Of a stretch of DNA of 64,000 nt, positions 1-64,000 are shown in pieces. Under the pieces are notes generated by a model. That model was not told where the DNA came from. It ran no database searches and saw only the letters and a list, made by a program, of their open reading frames with translations. The stretch lies in the NCBI GenBank assembly GCA_016839055.1, contig JAEKNX010000001.1, positions 429,693 to 493,692 on the forward strand. The letters run 5' to 3'. Numbering within the stretch: the first letter of the stretch is position 1; the number at the start of each line of letters is the position of its first letter. The stretch comes from Spirochaetales bacterium. Its GTDB lineage: Bacteria; Spirochaetota; Spirochaetia; UBA9216. A program made the translations under genes and the position numbers.

Positions 1-17
1 GACTAGGGGGGACAGCG

Positions 18-374
18 ATGGACTTTGTTAAAGCAATCGAAGCAGAACAGATGAAGGAAGAAATAGCCGATTTTAATATTGGTGATACAGTAAAGGTACA
101 TTACAAGATCGTCGAGGGACAGACTGAGAGAGTTCAGGTGTATGAAGGCCTTGTACTAGCATTGAATAATACCAGTTCAAGAAAAACTGTTACTGTAAGA
201 AAAATATCCTACGGTGTGGGTGTCGAGAGGATTTTTCCTTTAAACTCACCCAAGATTGAACGAATCGAAGTAGTAAGAAGAGGACGTGTAAGACGTGCAA
301 AACTTTACTATATCAGAGACCGTGTGGGTAAATCAGCAAAGGTTAAAGAGCTTATCAGGAGAAAAGAAAAATAA
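18..374 (+). CDS. rplS: 50S ribosomal protein L19
   Basis: Ribosomal protein L19 (118 aa), a structural protein of the large subunit at the 30S-50S interface. The length is normal for the family. The N-terminal half carries the typical [13 protein letters not shown] segment followed by a conserved basic core ([24 protein letters not shown]). A strong purine run (AGGGGGG, 5-11) lies just before the ATG. The window begins only 17 bases upstream, so any preceding rimM/trmD genes, the usual neighbours, are not visible. The next gene starts 3 bases after the stop, so it is probably the promoter-distal member of the ribosomal operon that reads into the flagellar-type genes that follow. Confidence 0.97.
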
Positions 375-377
375 GCT

Positions 378-1286
378 TTGAGAATAGCCTCTTTAGGTGT
401 TAATAAAAATCTCATTGTAAAATCCGGACTGGGAAAAGTTCAGTCCGGAGATATTTTATCAATTAAAATTATTGAAAACAGTAAGGGCCGCATTAAAGCA
501 TCCATTCAAGGCAGGATTGTTTTAGTAAAAAGCAGCAGTAATCTCATCGCGGGGCAAACACTCAGGGTTAAGGCCGTCTGGAAGGGAGAAGCTCTCATCT
601 TGAAACAAACCGGTGCCGCAAATCCATTTAAGACAATTGTTAATGAACTCAATCTTCCCCAGGATGCTGTCGTGCTCAATTTCTTTCGAACAGCCGCAAG
701 AGCCGGACTGGTCCTGAAAGGCGACATTTTGAAAATCATTCAGAGATTCCTGCGGAACCGGAAAAAACTCGGTGCTGAAGAAGCAGGAGCCGCTGTAGAG
801 CTGTTAAAGAAGGGTCTCTATCCTGAGGATATGATAAATTTCATAAGCGGAGACGGTCAATCTGACAGTGAGGATGAGAAGAAGAAGCTGCTTTTTAATC
901 ATCTTCAGGACAGTAATGATATTTGGATTATTGTGCCATTCAAATTCAAATATGACAGCCGGCAGCTTGAGGGCAGCATCAGGCTAAAGAAACGTAGACC
1001 GCATAATAAAACTGAAAAAGCGGTAATCGCTGTTCAAGTTGAAGGCAATAGACTTTTTTTTGTAATTGATCGGTTTGACTCGGAAACACGAAAGCTGTAT
1101 ATTCTGTCGGAAGGCAGTTTGAGCCGCAAAGAGATAAGCAGAATTAAAAACGGACTAACCGAAATTCTTGGTAACATGAGAGTCGAAATTGACGATAATA
1201 TAAGTGAAAACTGCTTTCAAGACGGAAGTTTTGACGGCTTTTCACTAAGTGGTGAAACTAATTTCTGTATTGAGGAAATTGTATGA
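378..1286 (+). CDS. FliK-like (flagellar hook-length control-like) protein
   Basis: A 302-aa protein that I read as a divergent FliK/YlqG-like protein. The C-terminal ~110 residues (about 180-290) resemble the flagellar hook-length control domain: PFKFKYDSRQLEGSIRL, then VQVEGNRLFFVIDRF and a helical/strand tail. The N-terminal part has beta-rich repeats (SGDILSIKIIE, AGQTLRVKAV). The start is a TTG 3 bases after the rplS stop, with AGGAG about 16 bases upstream, so initiation is probably coupled. It overlaps the next gene by 4 bases (ATGA). The partner downstream is an isolated FlhB C-terminal domain, the same pairing as ylqG-ylqH behind rplS in Bacillus; this context supports the call more than the sequence does. 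Confidence 0.6.
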   Translation: MRIASLGVNKNLIVKSGLGKVQSGDILSIKIIENSKGRIKASIQGRIVLVKSSSNLIAGQTLRVKAVWKGEALILKQTGAANPFKTIVNELNLPQDAVVLNFFRTAARAGLVLKGDILKIIQRFLRNRKKLGAEEAGAAVELLKKGLYPEDMINFISGDGQSDSEDEKKKLLFNHLQDSNDIWIIVPFKFKYDSRQLEGSIRLKKRRPHNKTEKAVIAVQVEGNRLFFVIDRFDSETRKLYILSEGSLSRKEISRIKNGLTEILGNMRVEIDDNISENCFQDGSFDGFSLSGETNFCIEEIV

Positions 1287-1561
1287 GCTCGGAAGTCAAT
1301 AAAGACGGAAAAGTTGACAAGGTTGTTGTTCTCAAATATTTGAAATCACTGCCTGCGCCATTTATTGTGTGCAAGGGGAAGAGAAATCTTGCTCAGAGGA
1401 TAAAGAAAATCGCAGAGGAGAATAATGTAGAAATAATCAGAGAGGATGAGCTTGTTGAGCGGTTGTATGAGTTTGAGCAGGGTGACTTAATTACCGAGGA
1501 ACTCTACGAGATAACTGCCGGAATCCTGTCTTTTGTTTATTCCCTGCAGGAAGAAAAATGA
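1283..1561 (+). CDS. FlhB C-terminal domain homologue (FlhX/YlqH type)
   Basis: A 92-aa stand-alone protein that aligns along its whole length with the cytoplasmic C-terminal domain of FlhB, the export switch of the flagellar type III secretion system. Visible matches are VVVLKYLKSLPAPFIVCKG, the helix LAQRIKKIAEENNVEIIRE, ELVERLYEF and the end ITEELYEITAGILSFVYSL. The self-cleaving NPTH motif that precedes this region in FlhB is absent, as in the known short paralogues FlhX and YlqH. There is no membrane domain. It overlaps the FliK-like gene by 4 bases and the HD-GYP gene by 4 bases, so all three are translationally coupled. A role in export-switching is inferred from homology only. Confidence 0.85.
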   Translation: MSSEVNKDGKVDKVVVLKYLKSLPAPFIVCKGKRNLAQRIKKIAEENNVEIIREDELVERLYEFEQGDLITEELYEITAGILSFVYSLQEEK

Positions 1562-2676
1562 AAATAATACCGGTTGAAGAATTGAAAGCAGGTATAAAAT
1601 ATGATAAACCCGTCTATGTCGACGGAGAAAATCTCCTTGTACCAGAGGGCGTGGAAATACGCCAGAAAGATATTGAAAGACTCATTAAATGGGGTGTTGA
1701 TAAAGTAAGCACTGAAGGTGAACCTGTAAGTGAATCTGCATCTTCCGGCGGAGGAAGCCTGATTGGAATAGGTGTTTCTGATTTGCTGGCTAAGCATTAT
1801 GAGAAAGCTGTATCTGGAATGGACGGATTTTTCAGTGACTGCCGAAAAGGGATTAGCCTGAATAATTCGGATGTTGAGGATCTTATGAATGATTTCTATC
1901 CTCACATACTCAGTAACGCCGATGATTCACTCATATTAACAACGATGAAGAAAATGGGAACAGATGTTCTATCCCAGCCGGCGGTAAACTGTTTGATTCT
2001 CTCGACAGTTCTCGGATTAAAAATCAAGATACCGCCGCACAGGCTGATGAATATAGCAAGGGCCGCATTAATTCATGATATTGGAATGACAAAAATACCT
2101 CAGGATATAGTGCGTAAAAAAGGAAAGCTTACTCCAGCGGAACTTGAAAAAATCAAACCCCATACTGTCTATGCCTACAGGCTTGCCATAAAGGACCTTG
2201 GTCTTTCTGAGGAAGTAGGACGAATTGCCATGGGGCACCATGAGCGGTGGGACGGAAAGGGATATCCCCGAGGTCTAGCGGAAAACAAGATATCCCTCGG
2301 GGCCAGAATCCTTTCGGTAACCGATGCCTTTGTCGCCATGAGTAAAGACAGGCCGGATAGAGACTCGCTCTTAGGGTATACGGCTATAAGACAGATTCTT
2401 AATGATAATTCAAGGAGATTTGATCCTGCTATTCTGAAGATATTTATTCAGAATATCGGTATTTATCCGCGGGGAAGTATTGTAATATTGAATAATGGGG
2501 CCATCGGTAGAATTGTACAGATAAGAGCCGCAGTGCCGCTCCGGCCCGGAATACAGATTCTTGTGGAAGAACGCGGGCGGAAACCGAAGAAAGATAAAGA
2601 ATTCATCGATCTTTTTCATGAAAAGAATTTATTTATTACCAGGGCTGTGGATCCTAAGGAACTTGTACGAGGGTGA
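1558..2676 (+). CDS. HD-GYP domain protein (cyclic di-GMP phosphodiesterase family)
   Basis: A 372-aa protein with an N-terminal DUF3391-like segment (about 1-55), a linker, and an HD-GYP domain (about 130-300). HDIG is at 173-176, a downstream His at 202, HHERWDGKGYP at about 227-237 and a final Asp in SVTDAF near 256. These are ligands of the di-iron or tri-iron centre that hydrolyses c-di-GMP. The His usually found in the HSVNV-like helix before HDIG appears as Pro (PAVNC, about 141-145), so activity is not certain. A ~70-residue C-terminal beta extension follows. It overlaps the FlhB-like gene upstream and yraN downstream, linking it by operon structure to flagellar-type genes. Confidence 0.85.
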   Translation: MKIIPVEELKAGIKYDKPVYVDGENLLVPEGVEIRQKDIERLIKWGVDKVSTEGEPVSESASSGGGSLIGIGVSDLLAKHYEKAVSGMDGFFSDCRKGISLNNSDVEDLMNDFYPHILSNADDSLILTTMKKMGTDVLSQPAVNCLILSTVLGLKIKIPPHRLMNIARAALIHDIGMTKIPQDIVRKKGKLTPAELEKIKPHTVYAYRLAIKDLGLSEEVGRIAMGHHERWDGKGYPRGLAENKISLGARILSVTDAFVAMSKDRPDRDSLLGYTAIRQILNDNSRRFDPAILKIFIQNIGIYPRGSIVILNNGAIGRIVQIRAAVPLRPGIQILVEERGRKPKKDKEFIDLFHEKNLFITRAVDPKELVRG

Positions 2677-3032
2677 ATAAGGGCAGGGATGGTGAAGACC
2701 TTGTCTGCGAATATCTTTCCGGGATAGGATGGGAAATCCTGCAGCGGAATTATAGGACGCCAAGGGCTGAAATAGATATAATAGCTCTTGATGATGATGA
2801 AATAGTTTTTGTCGAGGTTAAACGATGGGATACGCTTGAGTTTGACTCGATAGAATACGGTATTACCAGGAGGAAACGCGAACGCATTATCTCCTGTTCT
2901 AAATACTATCTTGCCGACAATGAGTGGTATCAGGAAAAATCGGTAAGATATGATGTGGTTTTTCATAAAGGGTGCATGTCAGGACTGGAACATATAAGGA
3001 ATGCCTTTACGGAGACAGGAATTTATGATTAG
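2673..3032 (+). CDS. YraN/UPF0102 family nuclease-like protein
   Basis: A 119-aa YraN-family protein with a PD-(D/E)XK nuclease-like fold. The core is visible: Glu in GRDGEDLVCEYL, then the signature AEIDIIALDDDEIVFVEVKRW carrying the Asp and the E-x-K pair, and a following helix SRKR-like segment (TRRKRERIISCSKYYL). Its cellular role is not established; family members are widespread single-copy genes often near rnhB or ribosomal protein genes. The start is GTG, overlapping the HD-GYP stop (GTGA). The stop overlaps the ATG of the next small gene. Confidence 0.88.
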   Translation: MNKGRDGEDLVCEYLSGIGWEILQRNYRTPRAEIDIIALDDDEIVFVEVKRWDTLEFDSIEYGITRRKRERIISCSKYYLADNEWYQEKSVRYDVVFHKGCMSGLEHIRNAFTETGIYD

Positions 3033-3168
3033 AATAGCTAAACAGACAGACCCGAAGAAGCTTAAAGAGCTGAAGGACAAAATTAATGATCCTGCTTATC
3101 TGGATGTTGCGATAAACAGGATCGCGCATACTTTGACCAAGGAGCTGATCAATCAGAGGGAAACTTAA
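3025..3168 (+). CDS. Small conserved-looking protein, 47 aa
   Basis: A short gene that is easily missed. ATG at 3025 lies inside the end of yraN, and its TAA shares a base with the ATG of the next gene, an arrangement typical of a coupled operon gene. The 47 residues begin MIRIAKQTDPKKLKELK and are predicted helical and basic (many Lys, Leu, Ile), ending ELINQRET. I do not recognise a family. Operon position and tight overlaps on both sides are the evidence that it is real. Confidence 0.65.
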   Translation: MIRIAKQTDPKKLKELKDKINDPAYLDVAINRIAHTLTKELINQRET

Positions 3169-3563
3169 TGAGTAATGAAGAAAACCGGGAAAACAGTAAT
3201 GAGCAGTCTGCAAACAGTGATGGAAGCAGACGAAACAGACGCAGCAGGAACAACAGAAGGTATCAGAAGAAAGATTTTCCTATCTGTCCTATCTGCGGAA
3301 ATTCCGTTAAGGACATCAATACCGCTATAGCGGCGGAAGAGAATGAAGCACCCGCGCATTTTGACTGTATTATTAAACAGCTTGAAGAGCGGGAGCAGCT
3401 TGAGAAAGATGAAAAAATCTGTTATCTCGGCAGAGGCAGTTTTGGGGTTATCAAAACCAGAAACGGCGGCTCAAAGTTTTTTGTCAGAAAACGAATCCAG
3501 TTCGAGAAAGAAGAAAAGAAGTTCGACTGGAGAAGAAAGATCAGCAGCAGAATTAAAAAATAA
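3168..3563 (+). CDS. Zinc-finger-like small basic protein
   Basis: A 131-aa protein with an Asn/Arg/Ser-rich low-complexity N-terminus (about 1-35), then a probable zinc site CPICG (about 40-44) paired with HFDC about 20 residues later, and a Lys/Arg/Glu-rich C-terminal half (KEEKKFDWRRKISSRIKK). No enzyme motif is seen. The composition suggests nucleic-acid or ribosome contact, but that is inference. It is the last gene of the operon that starts with rplS; a clear terminator follows at 3592-3621. Confidence 0.75.
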   Translation: MSNEENRENSNEQSANSDGSRRNRRSRNNRRYQKKDFPICPICGNSVKDINTAIAAEENEAPAHFDCIIKQLEEREQLEKDEKICYLGRGSFGVIKTRNGGSKFFVRKRIQFEKEEKKFDWRRKISSRIKK

Positions 3564-3591
3564 GCTTGCCTTAGGGCAGAAACCACTAAAA

Positions 3592-3621
3592 AAAGGCTGC
3601 CTGAAAGGGCAGCCTTTTTTT
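3592..3621 (+). terminator. Rho-independent terminator after the rplS-yraN operon
   Basis: A perfect 10-bp stem (3592-3601 with 3608-3617, core GGCTGCC/GGCAGCC) with a 6-base loop, followed by T's to 3621. The A-run before the stem means it may also work on the minus strand for the convergent gene ending at 3638. Confidence 0.93.
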
Positions 3622-3637
3622 AATCGATAAAAATAAT

Positions 3638-4342
3638 TTAATATTTTCGGAGTTTATTGAGGAGTTCATTCGCCTTCATTTTAACGGGTCTAATGTAGTT
3701 TCCCGAAGCAATCGCTACAATAGCCTGGAAAGCAAGCGGGTCATTAAGACCATTGTTTGCATCCGCCAGTTTTTCGAGGGACAGAAGAGCTGAATAAGCC
3801 AGATTGTCATCAGGACCAAGGGTATTCTGTGACAGCACAATGCTCGCTATTGTCTGTGAAATCTGATTGTTTTCATTTAATCCGAGCTTGCCTAGGGCGT
3901 AGATTGCTTCAGACAAAACCATTGGTTCTACATCTTTAAGTGCGATATCAACGAGAGTGTTCTTGGCGTCTTCACCGCCAAGTTCTCCAAGAAGGGTGCA
4001 TGCTTCTTTTCTTACAATGGGCATGTTGTTTATCATCCGGCCGGACTGGTTGATTTCGCGCCCGACACCTTCCTGTGCAAGATAATCAAGAATATAGTGA
4101 ACTTCCGGATCTCCATTTGATACACTGCCTTCGTCTAACATCTTTTCGATATTCTTAAGGGCCATCAGTTTCGAGTCACGATCAAGAGTCGATGCTTGTT
4201 CTTTAATGATAATCATCTCAATATTTTGAAGGTAAAATTCCTCAACGGTTAATTCCTCATCTTCCTGAGAAAAAATCAAGGCAGGTGTAACTGCTATAAA
4301 TGACAGTATAACCGCAGTAATTAAAATCTTTTTCATTTTCAC
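3638..4342 (-). CDS. Exported HEAT-repeat protein
   Basis: A 234-aa protein with an N-terminal signal peptide (MKMKKILITAVILSFIAV then ALIFSQ) and helical HEAT-like repeats (for example VRKEACTLLGELG, VLSEAIYALGKLG, LAYSALLSLEKLA, PVKMKANELLNKL). There is no lipobox Cys, so it is probably periplasmic. HEAT repeats act as protein-binding scaffolds; the partner is unknown. The preceding minus-strand lipoprotein gene lies 45 bases away, so the two may be co-transcribed. The start ATG is preceded by GGGGAG. Confidence 0.8.
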   Translation of the reverse strand: MKMKKILITAVILSFIAVTPALIFSQEDEELTVEEFYLQNIEMIIIKEQASTLDRDSKLMALKNIEKMLDEGSVSNGDPEVHYILDYLAQEGVGREINQSGRMINNMPIVRKEACTLLGELGGEDAKNTLVDIALKDVEPMVLSEAIYALGKLGLNENNQISQTIASIVLSQNTLGPDDNLAYSALLSLEKLADANNGLNDPLAFQAIVAIASGNYIRPVKMKANELLNKLRKY

Positions 4343-4387
4343 TCCCCGTTATTAAAAGGTTCGGTACCTTATAACATTAAGTATATA

Positions 4388-4954
4388 CTAATTTTCTGGT
4401 TTTATACCAATTTTCCAGCTGTTTTCAATTTTTTCAAGATAGTAAAGTACAGATAGTTTTCCTTTAATCTCAGTCAAGGCCTTGATATGGAATTTGTCGA
4501 TGAAAACAATCTCATCAACAACTGCGTTTGCCCTTGATATCACGACAAGATACAGGAAATAATCTCTTAGATTCTCAATACTATACTTATATCCGCGCTG
4601 TTTATACTGTTCAGTATACTCACTGAGCCTGTCAGGGTTACTATAATATTCAATATAGTCATCGGTGAGATACTCAAGCCAAGTCTCGTAATCTTTAGAG
4701 GAGATTACTCCGTTCAGATTCGCTATAATAAACTTGATATTACTAAAAGTCTCAGTATAGAGTTCTTTGCTCGGTATAAACTCTTCTTCGACGATTGCTT
4801 CCACCGCAGGCTCGGATTCGATCTCTACGGATACTTCGGGTTCGGCAACTGATTTCAGGGCTGCTGGTTCCGGCTCAGGATCTACCGTGACGCACATTGA
4901 CAGTGAAAAAACGGATAACAGTACTATAAGTACCGCAATTAGCTTCATTTTCAT
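4388..4954 (-). CDS. Predicted lipoprotein, function unknown
   Basis: A 188-aa protein with a lipoprotein signal: basic start, hydrophobic stretch and lipobox LSMC near residue 21. A Pro/Glu/Ala-rich linker follows (about 25-60), and then a compact alpha/beta domain rich in Tyr and Ile (about 65-188, with KFIIANLNGVISSKDYETWLEYLTDDYIEYY). The domain resembles SnoaL/NTF2-like folds by eye, but I would not assign it. It lies upstream of the HEAT-repeat gene on the same strand. Confidence 0.75.
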   Translation of the reverse strand: MKMKLIAVLIVLLSVFSLSMCVTVDPEPEPAALKSVAEPEVSVEIESEPAVEAIVEEEFIPSKELYTETFSNIKFIIANLNGVISSKDYETWLEYLTDDYIEYYSNPDRLSEYTEQYKQRGYKYSIENLRDYFLYLVVISRANAVVDEIVFIDKFHIKALTEIKGKLSVLYYLEKIENSWKIGIKPEN

Positions 4955-5054
4955 AAGAGAAGTCTATAGCTTTAGACGAAGTTTGTCAAAAATAATTTTA
5001 AGAAATGAAATACTTATTCTTGCTTTTAAGGTCATCTGGCTGTAAACTTCCCCA

Positions 5055-5540
5055 ATGAAAGTTATATTTCCGGGATCATTCGATCCTCCAACTAACGGTC
5101 ACCTTAACGTTATAGAGAGAGCTTCAAGAGTTTTTGATGAGGTAGAGGTGGTTATTGGCGATAATGGTGAGAAGACAAATCTTTTTTCCGCTGAAGAGCG
5201 AAAGGAATTTCTTGAGGAAATTACTGCGGATATTGATAATGTCAAGGTTGCTGTTACTGATAGTCTCATAGTGGATTATGCACAAAAAGTAGGCGCAAAG
5301 GTTATGCTCAGGGGGGTCAGAGCCCTTACGGATTTTGGATATGAGTTCGAACTGGCTATGATGAACAAGAGCCTCTATCCGGAAATTGAGATTATGTTCA
5401 TGCCTACTGATCCGAAGTATTTTGTTATTCGGTCATCGAGTGTAAATGAGCTTGCAAGGATGCACGGCAGGGTTAAGGGACTGGTTCCGCCCTGTGTTGA
5501 AGAGGCATTAAAGAAGAAATTTAAATATCCCGGAGCATAA
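5055..5540 (+). CDS. coaD: Phosphopantetheine adenylyltransferase
   Basis: CoaD transfers AMP from ATP to 4'-phosphopantetheine, the penultimate step of coenzyme A synthesis. The 161-aa length is typical. Nucleotidyltransferase motifs are intact: PGSFDPPTNGH (TNGH at 13-16), RGVRALTDFGYE (about 86-97) and the RSSS segment (126-129) of the ISSS-type motif. The sequence before the ATG (CTTCCCCAATG) has no good Shine-Dalgarno. acpP, whose product is charged with the CoA-derived arm, lies in the same stretch. Confidence 0.97.
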   Translation: MKVIFPGSFDPPTNGHLNVIERASRVFDEVEVVIGDNGEKTNLFSAEERKEFLEEITADIDNVKVAVTDSLIVDYAQKVGAKVMLRGVRALTDFGYEFELAMMNKSLYPEIEIMFMPTDPKYFVIRSSSVNELARMHGRVKGLVPPCVEEALKKKFKYPGA

Positions 5541-5603
5541 TCCGGTGATATTGTAAACTGCGTATTTTTATGTATCAGCGCCATCGGTTTCCAGGTGAGG
5601 TGC

Positions 5604-5632
5604 TTGACAATCATAAATCTATACTGTAATGT
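5604..5632 (+). promoter_or_regulatory. Candidate sigma-70 promoter for rpmF-acpP-rnc
   Basis: A perfect -35 TTGACA (5604-5609), a 17-base spacer and a weaker -10 TAATGT (5627-5632), about 33 bases before the rpmF start. The -10 match is only partial. Confidence 0.5.
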
Positions 5633-5665
5633 CTGTTAACTATTAGTAGATTGAGAGGCAGATAA

Positions 5666-5854
5666 ATGGCAGTACCTAAATATAAAACTTCAAAAGCAAG
5701 AAGCCGGAGAAGAAGGTCGATTAATAACAAGCTAACTGCTGGTAATTTAATTGAATGCGGAAGTTGCAGCAATTTGATCATCCCCCACCGGGTATGTCCC
5801 AAATGCGGTTTCTATCGCGGAAAACAGATTATCGAGCTTGAAGAAATGGCGTAA
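5666..5854 (+). CDS. rpmF: 50S ribosomal protein L32
   Basis: A 62-aa L32 with the usual start MAVPKYKTSKARSRRRRS and a zinc-binding set of four cysteines (CGSC about 31-34, then CPKCG about 45-49). The four-Cys form is the zinc-dependent version of L32. AGAGG lies about 9 bases before the ATG. acpP follows 26 bases downstream, a common bacterial linkage of L32 with fatty-acid genes, although plsX and the fab genes usually found between them are absent here. Confidence 0.96.
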   Translation: MAVPKYKTSKARSRRRRSINNKLTAGNLIECGSCSNLIIPHRVCPKCGFYRGKQIIELEEMA

Positions 5855-5880
5855 GACGCTAGTAAAGTAAGGAGCGAAAA

Positions 5881-6114
5881 ATGGACGAGCTTTTTGAAAA
5901 AATAAAGAAGCTTATAGCTGAAAAGCTAGAGGTTGAAGAAGACAAGGTCACAATGGAAGCATCATTCAGGCAGGATCTCGGAGCAGACAGTCTTGATACT
6001 TACGAACTTGTTTATGCGATCGAAGAAGAAATGGGAATTACCATTCCCGATGAAAAAGCCAATGAGTTTGAAACCGTTGGTGATGCAGTTAATTTTATCA
6101 AATCAGTACAGTAG
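5881..6114 (+). CDS. acpP: Acyl carrier protein
   Basis: A 77-aa acidic four-helix protein that carries growing acyl chains in fatty-acid synthesis. The phosphopantetheine attachment site is Ser37 in [10 protein letters not shown], followed by [14 protein letters not shown] good Shine-Dalgarno (AAGGAG, about 5869-5874) precedes the ATG. It is flanked by rpmF and rnc, a familiar bacterial gene order. Confidence 0.97.
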
Positions 6115-6125
6115 ATTCGAATATT

Positions 6126-6890
6126 GTGGTTTTGTTACCAAAAGTTCCTGCGCTCAAGACGCCTTCGGCTGATGCAGAAAGAAAAAAAGAGTTGCAGATT
6201 TTTGAGAAACATGCCGGGATAAGGTTCAGGAAGACTGATTTCCTGAACCTTGCTTTTTCTCACCGATCATTTTCAAATGAAACATCCAGCGACATTGATA
6301 ATAATGAAAAACTTGAATTTCTTGGTGATAGCGTTCTTGGGGTAGTCGTTAGCGATTATCTTTTCAGAATAATGTCTGGGCAGCCTGAGGGTGATCTCGC
6401 CAGGATAAAATCTTTCGTAGTCAGCGAAGACAGTCTCGCCGGAATAGCTAAATCCATCAAGGTTGATAACTATATTCTGATAGGAAAGGGTGAGGAATAT
6501 TCTGGAGGTCGAACAAAGAAGGCGATACTTGCCGATTGTATGGAAGCCATCATCGGAGCGTATTATCTGGATTCAGGTTTCAAGAATGTTCAGAATTTCA
6601 TACTCAAATATTTAATCCCCGAAATCAACAAGGTCATGGAAAACAAACATCGAAAAGATTACAAGACTCTTCTACAGGAATATGTTCAGAAACAGTATAA
6701 GAGTTATCCAAGGTACAACCTCGTCAAGAAAACCGGACCCGATCATGACAGAACGTTCTGGATTGAGGTTAAGGTTAAAAATGAATCATACGGCCCTGGT
6801 AAGGGAAAGAATAAAAAAGAGGCGGAACAGCAGGCTGCCGGAATAGCTTATAGGGAACTCGCCGAAGAAATCGACACTTTTATTGAGTAG
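6126..6890 (+). CDS. rnc: Ribonuclease III
   Basis: RNase III cuts double-stranded RNA, chiefly in rRNA and mRNA maturation. The 254-aa protein has the signature NEKLEFLGDSVL (about 60-71), the second catalytic segment DCMEAIIGAYYLD (about 137-149) and a C-terminal double-stranded-RNA-binding domain (about 178-250, ending KKEAEQQAAGIAYREL). The start is taken as GTG 11 bases after acpP; no clear Shine-Dalgarno is seen, so translation may depend on coupling. Its 3' end overlaps the convergent cca gene by 11 bases. Confidence 0.96.
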   Translation: MVLLPKVPALKTPSADAERKKELQIFEKHAGIRFRKTDFLNLAFSHRSFSNETSSDIDNNEKLEFLGDSVLGVVVSDYLFRIMSGQPEGDLARIKSFVVSEDSLAGIAKSIKVDNYILIGKGEEYSGGRTKKAILADCMEAIIGAYYLDSGFKNVQNFILKYLIPEINKVMENKHRKDYKTLLQEYVQKQYKSYPRYNLVKKTGPDHDRTFWIEVKVKNESYGPGKGKNKKEAEQQAAGIAYRELAEEIDTFIE

Positions 6891-8253
6891 ACCTGTCATT
6901 TTGTTTAAGTCTTTCAGAATAAAATTTAATACCTATTTCAAGCAGTTTCTCTTCATTATTAAGCTCAGGATCTTCGAGAACTGATTCGAGAAGAAACTCG
7001 AGAACTTTTCCGAGAGCAGGTCCTCTGGGAATGCCGCCGTCCTTCTGGAGCGTATTACCGTTAATTTTAAGATCACTGATTCTGAAAGCATTCTCGGCTT
7101 CGAGTATTGCTTCTATCCGTTTCTGAAACTCAATTAGATTTAAGGGTAAAATTTTTGAACCTCTCATGCCGAATTGATCGGCTCTACGAAGCACGAAAAG
7201 ATTCTTTATATTCTCAACTCCGACCCGCGCAATAAAGCGGCGGACGGCTGAGTCTGTCCATTCATTCTGATAATGAAACATATGCTGTTCAATTAGCAGT
7301 AAAACATGTTTTTCAAAGGCTTTCGGGAATTTGAACCGCTGAATGATGTCCCGGCTAATTGACACGGACAAGAGCTCGTGAGAGTGAAAGGTTGGAATAC
7401 CCAGCTCGTCCCAATTTATAACCGAAGGTTTTCCGATATCGTGAAGGAGAGCCGCAAGTCTGACCTCGGCATTCTCTGGCGGCGCTCCGTCACAGGAGTA
7501 AAGCATGTGATCGAGAACATCGAAATCGTGGTAACCTTTCTGGTCAACACCGCGGCAGGAAGCGAGTTCTGGAAGAATGACCTTTAGGATTCCTGTTTTC
7601 TCCATTACCCTGAACGCCGTAGAAGGTTTTTCGGCTTTAAGAATCTTTTCGAGCTCATCGCGAATGCGTTCCGCCGAGACAGCCCTGAGATTTTCCGCCT
7701 TCTCGGTCATGCCCGCGAGGGTATCATCGTCAATTATAAAATCAAGCTGGGCGGCAAAACGGCATGCCCGCATAATGCGGAGCGCGTCCTCCTGAAACCG
7801 CTCTGACGGCACTCCTATGGCCCGTATAAGCTTTCTTTCGAGATCAGCCTTACCCTCATGAGGATCCAGAAGTACTCCGGTTACGAGGTCATAGGCCATT
7901 GAATTTATAGTAAAATCACGCCGTTTTAGATCCTCAAAAATTGATGGGGTGAACTGTACATTATCGGGTCTTCGTGAGTCGGTGTATTCTCCGTCTTCTC
8001 TGAAGGTCGTGACCTCTAGGTTGTGGCCGGCATATAAAACCGTGACCGTTCCGTGTTTGATACCTGTAGGAATAACTCTCTTGAAAAGCCTCTGGACGTC
8101 GTCAGGCCTTGCGTCGGTGGCAAAGTCATAGTCAGACACCGGAAGACCGGCATATAGGTTTCTAACGGCCCCTCCGACCAGGTAACAGGCATATCCAGCA
8201 TCATTAAACTGCTGAGAGAATTTTATTAGTGATTTATCAACCTTGTAGCGCAT
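6880..8253 (-). CDS. cca: CCA tRNA nucleotidyltransferase / polyA polymerase family with HD domain
   Basis: A 457-aa class II nucleotidyltransferase that adds or repairs the CCA end of tRNAs. The head carries YLVGGAVRNLYAG and the catalytic DYDFATDA, followed by FREDGEYTD and RRDFTINSMAYD. The tRNA-binding neck follows, and then an HD phosphohydrolase domain (LAALLHDIGKPS near 270). CCA addition is essential here because the one tRNA in the window does not encode CCA. The ATG lies only 6 bases after a good -10 hexamer and has no Shine-Dalgarno, so the mRNA may be leaderless. Confidence 0.93.
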   Translation of the reverse strand: MRYKVDKSLIKFSQQFNDAGYACYLVGGAVRNLYAGLPVSDYDFATDARPDDVQRLFKRVIPTGIKHGTVTVLYAGHNLEVTTFREDGEYTDSRRPDNVQFTPSIFEDLKRRDFTINSMAYDLVTGVLLDPHEGKADLERKLIRAIGVPSERFQEDALRIMRACRFAAQLDFIIDDDTLAGMTEKAENLRAVSAERIRDELEKILKAEKPSTAFRVMEKTGILKVILPELASCRGVDQKGYHDFDVLDHMLYSCDGAPPENAEVRLAALLHDIGKPSVINWDELGIPTFHSHELLSVSISRDIIQRFKFPKAFEKHVLLLIEQHMFHYQNEWTDSAVRRFIARVGVENIKNLFVLRRADQFGMRGSKILPLNLIEFQKRIEAILEAENAFRISDLKINGNTLQKDGGIPRGPALGKVLEFLLESVLEDPELNNEEKLLEIGIKFYSERLKQNDRSTQ

Positions 8254-8259
8254 CGGCGT

Positions 8260-8288
8260 ATAATAACAAAAAGATGCCTTTTACTCAA
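8260..8288 (-). promoter_or_regulatory. Promoter of cca, apparently leaderless
   Basis: Minus-strand TTGAGT (8288-8283), a 17-base spacer and TATTAT (8265-8260). The cca ATG begins at 8253, where transcription would be expected to start, and there is no Shine-Dalgarno. Confidence 0.6.
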
Positions 8289-8334
8289 CTTGACTTGAAA
8301 ATTAAGTCCGCTCAAAAAAAACGGAGGTATTATT

Positions 8335-8420
8335 CCCCCCCTCCTAATAAAAAGGGGGAAGGGAGATTCTTGGGTGCTATAGCAGGAGGGGGTTGAGCGC
8401 GAGCTAAATGAAGCCCGCGC
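8335..8420. other. Structured intergenic segment between chemoreceptor and cca
   Basis: This holds a perfect 9-bp inverted repeat (CCCCCTCCT 8337-8345 with AGGAGGGGG 8384-8392) enclosing a purine-rich stretch, followed by a second GC-rich hairpin (about 8397-8420, GCGCGAGC/GCCCGCGC with one mismatch). No T-run follows on either strand. It could end chemoreceptor transcription or be a structured RNA; no known family is recognised. Confidence 0.4.
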
Positions 8421-8438
8421 AATTACTATTTTATATGC

Positions 8439-10451
8439 TCAGAACTCGATAAAGTCTGAATCCAGTTCATCTTTAATCCTGTCGTTTTTTTTACCGCTTG
8501 CGGCTGGCAATTCCAATTGAGTTGAAGCTTTTCTACTATCAGGTTTGTTTCCTGTCTTCGTGTCTTGTTTTCGGCTGTAGGTGGAAATGCTTTTTGTTTT
8601 AGCGGCATAGGTATTATTTTTTTCATTTCCGGAGGCATCCATCTTGAAAAAACTGATCATCTCCCGCAGCTGCTCAGCCTGACCGGTCAGTTCTTCAGAC
8701 ATTGAAGAAGCCTCTTCGGCAGATGCTGCATTTTGCTGAATCACCTGGTCTAACTGAATCATAGCCTGGTTGATCTGTTCTGCGCCAGTGTTCTGCTCAT
8801 TACTCGATGCGCTTATTTCCGAAACAAGATCTGCGGTTCTTCTGATATCCGGAACTATTGCTTTAATTCTCTCACCGGCGTTGTTGGCCTTATTAACACT
8901 TTCAGTCGCAAGCTCCAGAATTTCTGCCGCTGCCTGCTGGCTGACAGCGGCAAGCTTTCCTACCTCAGCGGCAACAACGGCAAAACCCTTGCCATGTTCG
9001 CCGGCACGGGCAGCTTCTATAGCCGCGTTCAGGGAGAGCATATTGGTCTGCCTGGCTATATCTCCGACAATATTTATTTTTTGAGCAATTTCATTCATTG
9101 CCTTAACGGCCTCGAGAACAGCCTCGCCGCCTTTTTCGGCATCGATAGCGGCCTGTGTCGATATCTTTTCCGTCTGTGACGCATTGTCTGTATTCTGCTG
9201 AATATTGGCACCCATTTCTTCTACCGAAGAAGAAACCTCTTCCGCATTAGCCGCCTGCTCTGTTGCTCCCTGCGACAGCTGTTCCGCGCTCTGGGAAAGC
9301 TGGCTGCTGCCTTCTGTTACCTGAATCGAAGAACCGTAGACATTTGATACAACTTCACGTAGTTTCTCTTTCATGCTTTTTAACGCATCAGCAAGCACTC
9401 CAATCTCATCCTTTTGGTCTATATCTATTTCAGTATAAAGTTTTCCTTCGCTTATCTCCTTTGCGAACTGAACGCCTTTTTTGATAGGGGTTGTCAAGGT
9501 TCGGGCGAAGAGAATGAAAAGAATCAGCGCTATTATGAAACCGGCTGCGGCAACTATAAACACCGCGTTACGAACCTCATAAACCGGAGCCATGTATTCA
9601 GCATCGGTTACTGTCAGGAAGACTCCCCATCCAGTCTCGGGAACCGAGGCGAAACCCGCTGTTTTCGGAATACTATTATAAATATAGTTTTGAAACCCGC
9701 TTTCTCCGTTCTTAAACCTTCGAGCTATTTCTTCCATTCCATTTAAATCACTCATATTCGTTTCGAATATGATGGAAGTATCAGGGTGAGAGATTAACAA
9801 TCCGTCTGCCTTCGTCACAAAGGTGTAACCTGTCTTGCCAATCTTGGAATCTTTGATTATATGCCAGATGAAATATAGATCTACTACCACCCCGACTGCG
9901 CCCGTCACCTTTCCGCTACGGTTATAAACCGGGGCGGCAATGGCGAAGAAGGGCAGACCCGTAGCCTTGCTGATTGCGGGTTCTCCTATATTGACTTCAC
10001 CTTTCATGGCCTTGGTGAAATACGGACGCGTTGATAAATCGAGCCCTATACTGCTCTCATTTGCCGACGCTATTACAATACCATTTTCATCCATAACATT
10101 TATGCCCGAGTAATCTTCACCCAGACCTTTGGTCATGGAGAATTTTTGAAGGATAGCGCTCAGCCTTGCCTGTTTGGCTGCCGAGTCCTCAACAGTTCCG
10201 CTGTACTCAAGAGCGGTCTTTGTTTCCTCCCGTTCGGCTATATCTACGGCAATCTTCTTTTCAGTTATTAGCACATTGTAAATTGATAATGACAGCTCCG
10301 ATGTCCTGGACACGAGCTGTTCTTCTTCAAGTGCTTTGAGCCCTACCGATGCCTTTTGAATGGAAATAAGTCCAATAGCAGTCAGGGGAAGCAGTAGTAC
10401 TATTACCCCCGTAAGAATCAATTTAACTCCGATTTTGACATTTTTTAACAT
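8439..10451 (-). CDS. Methyl-accepting chemotaxis protein with Cache-type sensor
   Basis: A 670-aa transmembrane chemoreceptor. Order: first membrane helix (about 9-30), periplasmic dCache-like sensor (about 31-290, with NVMDENGIVIASANESSIGLD), second helix (about 292-314), HAMP (about 315-370), then the methyl-accepting coiled coil with the conserved tip DIARQTNMLSLNAAIEAARAGEHGKGFAVVAAEVGKLA. After a ~60-residue linker it ends DFIEF, which fits the x-aromatic-x-x-aromatic CheR-docking pentapeptide. The ATG at 10451 is chosen over one 15 bases upstream because GGAGG lies 6 bases before it. It signals to CheA/CheW, which are not in the window. Confidence 0.96.
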   Translation of the reverse strand: MLKNVKIGVKLILTGVIVLLLPLTAIGLISIQKASVGLKALEEEQLVSRTSELSLSIYNVLITEKKIAVDIAEREETKTALEYSGTVEDSAAKQARLSAILQKFSMTKGLGEDYSGINVMDENGIVIASANESSIGLDLSTRPYFTKAMKGEVNIGEPAISKATGLPFFAIAAPVYNRSGKVTGAVGVVVDLYFIWHIIKDSKIGKTGYTFVTKADGLLISHPDTSIIFETNMSDLNGMEEIARRFKNGESGFQNYIYNSIPKTAGFASVPETGWGVFLTVTDAEYMAPVYEVRNAVFIVAAAGFIIALILFILFARTLTTPIKKGVQFAKEISEGKLYTEIDIDQKDEIGVLADALKSMKEKLREVVSNVYGSSIQVTEGSSQLSQSAEQLSQGATEQAANAEEVSSSVEEMGANIQQNTDNASQTEKISTQAAIDAEKGGEAVLEAVKAMNEIAQKINIVGDIARQTNMLSLNAAIEAARAGEHGKGFAVVAAEVGKLAAVSQQAAAEILELATESVNKANNAGERIKAIVPDIRRTADLVSEISASSNEQNTGAEQINQAMIQLDQVIQQNAASAEEASSMSEELTGQAEQLREMISFFKMDASGNEKNNTYAAKTKSISTYSRKQDTKTGNKPDSRKASTQLELPAASGKKNDRIKDELDSDFIEF

Positions 10452-10487
10452 ATAAGGCCTCCACAAAATTTACTAAAATGATATTAA

Positions 10488-10516
10488 ATTATAGGTAATG
10501 AAATTTGAGAAAGCAA
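10488..10516 (-). promoter_or_regulatory. Sigma-70 promoter of the chemoreceptor gene
   Basis: Minus-strand TTGCTT (10516-10511), a 17-base spacer and a perfect TATAAT (10493-10488), about 37 bases before the ATG. No sigma-28-like element was found here, unlike flaB. Confidence 0.7.
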
Positions 10517-10706
10517 TAAATTGATAATAATTAAGTCGATATAATGCCGTTATTCGGGATATCAGTGAAACGAATGAACTATGCTTAGCCTATTATTACT
10601 TACTAGCCGGGAGGATCCGAAGCAGGAGCAAGTATACAAGTTTAGAGATCCTTTGTCGGGGCGGGTATGGGTGATGGAGAATCACAGCTCTGATGGTATC
10701 CCTCAT
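10517..10706. other. Intergenic stretch without a recognisable gene
   Basis: This is the remainder of the 300-bp gap between the chemoreceptor and flaB. A short plus-strand frame from 10581 runs into flaB antisense and has no family resemblance. Apart from the promoter and terminator at its two ends I see nothing in it. Confidence 0.6.
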
Positions 10707-10730
10707 AAAAAAACCGCCCCTAAGGGGCGG
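10707..10730 (-). terminator. Rho-independent terminator of flaB
   Basis: A perfect GC-only 7-bp stem (CCGCCCC/GGGGCGG, 10714-10720 with 10724-10730) with a 3-base loop; on the minus strand it is followed by seven T's (10713-10707). It lies about 50 bases beyond the flaB stop. Confidence 0.93.
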
Positions 10731-10778
10731 CGGGTGGTATCAGATGCTGTCATGGACTGGAACTGGAATGCTCTTATT

Positions 10779-11651
10779 TTACTGCAAAAGCTGAAGTACT
10801 GACTGGCCTTTCTGATTAGCCTGCGCCAGCATTGCTGTCGATGCCTGAATGAGAATCTGATCTTTGGTATACTTGACCATCTCAGCTGCCATGTCAGTGT
10901 CCCTGATTCTGGATTCAGCCGCCTGAAGGTTTTCTGCGCCGAGAGCCAGTCCCTGTGTTGCGTACTCGAGCCTGTTCTGATAGGCACCGAGGTCTGCACG
11001 CTGTTTGTTAACTTTCTGCATGGCAGAATCAATCATTGCCAGTGAAAGGTTAGCTTTATTGGGAGTTGAAATAGAAATAAATGTAGCCGCGTGTGATTGT
11101 CCATTTGCGGCCTGAAGACCGAGGCCCTGAGCATTCATTGTTCCGATGAAAATACGTTCCCGTTGATCAACATTGGCGCCTATATGGAGCCACATGCTTG
11201 CGGCAACAACATTTTCGCCTGTTTCTTTCGCGAATCTGCCGGTAAGCATGTTCATGCCGTTAAACTGCGCATGTGACGCAATACGGTTTACTTCGTCGAT
11301 AAGCTGTGACACTTCGACCTGAATCTGCATTCGGTCTTCACTTGAGTAAATACCATTCGCAGATTGTACTGAAAGCTCACGCAATCTCTGAAGAATTGAT
11401 GTTGTTTCTCCAAGGTAGCCTTCTGCAGTCTGAATAAAGGAAATCCCGTCTTCAGCATTTTTTTCAGCTCTCGCAAGTCCTCTGATCTGGGAACGCATCT
11501 TTTCAGACACTGCCAGCCCTGATGCATCGTCACCGGCTTTGTTGATACGCATTCCCGATGACAGCTTACTCGAGCTGTTGTCCATTGACAATGAATTGAA
11601 TTTGAGACTTCGCTGTGCAAACATTGCACTAAGATTGTGATTGATAATCAT
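10779..11651 (-). CDS. flaB: Flagellin, FlaB-type filament core protein
   Basis: A 290-aa flagellin of the spirochaetal periplasmic-flagellum core type. It has the family start [16 protein letters not shown], the D0/D1 signature [23 protein letters not shown] (split here around residue 33), [18 protein letters not shown], and the C-terminal helix ending [19 protein letters not shown]. The variable D2/D3 region is absent, as expected for FlaB. It is a single-gene unit: a sigma-28-like promoter upstream, a strong terminator downstream. AAGGAGG lies 5 bases before the ATG but inside a hairpin loop, and a second hairpin with a CsrA-like loop precedes it, so post-transcriptional control by CsrA is likely. 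Export would be through the flagellar type III apparatus. Confidence 0.97.
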
Positions 11652-11690
11652 CTAATCCTCCTTGATTAGTACACGGGACATCCTTGTCCC
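11652..11690 (-). promoter_or_regulatory. flaB leader: two tandem GGA-loop hairpins, predicted CsrA sites
   Basis: In the mRNA sense, hairpin 1 (11690-11675) is GGGACA-AGGA-TGTCCC, a perfect 6-bp stem whose sequence contains ACAAGGATGT, matching the CsrA consensus core ACARGGAUGU. Hairpin 2 (11669-11652) is CTAATC-AAGGAG-GATTAG, a perfect 6-bp stem that holds the Shine-Dalgarno in its loop and ends directly at the ATG. Two such sites, one over the ribosome-binding site, are the known layout of CsrA-repressed flagellin leaders in Bacillus (hag) and Borrelia (flaB). Binding itself is inferred. Confidence 0.8.
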
Positions 11691-11698
11691 TGTAGTTA

Positions 11699-11725
11699 AT
11701 TTCGGAATATAAACTCCGTCCTTTA
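11699..11725 (-). promoter_or_regulatory. Sigma-28 (FliA)-like promoter of flaB
   Basis: Minus-strand TAAA (11725-11722), 15 bases, then TCCGAAAT (11706-11699), against the consensus TAAA-N15-GCCGATAA. Transcription would start near 11692, only 1-3 bases before the first leader hairpin. Confidence 0.7.
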
Positions 11726-11756
11726 GAGAAATTTGCTATTATATTGAGGCTCTTTC

Positions 11757-12344
11757 AAAAATCAGGGATTTTTGAAAAACTACCAACCCCCTAGGTGGAG
11801 TTTTTTGGCAGTGGAGTGATTTTTTTAGAAGCATGATTAATTCCGCCAAAAATACTCCGGAATCAAATTCAGGAATAACCGATTCCTGAAAATGAAGAGT
11901 TTTATAAAAATCAGGGATTTTTGAAAAACTACCAAACCCCTAGGTGGAGTTTTTTGGCAGTGGAGCGATTTTTTTAGAAGCATGATTAATTCCGCCAAAA
12001 ATACTCCGGAATCAAATTCAGGAATAACCGATTCCTGAAAATGAAGAGTTTTATAAAAATCAGGGATTTTTGTAAAACTACCAAAACCCTAGGTGGAGTT
12101 TTTTGGCAGTAGAGTGATTTTATTAGAAGTATGATTATTTCCGCCAAAAATACTCCGGAATCAAATTCAGGAATAACCGATTCCTGAAAATGAAGAGTTT
12201 TATAAAAATCAGGGATTTTTGTAAAACTACCAAAACCCTAGGTGGAGTTTTTTGGCAGTAGAGTGATTTTATTAGAAGTATGATTAATTCCGCCAAAAAT
12301 ACTCCGGAATCAAATTCAGGAATAACCGATTCCTGAATTTGATT
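11757..12344. repeat. Four tandem copies of a 149-bp structured repeat
   Basis: Near-identical units start at 11757, 11906, 12055 and 12204, an exact 149-bp period. The fourth is cut short at about 12337. Copies 1 and 2 share one set of variants and copies 3 and 4 another. Each unit holds three inverted repeats: AAAAATC-AGG-GATTTTT; a long-range pair GGAGTTTTTTGGC with GCCAAAAATACTCC (in copy 1, 11797-11809 with 11845-11858); and TTCAGGAAT-AACCG-ATTCCTGAA. A period not divisible by three and the absence of open frames argue against coding. There are no unique spacers, so it is not CRISPR. It fills the space between the flaB promoter and thiN. Confidence 0.95.
12308..12344. repeat. 16-bp perfect palindrome ending the repeat array
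   Basis: A perfect 16-bp stem (12308-12323 with 12329-12344) and the 5-base loop AACCG. The inner 9 bp are the same as in the other units; only this last copy extends to 16 bp. There is no T-run, so it is not a standard terminator. It lies 38 bases before thiN. Confidence 0.85.
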
Positions 12345-12382
12345 AGCTTGAAAAAATCATCGAAAAAGCGGATATTGTTTTA

Positions 12383-13009
12383 ATGAATACCAGAACAGCA
12401 CTTATATTTACGGGCGGTAAGGGACCATCCCCGGATAATGTTGATAAAGTTATCCACGGCGCCGTCTTTAGCATTGCCGCCGACTCAGGATGGGATCTTG
12501 CGAAGAGACTAGGAATCGAACCTGATATATTTATCGGAGACATGGATTCTCTCGAGGATCACGACGGTTTAAAGCAGATTTCTGACGACAGAAAGCTTAT
12601 ATTTCCGATAGATAAAGACTTTACTGATACGGAATTAGCACTGAAATATTTGAACGAGCGTAAATATCGTGATATAGTATTAATTGGAGGCGGCGGGGGG
12701 CGAATCGATCATCTGATGGCGATAATTACTCTTTTCAGCCGGAGTCCGAGGCCTTCCGAATGGTATACATCCAGAGAACTCGTCCTGTATATAGATCATG
12801 ATAGGGAAATTTCATGCTCACCAGGGCAGACCATTTCAATCTTTGCCTGCGGAAGAGATGAGGCTGAATTGAGTACTAGTGGTTTAAAATGGGAATTAAA
12901 TAATTCCGTAATTAATGAAACTTTTTTCAGTATCAGTAATACTGCGCTGAGCGAAAGGCTGAATATCAGGATTAAAAAAGGCGCTGTATTGGTGATACTA
13001 AATTACTAA
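12383..13009 (+). CDS. thiN: Thiamine diphosphokinase
   Basis: A 208-aa thiamine pyrophosphokinase, which makes thiamine diphosphate from thiamine and ATP. The catalytic core is clear: AADSGWDLAKRLGIEPD, then IFIGDMDSL, DKDFTDTELAL and GGGGGRIDHLM. The C-terminal domain is beta-rich. No other thiamine genes are nearby, so it probably completes a salvage route. There is no Shine-Dalgarno before the ATG, and the in-frame codons just upstream (12347-12382) also read like protein (LEKIIEKADIVL) but have no start codon. The upstream region is the repeat array. Confidence 0.93.
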   Translation: MNTRTALIFTGGKGPSPDNVDKVIHGAVFSIAADSGWDLAKRLGIEPDIFIGDMDSLEDHDGLKQISDDRKLIFPIDKDFTDTELALKYLNERKYRDIVLIGGGGGRIDHLMAIITLFSRSPRPSEWYTSRELVLYIDHDREISCSPGQTISIFACGRDEAELSTSGLKWELNNSVINETFFSISNTALSERLNIRIKKGAVLVILNY

Positions 13010-13027
13010 TTGATGTTGAGGAGTAAT

Positions 13028-14770
13028 ATGCTTAAGAAAGATGTGCTTGAAGAATTATCAATATCATTGTCTGAAAAGGAAAGAGTAACCCTGCTCGAAA
13101 GAATAAACCGCAATATGAACATAAATCCACAGGAGAAAGAAGTTCAGGACGAAGGCCGGAGCAAGAAAGAGCGGGAAATTCACATAGAGAACGAACTTAA
13201 ACATCTCGGCTGGTTCAGGAAGCTGATAATGCTCATAATAAGTAAATTATCTGGAAAGAAACTTGAGGAAATAGTAGTTGAAAGCATGATGAAAAAGCTT
13301 AAGAAAACTATTTCCCGCAAACAGCCGGGGCTGACCGGTTTCGAAAGCCGGAATCTGACTCCGCTTTTCGGAGAGATGGTGTTTGAATTATTTGCTTATA
13401 CCTTTGAGTTCCATGAGCTGTACCGGAAATTATGGCTTGAGCCCGGAGTGTATGAATCTTGCTGTCAGTACATCGTCAGTTCGATGTATAAAGAAACGAA
13501 GATAATCCTCGATGATTTTATAAGTCTTAAGGAACTAGTAGATCTCTATGCGGAGTCAGGAAGAAAAGATTTCCTTGTTGAAGAAGTTGATAGAAAAATT
13601 AAGGAATACTGTGATGATATTCCGGTTGCGCTGTATGACGAGATTGAGAACAGTATAGAACCGCTGTATGATCTTAAAGATATAATTCTTTTTCCTTATA
13701 TTGCTTTTTTCAAAAAATTCAGCTTTACCCCGATCCGCAGTGACGACCAGGGAAAGCATTTCTTTAAGAATGCTTCGGTAATGCTGTGCCTTGATGATCT
13801 GAAAATGCTCTACAAGGCTTTTATGTCGGGCGCTATGCTTGACGACGATGCCGTTATAAATAAATATCTGATTGAGTTCATCAGGAGTTTAGGCGATGAG
13901 AACGCGGTACCCAAGAGTGATCAGAATGTCCTTAACAAGCTTATTGTCAAGGTTAAGGAATATAACAGGAATGTTCCAATACTTGAACTGCTGCGTTTTT
14001 TTCGGAAGGACCCCTTCCTTCAGATAAAAATTTCGTCAGAAAAAAAGAGTTTCAAAGATGTATATGCCGGAATTCTTCACGCAGAGATGAAGAATCAGGT
14101 GGATCTAAGATATTCTGAAATACAGGCTGAGTATATTGAGCGAGAGATTGGCAGGATTTTTAAGGATCAACCGTTTGCCGAGTTTCGAAATTACCGGAAA
14201 TATGCGAGCATTGATTATCAGAAGATGGGGCTTCCGTATTTTTCACACATAAAATCGCTTAATGTGCTCTACAACTATATTAAATGTTTCTATCAGAGTC
14301 ATTTACAGGATCTTATCTCTATTCTCGAGAAGGGGGTTCTGTCACAGAATAGAATAACCCGCGACAGACTTCTTAATCATTCCATCGCGCTTCAGGAATT
14401 GGAAGACAAGATTAACAGCTCCGATAATTCGCTTTCTCCGGATGGGGAAGACGGGAAGCTGTTCCATAAGCTCCGGATGACACTCGCCGCCGAACCTTCT
14501 CAGCAGAGGATGTTCAGATCGCTTGTAAAGCATAAAAACAAGGAAGTTCAATCGCTGATAGAGTGGGGAGAAGAAGCCCTGGCTGGACTCGAACGGATTT
14601 TTGATGAGCTTGTCGGAAGCACATCCAATGTTGTTAAAGTTCAGCTTAACAAGCATTATCTGTTTAAGGGGAAATCGACTACCCTTGTAAGCCTGCTGAA
14701 GACGAGGGCGAAGCATATCAGGGAGATAAGAAACCTTATCTCCAAGATTAATAAACTGGAATCCAATTGA
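13028..14770 (+). CDS. Large spirochaetal conserved hypothetical protein
   Basis: A 580-aa soluble, highly charged and mostly helical protein (MLKKDVLEELSISLSEKER, later LKHLGWFRKLIMLIISKLSGKKLE). The sequence reminds me of a spirochaete-restricted family annotated as DUF5312, but I cannot check this. One weakly hydrophobic stretch around 65-75 could touch a membrane. No catalytic motif is seen. The ATG at 13028 is preferred over TTG/ATG 15-18 bases upstream because AGGAG lies 4 bases before it. It follows thiN by 18 bases, so the two are probably co-transcribed. Confidence 0.75.
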   Translation: MLKKDVLEELSISLSEKERVTLLERINRNMNINPQEKEVQDEGRSKKEREIHIENELKHLGWFRKLIMLIISKLSGKKLEEIVVESMMKKLKKTISRKQPGLTGFESRNLTPLFGEMVFELFAYTFEFHELYRKLWLEPGVYESCCQYIVSSMYKETKIILDDFISLKELVDLYAESGRKDFLVEEVDRKIKEYCDDIPVALYDEIENSIEPLYDLKDIILFPYIAFFKKFSFTPIRSDDQGKHFFKNASVMLCLDDLKMLYKAFMSGAMLDDDAVINKYLIEFIRSLGDENAVPKSDQNVLNKLIVKVKEYNRNVPILELLRFFRKDPFLQIKISSEKKSFKDVYAGILHAEMKNQVDLRYSEIQAEYIEREIGRIFKDQPFAEFRNYRKYASIDYQKMGLPYFSHIKSLNVLYNYIKCFYQSHLQDLISILEKGVLSQNRITRDRLLNHSIALQELEDKINSSDNSLSPDGEDGKLFHKLRMTLAAEPSQQRMFRSLVKHKNKEVQSLIEWGEEALAGLERIFDELVGSTSNVVKVQLNKHYLFKGKSTTLVSLLKTRAKHIREIRNLISKINKLESN

Positions 14771-14851
14771 GGCGGCTATCAAACTTTTTTTATAAAATCA
14801 GTTAAACTTCGAGGCTTTTTACAAGCCCCGTTTCAGATCAAGATGGGTGTT

Positions 14852-15724
14852 TCACTTGGTAATGTTCGGCAGCTCTATTGCCGGGATGAGGCCTTCGCCG
14901 TCTTTTCGGTAGATTCCGTAATAACTGATAAGCTCAGGGTATCTTGAGAAAATTTCACCGTATTTATTGAGTATTTCCAGCTTGGCCGATTCCTCAACAA
15001 GTCGGTTCGCAGTTTTCTCGAGAGCCGCCATGTTTATTTTTTCATTGAATCTGGCCATCGAGAAATATTGGCGTTTTCCTTCACGATAAAGATCTAAATC
15101 TGGAATCTCTACCTTTATTGGAACGAAATTTATAAATTCAACGGCCTCATACTGCGTCGAGAACTCCTCGAGGAGGTCTTTTTCCATGAGTCTGAAGTTA
15201 TAGGAAATTTTTGACATATAGGAATCATCCGTAGACTTTTTATTTATAAAGCTTATTCCGTCGATAACCAGAGTGCTCTCGAATTCTTCATACCAGCTCT
15301 CAATGGTTTCTGCCCGCAGGAATTCTTCCGAGACCAGGCTTGGAAGAAAGTCCGGTTTTAACGAATAAGTTAGTAAAATACGATAATTGTAGGAAAAATC
15401 GGGACTGCCTTCGAGATAGCTGCTGTAGGCTTTCGCCGACGGCAGTTCTCCGGTAATTGAAAGCTCGATTCTCCGGGGGCTAATACTGAATTCTTCCATA
15501 ATCAAATTCGTAGGGAGAAGACCTTCCCATTCAAATCGGTTTGTTCCGGCTTGTACAACGACGGGATCCCATTTCTCTAGCCTTGTAAAGATAACCCCAT
15601 ATGTGTCCACCGGAAGCTGGAACTGGTAATAACCAAAATAGAAGACTGCTCCGAGGGCTGATAGAATTACTAATAAAATAAAGATGCCTTTGATTCGTGT
15701 TTTAACTCTGGAACGTTTTTTCAT
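14852..15724 (-). CDS. Membrane-anchored protein with SPFH-like features
   Basis: A 290-aa protein with one N-terminal transmembrane helix (about 12-34, GIFILLVILSALGAVFYFGYY) after a basic start. The exported part begins VDTYGVIFTRLEKWDPVVVQAG, reminiscent of the opening strands of SPFH/band-7 domains, and ends in a charged helix (MAALEKTANRLVEESAKLEILNKY). The match is loose, so no function is assigned. ATG at 15724 sits one base after the stop of the HAD gene with AGGAAGG just upstream; the two are an operon. Confidence 0.65.
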   Translation of the reverse strand: MKKRSRVKTRIKGIFILLVILSALGAVFYFGYYQFQLPVDTYGVIFTRLEKWDPVVVQAGTNRFEWEGLLPTNLIMEEFSISPRRIELSITGELPSAKAYSSYLEGSPDFSYNYRILLTYSLKPDFLPSLVSEEFLRAETIESWYEEFESTLVIDGISFINKKSTDDSYMSKISYNFRLMEKDLLEEFSTQYEAVEFINFVPIKVEIPDLDLYREGKRQYFSMARFNEKINMAALEKTANRLVEESAKLEILNKYGEIFSRYPELISYYGIYRKDGEGLIPAIELPNITK

Positions 15725-15725
15725 T

Positions 15726-16616
15726 TTAGCCTTCCTGAATATAATCTGGTATATCAATAAGATTATTTACTATAACATCGGGTTTTATGTCCTTGCAAGC
15801 ATCATGATCTAATCTAAGCCTTAAAGAACGTTTATCGCCGGCAAAAAGAATTGTCCTGTAACCCGCCATGGCTGCCGGCATTATGTCGTTCAGCATATCA
15901 TTGCCTATGAATACAGCCTCGGAAGGATGTATTCCGCATGAAGCAAGCCTCTCGGCGTGAGTCTCAAAAAGTATTAAATCGGGCTTAGCCCGTCGCTCTG
16001 TGTAAGAGTAAATGCAGAGTTCGGGGTTGAAGCCCAGTCCGGCGAGTCCGCCGTCGGTAAGGTAGTCGAAGATGAGGGGGGTATAAAACTGGGCATTCGA
16101 GATTATTCCGAGTTCGGCATTTTGGAGTAAGGGATGTGAAAGCAGTTCGAACATGCCGGGCATTGGATAAACAGGATTCACGGTGGATTCATAGGCCGCG
16201 GCGGCAATTTCCGGATGTATAGCCGTTATATTCGGATAAATGGAAGATAAATCAGAATTAACGAGAATATCCGTCCATACTTTAACTATATCAACTTCCG
16301 GATGAGGATAGCCCTCAGTTCTCAGTCTGCTATGTGTTTCTTTTATATAACCGAAAAAAAGATCTCTGATTTTTTCGTAGAGGTCTTCGGAGCAGTTTTC
16401 AAGACCGGCTGCTGTTAAGGCATGTCTGAACGCCCCCGAAGAGCCTGATTGAACAGCAGAGCCTACATCACCTGAGACGGAGATAAGCAAGGTTCCGTAA
16501 ATATCAAAAATGAATGCTTTTATACCCGGCAGTTTCATACCGCAGCTTTCCTGATCAGTCGGAACCGGCTGAATAACTTGTCCAGGCTCAAGAAACTTCT
16601 TTAAGGATTGATTCAT
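15726..16616 (-). CDS. HAD-superfamily hydrolase
   Basis: A 296-aa haloacid-dehalogenase-fold phosphatase. Motif I is FDIYGTLL (nucleophile Asp near 38; DxYGT form), motif II IISNAQ, motif III the Lys in RRAKPDLILFE, and motif IV GNDMLNDIMPA. A helical cap lies between motifs I and II (about 55-150). Substrate is unknown; the DxYGT form occurs in haloacid dehalogenase- and YjjG-like members. It is the first gene of a two-gene minus-strand operon and is divergent from the small membrane protein at 16679. Confidence 0.85.
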   Translation of the reverse strand: MNQSLKKFLEPGQVIQPVPTDQESCGMKLPGIKAFIFDIYGTLLISVSGDVGSAVQSGSSGAFRHALTAAGLENCSEDLYEKIRDLFFGYIKETHSRLRTEGYPHPEVDIVKVWTDILVNSDLSSIYPNITAIHPEIAAAAYESTVNPVYPMPGMFELLSHPLLQNAELGIISNAQFYTPLIFDYLTDGGLAGLGFNPELCIYSYTERRAKPDLILFETHAERLASCGIHPSEAVFIGNDMLNDIMPAAMAGYRTILFAGDKRSLRLRLDHDACKDIKPDVIVNNLIDIPDYIQEG

Positions 16617-16678
16617 AACGATATTCTAAATAACGCCCGGCTATGGCGCAAGTAGAAATATGTTGATATTATTAAAAT

Positions 16679-17017
16679 ATGAAAAAACCGGACGGAAAAC
16701 TCCTTGTTTCGGTTGCAGGGCGTATAACAGTTTTTCTTTATCTCTTTTCAGTATTGATATTACTGTTATATATCCAGGGGAATTTTCAGGATTTTCTTGA
16801 TGCTTCACTTTCCGGTTTACTGACTGCTTATAAGTATACGGCGCTGATGTTCATCTCAACGGCTCTGTCCTATATTTTTATTTTGATATTTAGTGGGAGA
16901 GGCTCGAGTCGGAGTGTCGGTATCAGGATTTTTCTTACCGCAGCCGGAATAACATTATCGGCAGCAGGATTCTTTATTACAGCCATATTATCCACCGCCT
17001 TTCAGGCCGTATTATAG
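16679..17017 (+). CDS. Small membrane protein, three transmembrane helices
   Basis: A 112-aa hydrophobic protein with helices at about 13-34, 47-70 and 83-110, separated by short polar loops (GNFQDFLDASLSG; SGRGSSRSVGIR). No family is recognised. Only 62 bases separate it from the divergent HAD gene. No clear Shine-Dalgarno precedes the ATG, so the start is less certain. Confidence 0.65.
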   Translation: MKKPDGKLLVSVAGRITVFLYLFSVLILLLYIQGNFQDFLDASLSGLLTAYKYTALMFISTALSYIFILIFSGRGSSRSVGIRIFLTAAGITLSAAGFFITAILSTAFQAVL

Positions 17018-17030
17018 ATAATGGTCTCCA

Positions 17031-17080
17031 GAGGCTTGAAACTTCGGTTTTATTAAAATTACCGATATTTTAAGAGCCTC
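17031..17080. repeat. Palindromic element with GAGGCT/AGCCTC ends
   Basis: GAGGCT (17031-17036) and AGCCTC (17075-17080) bracket an inner pair CGGT/ACCG. Similar GAGGCT-type ends occur next to the hairpins at 11746 and 18393, suggesting a dispersed repeat family. The copy is imperfect. Confidence 0.4.
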
Positions 17081-17129
17081 AGTTGACGATAAAATAATAT
17101 GATAGAATACAATTCAGGATGTAGAAAAA

Positions 17130-17489
17130 ATGGTTAGAGCTGTAAGAGGCGCTGTACAGGTAGAGGCGGACGAAAAACCTCTGGTCGCAGCCGGAATAAC
17201 GAAAATGATTACCCAGATTGTTGATGATAACCTGATAAAGGTTCACGATATTGTAAGTATATTTTTCACTGTAACAGGAGATATCAAATCAGTAAATCCG
17301 GCCGCCGCGCTCAGAACAGAGGACGGTTGGGCAGATACGCCGCTTTTTTGCGCGCAGGAGCCTAATACCGAAGGAGCTATGCCGAGGGTAGTCAGGGTTC
17401 TTGTTACCTGTAACAATTTTAAGGCGGATCAAAAAGTTAAACATGCTTACCTCGGCGGAGCTGTCAGCCTCAGGCCGGACTTGAAATGA
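17130..17489 (+). CDS. aroH: Monofunctional chorismate mutase, AroH type
   Basis: A 119-aa AroH-class chorismate mutase, which converts chorismate to prephenate for phenylalanine and tyrosine. It follows the Bacillus enzyme along its length: RAVRGAVQVEAD at the start, SIFFTVTGDIKSVNPAAALR in the middle, PRVVRVLV with the active-site Arg, and the end HAYLGGAVSLRPDL. The gene lies alone among unrelated genes; map begins one base after its stop, so the two are coupled. Confidence 0.93.
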   Translation: MVRAVRGAVQVEADEKPLVAAGITKMITQIVDDNLIKVHDIVSIFFTVTGDIKSVNPAAALRTEDGWADTPLFCAQEPNTEGAMPRVVRVLVTCNNFKADQKVKHAYLGGAVSLRPDLK

Positions 17490-17490
17490 T

Positions 17491-18252
17491 ATGGGGTACA
17501 GTTATATACCGCTTAAAATGAAGGCGGAAGTCTTTAGAATAAAAAAAGCATGTGAACTGACAGTTTCGATTCTTGACCGCCTGAGACTTCAGATAAAGCC
17601 GGGAGTCGAAAGCCGGGATATCGATCTGCTGTGCCGGGAAATGCTATTCTCGGCCGGCGGTGAGGCAGGGCTTTTAGGATATAAAGGTTTTCCTTCGTCC
17701 CTATGCATTTCTGTAAATCATGTTGCCGCTCACGGCATACCAAATGATTATAAGCTCGTTAGTGGTGACATTCTCACGATGGACTTAACCGCCGGACTTA
17801 ACGGCTGGTTCGGAGACTGCGCTGTAACCCTCGGGGTCGGCGATATCTCCGAAGAAAAGGGGAAGCTGATAGCTGCAGCCGAGAGGGCCACCCTCGCTGG
17901 AATTGAAGCGGCGAGGGCGGGAGGCCGGATGGGGGACATCGGCTGCGCAATTCAGAATGCTTCTGTCGAGTCAGGATATACGGTGCTCAAAAATTTTATT
18001 GGTCATGGCATTGGCCGGAAAATACACGAGGAACCTGCAGTCCTCCATTGTGGAGAAGTCGGAAGCGGCAGACCAATAGTCCCGGGAATGGTTTTCACTA
18101 TCGAGCCTATTCTTACACCGGGAGCCGACAAGGTTGTTCTTCTGAAGGACGGCTGGTCGGTTATTACAAGAGATCGGATGCCATGCGCCCAATTCGAACA
18201 TACTATCGCCATTTTCGGCGACAGGACCGAGATACTCACAAGGGGAACTTGA
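17491..18252 (+). CDS. map: Methionine aminopeptidase, type I
   Basis: A 253-aa metalloprotease that removes the initiator methionine. Metal ligands are in place: His near 81 in VAAHGIP (substrate His), Asp about 98 (LTMDLT) and Asp about 109 (GDCAVTL), His in GHGIGRKIHEEP, Glu in FTIEPIL and Glu in QFEHTIAIF. The length matches short bacterial type I enzymes without extensions. It starts one base after aroH; a second in-frame ATG at 17518 is possible. Confidence 0.95.
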   Translation: MGYSYIPLKMKAEVFRIKKACELTVSILDRLRLQIKPGVESRDIDLLCREMLFSAGGEAGLLGYKGFPSSLCISVNHVAAHGIPNDYKLVSGDILTMDLTAGLNGWFGDCAVTLGVGDISEEKGKLIAAAERATLAGIEAARAGGRMGDIGCAIQNASVESGYTVLKNFIGHGIGRKIHEEPAVLHCGEVGSGRPIVPGMVFTIEPILTPGADKVVLLKDGWSVITRDRMPCAQFEHTIAIFGDRTEILTRGT

Positions 18253-18346
18253 ATTCCATCTGATTTACCTTAGCTGAAGTATTAGGGTGCAGCCAAATTG
18301 AAATATAAGGGCCGATTGCCTTCGAGATTATTCATACTTATCGGAG

Positions 18347-18379
18347 CGTCTTTAAAAACTTGGTTAGTTTTTAAAGATG
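18347..18379. repeat. Long perfect hairpin downstream of map
   Basis: TCTTTAAAAACT (18349-18360), loop TGGTT, AGTTTTTAAAGA (18366-18377), extended by a G-T and a C-G pair to 14 bp. AGCCTC follows at 18393-18398. The design (long AT-rich stem, 5-base loop) is like the palindromes of the 149-bp array. There is no T-run directly after it. Confidence 0.8.
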
Positions 18380-18466
18380 AATAAATTTAAGAAGCCTCAT
18401 TAGTATTTTTTTCATTAGCGGATGATATAACGGATGAGAATCAAATGAAAAGCAGTGACTTATAAA

Positions 18467-18502
18467 GACGGTCCTGAAAACAGAGCCGTCATATGTTTTT
18501 TT
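18467..18502 (+). terminator. Probable terminator for the aroH-map unit
   Basis: A 10-bp stem with one G-T pair and one mismatch (GACGGTCCTG 18467-18476 with CAGAGCCGTC 18481-18490), an AAAA loop, and T's at 18496-18502 after a 5-base gap. Confidence 0.6.
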
Positions 18503-19433
18503 AAAGTCTGCTGTTTAAAAATTCCTTGCAGAGGGGAGTCATTGTTAGGCCATAATCAGAGAATGACCTGCTGCCTGGAAGCTGGATGATGTCGGCTTCC
18601 TCAGGTACTGTATCGATAATTGAAACAATACTCGTTTCTGAGCGCCAGAGAGTTCCCCAGTCCAGACTCGAAATTGTACTGGCGTACGCGAAGAAATTCC
18701 ATGAGGAGTCGGTTCTTAAACTTTCGGCTGTTAAAGGTTGAGGATAGTCGGCCTTTTCAAGGAAACTAACCGGTATGGCCGTCCATTTATCTAATTTAAA
18801 TACAATACTGCCGAGTCCGATACCATAATCAATATCATCAGAATAGAATAATGAAATATAAACCTGTTCGCAGCTTGTAAGGTCGTTTGACTTCACATAA
18901 ATTGTGGAGCCGTCATCTTTTATAGCTATAGTAAAGGCTGACTCTTTCTCAAAGATGTAGGGTGCGCGGGGAGAATAGTTAGATGGATCTCTTACGCCTA
19001 GGAAATCGGTGCCGATTCCGTCGACATTCAGGTTGAAATTATAGGTACGCGTCTCGTTGTCACCTTTATCATCACCTGTTAAATAATCTATACGGTAATC
19101 ACCCTGTTGAATGCTTCTGGCAGCACGGTACCCGATGATTATATACTTGCCATCAGTGCCCATGACACAGTTAAGCGTGAGATCTACTAAATAACTGTCA
19201 GGAGTCAGAAGTTCTGCTTCTGTGCCGAAATATTCCAGCCAATCATTTTCACTGAGTTTAATATCTATATACTCAACAGCCTCATAGGTTGGTGAACTTA
19301 CGGTTTTTGATCGATCCAAGATCTCGACCAAGGTTTCGGCATTTGGCTCTTCAGTCAGGTTATTCCTGGTTGCAAGATCCTCACAGGATAAGAACACTGG
19401 AATGATACAGATTAGAATGAGTAGTCTTTTCAT
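18501..19433 (-). CDS. Predicted lipoprotein, function unknown
   Basis: A 310-aa lipoprotein: MKRLLILICIIPVFLSC with the lipid-accepting Cys at about 17, then a mature domain rich in Tyr, Asp and Ser with predicted beta structure (FTIAIKDDGSTIYVKSNDL, EQVYISLFYSDDIDYGIG). No family is recognised. ATG at 19433 is chosen because GGAG lies 9 bases before it; an in-frame ATG 15 bases earlier has none. It stands between the map and EF-G genes and has its own strand from map. Confidence 0.75.
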   Translation of the reverse strand: MKRLLILICIIPVFLSCEDLATRNNLTEEPNAETLVEILDRSKTVSSPTYEAVEYIDIKLSENDWLEYFGTEAELLTPDSYLVDLTLNCVMGTDGKYIIIGYRAARSIQQGDYRIDYLTGDDKGDNETRTYNFNLNVDGIGTDFLGVRDPSNYSPRAPYIFEKESAFTIAIKDDGSTIYVKSNDLTSCEQVYISLFYSDDIDYGIGLGSIVFKLDKWTAIPVSFLEKADYPQPLTAESLRTDSSWNFFAYASTISSLDWGTLWRSETSIVSIIDTVPEEADIIQLPGSRSFSDYGLTMTPLCKEFLNSRL

Positions 19434-19556
19434 TGTTTGTTTCTCCATACAATATTTAGATTACGCAAAAAGAAATTCTTAGCAGCGATTGAAAACTTCT
19501 TTTTTAAATCCACTTTATTTTCGAATAGTTATAAAACAGATATTTGCTATTTTCAA

Positions 19557-19590
19557 GAAAAAAAAAGACCTTCGGATTGATTCGAAGGTC
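19557..19590 (-). terminator. Terminator of the EF-G paralogue gene
   Basis: A perfect 8-bp stem (GACCTTCG 19567-19574 with CGAAGGTC 19583-19590); on the minus strand a run of about ten T's follows (19566-19557). Confidence 0.9.
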
Positions 19591-19614
19591 CTGAAATATC
19601 TCTTCAATTTTGAA

Positions 19615-21693
19615 CTATGCTTCTTCTTTAACGGCCTTTGATTCAGCAATTACCTTATCGGCAATAACTCCGGAGATAGGATCATAGTGATCAAACTCCA
19701 TCTCAAAGGACGCAGTACCTGAAGTAATAGATCTCAAGTCCACCGAATAATTAAGCATCTCACCCTGAGGAACCTGGGCGTCAATTTCGAGAATCCCTCC
19801 GCCGAGAGGTTCCTGCCCTATGACACGTCCGCGCTTTGAACTCAGATCAGAGAGAATATCTCCCATATACTGTTCCTCACAGAAAACCTTGAGGTTCATG
19901 ACAGGTTCAAGAAGTTTAACTGCGGCTTTTTCGAATGCAATCTTAAGAGCACCCTTTCCGGCAAGTTTGAAGGCCATTTCTGAGGAGTCAACCGGGTGTT
20001 CCTTGCCGTCGATAATTCGTGCTTCAAGACCTACAACCGGATAACCTGCAAGGAAACCTTCTTCCATGGCTTCAAGTATGCCTTTCTCTATGCCTGGCAT
20101 GTAACCTTTAGAAATTGATCCACCTTTAATAGCGTTCACAAAATGCATATGTTCATCGCGTGAAATTGGTTTGACTTCCATCATGACTTTGCCGTACTGT
20201 CCATGTCCGCCTGACTGTTTCTTGTGAGCATATTCCGCATTTGCGGATTTTGTTATTGTCTCCCTGTAGGCTATTCTCGGCTTGCGGGTTTCTAAACCTA
20301 TTTTACCCTTCTCTTTGATATTATTAAGGATGATGTTCAGATGAAGTTCGCCCATACTTGAAACAACAGTTTCTTTTGTTTCAGAATCATATTTGACTTG
20401 AAAGGTTAGATCCTGTTCCGCGAATCTCAGCAGGAACTGATTAAGCTTATCTTCTTCCTTTTTGTTTTCGGCTGAAATTGCAACAGAATGAACAGGCTGG
20501 GGGAGTTTCAGCGGATCATATTTTAATATTAAGTCAAGGGAACCGAAAGAATCATTTGTCTTGGCGCTTTCAACCTTGGTCATGATTCCGATATCACCGG
20601 CTTCAAGTATTTTGATTTCTACTAGTTTTTTTCCCTGAGACTTGTAAATCTTAGATATACGTTCTTTTTTCCCCGTTGACTCGTTGAGATATTCAGTATC
20701 AGGCACAAAGGTTCCAGTAACTACTTTAATAAATGAGAGTCTTCCTGAAAACTGGTCAATGGCTGTTTTGAAAACAAAGGCGCTGGCCGGTTTGCTTGAA
20801 TCAAAGTTAAGTTCGATAGGCTCATTGTTGGAGTTAACAGCTCTTTCGATTATGCCTTCCGGAGAAGGCGCGTTATTAGCAATAAAGTTAAGAAGTGAGG
20901 TTATTCCGCTGTTTGATTTAGCGGCGCCGCAGAGTACGGGTACTATTTTATTTCTTTTCAGTCCTTCATTGAGGCCGTGTCTGATTTCATCTTCCGAGAG
21001 AGTGCCTTCTTCAAAATATTTTTCGAGAAGTTTGTCGTCTCCCTCTGCTGCTGACTCAATACAGGTTAATCTGTATTCTGCAACTATATCGGCCATTTCG
21101 TCGGGAATATCTGTAGCTTTTTCTTTTTCGCCGGCTGCCGGCACCATATATGCCTTGTTTTCAATAAGATTAATAATGCCCTTGTAAGAATTGCCTTCTC
21201 CTATAGGGATGGTTACAGGAACCAATGGAATTTTGAATTTATCTTTAAGATCTGCAAAACAGTCGTCAAAACTGGCTCTTTCTCTATCCATCTTATTGAT
21301 GAACGCGACCCTCGGCATGTTTCTTGCGTCTAGTCTTCTCCATAACTTCATGGTTTCAATCTGCACTCCAGCATCCGCTGCAACAAGCATAATACCTGTC
21401 TCAGCAGATCTGAAACCGGCAACTACTTCCCCGACAAAGTCGGCAGCACCCGGCGTATCAAGAATATTTATCTGCTTATCTTTCCATACAAGATTAGAAA
21501 AACTTGTGTGAATGGAAATTTTTCTTGCAATTTCTTCTTCGGTGTAATCGCTGACAGTCCTTCCGGTGTCAACGCTTTCGGCTTTTGTAATGACATTTCC
21601 GTTAAAGAGCATTTGCTCAACCACGGTTGTCTTTCCAGTACTACCATGCCCTGCAAGTGCAATATTTCTGATGGCATTCGTTGAAAAACTCAT
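19615..21693 (-). CDS. Elongation factor G paralogue (EF-G2-like GTPase)
   Basis: A 692-aa protein with all five EF-G domains, but of the divergent EF-G-like class. The P-loop is GHGSTGKTT (about 15-23), G4 is NKMDRE and the C-terminal domains carry YAHKKQSGGHGQYGKVMMEV. The G2 region (ARKISIHTS) lacks the usual RGITI, and G3 is DTPGAADF where translocating EF-G has DTPGHVDF, so the His that activates water is Ala. Related second EF-Gs often have Tyr there. Its job (recycling, stress, or other) cannot be read from sequence. It lies 107 bases after a more canonical EF-G gene. Confidence 0.9.
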   Translation of the reverse strand: MSFSTNAIRNIALAGHGSTGKTTVVEQMLFNGNVITKAESVDTGRTVSDYTEEEIARKISIHTSFSNLVWKDKQINILDTPGAADFVGEVVAGFRSAETGIMLVAADAGVQIETMKLWRRLDARNMPRVAFINKMDRERASFDDCFADLKDKFKIPLVPVTIPIGEGNSYKGIINLIENKAYMVPAAGEKEKATDIPDEMADIVAEYRLTCIESAAEGDDKLLEKYFEEGTLSEDEIRHGLNEGLKRNKIVPVLCGAAKSNSGITSLLNFIANNAPSPEGIIERAVNSNNEPIELNFDSSKPASAFVFKTAIDQFSGRLSFIKVVTGTFVPDTEYLNESTGKKERISKIYKSQGKKLVEIKILEAGDIGIMTKVESAKTNDSFGSLDLILKYDPLKLPQPVHSVAISAENKKEEDKLNQFLLRFAEQDLTFQVKYDSETKETVVSSMGELHLNIILNNIKEKGKIGLETRKPRIAYRETITKSANAEYAHKKQSGGHGQYGKVMMEVKPISRDEHMHFVNAIKGGSISKGYMPGIEKGILEAMEEGFLAGYPVVGLEARIIDGKEHPVDSSEMAFKLAGKGALKIAFEKAAVKLLEPVMNLKVFCEEQYMGDILSDLSSKRGRVIGQEPLGGGILEIDAQVPQGEMLNYSVDLRSITSGTASFEMEFDHYDPISGVIADKVIAESKAVKEEA

Positions 21694-21800
21694 GTTTGCT
21701 CCTTATTATAGAGTTAGAATAATTAACTATAAGCGGGCTTTATTGAGCTGTCAAGGATAAATTAAGAGCGTATTTGCGTCATATTATTTACAATAATTTG

Positions 21801-23837
21801 TCAAATCCCGCCTTCTTTAGGCGCGAAATGACTGAATTCCATCGAAAAAGTTCCTCGTCCCTGAGTTAGACTTCTAAGTACAGTCGCGTATCCGAACATC
21901 TTTGCAAGAGGTGACTGAGAGTTGATGTGTTCTATAGCCGGACGGCTCTCGAGGCTGTTTACGAGGCCTCCCCTTGCTGTGAGATTATTTATAACTTCTC
22001 CGATGTAGTCTTTCGGGCAAAGGACATCAACATTCATCACAGGTTCTAAGAGGACGGGCGATGCCTGTCTGCAGGCGTTGTCAAATCCCATAGCGGCAGC
22101 GGCTTCATACGCGAAAGCAGATGAAGTGAGCTCATTATAGACTGCGTCTGTGAGAGTCACGCCAATGTCGATAGTGGGGTAGCCGTACATTATTCCGCCT
22201 GAGAATGAGTTCATTATTCCGCGCTGAACGGCATCCTGATATTCCCGGGGGAGAACTTTTTCCGATACTGCCGATTCAAAGGTTGTGCCTTCTCCGCTGC
22301 TAAGAGGTTTGACCTTCAAGGTAATCTCGGCTGTATTTTCTTTTCCTGCCATAATTTTCTGGAATTTCTCAGTAAAATCCACTTCCTTACTAATGGATTC
22401 CCTGTATGAGACCTGCGGACTTCCTATTCGGGCGTCAATTTTAAACTCTTTAGTTACTCTGGTCACGAGAACATCTAGGTGGAGTTCTCCCATTCCTGAT
22501 ATTACAAGCTGTCCGGTCTCATCATCCTCTTTTACCTTGAATGTTGGATCTTCTTTCATGAGGGAGTTAAGGGTTTTTTTAAGTTTATCCATGTCGCTCA
22601 TGGTTTTGGGTTCAATCGCAACGGTTATAACAGGCTCAGGGAAGTGCATCGATTCGAGTAGAACCTGATGGCCTTCACTGCCTATGGTGTCGCCTGTCTG
22701 AGCATCCTTCATGCCGATAATCACGCCTATATCACCCGCGGATAGAGTGGAAAGATCTTCAGACGAATTAGAATGCATTCTGAGAATCCTGGTAAGTCGT
22801 TCTCTCTTTCGTTTATTCATGTTGTAAACGGTAGTGCCTTTTTTAATTATACCCGAGTAAACCCTTACATAGCAGAGAGGTCCGGCCTCTCTATCATTTT
22901 GGATCTTGAAAATCAGTGCAAGAGGGTTGCCGCTCTCAACTCGCTCGACATCAACCTTAGTTTCATTTTTTACTGAGATACCGGTAATTGGAGGAAGATC
23001 AAGAGGAGCCGGAAGATACTCGGTTATTCCGTCGAGAAGCGGCTGGACACCGATATTCCGAAGAGAGGCCCCGACGAATATCGGGAGAAAACTCTGCTTG
23101 AGGACTCCTTTTCTGATTGTAGTATTTATCAGTTGAATAGGAATTTCTTCTCCTTCGAGATAGAGCTCTGTGATCTCGTCCGATACTGTACCGAGACTGT
23201 CCAGAAGTTTTTCACGCCACTTATGGGCTATTACCGAATTTTCATCGGAAAGCGGTTTATATTTAACTCCGGCCTTCGGATCATCTTCCGGCCAGTATAT
23301 TTCTCTCATATGAAGAAGATCTATTATTCCTTTGAAATTCGATTCATAACCAATAGGCAGATATAAGGGTACGGGGTTAGCGCCGAGTTTTTCTTCAAGC
23401 TCTTTGAGCACCTCAAAAAAATCCGCTCCAATACGGTCCATCTTATTTATATAGGCTATTCGGGGCACGCTGTAAGTATCAGCCTGATGCCATACAGTTT
23501 CAGACTGCGGCTCGACTCCGCCTACGGCGCAGAAAATCGCTACTGCTCCGTCCAGGACCCGCAGGGAACGTTCGACTTCGGCAGTAAAATCAACATGACC
23601 CGGAGTGTCGATAATATTAATCTGGCAATCATTCCAGAAACAGGTTGTTGCCGCAGAGACTATAGTAATACCGCGGTTCTGCTCCTGTTCCATCCAGTCC
23701 ATTGTAGCTTCACCGTCATCTACCTCACCAATTCGGTGACTCTTCCCGGTATAAAAAAGAATCCTTTCTGTGGTTGTGGTCTTGCCTGCATCTATATGGG
23801 CCATTATCCCGATGTTTCTCATTTTCTCTACTGCCAT
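21801..23837 (-). CDS. fusA: Elongation factor G
   Basis: A 678-aa translation GTPase with intact motifs: [19 protein letters not shown] (about 12-30), [15 protein letters not shown] with the catalytic His, and YINKMDRIG. Domain IV and V segments are normal (PLLE-type [36 protein letters not shown]). Spirochaetes can carry two EF-Gs that split translocation (spdEFG1) and recycling (spdEFG2); the GEVDDG stretch in switch I resembles the recycling type, so the precise role is open. ATG at 23837 gives the family's N-terminus; longer frames add a foreign 27-residue extension. Confidence 0.92.
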
Positions 23838-23946
23838 TGTTTTTCTCCGAGGGCATCCTAACATAAAACGACCGAAATAATAAAGAGTGCTGAAAATAAT
23901 ATTTTTGAAGGTTTTCAAATATCTGAAAATATTTCCTCGGAGCTTC

Positions 23947-23975
23947 TTGACAAAAAATCAGAACTTGTGTACTTT
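23947..23975 (+). promoter_or_regulatory. Promoter of the tRNA-Val gene
   Basis: A perfect TTGACA (23947-23952), a 17-base spacer and TACTTT (23970-23975), ending 17 bases before the mature tRNA. Confidence 0.7.
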
Positions 23976-23992
23976 CTATCTCACAACGAACA

Positions 23993-24065
23993 GGGTGTTT
24001 AGCTCAGTTGGGAGAGCGCCTGCCTTACAAGCAGGATGTCGGGGGTTCAAGTCCCTCAACGCCCA
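23993..24065 (+). tRNA. tRNA-Val (anticodon UAC)
   Basis: A 73-nt cloverleaf. The acceptor stem GGGTGTT pairs with AACGCCC (one G-T pair). D stem GCTC/GAGC, anticodon stem CCTGC/GCAGG with loop CTTACAA giving anticodon TAC, and T arm GGGGG-TTCAAGT-CCCTC are all present. The 3' CCA is not encoded (A73 is followed by TTT), so the cca product must add it. It is a lone tRNA gene with its own promoter and terminator, divergent from the EF-G gene. Confidence 0.98.
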
Positions 24066-24069
24066 TTTT

Positions 24070-24102
24070 AAAAGACGAATCTTTACGGTTCGTCTTTTTT
24101 TT
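24070..24102 (+). terminator. Terminator of the tRNA-Val gene
   Basis: A perfect 10-bp stem (AAAAGACGAA 24070-24079 with TTCGTCTTTT 24089-24098) continuing into T's to 24102, 5 bases after the tRNA. Confidence 0.93.
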
Positions 24103-24122
24103 ATCTCTGAAATTATTATAAG

Positions 24123-25484
24123 ATGGTCACAAAAATAATGAAACATGAAGTACGCAAGAATACCGATATTCCTTTTTCTCCTGCCAAAGTACCCTTTTTT
24201 TACGGATGGATAATTCTCGCGATGGGAATTATCGGAGTTTTAATGAGTATACCCGGTCAGACGATGGGAGTGTCGGTTTTTACCGATGATCTGATCCGCG
24301 TGCTGAAAATGTCACGGGTCAATCTGTCTCTTGCGTACATGATTGGTACTATTATGAGTGCTTTAATCCTTACCCCTGCCGGAAAGAAACTTGATAGATA
24401 CGGCATTAGAGCTATCGGTACAGCGGTTGTTTTTCTGCTAGGGGGACTATTAATCGGATTATCTTTCCTGGATAAAATAATCGGCAGTCTTATTTCAACT
24501 ACAAACGCCAGCCCAAGGCTTGCAGCTTTTATTGTCATAACCATTTCGTTTTTCCTGCTCAGGTTTTTAGGCCAGGGAATGCTCACGATGATGTCGCGAA
24601 ACATGGTGATGAAATGGTTTGATAAGCAGCGGGGGATGGCAAACGCAATATTGGGAATCTTCACTTCCTTCGGATTTTCTCTCGCACCAAAGCTTCTAAA
24701 TGGAATGATTGGAGCCGGAGGATGGAACGGCGCCTGGCGGAGTCTGGGGCTTGGAATGATAACAGCCGGAGCGGTGGTGTTCTGGATAGTGAGCCGTGAC
24801 AATCCTTTTGACTGCGGTATGAAACCGGATAGCAAGTGGAAGGGGCTAAAAAGAAAAGCGAGACCCGCCGGTCATCCGCAGCGTGATTTTACATTGAAGG
24901 AAGCCAGCAAAACCCTGCCGTTCTGGATTTTCGGTTTAACCCTTGCTATGCAGTCTTTGTTTGTAACCGCAATCACCTTTCATATCGTATCAATTTTCGG
25001 CGCGGCCGGAATAGGGAAGGTTCAGGCTATAGGAATATTTCTGCCGGCTTCATTTATTGCGGTTACAGTTAACTTTTCGGTGAGTCTGATGAGTGACTAT
25101 ATCAAGCTGCGCTATATCCTGATTATGCATCAGCTAGGTATAATGCTCTGTATGTTTTTTGTATCAAGGCTGGGCTCCGGACTTGCCTATGTTCTGGTTA
25201 TAGTAAGCTACGGATTAATAAACGGATTATTCAATATTTCGATCAGTATTGTCTGGCCGAGATATTATGGTATTACTCATCTCGGAGCTATAACCGGGAT
25301 GATTATGGGATTCATAGTCGCAGGTTCGGCAGTCGGACCCTACTTTTTCAGCCTGGTTAACAAGTATACGGGTTCATACAACGGAGCATCACTCATTTGT
25401 CTCGGTGTTATGCTTGTACTCTTCGTGCTTGCCTTCCGCGTAAGACGACCGGTGCCGCCTGTTTCTGCGGCCGGTGCCGCCTGA
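24123..25484 (+). CDS. Major facilitator superfamily transporter
   Basis: A 453-aa inner-membrane transporter with about 12 transmembrane helices. It has the MFS loop motif in degenerate form (AGKKLDRYGIR, about 85-95), a duplicated two-half layout with a central loop of charged residues (about 235-260), and MMSRNMVMKWFDKQRGMANAILG, a segment typical of the oxalate/formate-monocarboxylate branch. Substrate is unknown. The ATG at 24138 is an alternative start. Its gene begins 21 bases after the tRNA terminator; the yggS gene follows. Confidence 0.88.
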   Translation: MVTKIMKHEVRKNTDIPFSPAKVPFFYGWIILAMGIIGVLMSIPGQTMGVSVFTDDLIRVLKMSRVNLSLAYMIGTIMSALILTPAGKKLDRYGIRAIGTAVVFLLGGLLIGLSFLDKIIGSLISTTNASPRLAAFIVITISFFLLRFLGQGMLTMMSRNMVMKWFDKQRGMANAILGIFTSFGFSLAPKLLNGMIGAGGWNGAWRSLGLGMITAGAVVFWIVSRDNPFDCGMKPDSKWKGLKRKARPAGHPQRDFTLKEASKTLPFWIFGLTLAMQSLFVTAITFHIVSIFGAAGIGKVQAIGIFLPASFIAVTVNFSVSLMSDYIKLRYILIMHQLGIMLCMFFVSRLGSGLAYVLVIVSYGLINGLFNISISIVWPRYYGITHLGAITGMIMGFIVAGSAVGPYFFSLVNKYTGSYNGASLICLGVMLVLFVLAFRVRRPVPPVSAAGAA

Positions 25485-25534
25485 GCCGGCGGCCCACGAT
25501 TGATAAAAGTTGTTTATGGGAATATAATGTTTTC

Positions 25535-26242
25535 ATGACTGAACAGCACCGCATTGAAGAAATAAAGAATAATATTAACGATATAAAGGTCAAACTTGCC
25601 GACGCCGCCGGGCGGGCAGGCAGAGACCCTTCTGGAATACAGCTTATGGCAGTCTCCAAAACCAAACCGCTTGAAGATGTCAGGGCCGCTTATGAGGCTG
25701 GGCAGCGCCTGTTCGGGGAAAACAGGATTCAGGAAGCCTGTGAGAAATTCAGCAAGCTTCCTTCCGACGCTGAGCTGCATATGATAGGCCATCTTCAGAG
25801 TAACAAGGCCGGGATGGCCGCAAAATGCGCCTCCTGTGTCCAGTCAATTGACAAGCTTTCAACAGCGTCCGAGCTGAATAAGAGGGCAGCCGCCCTGAAC
25901 CGAAGAATTGATTTTCTCATAGAAATTAACACTTCAGGAGAAACTTCTAAAAACGGATACGGCGGAATTGATGCAGTATATGCGGATCTCGAGGCTTATC
26001 GGGGATTAACAAATCTGAATTTTCGGGGACTTATGACAATTGCCCCCTTCTCTGATGACAAGGCGGCGGTTAGGAAATCTTTCAGAACACTCTCGGCCCA
26101 TTACGACAAGCTGAACATTACGCTGTCTGGAGAACTCGACATACTTTCAATGGGCATGTCTTCAGATTTTGAGATTGCAATTGAAGAAGGAAGCAGCCTT
26201 ATAAGAGTCGGAACGGCTATTTTCGGGAGCAGAAACTATTGA
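25535..26242 (+). CDS. YggS/PROSC family pyridoxal-phosphate homeostasis protein
   Basis: A 235-aa PLP-binding single-domain TIM barrel with no known catalytic reaction; it keeps pyridoxal phosphate and amino-acid pools balanced. Visible family marks: LMAVSKTKP with the PLP Lys near 42, FGENRIQEA, HMIGHLQSNKA, FLIEINTSGE, GLMTIAPF, LSMGMSSDFEIAIEEGSS and VGTAIFG at the end. The ATG at 25535 restores the normal family length; longer frames add Cys/Arg-rich non-homologous residues from the MFS gene's antisense-like reading. It overlaps the next lipoprotein gene. Confidence 0.93.
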   Translation: MTEQHRIEEIKNNINDIKVKLADAAGRAGRDPSGIQLMAVSKTKPLEDVRAAYEAGQRLFGENRIQEACEKFSKLPSDAELHMIGHLQSNKAGMAAKCASCVQSIDKLSTASELNKRAAALNRRIDFLIEINTSGETSKNGYGGIDAVYADLEAYRGLTNLNFRGLMTIAPFSDDKAAVRKSFRTLSAHYDKLNITLSGELDILSMGMSSDFEIAIEEGSSLIRVGTAIFGSRNY

Positions 26243-26637
26243 AGCGGGGGTTCCAGCTTTTTCTCATCAGTATTCTGATTCTTGCTTTTTTTTCAGGCTG
26301 CGCTACCGTCGAAGATGAAGAGTACAGCTTCGATGAATCCGATGAACCGGTGCCCTACGATGAAGAGGAGTTTCCTGAATGGTTGAGTGATGTAAGAAGA
26401 GCCGAAATTATATTTGCCGGTTCTCTTCCTTTTACAATTTTAGTATCGAATGTCGGATATGGAATCTATAGCATGATTTCCTCCGACGCGTATGACATTA
26501 CAAATTTTACAACAACGGCTTCTATGACTAATGATGAGAAGCTGCAGATCCTCGGTATAGGAGCCGGCATTTCTGCCGGTATCGCCCTTTTGGATTTCAT
26601 CCTGGGACTGTTTGAAGAAGAGGAAGACCTTGAATAA
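26239..26637 (+). CDS. Small predicted lipoprotein
   Basis: A 132-aa lipoprotein with start KRGFQLFLISILILAFFSGC (Cys about 20). An acidic linker follows (about 22-45), then two hydrophobic helices (about 58-80 and 100-120) and an acidic tail. No family is known to me. The start is TTG overlapping the yggS stop (TTGA), so translation is coupled. It is followed one base after its stop by the pseudouridine synthase gene. Confidence 0.75.
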   Translation: MKRGFQLFLISILILAFFSGCATVEDEEYSFDESDEPVPYDEEEFPEWLSDVRRAEIIFAGSLPFTILVSNVGYGIYSMISSDAYDITNFTTTASMTNDEKLQILGIGAGISAGIALLDFILGLFEEEEDLE

Positions 26638-26638
26638 G

Positions 26639-27532
26639 ATGATAGTCCCAATAGGGATAAAAGTGCAGCGTGTGGATGGTTTTATTGCCGAACAGCTCGG
26701 AACAATATCGAGAAGTAATTTGAAAAACAGAATCGACAGCCTGCTTATTAACGGTGAAATTTCCAAACTTTCAAAGAAAATTCATGATGGGGATATCATC
26801 GAGTATTCGCTGAAAAAACAGATTGATACTATCATAAGTCCAGAGAAGATCGATCTTGATATAATTTATGAAGATGATAATGTTTTTGTAATAAATAAAC
26901 CTGAAGGTATGGTTGTTCATCCCGCGGCGGGAAACTACAGCGGAACGATGGCTCAGGGCATCATGTACCTTCTTCAGAATGAGGATACCGATTTTGCTGT
27001 CGATGATACAAGGCCTGGAATTGTCCACCGTCTGGACAAGGATACCTCCGGAATAATCATTGCCGCAAAAAACTCAAGGACTCTGTCGCTTCTGTCGGAA
27101 CAGTTTCAGAACCGGACAGCCGTAAAGACCTATCTTGCAGTAATAAACGGCCGTCTTCCCAAGAAGAAAGGTCGGATTGAAACTCTCATAGGACGGGATA
27201 AAAACAACAGAAAGAAAATGACCTGGAAGACTGAAAGGGGCAAAGAAGCCATTACAGAGTACCGGGTTCTGAAAGAATGGGATGGAAAAAGTTTTGTAGC
27301 CTTGTACCTGAAGACAGGAAGGACCCACCAGCTAAGAGTACATATGCTGAGTATGGGCACCCCTATAGTCGGTGATTCTGTTTATTCCCGCAAGCCGGGA
27401 AGCACTGGACTATTGCTGCATGCATACCGGCTGAGAATTGAAATCCCCGGAGTTCCTGGCATGAGTGACTTTAGGGCTCCGCTGCCGGAACGTTTTAAAG
27501 AAGCTATCAGATTTTATTCAGATAAGGGTTGA
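26639..27532 (+). CDS. RluD-family 23S rRNA pseudouridine synthase
   Basis: A 297-aa RluA/RluD-family enzyme that converts uridine to pseudouridine in 23S rRNA. An S4-like RNA-binding segment lies at about 5-60, and the catalytic signature GIVHRLDKDTSG carries Asp at about 133. GRTHQLRVHM lies near 225. Which uridines are modified is unknown; length and domain order fit RluD. ATG at 26639 is 1 base after the previous stop. The 3' end overlaps the convergent metallo-beta-lactamase gene by 26 bases. Confidence 0.92.
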   Translation: MIVPIGIKVQRVDGFIAEQLGTISRSNLKNRIDSLLINGEISKLSKKIHDGDIIEYSLKKQIDTIISPEKIDLDIIYEDDNVFVINKPEGMVVHPAAGNYSGTMAQGIMYLLQNEDTDFAVDDTRPGIVHRLDKDTSGIIIAAKNSRTLSLLSEQFQNRTAVKTYLAVINGRLPKKKGRIETLIGRDKNNRKKMTWKTERGKEAITEYRVLKEWDGKSFVALYLKTGRTHQLRVHMLSMGTPIVGDSVYSRKPGSTGLLLHAYRLRIEIPGVPGMSDFRAPLPERFKEAIRFYSDKG

Positions 27533-28073
27533 ACATTTTCTCAGCCTTTATAGTCGTGGGTGCTCCGTGGCCTGGGAAAACCAGAATGTCATCATCCATG
27601 GTGAAAATTCTTTCCTTGATGTTCTTCTTTAGCAGATTCTCATATGAAGTTGTCAGTTCCTTATCAATTAAACCGGCAAGCAGAACATCTCCGGTAAAAA
27701 GCATGTTGGCTATCTTGAAGATGATTGAGTCAGCGGAGTGCCCTGGAATGTTCATGATGTTCACCTCGAGGTCATCAAGATGGAGGACGTCGCCGTCATT
27801 TATTTGGTTAAAATCAATCTTGAAAGGCAGTTCGCTGTTGCTGTATATGTCGGCATTATAGATCTTCTTAAGTGTCTTAATTCCGTTTACGTGTGATGAG
27901 TGGTTGTGAGTGACAAGAATATTTTTTATATAAAAATTATTGTTCTCGATCAATTTCAGCAGCGGAATATCCATTACTCCCGGATCAATAATAACCGCGT
28001 TTCCGCCCTCGGCCGGACCCAATATGTAAGTGTTTGAGAAATTTGACAGAACAAAGTGGAAGAATAGCTTCAC
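27507..28073 (-). CDS. Metallo-beta-lactamase-fold hydrolase, one metal ligand changed
   Basis: A 188-aa MBL-fold protein. Ligand motifs are THNHSSH (about 57-63), the His of PGHSADS, the Asp of FTGDVL and the His of PGHGAPTT. The first motif is normally HxHxDH; here the Asp is Ser, so the second metal site is probably altered. The overall length and order recall small glyoxalase II-like hydrolases. The start is GTG overlapping the stop of the pentapeptide gene, so the pair is coupled. The substrate is unknown. Confidence 0.82.
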   Translation of the reverse strand: MKLFFHFVLSNFSNTYILGPAEGGNAVIIDPGVMDIPLLKLIENNNFYIKNILVTHNHSSHVNGIKTLKKIYNADIYSNSELPFKIDFNQINDGDVLHLDDLEVNIMNIPGHSADSIIFKIANMLFTGDVLLAGLIDKELTTSYENLLKKNIKERIFTMDDDILVFPGHGAPTTIKAEKMFNPYLNKI

Positions 28074-28666
28074 GGCATGTCTCCTTTATCAAACTCCGCT
28101 TCCTCATGGTTTGAGTATTTGAACTCAACATCCCGCCGGTCCGAATTTGAATAGCCCACCTTCTTCAGGTTGCAGTCTTTGAAGCAGACATTGCGCATGA
28201 TTGATGAGATGAATGATGAGTAGTAAAGATCACAGCTTTGAAAATTGACCGATTTAAGCTGCGAACCGTTGTAGTTTACATGGAGAGTGTCTGAGTCAGT
28301 AAAATTGCAGTCGGTGAATGTAGATCCCGCAAAAACAGAATACCTGATATCGACATTGTCGAAACTGCAGTTGTTGAAAACACAGAAATCAAAAAAGCAA
28401 AGCTGAATAGACGTATCATCAAATATTACATTACTGAATACAGTTTCGGTGAACTTGCTTGTGGTAATCGATTTACAGGGGATCCTGAAATCAGAAAAAA
28501 TACCCCTGCACATCTTGAAATTCGTCAGCTGATCACAGTCGCCGAGTGACGCCACGGTTTCACGGAGGAATTCTTCCGGATCCTCCAGGTGTTCGAAGCA
28601 GAATTTGCTGCCGGTAACGGCATGTTGATTACATTTTTCTTGGGCACATCTTCTTGTGGAAAACAT
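28070..28666 (-). CDS. Zinc-motif plus pentapeptide-repeat-like protein
   Basis: A 198-aa protein. The N-terminus has a putative zinc site CAQEKC...CFEH (about 6-26). The rest is a run of pentapeptide-like units with F/L/C at the central position (FTETVFSNVIFDDTS, CNFTDSDTLHVNYN, VNFQSCDLYYSSF, VCFKDCNLKKVGY), which would fold as a right-handed quadrilateral beta-helix. The ATG at 28666 is chosen; the longer frame would add 43 residues overlapping the divergent gene. No partner is known. It is translationally coupled to the MBL gene. Confidence 0.72.
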   Translation of the reverse strand: MFSTRRCAQEKCNQHAVTGSKFCFEHLEDPEEFLRETVASLGDCDQLTNFKMCRGIFSDFRIPCKSITTSKFTETVFSNVIFDDTSIQLCFFDFCVFNNCSFDNVDIRYSVFAGSTFTDCNFTDSDTLHVNYNGSQLKSVNFQSCDLYYSSFISSIMRNVCFKDCNLKKVGYSNSDRRDVEFKYSNHEEAEFDKGDMP

Positions 28667-28759
28667 GAAAATAATATAACAGTTAATCAGGAAAAACACC
28701 AGCATTTTGAGTACCATGCTATGCTGGACAACAATTCTGTATAAGGGTATAGTTTGGAC

Positions 28760-29050
28760 ATGTCGGTTTGTTATTTTTGCGGAAATGATTTTCATGAAAA
28801 CTTAAAAGTATTCAAGTCATCTGAATGTCCTTCCTGCGGAAAAGATATAAAAGTCTGCAGGAATTGTGAGTTCTATAGTCAAGGTTCAAAGTGGGATTGT
28901 AGAGAGACTATCTCTGAAGATGTCAGAGATAAGGAACGCGCTAATTTTTGTGAATATTTCAAATTAGGTATTAGAAATTCCAGTGGAAGGTTGAAAGAAA
29001 AGGCGAATGACGCGCGCTCGTCTTTCGATAATTTATTTGGAAATGAATAG
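28760..29050 (+). CDS. Small zinc-ribbon-like protein
   Basis: A 96-aa protein with CYFCG, CPSCG and CRNC motifs in the first ~40 residues and a further DCRET and FCEYF, giving at least two potential zinc sites. A polar helix follows. The ATG at 28760 is used; a TTG two codons earlier is possible. It overlaps the start of murI by 8 bases. Role unknown. Confidence 0.75.
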   Translation: MSVCYFCGNDFHENLKVFKSSECPSCGKDIKVCRNCEFYSQGSKWDCRETISEDVRDKERANFCEYFKLGIRNSSGRLKEKANDARSSFDNLFGNE

Positions 29051-29831
29051 GGCACCGATCGTTTTTATTGATTCCGGAATCGGCGGTCTTCCTTACCTCG
29101 AATGGATAAAAAAACGTCTTCCTGAAGAATCATTTGTATATGTTGCTGATAATGAAAATTTCCCCTACGGTATGAAGACAAAAGACACCCTTAAAAAGAT
29201 TATGTATAGTCTCATAAAAAGGATTACCGATAAATATAACCCGAAGGCAGTTGTTATAGCCTGCAATACAGCCTCGGTTATAAGCCTTTCATTTTTAAGA
29301 GAAAATTTCTCAATGCCCATTATCGGCGTTGTTCCGGCGGTAAAGCCGGCGGCTATTATTTCGGAAAAAAAGAGGATAGGACTCATGGCCTCGAACAGTA
29401 CAATCGAAGACTCATATACTGAGAAATTAATCGAAGACCACGCGTCTGACTGTATTGTATGTCGCTATGCCGGTTCTGAAATAATAGATTTTATTGAAAA
29501 TAATCTTTATGGGTCAAAAAGGGATGATATATCGAATGTTATTCAACCCGCGGTTGATTTTTTCATCGAAAACGATGTTGATAATGTAGTTCTCGGATGC
29601 ACGCATTTTCTGTTTCTGGAAGATTATCTGAAAGAGAAACTAGGCAAAATTAAGCTTGTAGACTCGCGCGACGGAGTCGGAAATCAGATTATTAGAATAC
29701 TGAGGAAACACAGCCTGTTATCAGACAGGAAAAATAACGATTTTTTCATAATTACCGGAGAGCCGGATAATTTATCGAATAAGGAGAATTATAACTGGAT
29801 ATCAGAGAAGTACGGCCTATGCAGGGTGTAG
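29043..29831 (+). CDS. murI: Glutamate racemase
   Basis: A 262-aa MurI, which makes D-glutamate for peptidoglycan. Signature elements: FIDSGIGGL (about 8-16), ENFPYG (about 38-43), ACNTAS with the first catalytic Cys near 74 and VVLGCTHFLF with the second near 182. The usual DxxxFPYG is NENFPYG here. ATG at 29043 (MNRAPIVF) matches family length; an earlier in-frame ATG at 29007 would add 12 residues inside the previous gene. rsgA overlaps its 3' end. Confidence 0.94.
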   Translation: MNRAPIVFIDSGIGGLPYLEWIKKRLPEESFVYVADNENFPYGMKTKDTLKKIMYSLIKRITDKYNPKAVVIACNTASVISLSFLRENFSMPIIGVVPAVKPAAIISEKKRIGLMASNSTIEDSYTEKLIEDHASDCIVCRYAGSEIIDFIENNLYGSKRDDISNVIQPAVDFFIENDVDNVVLGCTHFLFLEDYLKEKLGKIKLVDSRDGVGNQIIRILRKHSLLSDRKNNDFFIITGEPDNLSNKENYNWISEKYGLCRV

Positions 29832-30748
29832 TCCGTTATGGAATTAACAATATATACACCGTTAAAATCGGTGATCAGACCCTCGAATGCCGAATAAAGG
29901 GGAAAAAACTCCAAACCGGGAAAAGGGAATACAATCCTATAAGCGCAGGAGACCTTGTTGATATTGAAATAGATCACAACAACACCGGCAAGGGAATGAT
30001 TACCCACAGACAGGACCGCAAGAATGCGTTTTCAAGATGGAACCGTAAACGCGGAACTGTTCAGACTATTGCATCCAATGTTGATCTGCTGGTTTGCATA
30101 ATGTCTCCGGAATCTCCGCCGTTCAGGCCGCGGTTCGCTGACAGGGTTCTCGTAAACACCGAAGATACTATTCCCGTCCTTCTTGTTTTAAACAAGATTG
30201 ACCAGGAAATTGATTCTGAGGTTCTTATGAGAATAGAGGACTGGAAGCGGATGGGGTATGATGTTCACATGACCAGTGCCGAGACAGGCGAGGGCGTAGA
30301 TGAACTGAGGCTGAAGCTGAGGGACATAACAGCCGCCTTTGTCGGACAGTCCGGCGTCGGCAAGTCATCCCTGCTGAACGCAATTGAGCCGGGTTTTAAT
30401 TTCAAGGTCGGTGAGGTTTCCGAAAAATTCAACAAAGGCACTCATACAACGTGTTTTGCGGTAATGGACAACTGGGATGCCGGGACAATAATTGATACAC
30501 CGGGAATAAAAGAAATAGATCCGGTGGGAATTGAACCTGAGGTTCTGTCGCATTTTATGCGGGATTTCAAACCCTTCATCGGGAAGTGCAGTCATTCTGT
30601 CTGTCTGCATCGTGAAGAGCCTGGCTGCGCTGTAAAGGACGCGGTTGAAGACGGCCGAATTCTTGATGAACGATATCAGAGTTATCTGCGGATGCTAAGG
30701 GATCTTGAGCAGCGCATCAATGACAACCGATACCGTAAGGAGGAATAA
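29819..30748 (+). CDS. rsgA: Ribosome small-subunit-dependent GTPase A
   Basis: A 309-aa circularly permuted GTPase that matures the 30S subunit. Domains: N-terminal OB fold (about 1-75); GTPase with G4 NKID at 125-128 before G1 GQSGVGKSS at 176-184 and G3 DTPG at 226-229; C-terminal zinc site Cys257, Cys262, His264, Cys270. The start ATG overlaps murI by 13 bases. The stop TAA lies inside the ribosome-binding site region of mutS2, so the two are coupled. Confidence 0.96.
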   Translation: MQGVVRYGINNIYTVKIGDQTLECRIKGKKLQTGKREYNPISAGDLVDIEIDHNNTGKGMITHRQDRKNAFSRWNRKRGTVQTIASNVDLLVCIMSPESPPFRPRFADRVLVNTEDTIPVLLVLNKIDQEIDSEVLMRIEDWKRMGYDVHMTSAETGEGVDELRLKLRDITAAFVGQSGVGKSSLLNAIEPGFNFKVGEVSEKFNKGTHTTCFAVMDNWDAGTIIDTPGIKEIDPVGIEPEVLSHFMRDFKPFIGKCSHSVCLHREEPGCAVKDAVEDGRILDERYQSYLRMLRDLEQRINDNRYRKEE

Positions 30749-30750
30749 CG

Positions 30751-33108
30751 CTGGAACGACAGACCATTGAACTGCTCGAATTCGATCAGATTTTAAAAAG
30801 AATATCACAATTCGCAAAGACTCCGGGCGGAGCTCAGCTCATTCATAATCAGGACTTTGATTATGATTTTGAAGTACTGAATTATAAGAAAGATCTGGTG
30901 TCCGACTGGAAGACTCTCCTGCAGTCGGATCTGAGACAGCCGGATTTCTTTTTTCCAGAGATAAATTTCATTGCTAAACTTAAAAAGCCCGGCACCGTGC
31001 TTGAGGGCCTTGAGCTGGCTGATACGGCCGCATTCATAATGTCATCTTTGCTGATGAAAAAATTCTGTCTTAGGGATATCGAGGATATTCGGCTTTCGGG
31101 AAGACTCAGAGATGAAGCGGAGCTGATATCCGAGCTTACCGAGTACTCGGATGCTATTCTGAAAGAACTGAACCCGGACGGAAGCGTCAAGGAAAACCAT
31201 CCTCTTCTTCGGAGCGCGAGAAGCAGGATAGCCGCCCTACATAAACAGATAAATAGAATTTCCTCAGGCTATCTCAATGAAAATCGTGATATCTGGCAGT
31301 CGACCATCCCTTCACAGCGGGACGGTCGAACGGTACTCGCCCTTAAAACAAATTTCAGGGGCAGGATTAAGGGGCTTGTTCATGAACTCTCCTCGAGCGG
31401 CGCTACAGTATTCATCGAACCCTTTGAACTTGTCGAACTTAATAATGACATTACCTATGAACACAGTCAGCTGAATCAGCAAATAATCAAGATCTATCGC
31501 GGGCTGACTGAAGGGCTAAGAGAGGCGGCGGAAGTTTTTGAAAAGTTGGTGGAGCAGGTCTATCTGCTGGATACTTATTATGCCCGTGCACAGTACAGTA
31601 ATAGAAATAACTGCATCAGACCCCTTGAGGCCGGAAGTGGAATGAAAATTATCAAGGGCCGTCATCCGCTTTTGGATGATAAAGCGGTTCCTATCAGCCT
31701 TGATTACTCTGATAATATAATTATCCTGATAATAACAGGTCCGAATGCCGGCGGTAAAACCGTCACACTGAAAACCTGTGGCCTTTTTGTGCTGATGAAT
31801 CAGTTTGCCTGTGAACTGCCGGCCGACGAAGGCACTGCAGTCAGTCTCTACGACAATATTTTCGCCGATATAGGTGATGATCAGTCTATAGAAGAATCTC
31901 TGTCTACCTTTTCGGGCCATATGACCCGTATCAGCGCGATAATCCGCGAAGCAGGTACGGAATCTCTCATTCTCCTTGATGAACTGGGCTCTGGGACTGA
32001 CCCGTCCCAGGGATCAGCTATTGCGATGGGAGTGCTGGAGTATTTCAGGAAGAACGGAATATCAACCATAGTGACAACTCATCATGCGGCAGTTAAAAAC
32101 TTCGGATACACTCATGAGGGGGCTGTCAACGCGTCTGTCGCCTTCGACTCAGTTACTATGAAGCCCACATACGAGATTGTTCAGGGAGTACCGGGGGAGA
32201 GCCACGCAATCGAGATTGCCCAGTCATGCGGACTCAGCGGTGATATCATAAAGAATGCGGAAGATTATATGGAAAACGGCGACGCCACTGTCTCGGGAAT
32301 GATAAAGGAACTTGAGAGCCGGCAGTATGAACTCATCGGCCGGGACCGCAAACTGAAAGAGGCCGAAATTGAGTTGAGGGAGGAGCGCCGTAAGCAGGAT
32401 CTTCTGAGACTGAGGCTGCGTCAGGCTGAGTATAATCAGAAGACATCTGAATATGGTGAGCTTAAGCGTTATATTGGAGATTCGAGAAAGATGCTTGAAA
32501 ACCTGGTTCGGGAACTCAGAGAAGGTGAAATTAGCCGGGAGAAAACGCTTAAGGTTAAGGATTTTCTGGCCAGTTTTAATGAAAAACTGAATGATGTCAA
32601 ACAGGGTCTCGATGTTGACGGAAAAGAGCTTGTTGAAATAAAAACTGAGAGTGTTTCTGCTGAAGAGCTCGGAGAGTTTAAGGCGGGAATGCCAGTAAGA
32701 TATACAAAGACGAACAAGGAAGGAACCCTTGTAGAGCGGCGCAAGAACGGACAGTGGATAGTCGCCTTCGGGAATGTTCGGCTGAATATTGCCGAAGACG
32801 AGCTTGTTCCGCTGAAAAAGAAGAAGGAGAAAAGGGTCAAGATCAGCGCGTCAGGTTTTAATGCGACCCCTGCTTTCGAACTCGACCTCAGAGGAATGCG
32901 TGTTTATGAAGCAGAAAACGCGGTAATTAAGCAGATAGATTCAGCTCTGCTTGCGGGTATAGCCGAGTTCAGCGTTATTCACGGCCTGGGCGAGGGAATA
33001 CTTCAGAAGACGGTTCATGATTTTCTCAGATCCTGCGGTTCGGTTAAGGAATTTTATTTCTCAGATCCGGAGCAGGGCGGTTTCGGAAAAACAATAGTTA
33101 AATTATAG
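30751..33108 (+). CDS. mutS2: MutS2 family protein with Smr domain, CTG start
   Basis: A 785-aa MutS2, linked to recombination control and to rescue of collided ribosomes. The start is a CTG at 30751 with a perfect AAGGAGG (30737-30743) 7 bases upstream; the protein then begins LERQTIELLEFDQILKRI, which aligns with the normal family N-terminus. The first in-frame GTG (30898) would delete 49 conserved residues. Walker A GPNAGGKT lies near 330-337, Walker B LILLDELGSGTD near 407, a long coiled coil at about 510-620, and the Smr domain at about 708-785 (LDLRGM, HGLGEGILQ). It follows rsgA by 2 bases. Confidence 0.93.
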   Translation: MERQTIELLEFDQILKRISQFAKTPGGAQLIHNQDFDYDFEVLNYKKDLVSDWKTLLQSDLRQPDFFFPEINFIAKLKKPGTVLEGLELADTAAFIMSSLLMKKFCLRDIEDIRLSGRLRDEAELISELTEYSDAILKELNPDGSVKENHPLLRSARSRIAALHKQINRISSGYLNENRDIWQSTIPSQRDGRTVLALKTNFRGRIKGLVHELSSSGATVFIEPFELVELNNDITYEHSQLNQQIIKIYRGLTEGLREAAEVFEKLVEQVYLLDTYYARAQYSNRNNCIRPLEAGSGMKIIKGRHPLLDDKAVPISLDYSDNIIILIITGPNAGGKTVTLKTCGLFVLMNQFACELPADEGTAVSLYDNIFADIGDDQSIEESLSTFSGHMTRISAIIREAGTESLILLDELGSGTDPSQGSAIAMGVLEYFRKNGISTIVTTHHAAVKNFGYTHEGAVNASVAFDSVTMKPTYEIVQGVPGESHAIEIAQSCGLSGDIIKNAEDYMENGDATVSGMIKELESRQYELIGRDRKLKEAEIELREERRKQDLLRLRLRQAEYNQKTSEYGELKRYIGDSRKMLENLVRELREGEISREKTLKVKDFLASFNEKLNDVKQGLDVDGKELVEIKTESVSAEELGEFKAGMPVRYTKTNKEGTLVERRKNGQWIVAFGNVRLNIAEDELVPLKKKKEKRVKISASGFNATPAFELDLRGMRVYEAENAVIKQIDSALLAGIAEFSVIHGLGEGILQKTVHDFLRSCGSVKEFYFSDPEQGGFGKTIVKL

Positions 33109-33117
33109 TGATGGACA

Positions 33118-33516
33118 ATGGTATACAGTCATAAAATTAGGGAATTTGATAACAAGCTGAAAAAAATCTTCGACGTTATTGACGATTATCTTGAAAACAA
33201 TTACGGTAATAGATATGGACTTCATCCAAACCGGCCTGTGAGAGGGGTTACCGCTAATAAAGCGAGTGACGGACTTTTTAATGTAGGGGCGAGTTTCAGT
33301 GCCGGCTACGGCAGTGTCTACGGAAGAGGTTATGTAGTTGACGTTGATTTGGCAACCCTCGAACATGTTCCTGAAAAGGTTCAGCACGATATAGAGAATG
33401 AAGTAGCTGGATTACTTAGAGAGATTTTCTCGGAACATTTTCCGGATCAAGATATCAAAATCAGCCGTGACGGCGCTGTCTTGAAAATCTACGGTGAATT
33501 AATCATAAAAGATTGA
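33118..33516 (+). CDS. Conserved hypothetical protein
   Basis: A 132-aa soluble protein (MVYSHKIREFDNKLKKIF, ENNYGNRYGLHPNRP, FNVGASFSAGYGSVYGRG, GYVVDVDLATLEHVP). A short helical N-terminus and Gly/Tyr-rich strands are visible; no catalytic motif. I do not recognise the family, although it looks like an alpha/beta fold conserved in spirochaetes. It follows mutS2 by 9 bases and precedes the V-ATPase promoter. Confidence 0.75.
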   Translation: MVYSHKIREFDNKLKKIFDVIDDYLENNYGNRYGLHPNRPVRGVTANKASDGLFNVGASFSAGYGSVYGRGYVVDVDLATLEHVPEKVQHDIENEVAGLLREIFSEHFPDQDIKISRDGAVLKIYGELIIKD

Positions 33517-33553
33517 TTAAATAGTAAAATAAAACTTTTTTCGCTGATATTCA

Positions 33554-33582
33554 TTGCGTCAGCATTAAAGGTTTAATAAAAT
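33554..33582 (+). promoter_or_regulatory. Candidate promoter of the V-ATPase operon
   Basis: TTGCGT (33554-33559), a 17-base spacer and TAAAAT (33577-33582), about 33 bases before the first V-ATPase start. The -10 match is 5 of 6 and the -35 match is weaker. Confidence 0.5.
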
Positions 33583-33614
33583 ATAACAATAGATATCGTA
33601 AATGAGAGGGAAGT

Positions 33615-34220
33615 ATGGACGTTCAACTTAAAGAACTTTTAGAAAAAATTAATAAAGACGGAGTTCAGACTGCTCAGCAGAAGGCTGATGAAATCGTTTC
33701 AGCCGCCGAAGCAAGGGCAGCAGGCATCATCAGTTCCGCAAAAAAAGAAGCTGAAAAAATTATCGCCGTTGCGAAGGCTGATGCTGCAAGGGCTGAAGCG
33801 GGCGGTAAGGCTGCGATAGCACAGGCGGGCAGAGACCTGGTTCTAAAAACAAAATCTGAACTCGAGTCATTATTCAACGCAATTATAAATAGTGAAGTAA
33901 AGACCGCCATGTCAGGCAAGGTCCTTGAGGAAGCCGTCATAACTATTGTTAAGGGCTGGGCTGAAAAAGGTGAGTACACTATTCAGCTTTCCGACAAGGA
34001 TTTCAAGGAGCTTGGGACGGGGCTTACATCAAAACTTGCTGCCGAAATTAAGAAAGGCACCGAGATTAAGCCCTTTGCAGGAGTGGAATCAGGATTTCGT
34101 CTCACCGAAAAAGACGGCGGTTCGTATTTCAATTTCACAGCTGATGAGGTTGCTGCTAATTTGTCGGTACTTCTGAATCCCAATTTATCAGAGATTGTAA
34201 GCGAATCAGTTAAGGAGTAG
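33615..34220 (+). CDS. atpE: V-type ATPase subunit E
   Basis: A 201-aa V/A-type ATPase subunit E, part of the peripheral stalk that holds the A3B3 head against the membrane part. Typical features are a long Ala/Lys/Glu coiled coil in the N-terminal half (ADEIVSAAEARAAGIISSAKKE) and a globular C-terminal part that binds the head. AGAGGGAAGT lies just before the ATG. It is the first gene of the operon E-DUF2764-A-B-D-I-K. Confidence 0.9.
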   Translation: MDVQLKELLEKINKDGVQTAQQKADEIVSAAEARAAGIISSAKKEAEKIIAVAKADAARAEAGGKAAIAQAGRDLVLKTKSELESLFNAIINSEVKTAMSGKVLEEAVITIVKGWAEKGEYTIQLSDKDFKELGTGLTSKLAAEIKKGTEIKPFAGVESGFRLTEKDGGSYFNFTADEVAANLSVLLNPNLSEIVSESVKE

Positions 34221-34223
34221 GTT

Positions 34224-34778
34224 TTGGCACAATACTATTATACAGTAGCGTCGCTGCCTACAGTCCAGCTGGAACAGGAACCTCCAATTACGATTGAATA
34301 CTTTCTGGATGCCTGCAGCTATACGATAAAAGAAAAAGACTTTCATATACTTCAGATGGCTACGATTCTACCTGAAGGAAAGCCTTCACATCCTGCGATA
34401 GCCAGTTGGTATGCCTGGGAAATGACGCTCCGAAACGAGCTTGTCAAGATGAGAGCCTTGAATACCGGCTTTGACGCCGCGCAGTATCTTAGGGAAGGGG
34501 ATAATGTCTCCGGGCCTTTCGATGCCGCAAGAGAAGCTGTGAGCTCGGCAAATCCGGCTCTCGGTGAAGATGTTCTCGACAGGGCGAGGTGGAGATACCT
34601 TGAAGAAATGCAGATGGGCCATATTTTCGATATGACCGCACTGATAGTCTACTATCTCAAACTTCAGATTGCACAACGCAGGAAAGTCATGACTGTAGAA
34701 AAAGGGACCAGGATTTACAAAGATTTGTATAACCGTATAACGGCGAAAATACATCAATCAAACGATGGAGAATTATAG
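34224..34778 (+). CDS. DUF2764 protein of the V-ATPase operon
   Basis: A 184-aa protein found in spirochaetal V-ATPase operons between subunits E and A. It is helical with several conserved aromatic/charged stretches (YYYTVASLPTVQLEQEPPI, HPAIASWYAWEMTLRNEL, WRYLEEMQMGHIFDMTALIVYYLKL). The operon has no recognisable subunit C, F, G or H, and the family has been suggested to relate to the C/AC39 subunit that couples rotor and stalk; that is not shown by this sequence alone. The start is TTG 3 bases after the atpE stop. Confidence 0.85.
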   Translation: MAQYYYTVASLPTVQLEQEPPITIEYFLDACSYTIKEKDFHILQMATILPEGKPSHPAIASWYAWEMTLRNELVKMRALNTGFDAAQYLREGDNVSGPFDAAREAVSSANPALGEDVLDRARWRYLEEMQMGHIFDMTALIVYYLKLQIAQRRKVMTVEKGTRIYKDLYNRITAKIHQSNDGEL

Positions 34779-36551
34779 ATGGCAGTAAGTAAAGGTAAAG
34801 TAATAGGCGTCAACGGAAACATGGTTACCGTACAGGTTGAAGATGTAGTTTCCATGAATGAGGTTGCTTATATTGAAGTCGGAGGAAAGCGGCTTAAGGC
34901 TGAGGTTATCCGGATAAAGGGTAATAAAGCTGAGTTGCAGGTATTTGAAATAACAAGCGGAATTGGAATTGGAGATATAGTAACTTTCACTGAAGGTATG
35001 CTTTCAGTTGAGCTTGGACCGGGTCTTCTTGGACAGATTTTTGACGGTCTGCAAAATCCCCTTCCGAAGCTGGCCGAAGAATGCGGCTTCTTTCTTGAAA
35101 GAGGGGTTTATCTCGGCGCACTTTCGACGGAAATAAAATGGGATTTTACTCCAGTTGCAAAGGTTGGAGATCAGGTTGAAAAAGGAGACACCCTCGGTAC
35201 TGTTCCGGAAGGCATCTTCACCCACCGAATCATGGTTCCATTTAATTATAAAGATAAATATACGATAAAAAAGATTACCTCTGCCGGTTCATACGGTATT
35301 AAAGAAGTAATTGCAGAAGTCGAAGACAGCAAGGGTAAGGTTACAGAAATTACCATGAGTTTTCATTGGCCGGTAAAAAGACCAATAGCAAACTATGTTG
35401 AGAGATTGAGGCCTGTAAAACCGATGGTAACAAAGATAAGACTTGTTGATACTTTCTTTCCTGTAGCGCTCGGCGGCACATACTGTATTCCCGGGCCTTT
35501 CGGAGCGGGTAAGACTGTTCTTCAGCAGGTAACAAGCCGTAATGCGGATGTTGATATTGTAATTATTGCTGCCTGCGGTGAGAGAGCGGGTGAGGTTGTA
35601 GAAACTCTCAAGGAATTCCCGGAGTTAATTGACCCGAAAACAGGCAAAAGTCTTATGGAGCGAACAATAATAATCTGTAATACCTCGTCGATGCCTGTTG
35701 CTGCTCGAGAGGCTTCGGTTTATACAGCTGTTACTCTTGCCGAGTATTATCGTGAAATGGGTCTTAATATTCTTCTTTTAGCCGATTCAACCTCACGTTG
35801 GGCGCAGGCAATGAGAGAAATGTCCGGACGTCTCGAAGAGATACCGGGCGAAGAAGCATTCCCTGCATATCTTGAGTCGACAATCGCGGGTTTCTATGAA
35901 CGCGCCGGCCGTGTACGTCTGAAAGACGGCTCTGAAGGTTCGGTTACAATCGGCGGAACAGTATCTCCGGCGGGTGGAAACTTTGAAGAGCCGGTAACTC
36001 AGGCTACGCTGAAGGTTGTAGGCGCATTTCACGGACTTTCCAGAGAACGCTCGGATGCGCGTAAATATCCGGCCATTCATCCACTTGACAGCTGGAGTAA
36101 ATACACGGGTGTTCTTGATGTTGAAAGAACTGAAACTGCAAGGGCTATCATTTTTCGCGGAAATGAAGTTGAGCAGATGATGAAGGTTGTAGGTGAAGAG
36201 GGAACAAGCATTAACGACTATGTTACCTATCTAAAAGGTGACTTCATAGATGCGGTCTATCTTCAGCAGAACTCCTTTGACCCTGTTGATAATGCGGTTA
36301 CAACTGAAAGACAGGATCATATCTTCGGAATTATAATCGATGTAATCACTTCACAGCTTGATCTCGATACAAAAGAAAATGCGAGAAGCTGGTTCAATCA
36401 GCTCAGACAGAAGTTTCTCGATTATAACGGCTCTGAATGGGAAAATGACATATTCAAGTCTCTCGAAAAAGAGATTAGGGCCATGATTGAAGAAAAGAAG
36501 CTGGGTGTTGATGAAAACTTTCAGGCATCAAAGTCGGCGGAGGAAGCATAA
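34779..36551 (+). CDS. atpA: V-type ATPase catalytic subunit A
   Basis: A 590-aa catalytic subunit A. Walker A GPFGAGKT lies near 237-244, with [33 protein letters not shown]-type segments (split here) and the catalytic Glu in ACGER. The N-terminal beta barrel and the A-specific non-homologous insertion (about 110-190) are present. The start ATG follows the DUF2764 stop immediately, with GGAGA upstream. With atpB it makes the A3B3 head that binds and hydrolyses or makes ATP. Confidence 0.98.
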
Positions 36552-36552
36552 A

Positions 36553-37848
36553 ATGCGCAAGGTATACAATAAAATAGAATCAATAGCTGGAAATGTTATA
36601 ACGGTTAAGGCTGATGGAATTAAATACGGCGAACTTGCTGAAGTTACTACTTCATTCGGTACATCCCTGGCAGATGTAATTCGCCTCGATGGCGATACCG
36701 TTTCACTGCAGGTATATTCCGGAGGAAGAGGTGTTTCAACCGGAGATGAGGTTCGCTTTCTTGGTCATCCAATGCAGGTTTCCTTCTCGGATAATCTCAT
36801 GGGAAGAATTTTCACAGGTTCCGGCGCGCCTAGAGACAACGGCCCGGAGCTTATGGAAAACCTTATAGAAATAGGCGGACCATCGGTTAACCCGGCTAAA
36901 AGAATTATTCCGAGGAATATGATTAGAACGGGTATTCCGATGATCGATGTATTTAATTCACTGGTTGAATCACAGAAGCTTCCGATTTTCTCTGTTTCCG
37001 GTGAACCATATAATGAACTTCTTGCAAGAATAGCAATGCAGGCCGAGGTTGACATGATTATCCTCGGTGGCATGGGGCTTAAGTACGATGACTATCTCTT
37101 CTTCAAGGATACTCTTGAAGCAGGCGGGGCACTCAGCCGAACAACTTTCTTTGTTCATACTGCTGCCGACCCAATAGTAGAATGTCTTCTTGTTCCGGAT
37201 ATTTCACTTGCCGTAGCTGAAAAATTCGCACTGAAGGGTAAGAAAGTTCTTGTGCTTCTAACGGATATGACGAACTTTGCAGATGCGATGAAGGAAATAG
37301 CGATAACACAGGAACAGGTTCCGTCGAACCGTGGATATCCGGGAGACCTTTACAGCCAGCTTGCTTCAAGATATGAAAAGGCGGTTGACTTTGAAGGCGC
37401 AGGATCAATTACAATCCTTGGTGTAACAACCATGCCCGGCGATGATGTTACTCATCCGGTACCGGATAATACAGGATATATTACTGAAGGGCAGTACTAC
37501 CTGAAGAACGGACGTATAGAACCCTTCGGCTCACTTTCCAGACTTAAACAGCAGGTTAACGGTGTAACCAGAGAAGACCACAGGGCCCTGATGGACGGTA
37601 TGATTAAGCTATATGCTGCCTATCTCGAAGCGATGGAAAAGAAATCTATGGGTTTCAGGATGTCGGATTGGGATACAAAGCTGCTTAAATACGGAATTGT
37701 TTTTGAGGCGGAGATGATGGATCTTTCGGTGAACATTCCTCTGGAAGGCGCTCTGGACAAAGGTTGGGAAATCATGTCGGATTGTTTCAGTCCTGAAGAA
37801 ACGGGCCTCAAAACGGATCTTGTAAAAAAATTCTGGCCGTCAAAATAA
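36553..37848 (+). CDS. atpB: V-type ATPase regulatory subunit B
   Basis: A 431-aa non-catalytic subunit B. The nucleotide site is degenerate ([16 protein letters not shown] where subunit A has the P-loop), as is normal. Other marks: [48 protein letters not shown], and [18 protein letters not shown]. The ATG at 36553 lies one base after the atpA stop. A longer in-frame reading starting inside atpA is discarded because its first 22 residues are unlike the family. Confidence 0.97.
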
Positions 37849-37968
37849 TAACGGAAGGCTATTCCGGTTTGCAAAGAGCTCTCCGGAATTACCAATTGTA
37901 AGAGATTGATCTATGAGGTTATCCTCAGTTAAGGCTCGCCGATTAATCTCGAAGCTATGGAGTATAAT

Positions 37969-38565
37969 ATGGCTAAAGTAAAGCTTACAAAGAATGAGCT
38001 TAAAAAACAGAAAGACTCGCTGAAGCGCTTTACCCGTTATCTACCAACTCTGCAGCTGAAAAAACAACAGCTGCAGATGGTTATAAGACAGGTAGAAAGC
38101 CAGATAAATGAAAAGAAAAAAGAAATTGCAAAGTATGAAGATACTTTATCTGACTGGATAAGTGTTTTTGGCGAGGAAGTAGGGCTCGATGACCTGATAA
38201 ACATCAAGGAAATCGAGAAGGATACAGGAAATATCGCAGGTGTTGATATTCCTATTTTCCGCAGACTTGAGTTTGAACCAATAGAGTACAATCTTTTTGA
38301 GATGCCCCTCTGGGTTGATCAGGGAGTTGTGACAATGAAGGAGCTTGCGGCTCTTAACGCGGAGATTGAAGTTCTCCTTGAGCAGAAAAGACTGCTCGAT
38401 GATGAACTTCGAACAACGACACAGAGAGTTAATCTTTTTGAGAAGGTTAAAATACCTGAAACAAGAGAGATTATTCGCAAGATCGGTATTTATCTTGGCG
38501 ACCAGCAGACTGCTGCAGTTGTCCGGGGTAAGATGGCCAAGGGAAAAGTAGTAAAGGTGTCATAA
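37969..38565 (+). CDS. atpD: V-type ATPase subunit D
   Basis: A 198-aa rotor-shaft subunit D, a long helical hairpin that turns inside the A3B3 ring. The N-terminal MAKVKLTKNELKKQKDSLKRF and C-terminal helix (RTTTQRVNLFEKVKIPETREIIRKIG) are typical. ATG at 37969 is preferred over one 12 bases upstream because GGAG lies 6 bases before it. A 120-base gap separates it from atpB, with no terminator seen, so the operon probably continues. Confidence 0.94.
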   Translation: MAKVKLTKNELKKQKDSLKRFTRYLPTLQLKKQQLQMVIRQVESQINEKKKEIAKYEDTLSDWISVFGEEVGLDDLINIKEIEKDTGNIAGVDIPIFRRLEFEPIEYNLFEMPLWVDQGVVTMKELAALNAEIEVLLEQKRLLDDELRTTTQRVNLFEKVKIPETREIIRKIGIYLGDQQTAAVVRGKMAKGKVVKVS

Positions 38566-38566
38566 T

Positions 38567-40381
38567 ATGATAGTAAAGATGAAAAAGGTTTCCCTTGTCT
38601 TATTTGATAAATATAGGGAAGAATCGCTTAAACAGCTTAGGGAACTCGGTGTTCTGCACCTCGAACAGATAGAGGGTAAGGGCGAAGAATATGAGAAGCT
38701 CTATGCGCTAACCGGTAAACTCAACCATGCTCTTACTCTGCTTCCGGTTGGAATTTCAGAGAACCCGGTTGAGTATCTAAGTATTGAAGACTCGCTCCTG
38801 AGGGCTGACGAGATTGCCGGTGAAACCGATAGACTGAAGTTAATATCTGATAGAATTAACGCTCTATCAAAAGAGATAGAGAGAATCCAGCCGCTTGGTG
38901 AATTTGATCCGGCACTCGCCGGTCAGCTCGCAGATGCGGAGCTTACGGTAAGTCTTTTCTCGGTCAATAAATCTGACGCTTCTGTTTTCGGAGCGAATAA
39001 GGCATTCAAGATAGCAGAGACAAAAAGCAGAGTGTATTTTGCATGCCTAGGCCCGGTGCCTGAAGCCCTTGACGGCTTTGAGCGTTTTGCAATGCCTTCA
39101 AGCGGAATTGTAGAACTTAAAAAAGAACAACAGCTTGCCCGCGCGGAGAAAAGCACGGTAGAGAAGAAACTGTATGATCTTACGGCATATCGAAGCCTGC
39201 TTCAGAAAGCGGCCGCGGAGGCTGAAGTCGAGCTGCAGTTTGAAGTTGTTCATTCCGGAATCAATGTTGATGAAAAGCTCTCATATCTCACAGGCTTCTG
39301 TCCAGTTCCAGTTATGGAAGAGCTTCAGAAAACAGCCGAAACCGAAGGCTGGGCACTTCTAATTGTTGATCCGGATGAAGAGGATGAAGTGCCTACCCAG
39401 CTGAAACTTAGTAAATTTGCTTCTCTTTTAACCCCGGTAACTAATTTTCTGGGAATAATTCCAGGATACCGCGAACATGATATAAGTTTCTTCTTTCTTT
39501 GTTTCTTTTCTGTTTTCACGGCAATGCTTATTGGGGATGCTGGTTACGGACTGATCTTTTTCGCAATAACTATTGTGGGCATTATCAGTTTTTCCGCCAG
39601 GAAAAAGGATATACCTCAGTTTTTCTTTCTGCTGCTGTTACTGTCCGTCTCGACAATAATATGGGGCGCGGTTACCGGTACCTGGTTTGCCAGTAAAAGC
39701 ATAATGGAAATAGGATTCTTTCAGAGTCTGAAACTCAATGCTTTCAAGGTTGGAGATAACGAGCAGATTTCTCTTATAATGGGGATCAGTTTCTTTCTTG
39801 GAATCTTTCAGATGCTTATCGGTGTCGTTCAGAATTTCAGAAAAAACTTTCCTAAAAAAAAGAGCTTTGCTCAAATTGGATGGTTCGCCATTCTAGTGGC
39901 AATCTATTATCTTGTGCTAACCCTCGTAGTAAAAAGGGCTGGCCTTGAAACCTATCCGACTGAAATGCTGTATGTGCTCCTCGGTGGAGTTGCAATTGTA
40001 TTTCTCTTCGGAGGTCAGGAAGAAGGTCAGAGTTTTATCAAGGGAATCCTTAACTCATTAGGCAACTTTCTGCAGCTTTTTCTCGATGTTGTCGGAACAT
40101 TTTCCGATATCATGTCATATGTAAGATTATTTGCAGTCGGTCTTGCATCGGTTAAAATAGCTGAAACTTTCAATCAGCTCGGTTCACAGATGTCTGACGG
40201 ACCAATCATCATCTTCGGAATACTGATTATCATAATCGGTCATTCAATGAATATTGTGCTTGGACTGATGGCGGTTATTGTTCATGCCGTCAGACTCAAT
40301 ATATTAGAATATTCCGGCAAGGTCGGAGTAGAGTGGTCAGGGTTTAAATACGAACCTTTTCAAATAAATAAGGAGAATTAA
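38567..40381 (+). CDS. atpI: V-type ATPase subunit I
   Basis: A 604-aa membrane stator subunit I (subunit a). The N-terminal ~300 residues are cytoplasmic and helical (MIVKMKKVSLVLFDKYREES), and the C-terminal half has about 7-8 transmembrane helices (from about 305 onward). The last helices include the Arg-containing stretch SYVRLFAVGLASVKIAETFN, where the conserved Arg faces the rotor ring and is needed for ion transfer. It begins 1 base after the atpD stop. Confidence 0.95.
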   Translation: MIVKMKKVSLVLFDKYREESLKQLRELGVLHLEQIEGKGEEYEKLYALTGKLNHALTLLPVGISENPVEYLSIEDSLLRADEIAGETDRLKLISDRINALSKEIERIQPLGEFDPALAGQLADAELTVSLFSVNKSDASVFGANKAFKIAETKSRVYFACLGPVPEALDGFERFAMPSSGIVELKKEQQLARAEKSTVEKKLYDLTAYRSLLQKAAAEAEVELQFEVVHSGINVDEKLSYLTGFCPVPVMEELQKTAETEGWALLIVDPDEEDEVPTQLKLSKFASLLTPVTNFLGIIPGYREHDISFFFLCFFSVFTAMLIGDAGYGLIFFAITIVGIISFSARKKDIPQFFFLLLLLSVSTIIWGAVTGTWFASKSIMEIGFFQSLKLNAFKVGDNEQISLIMGISFFLGIFQMLIGVVQNFRKNFPKKKSFAQIGWFAILVAIYYLVLTLVVKRAGLETYPTEMLYVLLGGVAIVFLFGGQEEGQSFIKGILNSLGNFLQLFLDVVGTFSDIMSYVRLFAVGLASVKIAETFNQLGSQMSDGPIIIFGILIIIIGHSMNIVLGLMAVIVHAVRLNILEYSGKVGVEWSGFKYEPFQINKEN

Positions 40382-40382
40382 T

Positions 40383-40802
40383 ATGGATTATGGTATTATC
40401 GGACAGGCTGGAGCTTTAGGACTTGCTGCTGTAGGATCAGCACTCGGTTGCGGAACTGCCGCACAGGCTGCTGTAGGTTCCTGGAAGAAAGCTTTTGTTT
40501 CTAATAAGGCACCCAGTATGATACTTGCTGCGTTTGTCGGTTTTCCGCTTTCTCAGACACTTTACGGTTTTCTTGTAATGCTCGTTGTTGTACCTGCGAA
40601 AACAGGTGATATGAAACAGCTTGCAACAGGTCTTTTCGGCGGATTGGCCATCGGTATGTCGGCATGGTTCCAGGGGAAAGCCGCTGCGGCTGCCTGTGAT
40701 GCTTTAACTGAGACAGGCAAGGGTACTGCGCAGTACGTACTAGCCTTAGGTATTGTTGAATCAATAGCTATTCTTGTACTCGCATTCCTCTTCCTGATAT
40801 AA
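40383..40802 (+). CDS. atpK: V-type ATPase rotor-ring subunit K
   Basis: A 139-aa proteolipid of four transmembrane helices (two hairpins fused). The ion-carrying Glu is in ALGIVESIAIL (about E126). Helix 2 has FPLSQTLYGF (Ser57, Gln58) and helix 3 WFQGKAAA (Gln97); these positions correspond to the Na+ ligands of Enterococcus hirae NtpK (Thr64, Gln65, Gln110, Glu139). This suggests Na+ rather than H+ coupling, by inference from ligand conservation. It is the last gene of the operon, followed by a GC hairpin. Confidence 0.94.
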   Translation: MDYGIIGQAGALGLAAVGSALGCGTAAQAAVGSWKKAFVSNKAPSMILAAFVGFPLSQTLYGFLVMLVVVPAKTGDMKQLATGLFGGLAIGMSAWFQGKAAAAACDALTETGKGTAQYVLALGIVESIAILVLAFLFLI

Positions 40803-40809
40803 GATAAAT

Positions 40810-40840
40810 GGGGGGACTGTCTTCTCTAAGGCGTCCCCCC
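40810..40840 (+). promoter_or_regulatory. GC-rich hairpin between atpK and ispG, without a T-run
   Basis: A perfect 8-bp stem, GGGGGGAC (40810-40817) with GTCCCCCC (40833-40840), and a 15-base loop. It is followed by AATTGATC and not T's, so it is not a standard terminator. It lies 13 bases before the ispG ATG and could act as a processing site or 3'-end stabiliser. Confidence 0.65.
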
Positions 40841-40853
40841 AATTGATCAGTAA

Positions 40854-41921
40854 ATGAGTAAAAAACTAACAACTGCAGTATCTGCCGGCGGTCTTGTAAT
40901 CGGCGGCGGAAACAGAATTTCCGTTCAGACAATGTGGAAGAATAGCCTCCACAGTTTTTCTGAAGATGACATGATAGAGATTAAATTCCTCGAATCGATA
41001 GGCTGTGATATTTTACGGTTCTCGGCGCCGGACATGAAGAGTGCCGAAGTTCTTGGAGACATCAGGAAAAAGCTTAGAATTCCAGTTGTCGCCGATATCC
41101 ACTTCGATCATAAAATAGCCCTCGACTGTATTAAACGCGGCATCGATAAAATAAGAATAAACCCTGGAAATATCGGAGCCGGGTGGAAGGTTAATGAAGT
41201 CTTGACCGCTGCCGCCGATAAGAATATTCCTATTAGAATAGGTATAAATACAGGTTCTCTTCCCAAAGAATACTCAGAGCTAAAAGATAAATCCGAAGCC
41301 ATGCTCAGGGCGGCCGAGGATGAGATAGAAATACTCGAAAAAGCTGGATTCAAACATGCTGTCTTTTCCCTTAAAGCTTCAAATATTGAGGCTACAATTG
41401 CGGCAAACAGGGCATTCAGTAATAAATACGATTATCCGCTTCATCTCGGGATAACAGAGGCCGGTCCGCAGATAGCGGGCATCGTGAAAACATCGATTGC
41501 GTTTTACCGACTTTTTGAGGAAGGAATCGGCGATACAATCAGGGTTTCGCTTACCGACACTCCCGCGAAGGAAGTAATAAGCGGTCGAGAAATACTCAAA
41601 GCATGCGGCAGATCAGACTACGGTGTCACTATTATTTCCTGCCCGAGGTGCGGACGTTCCACCTTTGATACGCATAAATTCATTGCTGAGGTATCGGATG
41701 AACTCTATTTAATTAAACAGCCGGTTAAGGTCGCGGTAATGGGCTGTATAGTAAACGGTCCCGGTGAGGCAAAAGACGCGGATATCGGGATAACAGGGGT
41801 CGGAAACAAGACTGTTATCTTTAAACAGGGTAAGATTATTCATAAAGTTGACGAAAATAAAGGCAGGGATATCTTTTTAAAGGTTCTGCATGATTTTATA
41901 GAAAGTGAAGGCGGGGAGTAG
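40854..41921 (+). CDS. ispG: 4-hydroxy-3-methylbut-2-enyl diphosphate synthase
   Basis: A 355-aa IspG (GcpE) of the non-mevalonate isoprenoid pathway, converting MEcPP to HMBPP. The N-terminal TIM barrel has VADIHFDHKIAL and RINPGNIG. The Fe-S domain has ISCPRCGR (Cys263, Cys266), MGCIVNGPGE (Cys298, Glu305) as [4Fe-4S] ligands. No Shine-Dalgarno is seen at the ATG, which lies just after a GC hairpin. Confidence 0.96.
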   Translation: MSKKLTTAVSAGGLVIGGGNRISVQTMWKNSLHSFSEDDMIEIKFLESIGCDILRFSAPDMKSAEVLGDIRKKLRIPVVADIHFDHKIALDCIKRGIDKIRINPGNIGAGWKVNEVLTAAADKNIPIRIGINTGSLPKEYSELKDKSEAMLRAAEDEIEILEKAGFKHAVFSLKASNIEATIAANRAFSNKYDYPLHLGITEAGPQIAGIVKTSIAFYRLFEEGIGDTIRVSLTDTPAKEVISGREILKACGRSDYGVTIISCPRCGRSTFDTHKFIAEVSDELYLIKQPVKVAVMGCIVNGPGEAKDADIGITGVGNKTVIFKQGKIIHKVDENKGRDIFLKVLHDFIESEGGE

Positions 41922-41922
41922 T

Positions 41923-42879
41923 TTGACTCATAAAAATATCATTTTTTTCTTGATTTTTTTACTCTTGCTGTTAATCATAAATTTTTCTGGTTTTTCCGAA
42001 TCAGAATATGATCTTGAGAAGATAGAACTTATCGAGAAATCATATAAGGGCAGCGGACCTCTCTGGCTGCTGATGGAACGCGGTAAACAGGCATATGAGC
42101 TTGGAGAATACGGGCTTTCGTCCCGGGTTTTCAGGGAAGTTATCAACCGCAACGCATACTATCCCGATGCCCATATGTGGCTTGGTTTTATTTTCGAGCA
42201 GGAAGGAGAATATCTTCTTGCTGAAAAACAATACCTGAAAGCTTTGGAAGGACGAAAACAGCTTTATGTGATTGAAGACGAATTTCATATCTTATACAAA
42301 CTTGCTGATATATACGAGAAGACAGATCAGTACGGAAAATATGAACAGATTCTGATGTCAATTATAGAAAAAGATGATAATTACCGAGACGGATTCAAGC
42401 TTCAGTACGCAATGGTTGATGTACTTAAAATGCGCGGAACTGACAAGCTGTTCGAACTGTATCGGTATGATGAGAATAAGTATAACCGTGCAAGAACTGA
42501 ACTTGGTATTTTTTATTATAAGACCGGCCGGTACACAGAGGCAGAGAATAATCTAATTTTCCCTGTGATGTCCGCCGCCACAACCGGCTTTGATTATATC
42601 TATGAGAAGACAGCCGATTATAGTTTTACAAGTATAATTTCGCATGTTGATTCGATGAATAAACTGCCGGTACTGCGGGAATATCTGCAGAAGAATGACT
42701 TCTATAAGTCTCTCTACTATTTAGGCGCATCGCTCTATGCCGACGGTTTCGGAGATACCGCGCGTGAACTCTGGAGCCTTGTGTATAATTATGATGAGGC
42801 AGACAGTAATTGGAGAATCAGGGCCGGCAGGCAGCTGCAGCAGCCATTTATCGAACCTATTATTACTCCACGGACTTAA
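41923..42879 (+). CDS. TPR-like exported protein
   Basis: A 318-aa protein with an N-terminal signal or anchor (about 1-25, hydrophobic), followed by tetratricopeptide-like helices (AYELGEYGLSSRVFREVI, HMWLGFIFEQEGEYLLAEKQYLKAL, LGIFYYKTGRYTEAENNLI). Such repeats bind partner proteins; no partner is known. The start is taken as TTG (41923) with GGGGAG 4 bases upstream; an in-frame GTG at 41905 is the alternative. It starts next to the ispG stop, so it is probably in the same transcript. It is convergent with the carbohydrate-binding remnant that starts one base after its stop. Confidence 0.75.
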   Translation: MTHKNIIFFLIFLLLLLIINFSGFSESEYDLEKIELIEKSYKGSGPLWLLMERGKQAYELGEYGLSSRVFREVINRNAYYPDAHMWLGFIFEQEGEYLLAEKQYLKALEGRKQLYVIEDEFHILYKLADIYEKTDQYGKYEQILMSIIEKDDNYRDGFKLQYAMVDVLKMRGTDKLFELYRYDENKYNRARTELGIFYYKTGRYTEAENNLIFPVMSAATTGFDYIYEKTADYSFTSIISHVDSMNKLPVLREYLQKNDFYKSLYYLGASLYADGFGDTARELWSLVYNYDEADSNWRIRAGRQLQQPFIEPIITPRT

Positions 42880-43152
42880 TTACTGAGTATTAAGCATTTC
42901 AAATGAAAAAAAATCAATTTTGCCTTTTCCGGAAAAATTGAAATATAGAGGCTGAATTCCATTCTCTGATTCACATCGCGACCTGATATCAATCCACTCT
43001 TTTGTACTCCCTATCTTTATGGGAAATACAGCGATAATCCTGCTGAACCCTTTATCTGTGGAAACCAAGATTTTCCCTTTGGCTTTGCCTCTGATTTTTA
43101 TTGAAATTTCGTTTAGACCGTAAGGATAACCATGATATAGTTTATGCCGGTA
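42880..43152 (-). pseudogene. C-terminal remnant of a CBM6-like carbohydrate-binding protein
   Basis: A 90-codon frame open from an in-frame stop at 43153 to the stop at 42880, with no convincing start. The reading resembles the second half of a family 6 carbohydrate-binding module: GLNEISIKIRGKAKGKILV, then IGSTKEWIDIRSRC, then GIQPLYFNFSGKGKIDFFSF, matching the pattern of a beta-sandwich with a GxHDLYLxF-type strand and a terminal FxF. The rest of the gene is missing; the sequence beyond is the HTH-regulator gene. I call it a broken fragment. Confidence 0.6.
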
Positions 43153-43154
43153 TT

Positions 43155-43670
43155 ATGCGCACGAAGCGAAATGAAGATTCAAAATTATTGATACTCAATG
43201 GAATGGAAATAAAAAGAATTCGGGAGATCAGGGGGCTTTCCAGGGAACGCCTGTCTGAAATAAGCGGACTTCACATCAATTCCATAGGGGCGATAGAACG
43301 AGGGGAGAGGGATGTTTCCTGTATCAGCCAGACCTATATCTTTGCCTCTCTCGGCTGCAAAGCCATCCATGTGATGCCGGAATATGATCAGATCATTCTG
43401 CATGAAGGAGCAGGCGACTTTGTCCGCCGGGATGTTTTTTCTCTAAGGGATGCGCAGATCATCGCCTTCATAGGGGATATGCTCCGGCTGAGGCGGAAGG
43501 CGCTGGGGCTGGATCTGAGCCTGGTGGCGGAAAAAGCCGGAATTCACCTGAATACCCTCTGGAACATCGAAAAAGGGCTGGTTATCTCAACCGGCGCTAA
43601 TCTGCATAGACTCTATCTGGCTTTAAACCTGGAATGGATCAGCGCCTCAAAGGAAGGAATCCGGTTTTAG
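43155..43670 (+). CDS. XRE-family regulator with two helix-turn-helix domains
   Basis: A 171-aa protein from ATG at 43155 (a second ATG at 43203 would give 155 aa and also begin right before the first HTH). Two XRE-type DNA-binding domains are visible: the first around GLSRERLSEISGLHINSIGAIERG, the second around GLDLSLVAEKAGIHLNTLWNIEKG. The halves align, so it is an internal duplication, a single-chain pseudo-dimer. The second half is visibly richer in G and C than neighbouring genes. It lies directly upstream of the beta-helix lipoprotein gene, whose leader carries an inverted repeat that could be its operator. Confidence 0.72.
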   Translation: MRTKRNEDSKLLILNGMEIKRIREIRGLSRERLSEISGLHINSIGAIERGERDVSCISQTYIFASLGCKAIHVMPEYDQIILHEGAGDFVRRDVFSLRDAQIIAFIGDMLRLRRKALGLDLSLVAEKAGIHLNTLWNIEKGLVISTGANLHRLYLALNLEWISASKEGIRF

Positions 43671-43703
43671 CTCTGCACTTTCACAATGGAGAGTGTAGCT
43701 GGA

Positions 43704-43733
43704 TTGATCGTATTGTGGTATTTCTCCTATAGA
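43704..43733 (+). promoter_or_regulatory. Candidate promoter of the beta-helix lipoprotein gene
   Basis: TTGATC (43704-43709), an 18-base spacer and TATAGA (43728-43733). The following inverted repeat (43741-43771) would sit at the very start of the mRNA. Confidence 0.5.
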
Positions 43734-43740
43734 TAACTAT

Positions 43741-43771
43741 TTTAGAAAACTGATTGTTTCGGTTTTCTAAA
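43741..43771 (+). promoter_or_regulatory. 10-bp inverted repeat in the lipoprotein gene leader
   Basis: TTTAGAAAAC (43741-43750), an 11-base loop and GTTTTCTAAA (43762-43771), perfect. It ends just before the Shine-Dalgarno AAGGAG. It may be a regulator operator or an RNA hairpin. Confidence 0.7.
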
Positions 43772-43785
43772 CCAAGGAGAAAAAA

Positions 43786-44820
43786 ATGAAAACAGTTTTT
43801 AGGTTCCTCTTTACCCTGTCCATTATCGCGGGATTCTTTACCTCCTGTGATTTACCGGAGGCGGATCCTCCCGACGGATCTACCCCTTTCGCCGATATTA
43901 CCAAGGATACTGAACTGAAAGGGGGGATCTACACCATAGGTAACAGCTTCTATGTGGATGCCCTGCTGACAATTTCCGCGGGGAGTACGTTGAAGATGGA
44001 TCAAGGGGTCTGGATAAACGTGGAAACATCCAGCGGGGCGGGAAGAATTATCGCTATTGGAACCCCCGAGGAACCGATTATCTTCACTTCCAGCTCTTTA
44101 TCTTCTTCCCCCGGGGACTGGCAGGGATTAGTGATAGATAATAATGGTTCTGTATTCCGTTATTGTGAATTTCGTTATGCCGATACCGCCCTGGAAGTGA
44201 ACGGGAACAATGTCACTGTGGAGGGCTGTGTCTTCACAAAAAATAAAACCGGCCTCGATACCACCGATACTACCTCAGGTTTCTCACTTGCCTCCAGTAC
44301 TTTTAATGAGAACACCCATCCCCTGATTATCAATTCCAGCTTCAATCTGGATGATTCCAATACATTCACCGGAAACACCTGGCAGAGGATTCGTTTCACC
44401 GGCAGTACCATCATCGCGGCCAGAACCTGGGCTGTAACATCCGTGCCCATTTTCTGCAGCAACGCGTTCTATGTGGATGCCCTGCTGACCATTTTTCCAG
44501 GAGTAAGCCTGACCATGGGAGATGGAGTCTGGATCGATGTGGAAGCATCCAGCGGAGTAATCCTTGCTTCGGGAACTGCCCTCGCTCCAATCAGGTTTAC
44601 TTCCGCCGCCGCAGTCCCGTCAGCAGGAGACTGGTCAGGAATCTGGATTGAAAACAGCGGCAGTGTTTTTGAATACTGTGAGTTCAGCTATGCCGATGTG
44701 GCTTTGGATGTTTCTGTAACAACGCTGACAGTGGAATACTCAACTTTTTCAAATAATTCCGTCCATATAGAACCTAATAGTACTACTTTTGTGTTGTCCG
44801 GAACTAACACAAAAGATTGA
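43786..44820 (+). CDS. Lipoprotein with duplicated parallel beta-helix
   Basis: A 344-aa lipoprotein: signal MKTVFRFLFTLSIIAG and lipobox FFTSC (Cys about 21). The mature part is two related ~140-residue halves, each with FYVDALLTI, DGVWI(D/N)VE, PIxFTS, GDW, GSVFxYCEF, YADxAL (first around 65-185, second around 240-340). The pattern is a parallel beta-helix, a fold often used to bind or cut polysaccharides, but no catalytic residues are identifiable. A strong AAGGAG lies before the ATG. G/C-rich codon use differs from the surrounding genes. Confidence 0.8.
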   Translation: MKTVFRFLFTLSIIAGFFTSCDLPEADPPDGSTPFADITKDTELKGGIYTIGNSFYVDALLTISAGSTLKMDQGVWINVETSSGAGRIIAIGTPEEPIIFTSSSLSSSPGDWQGLVIDNNGSVFRYCEFRYADTALEVNGNNVTVEGCVFTKNKTGLDTTDTTSGFSLASSTFNENTHPLIINSSFNLDDSNTFTGNTWQRIRFTGSTIIAARTWAVTSVPIFCSNAFYVDALLTIFPGVSLTMGDGVWIDVEASSGVILASGTALAPIRFTSAAAVPSAGDWSGIWIENSGSVFEYCEFSYADVALDVSVTTLTVEYSTFSNNSVHIEPNSTTFVLSGTNTKD

Positions 44821-44843
44821 TCTTTTTTATCCCGAGCATGAAT

Positions 44844-44877
44844 AATCCCGGTATTAACAGATACCGGGATTTTTTTT
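44844..44877 (+). terminator. Terminator after the beta-helix lipoprotein gene
   Basis: A perfect 11-bp stem (AATCCCGGTAT 44844-44854 with ATACCGGGATT 44861-44871), a 6-base loop and T's to 44877. Confidence 0.95.
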
Positions 44878-45111
44878 AATGAAATACGCATAATATAATG
44901 CACAAAAAACGGCTTCTGTATGATAAGCGCTCCCTGTAAAGCTTTCGATGCCGATAAAAGAATAATCTGAGTAGAAAACAAGGCTGTTTTTAAATATGGG
45001 AAGCATTAGGAAGCGAAGAGCATAATGAAAGCAAGAGTCAGCCAGCAAAAAACCGAATATTTCACATCGGTCTTGAAAAGCAGAGGAATTAATCGTAATT
45101 TCTGAGTTACT

Positions 45112-47931
45112 ATGGATAAAATTATAATCAAGGGTGCCCGAGAGCACAATCTTAAGAATATTGATCTTGAACTTCCGCGTGACAAGCTGATTGTCATCTC
45201 AGGTCTCAGCGGAAGCGGTAAATCTTCACTGGCCTTCGATACCATCTTTGCCGAAGGGCAGCGACGCTATGTAGAATCATTATCTTCCTATGCCAGGCAG
45301 TTCCTTGGCAGACTCGATAAGCCGGATATAGATTACATTGAAGGTCTGTCGCCAGCAATATCTATCGAACAGAAAACGACTCATAGAAACCCCAGATCAA
45401 CGGTTGGAACGGTTACCGAAATATATGATTACCTCAGGCTTCTTTATGCCAGGATAGGACGTCCACATTGTCCAAAATGTGGAAAGGAGATAAAGGAGCA
45501 GTCGGTTGATCAGATAATTGATACAATAATGAACTATCCTGTCGAAAGCAAAATTATGCTCCTCGCACCAATCGTAAAAGGCAAGAAAGGAGAGCATCAG
45601 AAAATTATTGATGACTCCGCGAAGGCCGGATTTGCCCGTGTTAGAATTGACGGGATTGCAGTAAGCCTTGAAGATGAAATAAAGCTTGAAAAAAACAAGA
45701 AACATACAATCGAGATAATCGTCGACAGAATTAAAATTGTCGAAGATATCAGAAAAAGGCTTTCGGAATCAGTTGAAACCTGTCTTGATATTGCCGACGG
45801 CCAGATGGCCGTCGTCCGTAAAGATGAAAACGGTGAACATTATGAATATTTTTCCCGAAAAAACTCCTGTGCCGACTGCGGAATAAGCATACCTGAGCTT
45901 CAGCCTCGTCTTTTCTCTTTTAATAATCCTGAGGGAGCCTGTCCGGTCTGTTCCGGTATCGGGATGACCCTGGAATTTGACTCTGCCCTTGTTATCCCCG
46001 ATATGAGCCAGTCCTTCAATGAAGGAGCCGTGAAGACGCATAATCCCGAGGCCAACTGGCATAGGAGCTGGTTTGAAGCCCTGTCAGACCACTTCGGCTT
46101 CAGTCTTGACACACCTTTTGATCAGCTGCCCGCCGATATTGTAAATATAATCCTCTATGGCTCTGATGAATCAATAGACGTTAAATATATAAATAAAAAG
46201 AATACCGGGAAATTCGAGTATACCTCTGATTTTAAGGGAATTCTTTCTGAACTTAAACGCCGATATTTTGAATCTTCGAGCAATTATATAAAAGAATGGC
46301 TGGAAGGCTTCATGAACCAGAATAAATGTACTGCCTGCGGAGGGAAAAGGCTGAGGGCTGAAAGTCTAGGAGTCCTGGTCAATAACAGAAACATACATGA
46401 TGTTACTCTAATGTCGGTAAATGAAGCCATCGATTTTTTCGAGAAAATTGATCTTAACGAAACCGAATCAAAAATATCAGCTCAGATTATGAAGGAAATT
46501 AATTCAAGACTTGGATTCATGAAAAGTGTCGGACTCGAATATCTCACCCTCGAGCGAAAAGCTGCCACTCTTTCAGGCGGTGAGGCTCAGAGAATAAGAC
46601 TCGCAACCCAGATTGGTTCTTCCCTCGTGGGAGTCCTCTACATTCTTGATGAGCCTACTATAGGTCTTCATCAGAGGGATAATAAGCGGCTGATTGATAC
46701 TCTGGAACACCTCAGGGATATCGGAAATACGCTGATAGTCGTCGAGCATGATGAGCAGACTCTGAAGACGGCCGATTATATAGTCGATCTCGGCCCGGGA
46801 GCCGGGGTTCACGGCGGACATGTTACGGCACAGGGAACTTATGCTGAGATAATAAGAAATCCCGATAGTATTACCGGCAGATATCTCTCAGGAAAGATTA
46901 AGATTGCTGTGCCTGAAAAAAGACGTGAGGGAAACGGGCTGGCTATATCAGTCAGAGGAGCCAGCGAAAACAATCTTAAAGCAATCAATGTTGATTTTCC
47001 GCTCGGGAAATTCGTGGTTATCACCGGTGTTTCCGGTTCAGGCAAGTCTACTCTGATGGGCGATATTCTGTATCCTGCTCTCAATAATTTTATAAACAGA
47101 TCACATAAAAAATGCGGCAGCTTCGAATCGATCGAAGGAATGGAAAATATCGACAAGATAATAAATATTGATCAATCGGCAATCGGCCGCACGCCCCGAT
47201 CTAATCCTGCTACCTACGTAGGACTTTTCACGCCAATCCGTGAACTTTTCGCCGGACTGCCGGAATCCAAGGCCAGGGGGTACAAACCCGGGCGATTCTC
47301 CTTCAACGTGAAGGGCGGCCGCTGCGAGCAATGTCAGGGCGACGGAACAAAGAAGATCGAGATGCACTTCCTCGCCGATGTATATGTAACCTGTGACGTC
47401 TGCGGCGGAAAAAGGTTTAATAGAGATACTCTCGATGTAAGGTATAAAGGGAAAAATATTTACGAAGTTCTGGAGATGACGGTTGAAGAGAGCCTGGAGT
47501 TCTTTAAAAATATTCCAAAAATCAGAAACAAGCTGCAGACTCTTTCTGAGGTAGGTCTCGAGTATATAAAGCTTGGGCAGTCTGCACTGACGCTTTCAGG
47601 CGGCGAGGCGCAGCGGGTTAAACTCTCACTTGAACTTTCCAAGAGAAGTACCGGCAAAACCTTCTACATCCTTGATGAGCCTACTACCGGTCTGCATTTT
47701 GCCGACGTCAAGAAACTGCTTGAGGTCCTTCAGATGCTTGTTGATAAGGGCAATACGATTGTTTTGATAGAACATAATCTTGATGTAATCAAGCAGGCCG
47801 ACCATCTGATAGATCTAGGCCCGGAAGGCGGCGACAAGGGCGGCAGGATTGTAGCTCAGGGAAGTCCTGAAGAGGTTGCCGCCGAAAGCCGTTCCTATAC
47901 GGGGCATTATCTTAAAGAAGTTCTTGGCTGA
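45112..47931 (+). CDS. uvrA: Excinuclease ABC subunit A
   Basis: A 939-aa UvrA, the damage-recognition ATPase of nucleotide excision repair. Both ABC units are complete: Walker [15 protein letters not shown] and [13 protein letters not shown]; signatures [12 protein letters not shown] and [12 protein letters not shown]; Walker B with [12 protein letters not shown] and [12 protein letters not shown]. Zinc sites occur as CPKCG and CADCG/CPVC, and the second set as [16 protein letters not shown]. There is no obvious Shine-Dalgarno before the ATG, and about 230 bases without a gene precede it. Confidence 0.98.
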
Positions 47932-47932
47932 T

Positions 47933-50900
47933 TTGAAAAAGGAACTGGTTCTCCTTCTGTTAATATTTACATTAGGTCTCAATTTAGTATGGGCCGTTGA
48001 GCAAGAGTATTCAGAACTCTATCTTCAAACTGTAGGAGAGGACATCAGGACCTCCAGTTTTTATGAATTATCGGTATGGTGCGGGCGGCTGGAGCTTAGT
48101 ACGGACGGCTCAGCAGATCAGATGAGGAGCCGCCTCTATAAATATTACAAGGTCGAAACGCCAGGCCGTGAAGCAAAGGCTGAAGCCGCCGGAGGTAATC
48201 TGATAACCATCGAAACGGCCGATAATCTTGATTATTTCACAATTGAAAAAATAGATGAAAATTACGTTGAAATAGTCGGGGATGTAGTATTGATCCTCAC
48301 CGATGAAAAAAATGGTGAAAAGCATAAAATAAAAGCTGATAAGATAATATTCAATTTTAAGGAAGATTACCTTACGGCCACTGGAAACATTGAATATATT
48401 CTCGAAAGTGCGGAAAAAACCGAAAATTACAGAGGAGACAAGATTACCTTCAATGTTGAAACCTGGGAGGGACTTTTTTATAAGGGGATATCACAGGAAG
48501 ATCAGAAAATTGATGATAAGGATGTTACCTTCTATTTTAAAGGCGATCTCATAAACAAGACCGAAGATAATTTCGTTATTCTCGAGAAGGGAGAAATTAC
48601 ATCCTGTGATCTCGATTCTCCGCATTTTAAGCTTAAAGCCGAAAAACTCTGGATGCTTTCGGAAGATGAATGGGCAATTTTAAGTGGTGTCCTTTATATC
48701 GGAAGAGTCCCTATGCTGTATATCCCTGCCTTTCTGATGGCAGGCGATGAAATCTTTTTCAATCCTGTCTTCGGCCATATGAATGATTACGGATATTTTC
48801 TTCAGACAACTACTTATCTTATTGGTGAAAAGGCCAAGGATGATTCTACATTTTCCTTTTTACAGAGTGATGAGTCATCGTCCTACAATAAATTAAGCGG
48901 CATCTATCTTACAGCAGACGATGAGGTTGCAGCGGAAAAGAAAAAGTTTATTGATTCCTTCGCCGATGATGACTATCTTAAGCTGATTCTCGATTATTAT
49001 TCCAGTCTGGGTTTGTACGGCGCCATAAACGGTGAGATAAACAAGCTGCTGTTCATTAATGATCTGTCAATTCAGGCTTCAATCGCCCGGACAAGAAAGA
49101 TCGAATTACTCAATAACGCGTATACTCATCTCTTTGCAGATGATGACGGCATTTACGGTAGTATCTGGGAATCGAGTTTTTTTTATGATGTAAAACTTCC
49201 ATTTCGCTATGATCTCGACCTTTCTCTGATGCTTGAACTCGGATGGTTTGACTTTGATCTTGTTCTGCAGAGTTATTCTGATAATTACTATAAGGATGTT
49301 TTTTCCGGAAGAACGGAAAATCTGGATTTACTCGGTATGCTTAATGCTAGTTCAACCTCCTCCTCAACGGCCACCGCTGTAACAAGCGCGGACTGGGAAT
49401 TTATTGCTTCTTTTACACCGGAACTTGACTTTCTTAAGCCATGGGTGTCGAAATTATCCATATCATCTTTACAGACTTCAATTGACTGGAGATCAAAAAA
49501 AATCGATTCATCCTATGCCGTCGACTCATCTGTTTATGATGATACAGTGGATTATTTCTTTTTTCCGCAGGAATATATACTGCCGAGTTTCAGTGCCGAG
49601 CTCAACGGGCAGCTGCTTCCATTCGGTGGATCCGGTAAAGAAAAAGATGAAGGGAAAAAAGAGAAAAATGAGGCAATGGAACTTCGTCCCCCCTGGGGAA
49701 ATAACACCGATGAAATTGTAAAGAAGCCTGATAACATTGGGGAATTTCTGCTGCCTGATATACTTCCGGATATTGAGATTGAAACTGGGACGGTATGGGG
49801 TACGGGAGACATTTTTACAAACAAACTCCTTTACAGCATAAAACCGACTTACTTCAATAAAACTCAGCTTAAAATGTCGGATTGGAATACTCCGGAGGAT
49901 ATTGATATTACCGATATTGAATATTCTGTACAGGCAGCGGGACTCGTGGCGTCCTTAAGCTACAAAGCTGGTATTTTCGGAGATTTTATAAGCATCATGG
50001 ATACTCTGAAATTCACCGGAAATTGGGGTCAGCATTATAATATGGGAACGCTTACGGCCGATGAACAGGAAAAATTTATTCTCGAGGATAATCAGGCTTC
50101 AGAGTTGACCCTGCTTAACAGTTTTCAAATAACTGCCCGGCCTTTAATGGGAGTTCAACCGCTATCAGGCTCGAAGCTGACTTATTACTTTTATAATGAG
50201 ATATATGACTATGATTATTCGATTGGTTCGGAAAGCTTCCTGACACGCGTAATGATGCTGGACAGTGACTCAGTAACAAAGCACAGCCTTGAGTTGTCTA
50301 TGCCGCTTGTTGTCGGTGATTACAAACAGACGCTGACCCTGTCCAGTACGATTCCTCCGATTGACTTGAAAGCAAGCGGAACTCTTCTTGTAGAAGCTGG
50401 AATAAGTAAGACTCAGCTGAATACTGCCATTTCTGAATCTGATGATGTCCTGTCTTTTGATCCTCTTACTCTTAATGAACGTCTGAGCTTCATGGATGAT
50501 ACATATATAGACAGCAGCATCAGCTATAATTATGAACAATTAAATTTTGAGAAAAATATAACATCGGGTAAAATATCCCTATTTGATAAGGATTTGACTC
50601 TGACATCAAAATTTATCTATGATTTTACAAGTAATGAGGTTTCCGAATTAAGTGCCGATTTAACAGTTTTTGACTTTTTCTTATATTGGAAAGGTTATCA
50701 TACTGAAGAGTATGATTTTAACGTTGATTCTGGCTGGCAATCTACGGGAAGTCAGAGTTTTCAGGCAAAGGATTTAAAAGCAGGTTTAAATTCCAAATCC
50801 GAGACTTATAGTCTATGGAAAAACAGGATTAAATTTGATTACAATCTAAATAGTTTCATAGATTTTGATCTGGTGCAGTTTACTGATTCTGTTTTTAATT

Positions 50901-51301
50901 TCAGTCTTGCCTTTGATTTCGAAATATTTGAGTTTTTAACACTCACCCTCAAGTCGGTGAGTGAAAACACAGTGCTGTACAAATATATAACTGACTATAC
51001 TAATGTTATTGGGGTCAGTACGCTTAATATTTTCGAGGATTTGCTGAAATCATTTAATTTTTTTGATATCAACGACAGATATGAGTCAAATTTTAATTTG
51101 AAAACGATAAGTGTCGGTCTTTCCCACGACCTTCACGATTGGGATCTGAATGTCGACTACTCGGGTAAACCCTGGGTTGATGAATCATCCGGAATTCCGA
51201 AATATGAATGGGAAAATAAGCTCAGTATTTATCTAAAGTGGAAATCTATAACGGATATTAAGACCGAAATTGAAATAGATAAGGGCGATATCAGTTTTTA
51301 A
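47933..51301 (+). CDS. LptD-like outer-membrane assembly protein
   Basis: A 1122-aa protein. After a signal peptide (about 1-22) come an N-terminal OstA-like beta-jellyroll region (VEIVGDVVLILTDEKNGEKHKIKADKIIFNF, VTFYFKGDLINKTEDNFVILEKGEITSCD, LYIGRVPMLYIPAFLMAGDEIFF) and a long C-terminal beta-barrel. LptD inserts lipopolysaccharide into the outer membrane; spirochaetes without LPS also carry relatives (T. pallidum TP0515, from memory), probably for other glycolipids. Residues about 37-70 look like a SAP/helix-extension-helix motif, odd for a periplasmic position. The start is TTG at 47933, 2 bases after uvrA; the longer frame inside uvrA is not homologous. Confidence 0.8.
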   Translation: MKKELVLLLLIFTLGLNLVWAVEQEYSELYLQTVGEDIRTSSFYELSVWCGRLELSTDGSADQMRSRLYKYYKVETPGREAKAEAAGGNLITIETADNLDYFTIEKIDENYVEIVGDVVLILTDEKNGEKHKIKADKIIFNFKEDYLTATGNIEYILESAEKTENYRGDKITFNVETWEGLFYKGISQEDQKIDDKDVTFYFKGDLINKTEDNFVILEKGEITSCDLDSPHFKLKAEKLWMLSEDEWAILSGVLYIGRVPMLYIPAFLMAGDEIFFNPVFGHMNDYGYFLQTTTYLIGEKAKDDSTFSFLQSDESSSYNKLSGIYLTADDEVAAEKKKFIDSFADDDYLKLILDYYSSLGLYGAINGEINKLLFINDLSIQASIARTRKIELLNNAYTHLFADDDGIYGSIWESSFFYDVKLPFRYDLDLSLMLELGWFDFDLVLQSYSDNYYKDVFSGRTENLDLLGMLNASSTSSSTATAVTSADWEFIASFTPELDFLKPWVSKLSISSLQTSIDWRSKKIDSSYAVDSSVYDDTVDYFFFPQEYILPSFSAELNGQLLPFGGSGKEKDEGKKEKNEAMELRPPWGNNTDEIVKKPDNIGEFLLPDILPDIEIETGTVWGTGDIFTNKLLYSIKPTYFNKTQLKMSDWNTPEDIDITDIEYSVQAAGLVASLSYKAGIFGDFISIMDTLKFTGNWGQHYNMGTLTADEQEKFILEDNQASELTLLNSFQITARPLMGVQPLSGSKLTYYFYNEIYDYDYSIGSESFLTRVMMLDSDSVTKHSLELSMPLVVGDYKQTLTLSSTIPPIDLKASGTLLVEAGISKTQLNTAISESDDVLSFDPLTLNERLSFMDDTYIDSSISYNYEQLNFEKNITSGKISLFDKDLTLTSKFIYDFTSNEVSELSADLTVFDFFLYWKGYHTEEYDFNVDSGWQSTGSQSFQAKDLKAGLNSKSETYSLWKNRIKFDYNLNSFIDFDLVQFTDSVFNFSLAFDFEIFEFLTLTLKSVSENTVLYKYITDYTNVIGVSTLNIFEDLLKSFNFFDINDRYESNFNLKTISVGLSHDLHDWDLNVDYSGKPWVDESSGIPKYEWENKLSIYLKWKSITDIKTEIEIDKGDISF

Positions 51302-51330
51302 ACAGTTAAAGTGAATTGAGAGTTTTTAAC

Positions 51331-51360
51331 TTGACGCATCGGCGTTCGATTCGCTAAACT
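51331..51360 (+). promoter_or_regulatory. Candidate promoter of phoH
   Basis: TTGACG (51331-51336), an 18-base spacer and TAAACT (51355-51360). The leader would be only about 11 bases and contain just the Shine-Dalgarno. Confidence 0.45.
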
Positions 51361-51377
51361 TGTCCCAAGGAGAAGTT

Positions 51378-52334
51378 TTGGGTAATAGTTTTACCATTGT
51401 TCTTGAAGATCATGATAAGCTCACTGAAATGTGCGGCGTAAATGACGAAAATCTAAAAACAATCGAAGATCTTATCGGATCGAAGATCTATTCACAAGGG
51501 AACGAGATCCGTCTCGATTCTGATAATGTCGAAAAACAGTCTCTATTCAGAGAGATTATCAGGAAAATGCAGCAGTATCAGCAGGAAGGAAGATTCATCG
51601 ATTCGGTTTTAATCAAGACGACAACCGATTCGATTGTTAATCATCACGCCTTAGACAGAGCCCTTCTAGAGCGTAAATCAATAATTCTTCCGGGTGGAAC
51701 AAAGGTTTATCCAAGATCAGTACGGCAGGCTGCATATATCGAAAACATTGAAAATAATGAGATCGTGTTTGGGGTAGGCCCAGCCGGAACAGGGAAAACA
51801 TACCTTGCTGTAGCAGCCGCCCTGCGCGAAGTTCTCAGTAAAAATAAAAAAAAGTTAATTATTACCAGGCCGGTAGTTGAGGCTGGAGAGAGTCTCGGGT
51901 TTCTGCCCGGGGATCTTACTCAAAAGTTGAACCCCTACCTTAAGCCGATATATGACGCGATGGATAGATTTCTGTCATATGAAATGATAGCAAAAATGGA
52001 AGAAAATCGTCTTATAGAAATTGCCCCGCTTGCTTATATGAGGGGACGAAGTCTAAACGACAGTTTTATAATACTCGATGAAGCCCAGAACACCACCCGC
52101 GCGCAGATGAAAATGTTTCTTACGAGGATAGGAGAGGGATCTCAGGCGATAATTACAGGAGATGTTACGCAGATAGATCTTTCGTCAGATGATAAATCAG
52201 GCCTAATTCACGCCGTGGACATCCTCAAGGGGATAAATGGTATTTCATTTACTTTTTTCGACACAAGAGATGTTGTAAGGAAAAAAATTATGAAGTATAT
52301 TATTCAGGCTTATGAAAAAGACAGCGGAAGATAG
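51378..52334 (+). CDS. PhoH family ATPase
   Basis: A 318-aa PhoH-like P-loop ATPase, probably an RNA-processing helicase-like protein. Walker A GPAGTGKT lies near 133-140, Walker B SFIILDEAQN near 225, and the N-terminal region is KH-like. The start is TTG at 51378 with AAGGAG 5 bases upstream; an earlier in-frame TTG at 51360 has no such signal. It overlaps the pgpH gene. phoH-pgpH-ybeY is a common bacterial gene cluster concerned with ribosome and envelope maintenance. Confidence 0.92.
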   Translation: MGNSFTIVLEDHDKLTEMCGVNDENLKTIEDLIGSKIYSQGNEIRLDSDNVEKQSLFREIIRKMQQYQQEGRFIDSVLIKTTTDSIVNHHALDRALLERKSIILPGGTKVYPRSVRQAAYIENIENNEIVFGVGPAGTGKTYLAVAAALREVLSKNKKKLIITRPVVEAGESLGFLPGDLTQKLNPYLKPIYDAMDRFLSYEMIAKMEENRLIEIAPLAYMRGRSLNDSFIILDEAQNTTRAQMKMFLTRIGEGSQAIITGDVTQIDLSSDDKSGLIHAVDILKGINGISFTFFDTRDVVRKKIMKYIIQAYEKDSGR

Positions 52335-54534
52335 CCAAATTATGATAAATATAAACAGAATTAAACAGACTATAGATGGAGATCGGAAACTCATTCTCGT
52401 TTTTCTTCTTACCGTAGTAATTTTCTACGTTTCATCAGCAGTCCTTTCCGAAAACGGGCTGCTCACCTCCGGAGTTAGACTCTCAAATTATGAAGCCGGA
52501 AAGGTCGCGGAGAAAGACATCGTCGTCGATCGCGACATCGAGTATGTTGATGATAAGGCAACGAAGCTGAAAAGGGAGGCCGAGGCGCTTCTTGTCGAAC
52601 CTGTTTTCAGGGTAACTGACAGCATTACCGAGAGAGTAATGTCTTCTTTCGATAAATTTCTTGACATCTACCTGGATCTTATAAATGAAAACAAATCTCC
52701 GGCCGAGATATATCTTGGAATTCAATCCGCCCTGCCGGGGGTGCTAACTGAAAAAGATATTGAAATAATACTTGGCACGCAGCGGCCGGCGGAAGTGCTA
52801 TTCAGGGTTAGGGAAGTTATTAAGAGCGTAATGAACTTTGGAGTAGTCAGCTATCCTGATAATTTTAAAAACAGCAGCGATTCTATTGAGCTTCTAAGAT
52901 GGAGCAATGACGAGAAGGTGATTGAAACAATTCTTCAGGCGGATTCGATAAGCCTTGATAATCTAATTATTCAATCGAACCAGTTTTACAGCAAGTCTGA
53001 TCTCTCTGAGGAAGAGCTTGAGGTATTCAGTACTGTTCTGAGATCTTTCATTGAAGAGAATGCATTTTATGATTCGGAGCAGACGAAGAGTAACCGCGAC
53101 AGGGCCCGTGAGCAGGTTTTGCCTGTTGTGAAAAAGATGGTGAAAGATGAAGTTATCGTCAAGCGGGCATTTATAATCACCGAGGAAAATATGGTCAAGG
53201 TTGAAGCCCTAGGAAATTTTTCTGATAATCTGAATGTATCGATATTCTTCGGAAGACTTATATTTATAATTTTCCTCGCGATAGTTTCATATAAATTGCT
53301 GCGCCCGCCTATTCTTCTGGCCGTGCCGGCAAAGAGCAGGCTGTATCTGATTATGGTGCTTTTTTCATTCTACATCCTTACAGCAGCCTTGATAACGAGA
53401 TACACAAATCATAGTGGAAGCCTGCCTGAAGCTGTCTATCTGCCGACAGCCCTCATAATCATGCTTATCTCGATTCTTATAAACACGAGGGCGGGAGTAA
53501 TAAGCACAATTATCCTCAGTCTTTCACTGTTCCTGCTTCCCGGCGCTCAGATGAACAATTTTCTCTATGCCTTTATATCCGGGGTATTCGGCAGTCTCAT
53601 CGTATATAAAGCCGAAAACAGAATAACTTTGATAAAAGCAGGCCTTATTATTTCACTTATTAACACTTCGCTTATAATAATGCTAGGCCTTTTAAATAAT
53701 TCAGAACTCTCGTATTACTTTGACGCGATTTTAGTGTCAATAATTAATGGATTCCTCTGCGGAGTGCTTACCCTGGGACTGCTTCCGATACTCGAGCATA
53801 TTCTGAATGCCCCGACGGCTTTCAGGCTTATGGAACTTTCTGATTTAAATACTCCCTTGTTTAAGAGAATGCTTATTCTCGCGCCTGGAACCTATAGTCA
53901 CAGCGTAAGTGTTGCAAACCTGGCCGAGACGGCTGCCAAGGAAATTGGTGCGAACGCGCTTCTGTCAAGGGTCGGGGCATACTATCACGACATAGGCAAG
54001 ATCGATCAGGCTGAATATTTTATAGAGAATCAAAAGGCCGGTAATAAGCACGATGATCTGAAGGCCACTCTGTCAACAGCGGTGATAAAGAGTCACGTTA
54101 AAATTGGTTATGAAAAAGCAAAGGAGCTCGGTCTGCCTGATGAAGTCATGGAGATAATTGCCCAGCATCATGGAAGCGGGAAGATAAATTATTTTTACAT
54201 GAAGGCTATGAATGAGCAGAAAATTGTACAGAAACTCTCTCCTGAGGATTTTTCATATAACGGAACTCCTCCTGTAAGCCGCGAAGCCGCTGTGGTCATG
54301 CTTGCCGATACCGTAGAAGCGGCAACAAGGACGCTTAAAAACCCGACAATGGCTAAGCTTGACAGATTCTCCTGGGAGTTGATAATGGAGAAGGTGTCTT
54401 CCGGACAGATGAGAAACTCAGGACTCACTTTCAATGATCTTGAAATTATAAAAAACACCTTCGTTCAGATACTCGGAGGAAGTTTTCACAAAAGAATCGA
54501 ATACCCGGGACAGAAAGAGGGGGAAGATGAATAA
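52312..54534 (+). CDS. 7TM-HD domain protein (cyclic di-AMP phosphodiesterase PgpH type)
   Basis: A 740-aa membrane protein: N-terminal helix (about 22-42), an extracytoplasmic 7TMR-HDED region (about 45-300), about seven transmembrane helices (about 305-500) and a cytoplasmic HD domain with YYHDIGKIDQAEYF (HD near 559) and HHGSGKINYFYMKA. PgpH hydrolyses c-di-AMP in Firmicutes and others; spirochaetal members probably do the same, which I cannot verify here. The start is ATG 52312, overlapping phoH; an alternative ATG lies at 52342. Confidence 0.9.
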   Translation: MKKTAEDSQIMININRIKQTIDGDRKLILVFLLTVVIFYVSSAVLSENGLLTSGVRLSNYEAGKVAEKDIVVDRDIEYVDDKATKLKREAEALLVEPVFRVTDSITERVMSSFDKFLDIYLDLINENKSPAEIYLGIQSALPGVLTEKDIEIILGTQRPAEVLFRVREVIKSVMNFGVVSYPDNFKNSSDSIELLRWSNDEKVIETILQADSISLDNLIIQSNQFYSKSDLSEEELEVFSTVLRSFIEENAFYDSEQTKSNRDRAREQVLPVVKKMVKDEVIVKRAFIITEENMVKVEALGNFSDNLNVSIFFGRLIFIIFLAIVSYKLLRPPILLAVPAKSRLYLIMVLFSFYILTAALITRYTNHSGSLPEAVYLPTALIIMLISILINTRAGVISTIILSLSLFLLPGAQMNNFLYAFISGVFGSLIVYKAENRITLIKAGLIISLINTSLIIMLGLLNNSELSYYFDAILVSIINGFLCGVLTLGLLPILEHILNAPTAFRLMELSDLNTPLFKRMLILAPGTYSHSVSVANLAETAAKEIGANALLSRVGAYYHDIGKIDQAEYFIENQKAGNKHDDLKATLSTAVIKSHVKIGYEKAKELGLPDEVMEIIAQHHGSGKINYFYMKAMNEQKIVQKLSPEDFSYNGTPPVSREAAVVMLADTVEAATRTLKNPTMAKLDRFSWELIMEKVSSGQMRNSGLTFNDLEIIKNTFVQILGGSFHKRIEYPGQKEGEDE

Positions 54535-54988
54535 AATTGATTTGATCCTTCAGGATATTAGTTTAGAATATAGTATTGAGAATATTGAGAAGTTCTGCAT
54601 GTCGGTGCTTGATAAACTCGGAATAAACGATTGGGAGTTCTCAATAGTGTTTTGCGATGATGATTATATAAAGGAGCTCAACTCCACTTACAGGAAGAAG
54701 AATGAAGCGACAGACATTCTGACCTTCAGTGATACCGATTCTGACTGGGACTTCGGCACTCCTGATGACGGTAAGCTCTATTACGCAGGAGACATAGCGT
54801 TATCAGTTGAAACGCTTCGGAAAAATGCTGAATACTTTAAGGTTGTTGAAGGTGAAGAGTTGAAACGGCTGCTTATACACGGTATTCTGCACCTTAACGG
54901 GATGGATCATGAAACTAATAATAGTGATGAAGAAATGATAATTTATCAGGAAAATATTTTAAAAGATTTTGGAGAAATTGTATTTTGA
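54527..54988 (+). CDS. ybeY: Endoribonuclease YbeY
   Basis: A 153-aa metal-dependent endoribonuclease involved in 16S rRNA 3'-end maturation and ribosome quality control. The three-His signature is LLIHGILHLNGMDHE (His118, His122, His128). It overlaps pgpH by 8 bases and the corC-like gene by 4 bases. Being next to PhoH and PgpH is the usual arrangement. Confidence 0.96.
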   Translation: MNKIDLILQDISLEYSIENIEKFCMSVLDKLGINDWEFSIVFCDDDYIKELNSTYRKKNEATDILTFSDTDSDWDFGTPDDGKLYYAGDIALSVETLRKNAEYFKVVEGEELKRLLIHGILHLNGMDHETNNSDEEMIIYQENILKDFGEIVF

Positions 54989-55763
54989 AAAAAAAGAGTT
55001 TTTGGGAAAAACTGACCAAGGGTAATGATGACGAAGAGGACAGTTTTCAACATTTAAATCCGATAGAAAAAGATATGATCAAGGGCGTTGTTGAGCTTTC
55101 TGATACAACAGTTAAAGAAGTCATGGTTCCTAGAATCGATGTTGTCTTCGTATCTGAAGAAACTGGTCTATCCGATGCGATACAAACTTTAATTGAGTGC
55201 GGGCATTCGAGGGTTCCCGTCTACCATGAAACCATCGACAATGTCTGTGGCATTCTTTATGCGAAGGACATTCTGAAATATTTTCTTTCAGATGCTTCAA
55301 TTGACTCGTTTAAACTCGAAGGTGTAATTCGGAAACCGTATTTCGTCCCTGAAAGCAAGAAACTTGATTCGCTGCTCGTAGAGTTTAAACGTAAAAAAGT
55401 GCATATAGCGGTGGCTGTCGATGAATACGGCGGTGTTTCCGGTATTGTCTGTATGGAAGATATCATTGAGGAAATAGTGGGAGAGATTCAGGACGAATTT
55501 GATAATGAGGATGAGGAAATACTCAAAACAGGCGAAGGAGTCTATCTTTGTGATGCGAGAATAAATCTCGAAGACCTGAATGAAGAACTGAAATCAGACA
55601 TCCCCGTCGAGGAATTTGATACCTTAGGCGGATATGTTTTTGATCTTTTTGGGAAAATACCGGTAAGATATGAGAAAGTCTCCGTTAATAATCTCGATTT
55701 TATAATACAGGAAGTAGACGGGCATAAAATAAGCAAGATTAAAATTATAAAAAAGGCCTTGCA

Positions 55764-55767
<4 letters not shown>
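54985..55767 (+). CDS. CorC/HlyC-type CBS domain protein
   Basis: A 260-aa cytoplasmic protein with a pair of CBS domains (about 40-175: TTVKEVMVPRIDVVFVS, GHSRVPVYHETIDNVCGILY, HIAVAVDEYGGVSGIVCMEDI) and the CorC_HlyC C-terminal domain (about 185-258). It may aid Mg2+ or Co2+ transport; no membrane-spanning partner domain is present. The start is TTG overlapping the ybeY stop, with GGAG 10 bases upstream. Confidence 0.9.
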
Positions 55768-58819
<3,052 letters not shown>

Positions 58820-58829
58820 GGAGTCATTT

Positions 58830-60014
58830 ATGGGTCTTAAAACTGTTAAAGATATTGACCTTAATGACAAACGCGTTCTAATCAGGGTGGACTTTAACGT
58901 CCCCCTGAAGGACGGTGTTATTACCGATGATACAAGAATTCAGGCTGCACTCCCGACTATTAAATACATCCTTAAGCAGAAAGGTGCAAGGCTTATTGTC
59001 ATGAGTCACTGCGGACGTCCCGAGGGTGAAAAAAATCCAAAGTTCAGTCTGAAACCTGCCGCTGATAGACTTGCTGAGCTTCTCGACAATGAAGTTATCA
59101 TGGCAAAAGATGTTATAGGTCCGGATGTCGAGAAGGCTGTTTCCGAACTTAAAGCCGGTCAGGTTCTGGTACTTGAGAACACAAGGTTTTACAAGGAAGA
59201 AACCGAAAACGATATGGAATTCGCGAAAAAAATCGCTAAACTTGGTGATGTCTTCATCAATGATGCCTTTGGATCCGCGCATAGAGCCCATGCCTCAACA
59301 GAGGGTGTCAGTCACTTTCTTCCTTCAGCAGCAGGTTTTTTGATAGAAAAGGAATGTTTATTTTTCGACGGTATTCTTAAGAATCCTAAGAAACCCTTTG
59401 TCGCAATTATAGGCGGAGCCAAGGTTTCTTCAAAGATAGGTGTTCTGGAATCTCTTCTTGAAAGAGCTGACTGCTTGATTATTGGCGGCGGAATGGCTTA
59501 CACCTTTCTTTATGCCCAGGGTCACACTATTGGCAAATCACTTTTTGAAGAAGATTATCTTGATACAGCTAAAAAGCTCCTTAAAAAGGCAGCCGAGAAG
59601 GGTGTTGAGATTATCCTGCCAGAAGACCATGTCGGTGCGGTCGATTTTTCAGAGAATGCCGATGCTGTTAAGATAGACAACATTGATATTCCTGCTGATA
59701 TGCTCGGCATGGATGTTGGTGATAAAACCCTTGTTAAGATAAAAGAACGAATTGCCTCAGCGGCATCAATTGTCTGGAATGGTCCCATGGGAGTTTTCGA
59801 GTTCAAGGCATTCGCAAAAGGAACACTCGAAGTTGCTAAATGGGTTTCAGAATGTAAGGGTACCACCGTCGTAGGTGGAGGAGATTCTGTTGCAGCTGTT
59901 AATAAGTTTGGTTTTGCCGATAAAATTGACCATGTATCAACCGGAGGCGGAGCTTCTCTTGAATTTCTTGAAGGAAAAGTACTGCCCGGTATTGAGGCAT
60001 TAAGAATTAATTAA
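58830..60014 (+). CDS. pgk: Phosphoglycerate kinase
   Basis: A 394-aa PGK that makes ATP from 1,3-bisphosphoglycerate. Marks: [67 protein letters not shown], and [13 protein letters not shown] near the C-terminus. Length is normal. AAGGAG lies just before the ATG. It follows gap by 10 bases. Confidence 0.98.
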
Positions 60015-60037
60015 AACTGACAAAGCAGGAGATCATT

Positions 60038-60790
60038 ATGAGAAAAACTTTTATAGCCGGCAACTGGAAAATGTATAAAACACCGGCAGAAGCAAGAGCC
60101 CTGGCCGAAGAGCTTAAAAGTGCACTGAAAGGCTGTAAACACAAGGTGCTTATTGCTCCCAGTTTTACTGCTCTTGACGCTGTTTCGTCTGTTGTGAAGG
60201 GAAGTAATATTCTTCTCGGAGCACAGAATATGTCAAACGTTGAAGAAGGAGCTCACACTGGTGAAACTTCAGTCCTGATGCTGAAGGCAATCGGCGTTGA
60301 TGTCGTAATTCTCGGTCATTCAGAGAGACGACATGTTTATGGCGAGACTAATGAAGTAATCAACCAAAAGGTTAAACTTGCTCTTTCTCACGGTCTTGAG
60401 GTCATTCTCTGTATCGGCGAGACTCTCGAAGAGCGGGAGGCAGGAAGGGCTGAAGAAGTTGTAAAAAAACAAACAGAAGCCGGACTTAAAGGCGTGAGTG
60501 AAGATCAGCTTAAAGACGTAACTATCGCCTATGAGCCTGTTTGGGCTATCGGAACAGGCAAGACTGCCACTCCGGAAGACGCCGATCAGATTCATCAGGT
60601 AACAAGAGACACTGTAAAGAATATCTATTCGGCTGATGCAGCCGAGGCAATGGTTATTCAGTACGGCGGTTCGGTTAAACCCGAGAATGCCGCGCAGTTA
60701 ATGAGTATGGACAATATTGACGGAGCCCTCGTTGGAGGTGCATCTTTGAAAGTTGATTTGTTTTTACCTATAGCCGAATACGACAAATAA
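60038..60790 (+). CDS. tpiA: Triosephosphate isomerase
   Basis: A 250-aa TIM-barrel enzyme. Catalytic residues are Lys11 (GNWKMYK), His94 (ILGHSERRH) and Glu166 (YEPVWAIGTGK). The phosphate-binding loop (QYGGSVKPENA) and GALVGGASL are present. AGGAG lies before the ATG. The operon ends at a terminator a few bases after the stop. Confidence 0.98.
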   Translation: MRKTFIAGNWKMYKTPAEARALAEELKSALKGCKHKVLIAPSFTALDAVSSVVKGSNILLGAQNMSNVEEGAHTGETSVLMLKAIGVDVVILGHSERRHVYGETNEVINQKVKLALSHGLEVILCIGETLEEREAGRAEEVVKKQTEAGLKGVSEDQLKDVTIAYEPVWAIGTGKTATPEDADQIHQVTRDTVKNIYSADAAEAMVIQYGGSVKPENAAQLMSMDNIDGALVGGASLKVDLFLPIAEYDK

Positions 60791-60801
60791 GTATATAATG
60801 G

Positions 60802-60832
60802 GGTCTCTTCTGTAGGAAGAGACCAATTTTTT
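60802..60832 (+). terminator. Terminator of the gap-pgk-tpiA operon
   Basis: A perfect 9-bp stem (GGTCTCTTC 60802-60810 with GAAGAGACC 60816-60824), a 5-base loop, then AA and six T's to 60832. Confidence 0.9.
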
Positions 60833-60848
60833 GTAACTGGAGTTTGAA

Positions 60849-61169
60849 ATGGGTGCAGTTGGTGTTGCTTTAATCGTACTTTTCAGCATGAGTGCTGTAT
60901 TATTGATAATAATTGTTATGCTGCAGGATGAGCAGGGCGAAGGCCTGGGCGGAATATTCGGCGGCGGAAGTTCATCTGCTTTCGGAAGCAGGAGTGGGAA
61001 TGTGCTGACCAGATTTACGTCTGTTCTTGGAGCCATCTTTATTATTACAGCTTTCTCCTTAGCTTGGTATAACAGAACTGTTGATAACAGTGATCTGCTT
61101 AGAGCTGCTAAGGAAAATGTAACGAATCAAGAAAACGGTGAATGGTGGGACGTTCACGGATCAGAGTAA
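60849..61169 (+). CDS. secG: Preprotein translocase subunit SecG
   Basis: A 106-aa two-helix membrane protein that assists SecYEG export. Helix 1 is about 4-25, a Gly/Ser-rich loop includes DEQGEGLGGIFGGGSSSAFGS (family mark), and helix 2 is about 53-74. A polar tail follows. GGAG lies before the ATG. tpiA-secG is a common order. Confidence 0.93.
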   Translation: MGAVGVALIVLFSMSAVLLIIIVMLQDEQGEGLGGIFGGGSSSAFGSRSGNVLTRFTSVLGAIFIITAFSLAWYNRTVDNSDLLRAAKENVTNQENGEWWDVHGSE

Positions 61170-61184
61170 TTGACGGATAAGATA

Positions 61185-62261
61185 ATGAATAATAAAAAAA
61201 TCATATTCTTACCGCTTTTTCTGATTTTATTAACTGGAAATATTTTTGGACAGTTAATAGATAAGCCCGCGGCTTCGATAAATTACTCGAAGCCGGAAAT
61301 GATATCCGTTAAACAGCTTGAGGCTCAGGTTCAGGTAGTAAATGCGCTCAGAGAGAGAGCCGGCCAACAGGCGAAACAGCCTACTATAGCCGATAAAGTT
61401 GAAGTTCTCGAAATGATGATCTCTGATATGCTGATCATGCAGGCTGCCGAGAGTAAAGGCATAAAGGCTGAAGAGGCGGAGATAGCAAATGCTATTAACA
61501 GCCAGAAGGTTCAGCTTGAACAGCAGAATCAGAGGAAGATTACCGATGTCCAGTTCAGAGCTGCTATTGAATCACAGACTGGTTATACCTGGGTTAAATA
61601 CAGGGAACAGTTATCAAAACAGATAATTCAGCAAAAATTTCTAATGTCTGAAAAACAGGCTGAAATTGAAAGTTATGTTAAGATGCCTGATTTCTCTGAG
61701 ATCGAAAGAGTTTTTAAACAGAACAGAACTCAGTTTTCAAACCCGGAAATGGCCAGATATAGTCAAATTTTCATCAGTACGCTCAATCTTGATTACAGCA
61801 AGGTTCAGGAAGCTGAAAAAAAGGCTGATGAAGCATATCGGAAATACGTAAACGGCAGTGCTAGTTTTGAACAGCTTGTAAATGATTACACCGAGGATCC
61901 AAATGCAAAGTACCGCAACGGTGATTCCGGCTATATTGCCTACAATGATCCTAATGTTTCGGCTTATCTCGGCAAGAATTTTATAGACCAGCTTTTCAGT
62001 ATAAAAGAGGGTGATGTTAAAGGCGTTATCAAGTCAAACATCGGTTATCATATAATTAAAATTACTGATTATCGTGAGGCTAAACTCCTAACGCTCGACG
62101 ATACTATTCATCCTACAGCAAGTCAGACTGTCAGGGAATTTATCGCGCAGCAGCTCATTGTGAGTTCGCAGAATGCGGCCGTATCTAAATCTTTGAATGA
62201 ATTAGTAGAAGAGCTTAAGAAAGACGCTGATATTAAAATTTTCGAGGATAATATTAACTGA
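61185..62261 (+). CDS. Exported PpiC-type peptidyl-prolyl isomerase
   Basis: A 358-aa periplasmic chaperone-like protein: signal peptide (about 1-22), an N-terminal helical SurA/PrsA-like region (about 30-190, with VEVLEMMISDMLIMQAAESKGI) and a parvulin domain (about 190-300) ending GYHIIKITDYREA, with FEQLVNDYTEDPNAKYRNGDSGYIAY inside. It helps outer-membrane or periplasmic proteins fold. The ATG at 61185 is chosen over a TTG 15 bases before it. nusB starts inside its stop codon. Confidence 0.85.
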   Translation: MNNKKIIFLPLFLILLTGNIFGQLIDKPAASINYSKPEMISVKQLEAQVQVVNALRERAGQQAKQPTIADKVEVLEMMISDMLIMQAAESKGIKAEEAEIANAINSQKVQLEQQNQRKITDVQFRAAIESQTGYTWVKYREQLSKQIIQQKFLMSEKQAEIESYVKMPDFSEIERVFKQNRTQFSNPEMARYSQIFISTLNLDYSKVQEAEKKADEAYRKYVNGSASFEQLVNDYTEDPNAKYRNGDSGYIAYNDPNVSAYLGKNFIDQLFSIKEGDVKGVIKSNIGYHIIKITDYREAKLLTLDDTIHPTASQTVREFIAQQLIVSSQNAAVSKSLNELVEELKKDADIKIFEDNIN

Positions 62262-62674
62262 TGGGAACCCGGAGAAAGGGTAGGGTTATCGCTTTTCAAA
62301 CCATTTTTAGCTGGGACGCAAACAAAATTCAGCTGAATGATCTTTTGAGATTTGATTGGCTTGATGAGAGTGATTTAGGCAAGAATCAGGAAGCGATAGA
62401 CTTTGCCCGTCTGCTGGCGGCAGGCACGATCGAGAATATTGATATTGTTGATGAGACCATTAAAGATAATTTAGTAAACTGGAAGTTTAACCGCTTGTCC
62501 AGGGTTGACCTGTCAATATTGAGGATAAGTGTTTACAGCCTGCTTTTCAGGGATGAGATTCCGCGGAAAGTAACAATTGACGAGGCTGTTGATATAGCAA
62601 AATCCTACGGAAGCGATGAATCATATAAATTTGTAAATGGAGTATTGGACAGTATCAGAAAAACGAATGAATAG
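62261..62674 (+). CDS. nusB: Transcription antitermination protein NusB
   Basis: A 137-aa all-helical protein that binds boxA RNA in rRNA transcription. It starts with the typical RRKGRVIAFQTIFSWDANK (residues 3-21) and has SRVDLSILRISVYSLLFRDEIP and VTIDEAVDIAKSYGSDESYKFVNGVLDSI, all family marks. Its ATG overlaps the previous TGA, and the next gene's ATG overlaps its end. Confidence 0.96.
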   Translation: MGTRRKGRVIAFQTIFSWDANKIQLNDLLRFDWLDESDLGKNQEAIDFARLLAAGTIENIDIVDETIKDNLVNWKFNRLSRVDLSILRISVYSLLFRDEIPRKVTIDEAVDIAKSYGSDESYKFVNGVLDSIRKTNE

Positions 62675-64000
62675 ACTGAATTTAAAAAAATATGCTATTG
62701 CAATAATTGTAATTTCAATTTTCTGTCTACTGTTGGTTATTCTGTTTGTAGTTAAAAAAAATAATGACGCAGAAAGCTTTTTTGAAGATGTTTCCATAAT
62801 TGATCAGAATATTGCATCGGGATTTTATAATCAGGCCGAAAAGCAACTCTCTGAACTATACGATAGAATAAACAGCAGTTCTTTCGCCTTAAGCTTCTTG
62901 AAACGAACAGAGAGAATAGCATCCGAAGTCGGAGATTATTCTGATTTCATAGATTATGCTTCCGGTCTGCACAGCAGGTATAAAAACAATCTCGAGCTGT
63001 CCGCCGTTTACGCTTATTCGGAATATATGAACGGGAATTATAAAAAAGCCTTTTCTATCTCTGAGGCAAAGCTTGCAAAATCTGATTATAACTTCATCTA
63101 TCTTGCATCTTTACTAAAGGAAAACAGAAAAGTATCAGACCGGAAGGTTTATGAACTAATCCCTTCCGGGTTCCGACTCTTTTTCAGGAATGAGGGGCTC
63201 GGTTATGAAGAGCTGATTACCGCCTCAAAGATTATAAAAGATGATCGGTTAATTGTAGACGCGGCTCTTCTTTTAATGGGAAGAGGTGAAAAAGAGGAAG
63301 CCTGGGATATTATCAGCTCAGCCCAAGCCCCGAATAATTTACCGGCAATGTTCATTGCCTATGATAACAGAAAATACGGCGCAGCCGAGAGATATTATAC
63401 GGAGCTCTCGCCGTCGGAAAAGAACAGGTCGGCCATAGAAATGTTCGGTGCAGATATCTATCTGGAAACCTGCAGCCTCGAGGCTGCCGAGGCTGTATAC
63501 AACAAAATTCTAAATGATAATCCCGGATATTCCTGGATACCCTACAGAAATCTTTATTCTCTGAAGACCGGCACTGCCGCAGGTATCGCTCATCTTGAAG
63601 ATGGGCTTAAATTATTTCCTGGGCAGCAGGACCTTCTCCTGCCGCTGGCCTGGGAGACATATATAAGCACCGGGCTGGGTGAATCAGCTGCATCATTATC
63701 TAATCCTGAAGAAAATGAACCGCTGTCGGAACTGTTCAGGATCAATGTCATCCTTAAGAACAGAAGTCCCGAACATATAATAGGAAATTACTGGAATATT
63801 ATAAACAGGGCGCCTGACTCGGAGGTGATCGCTCAGTCCTTCGCGAATTATCTGCTGCGGAACCGCAATTTTAAACAGCTGGAACTGCTGCTCAAAAAAT
63901 ACACTGATTTTAACGGTGAAACAGCCTGGCAGCTGCTTTACTCCGCAGTATCAGCTTTAATGCAGGGAGATGCAGCAGCATCGAAAGAATATATAGATAG
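62667..64000 (+). CDS. Membrane-anchored TPR-like protein, cut by the window end
   Basis: An open frame from ATG at 62667 that stays open to the last base, at least 444 residues, so the C-terminus is missing. One N-terminal transmembrane helix (about 11-29, IAIIVISIFCLLLVILFVV) precedes TPR-like helices (FYNQAEKQLSELYDRI, YAYSEYMNGNYKKAFSI, EEAWDIISSAQ, AERYYTELS). Its ATG overlaps the nusB stop region (ATGAATAG), so translation is coupled. No named family. Likely a periplasmic scaffold, by inference. Confidence 0.75.
   Translation, partial: MNRLNLKKYAIAIIVISIFCLLLVILFVVKKNNDAESFFEDVSIIDQNIASGFYNQAEKQLSELYDRINSSSFALSFLKRTERIASEVGDYSDFIDYASGLHSRYKNNLELSAVYAYSEYMNGNYKKAFSISEAKLAKSDYNFIYLASLLKENRKVSDRKVYELIPSGFRLFFRNEGLGYEELITASKIIKDDRLIVDAALLLMGRGEKEEAWDIISSAQAPNNLPAMFIAYDNRKYGAAERYYTELSPSEKNRSAIEMFGADIYLETCSLEAAEAVYNKILNDNPGYSWIPYRNLYSLKTGTAAGIAHLEDGLKLFPGQQDLLLPLAWETYISTGLGESAASLSNPEENEPLSELFRINVILKNRSPEHIIGNYWNIINRAPDSEVIAQSFANYLLRNRNFKQLELLLKKYTDFNGETAWQLLYSAVSALMQGDAAASKEYID

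Follow-up and report, generated by a model that had tools for sequence, protein, structure and literature searches.

Is the short leader in front of the flagellin gene flaB of this Spirochaetales bacterium an RNA operator for CsrA, and if so, which of its properties are kept among spirochaetes? The gene lies in a stretch of 64,000 nucleotides (the window), taken from a genome of 5.0 Mb in 43 contigs. Its product carries the Pfam domains Flagellin_N (2.5e-43) and Flagellin_C (8.6e-27), and is 86–88% identical to FlaB of the relatives L003–L005. The parts of the locus are as follows.

11699–11725, minus strand: sigma-28-like promoter, by sequence match (TAAAG at 11725–11721, 14 nt, TCCGAAAT at 11706–11699)
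11675–11690, minus strand: hairpin 1, candidate CsrA site 1, GGGAC-(AAGGAT)-GTCCC, GGA at 11683–11681 (fold, motif, covariation)
11670–11674, minus strand: linker GTGTA between hairpins 1 and 2, unpaired in the fold
11652–11669, minus strand: hairpin 2, candidate CsrA site 2, CTAATC-(AAGGAG)-GATTAG, GGA at 11661–11659 (fold, covariation)
10779–11651, minus strand: flaB, flagellin of 290 aa, the gene under proposed control (ATG at 11651–11649)
10713–10731, minus strand: putative terminator-like hairpin 3′ of flaB, GCCGCCCCTTAGGGGCGGT TTTTTT, from a consensus scan
12383–13009, divergent from flaB: thiamin pyrophosphokinase gene

We analysed the fold of the leader and the rarity of its parts. The predicted fold of the 48-nt leader consists of exactly hairpins 1 and 2 (−14.3 kcal/mol, z −3.0), and an equally good fold was found in 2 of 200 shuffles. 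Both hairpins stayed when a longer stretch including the first flaB codons was folded, with four additional pairs (UACA/UGUA) below hairpin 1, an extension that was not seen to be kept in relatives. A scan of both strands of the window for a 5-bp Watson–Crick stem closing an ANGGAN loop returned two sites, hairpins 1 and 2 themselves; shuffled windows held 0.6 such sites on average, and no pair of them 14–40 nt apart, the distance by which a pair was defined. A chance origin of the two hairpins was rejected on the leader-fold shuffles together with this window-wide count. Rfam gave no match at the leader. The AAGGAG loop of hairpin 2 (11663–11658) is the Shine–Dalgarno sequence of flaB, with its GGA 10 nt from the ATG and 22 nt from the GGA of hairpin 1, and the 3′ end of hairpin 2 abuts the ATG. 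The two hairpins of the preliminary description, the second one ending at the start codon, are thus real by sequence, fold and window scan. Hairpin 1 had, however, been drawn there as GGGACA-AGGA-TGTCCC (11690–11675), a 6-bp stem with a tetraloop; a 5-bp stem, GGGAC/GTCCC, closing the hexaloop AAGGAT is the better reading, because CsrA/RsmE structures recognise an ANGGAN hexaloop. By simple pairing, the loops of hairpin 1 in relatives are 4 to 6 nt long.

The promoter-like element TAAAG-N14-TCCGAAAT ends 8 nt upstream of hairpin 1. The sigma-28-like pattern is weak by itself (5 matches in the window vs 2.3 expected). L003, L004 and L005, the three nearest relatives, have this element at the identical position, 22 nt before the first GGA, and other members of the window's clade have it close to hairpin 1; among shuffled leaders, a sigma-28-like pattern occurred anywhere in 1%. 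The genome also encodes a high-scoring fliA (C33:59443). The position of the element would place the flaB transcription start at about 11694–11691. Outside the clade the element lies 48–89 nt from the first GGA, and the compact form is therefore a property of the window's clade and some others rather than of spirochaetes at large.

A search of the genome for csrA and fliW, suggested in the preliminary description, found both, side by side. There is one csrA (C33:128192; PF02599, 1.1e-24), directly preceded by a 152-aa fliW frame (PF02623, 3.2e-36) in the gene order flgK-flgL-fliW-csrA; the operon order is the same in Leptospira and T. denticola (PMC8668096, PMC9481697). The CsrA protein aligns without gaps to CsrA of E. 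coli (1y00) and of Bacillus, keeps L4, R6 and R44, and carries at its C terminus an extension of the kind through which Bacillus FliW acts (PMC7652899). The nearest solved relatives of this CsrA and this FliW are the two partners of one FliW–CsrA complex, 5dmb, from Bacillaceae homologues. Two further flagellin genes lie 7–9 kb from csrA, each with a GGA-loop hairpin and a GGA Shine–Dalgarno sequence in its leader, the GGA motifs being 20 and 22 nt apart.

We compared the leader with those of 80 related spirochaete flaB loci. A GGA-loop hairpin before the Shine–Dalgarno sequence is recognisable in 79 of the 80; it is weak in L042, and L076 has none. The CANGGANG motif is present in 76 of 83 leaders, as compared with 4% of shuffled ones. 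When CANGGANG sites were picked by the motif alone, ignoring pairing, the three flanking positions could pair in 99, 99 and 93% of cases, vs 71, 78 and 46% when the arms were swapped between leaders. The covariation score of hairpin 1 over 49 distinct forms was 0.614, vs 0.170 in shuffled alignments, a control that leaves the kinship of the sequences in place, and at most 0.21 for slid structures, which remove it and score low. In these 49 forms C5, A6, GGA at 8–10 and G12 are invariant, and the other stem pairs co-vary. Hairpin 2 scored 0.544 in the window's clade (0.150 shuffled) and, more weakly, 0.335 (0.143 shuffled) over the 41 distinct leaders of its type; here C-A-N-GGAG-G is fixed while the stem co-varies. 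It is weaker outside the clade, and some leaders (OWN_A, CCAAAGGAG type) have no stem at this place. In the combined two-hairpin alignment 92.3% of cells are paired, 8 of the 12 pairs show double changes, and the score is 0.504 vs 0.168. Related spirochaetes, a comparison on which the preliminary description had let its reading depend, thus keep both stems with compensatory changes. The invariant C, A, GGA and G occupy matching loop positions in the two hairpins and together spell C-ANGGAN-G, the sequence bound by CsrA/RsmE (PMC4894983, PMC7652899).

A separate observation concerns the Treponema-type leaders (L021, L027, L034, L041, L044, L047, L052, L056, L058, L060, L061, L065, L066, L072, L075, L079 and L082), in which hairpin 1 has a GC-rich helix (often CGGCG...CGCCG) next to it and the Shine–Dalgarno site is of the CCAAAGGAGTG rather than the TCAAGGAGGA type.

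A covariance model built on the two-hairpin form of the leader was specific for flagellin genes. At E<0.05 it found the three flagellin leaders in the genome of origin and nothing else. The next match there (E 0.19) was rejected, as no reading frame follows it on its strand and it overlaps the end of a gene on the opposite strand; no other target of the model in this genome was convincing. Across the phylum, 172 of 296 genomes contained matches. Of these, 29 from outside the genome of origin were fetched, and every one ends at a flagellin start codon. The model had no match in a family of 0.9–1.9 Mb genomes that, by their size, may be Borreliaceae. The structure model is precise enough for finding targets in genomes.

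We found csrA in 267 of the 296 genomes, and a comparison of the two lists left eight with a model match and no csrA found. Of the eight, two have no flagellin match, three are drafts 60–86% complete, two run into a contig end near flgK, and one is without fliW and without flgK over the cut-off. The matches in G266 and G281, where flagellin and csrA are both absent, were taken as false positives. Four drafts (G215, G023, G179 and G028), in which neither csrA nor fliW was found, have flagellin leaders of the two-hairpin type. In two of the four the sequence stops no more than about 300 nt past the flgK match, and the other two have neither fliW nor flgK over the cut-off. Assembly gaps are likelier here than loss of csrA, because the contigs break near flgK or flgK is missing too. 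No clear case of a leader without csrA is left, in a set whose draft genomes preclude a strict test. G215, rated 99% complete, has GGA hairpins at two of its three flagellin genes; csrA, fliW and flgK over the cut-off were not found in it.

We analysed the distance between the two sites. In the flaB leader, stem 1 is separated from the ANGGAG loop by 11 nt, namely GTGTA plus the 5′ arm of hairpin 2; the 51 leaders that lack an insert have 7–21 nt of such free linker (median 12). Thirty leaders have 39–116 nt between the two sites. For 28 of them, folding gathers the insert into a single helix, beginning 0–1 nt after hairpin 1, with 4–14 nt left free, vs 3.8 (sd 1.9) in shuffles, with the limits of this criterion (start at 0–1 nt, tail of 4–14 nt) having been chosen after inspection of the data. 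When each clade was represented by a single leader, such a helix was present in 12 of 14, vs 1.9 in shuffles. The mean unpaired length after folding did not differ between long leaders and their shuffles (10.0 vs 10.3). On the FlaB tree the long form requires at least seven changes, three of which are forced by well-supported branches. L032 has 71 nt at this place, vs 8 in its sister L062; L032 differs from its close relatives L062 and L077 by a folded insert of 60 nt, and so offers a natural pair for testing the intersite distance.

One CsrA dimer bridges sites 10–63 nt apart, best above 18 nt (PMC7652899). The 22 nt of the flaB leader fall within this range, and several of the long-spacer leaders would exceed it if unfolded. 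We take the spacer helices as good, though not conclusive, evidence of selection on the folded intersite distance, a constraint that a single CsrA dimer spanning both sites would impose. We consider it reasonably likely that the leaders of spirochaete flagellin genes belong to a single RNA family, specific to flagellins, whose intersite distance is selected as folded and not as linear, and that inserts between the sites became, several times independently, a helix beside hairpin 1 that brought the second site back to about 10 free nt. If this is true, selection on folded distance would be evolutionary evidence for an obligatory bridging of the two sites by a single CsrA dimer. The spacer helices are also a series of natural variants on which the reach of one dimer can be tested.

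The flaB leader is, very probably, a two-site CsrA operator in RNA. Sigma-28 RNA polymerase would start transcription just upstream of hairpin 1. A CsrA dimer would then hold the ANGGAN loop of hairpin 1 tightly, and its second RNA-binding face would take the Shine–Dalgarno sequence that forms the ANGGAG loop of hairpin 2, so that bound CsrA would block the ribosome at flaB. FliW, encoded beside csrA, would remove CsrA, and unexported flagellin would tie up FliW, with the consequence that flagellin would be made only while it can be exported. The promoter-like element, the conserved and co-varying hairpins with their fixed loops and effective spacing, and csrA, fliW and fliA are read directly from the DNA; for CsrA binding, repression, release by FliW and feedback by flagellin, we infer the steps from known homologues. 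The earlier reading of the leader as two GGA-loop sites for CsrA, the second on the ribosome-binding site, is supported by the presence of csrA-fliW, the co-varying stems and the fixed loops.

It is possible to explain the hairpins without CsrA. Hairpin 1, at the inferred 5′ end, could be a stem that stabilises the mRNA, and hairpin 2, which holds AAGGAG open in its loop, could merely present the Shine–Dalgarno sequence. This is very improbable, however, with csrA-fliW in the genome and the extra sequence between the sites folded away. A pure stabiliser and presenter is rejected because the stems vary freely while C-ANGGAN-G is fixed in both loops, and a stabiliser needs no such loop. The same letters bear on an RNA thermometer, or another RNA-binding protein, as the reader of the hairpins. 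Hairpin 2 is indeed A+U-rich and lies beside the start codon, but the Shine–Dalgarno sequence is in its loop and unpaired, and the loop letters fit the CsrA consensus CANGGANG, so that other candidates are unneeded; we regard this explanation as the least likely of all.

A different question is the sign of the control. CsrA may bind the leader and activate or stabilise flaB mRNA, a role that it has at E. coli flhDC and that has been suggested for it at L. interrogans flaB, and a site at the extreme 5′ end could shield the message from RNase. The sign of CsrA control can differ, because overexpression of CsrA in L. interrogans raised the flaB1, flaB2 and flaB4 mRNAs (PMC8668096). Activation is nevertheless very unlikely at this flaB, where site 2 covers the Shine–Dalgarno sequence up to the ATG, the arrangement of C. 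jejuni flaA and B. subtilis hag, both of which are repressed; repression through the two-site operator remains the reading that we favour.

The closest known system is C. jejuni flaA, with a sigma-28 promoter, a 45-nt leader and two ANGGA stem-loops 21 nt apart, the second one on the ribosome-binding site (PMC4894983). There, CsrA binding, footprint and repression are proven, FliW is the antagonist, and relatives show compensatory changes (Dugar et al. 2016, PMC4894983). C. jejuni belongs to another phylum and has fliW apart from csrA, and the case made here rests on sequence, but the parts and distances are the same, which makes our leader a further, well-supported instance of a known control; the 'unusually compact form' claimed for it earlier is not supported, given this architecture. 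In B. subtilis hag, as summarised in later papers, CsrA occludes the Shine–Dalgarno sequence from two leader sites and FliW antagonises it (Yakhnin 2007, Mukherjee 2011, via PMC8523840, PMC7652899); the leader described in those summaries shares the two sites and the covered Shine–Dalgarno sequence with ours but is longer (sites at about 51–55 and 75–82 of the mRNA). Among spirochaetes, flaB of B. burgdorferi is, according to articles citing the original work, likewise a flagellin gene repressed by CsrA at the Shine–Dalgarno sequence (Sze et al. 2011, via PMC9481697, PMC8668096, PMC3757020), and L. biflexa flaB3 is a further precedent for CsrA control (PMC8668096). In T. denticola, CsrA sites are predicted near the Shine–Dalgarno sequences of flaB1 and flaB2 (PMC9481697). 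It resembles our bacterium in its flgN-flgK-flgL-fliW-csrA cluster and in the sigma-28 promoter of flaB2, but the flaB2 leader is long, with the start mapped 124 nt before the start codon (PMC9481697). The sites TGACAAGGATGT and CTAAGGAGGG predicted for C. difficile fliC are near-identical in letters to ours, in a leader of 91 nt (PMC8523840). To the known control of flagellin by CsrA, our leader adds breadth in spirochaetes, loop and stem statistics, and the spacer helices. The CsrA–FliW flagellin checkpoint would thereby extend to a broad range of spirochaetes with periplasmic flagella, both free-living and host-associated.

A tandem array (11757–12337 of the window) of a 149-bp unit, in 3.9 copies with 97% identity, lies between the promoter of flaB and the thiamin pyrophosphokinase gene divergent from it. 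No other full copy of the unit was found in the genome, and the units contain a hairpin that scores as terminator-like on the minus strand. The next gene beyond that for thiamin pyrophosphokinase, directly adjoining it, encodes a 586-aa DUF5312 protein (PF17239, 6.3e-21; 13010–14770, plus strand).
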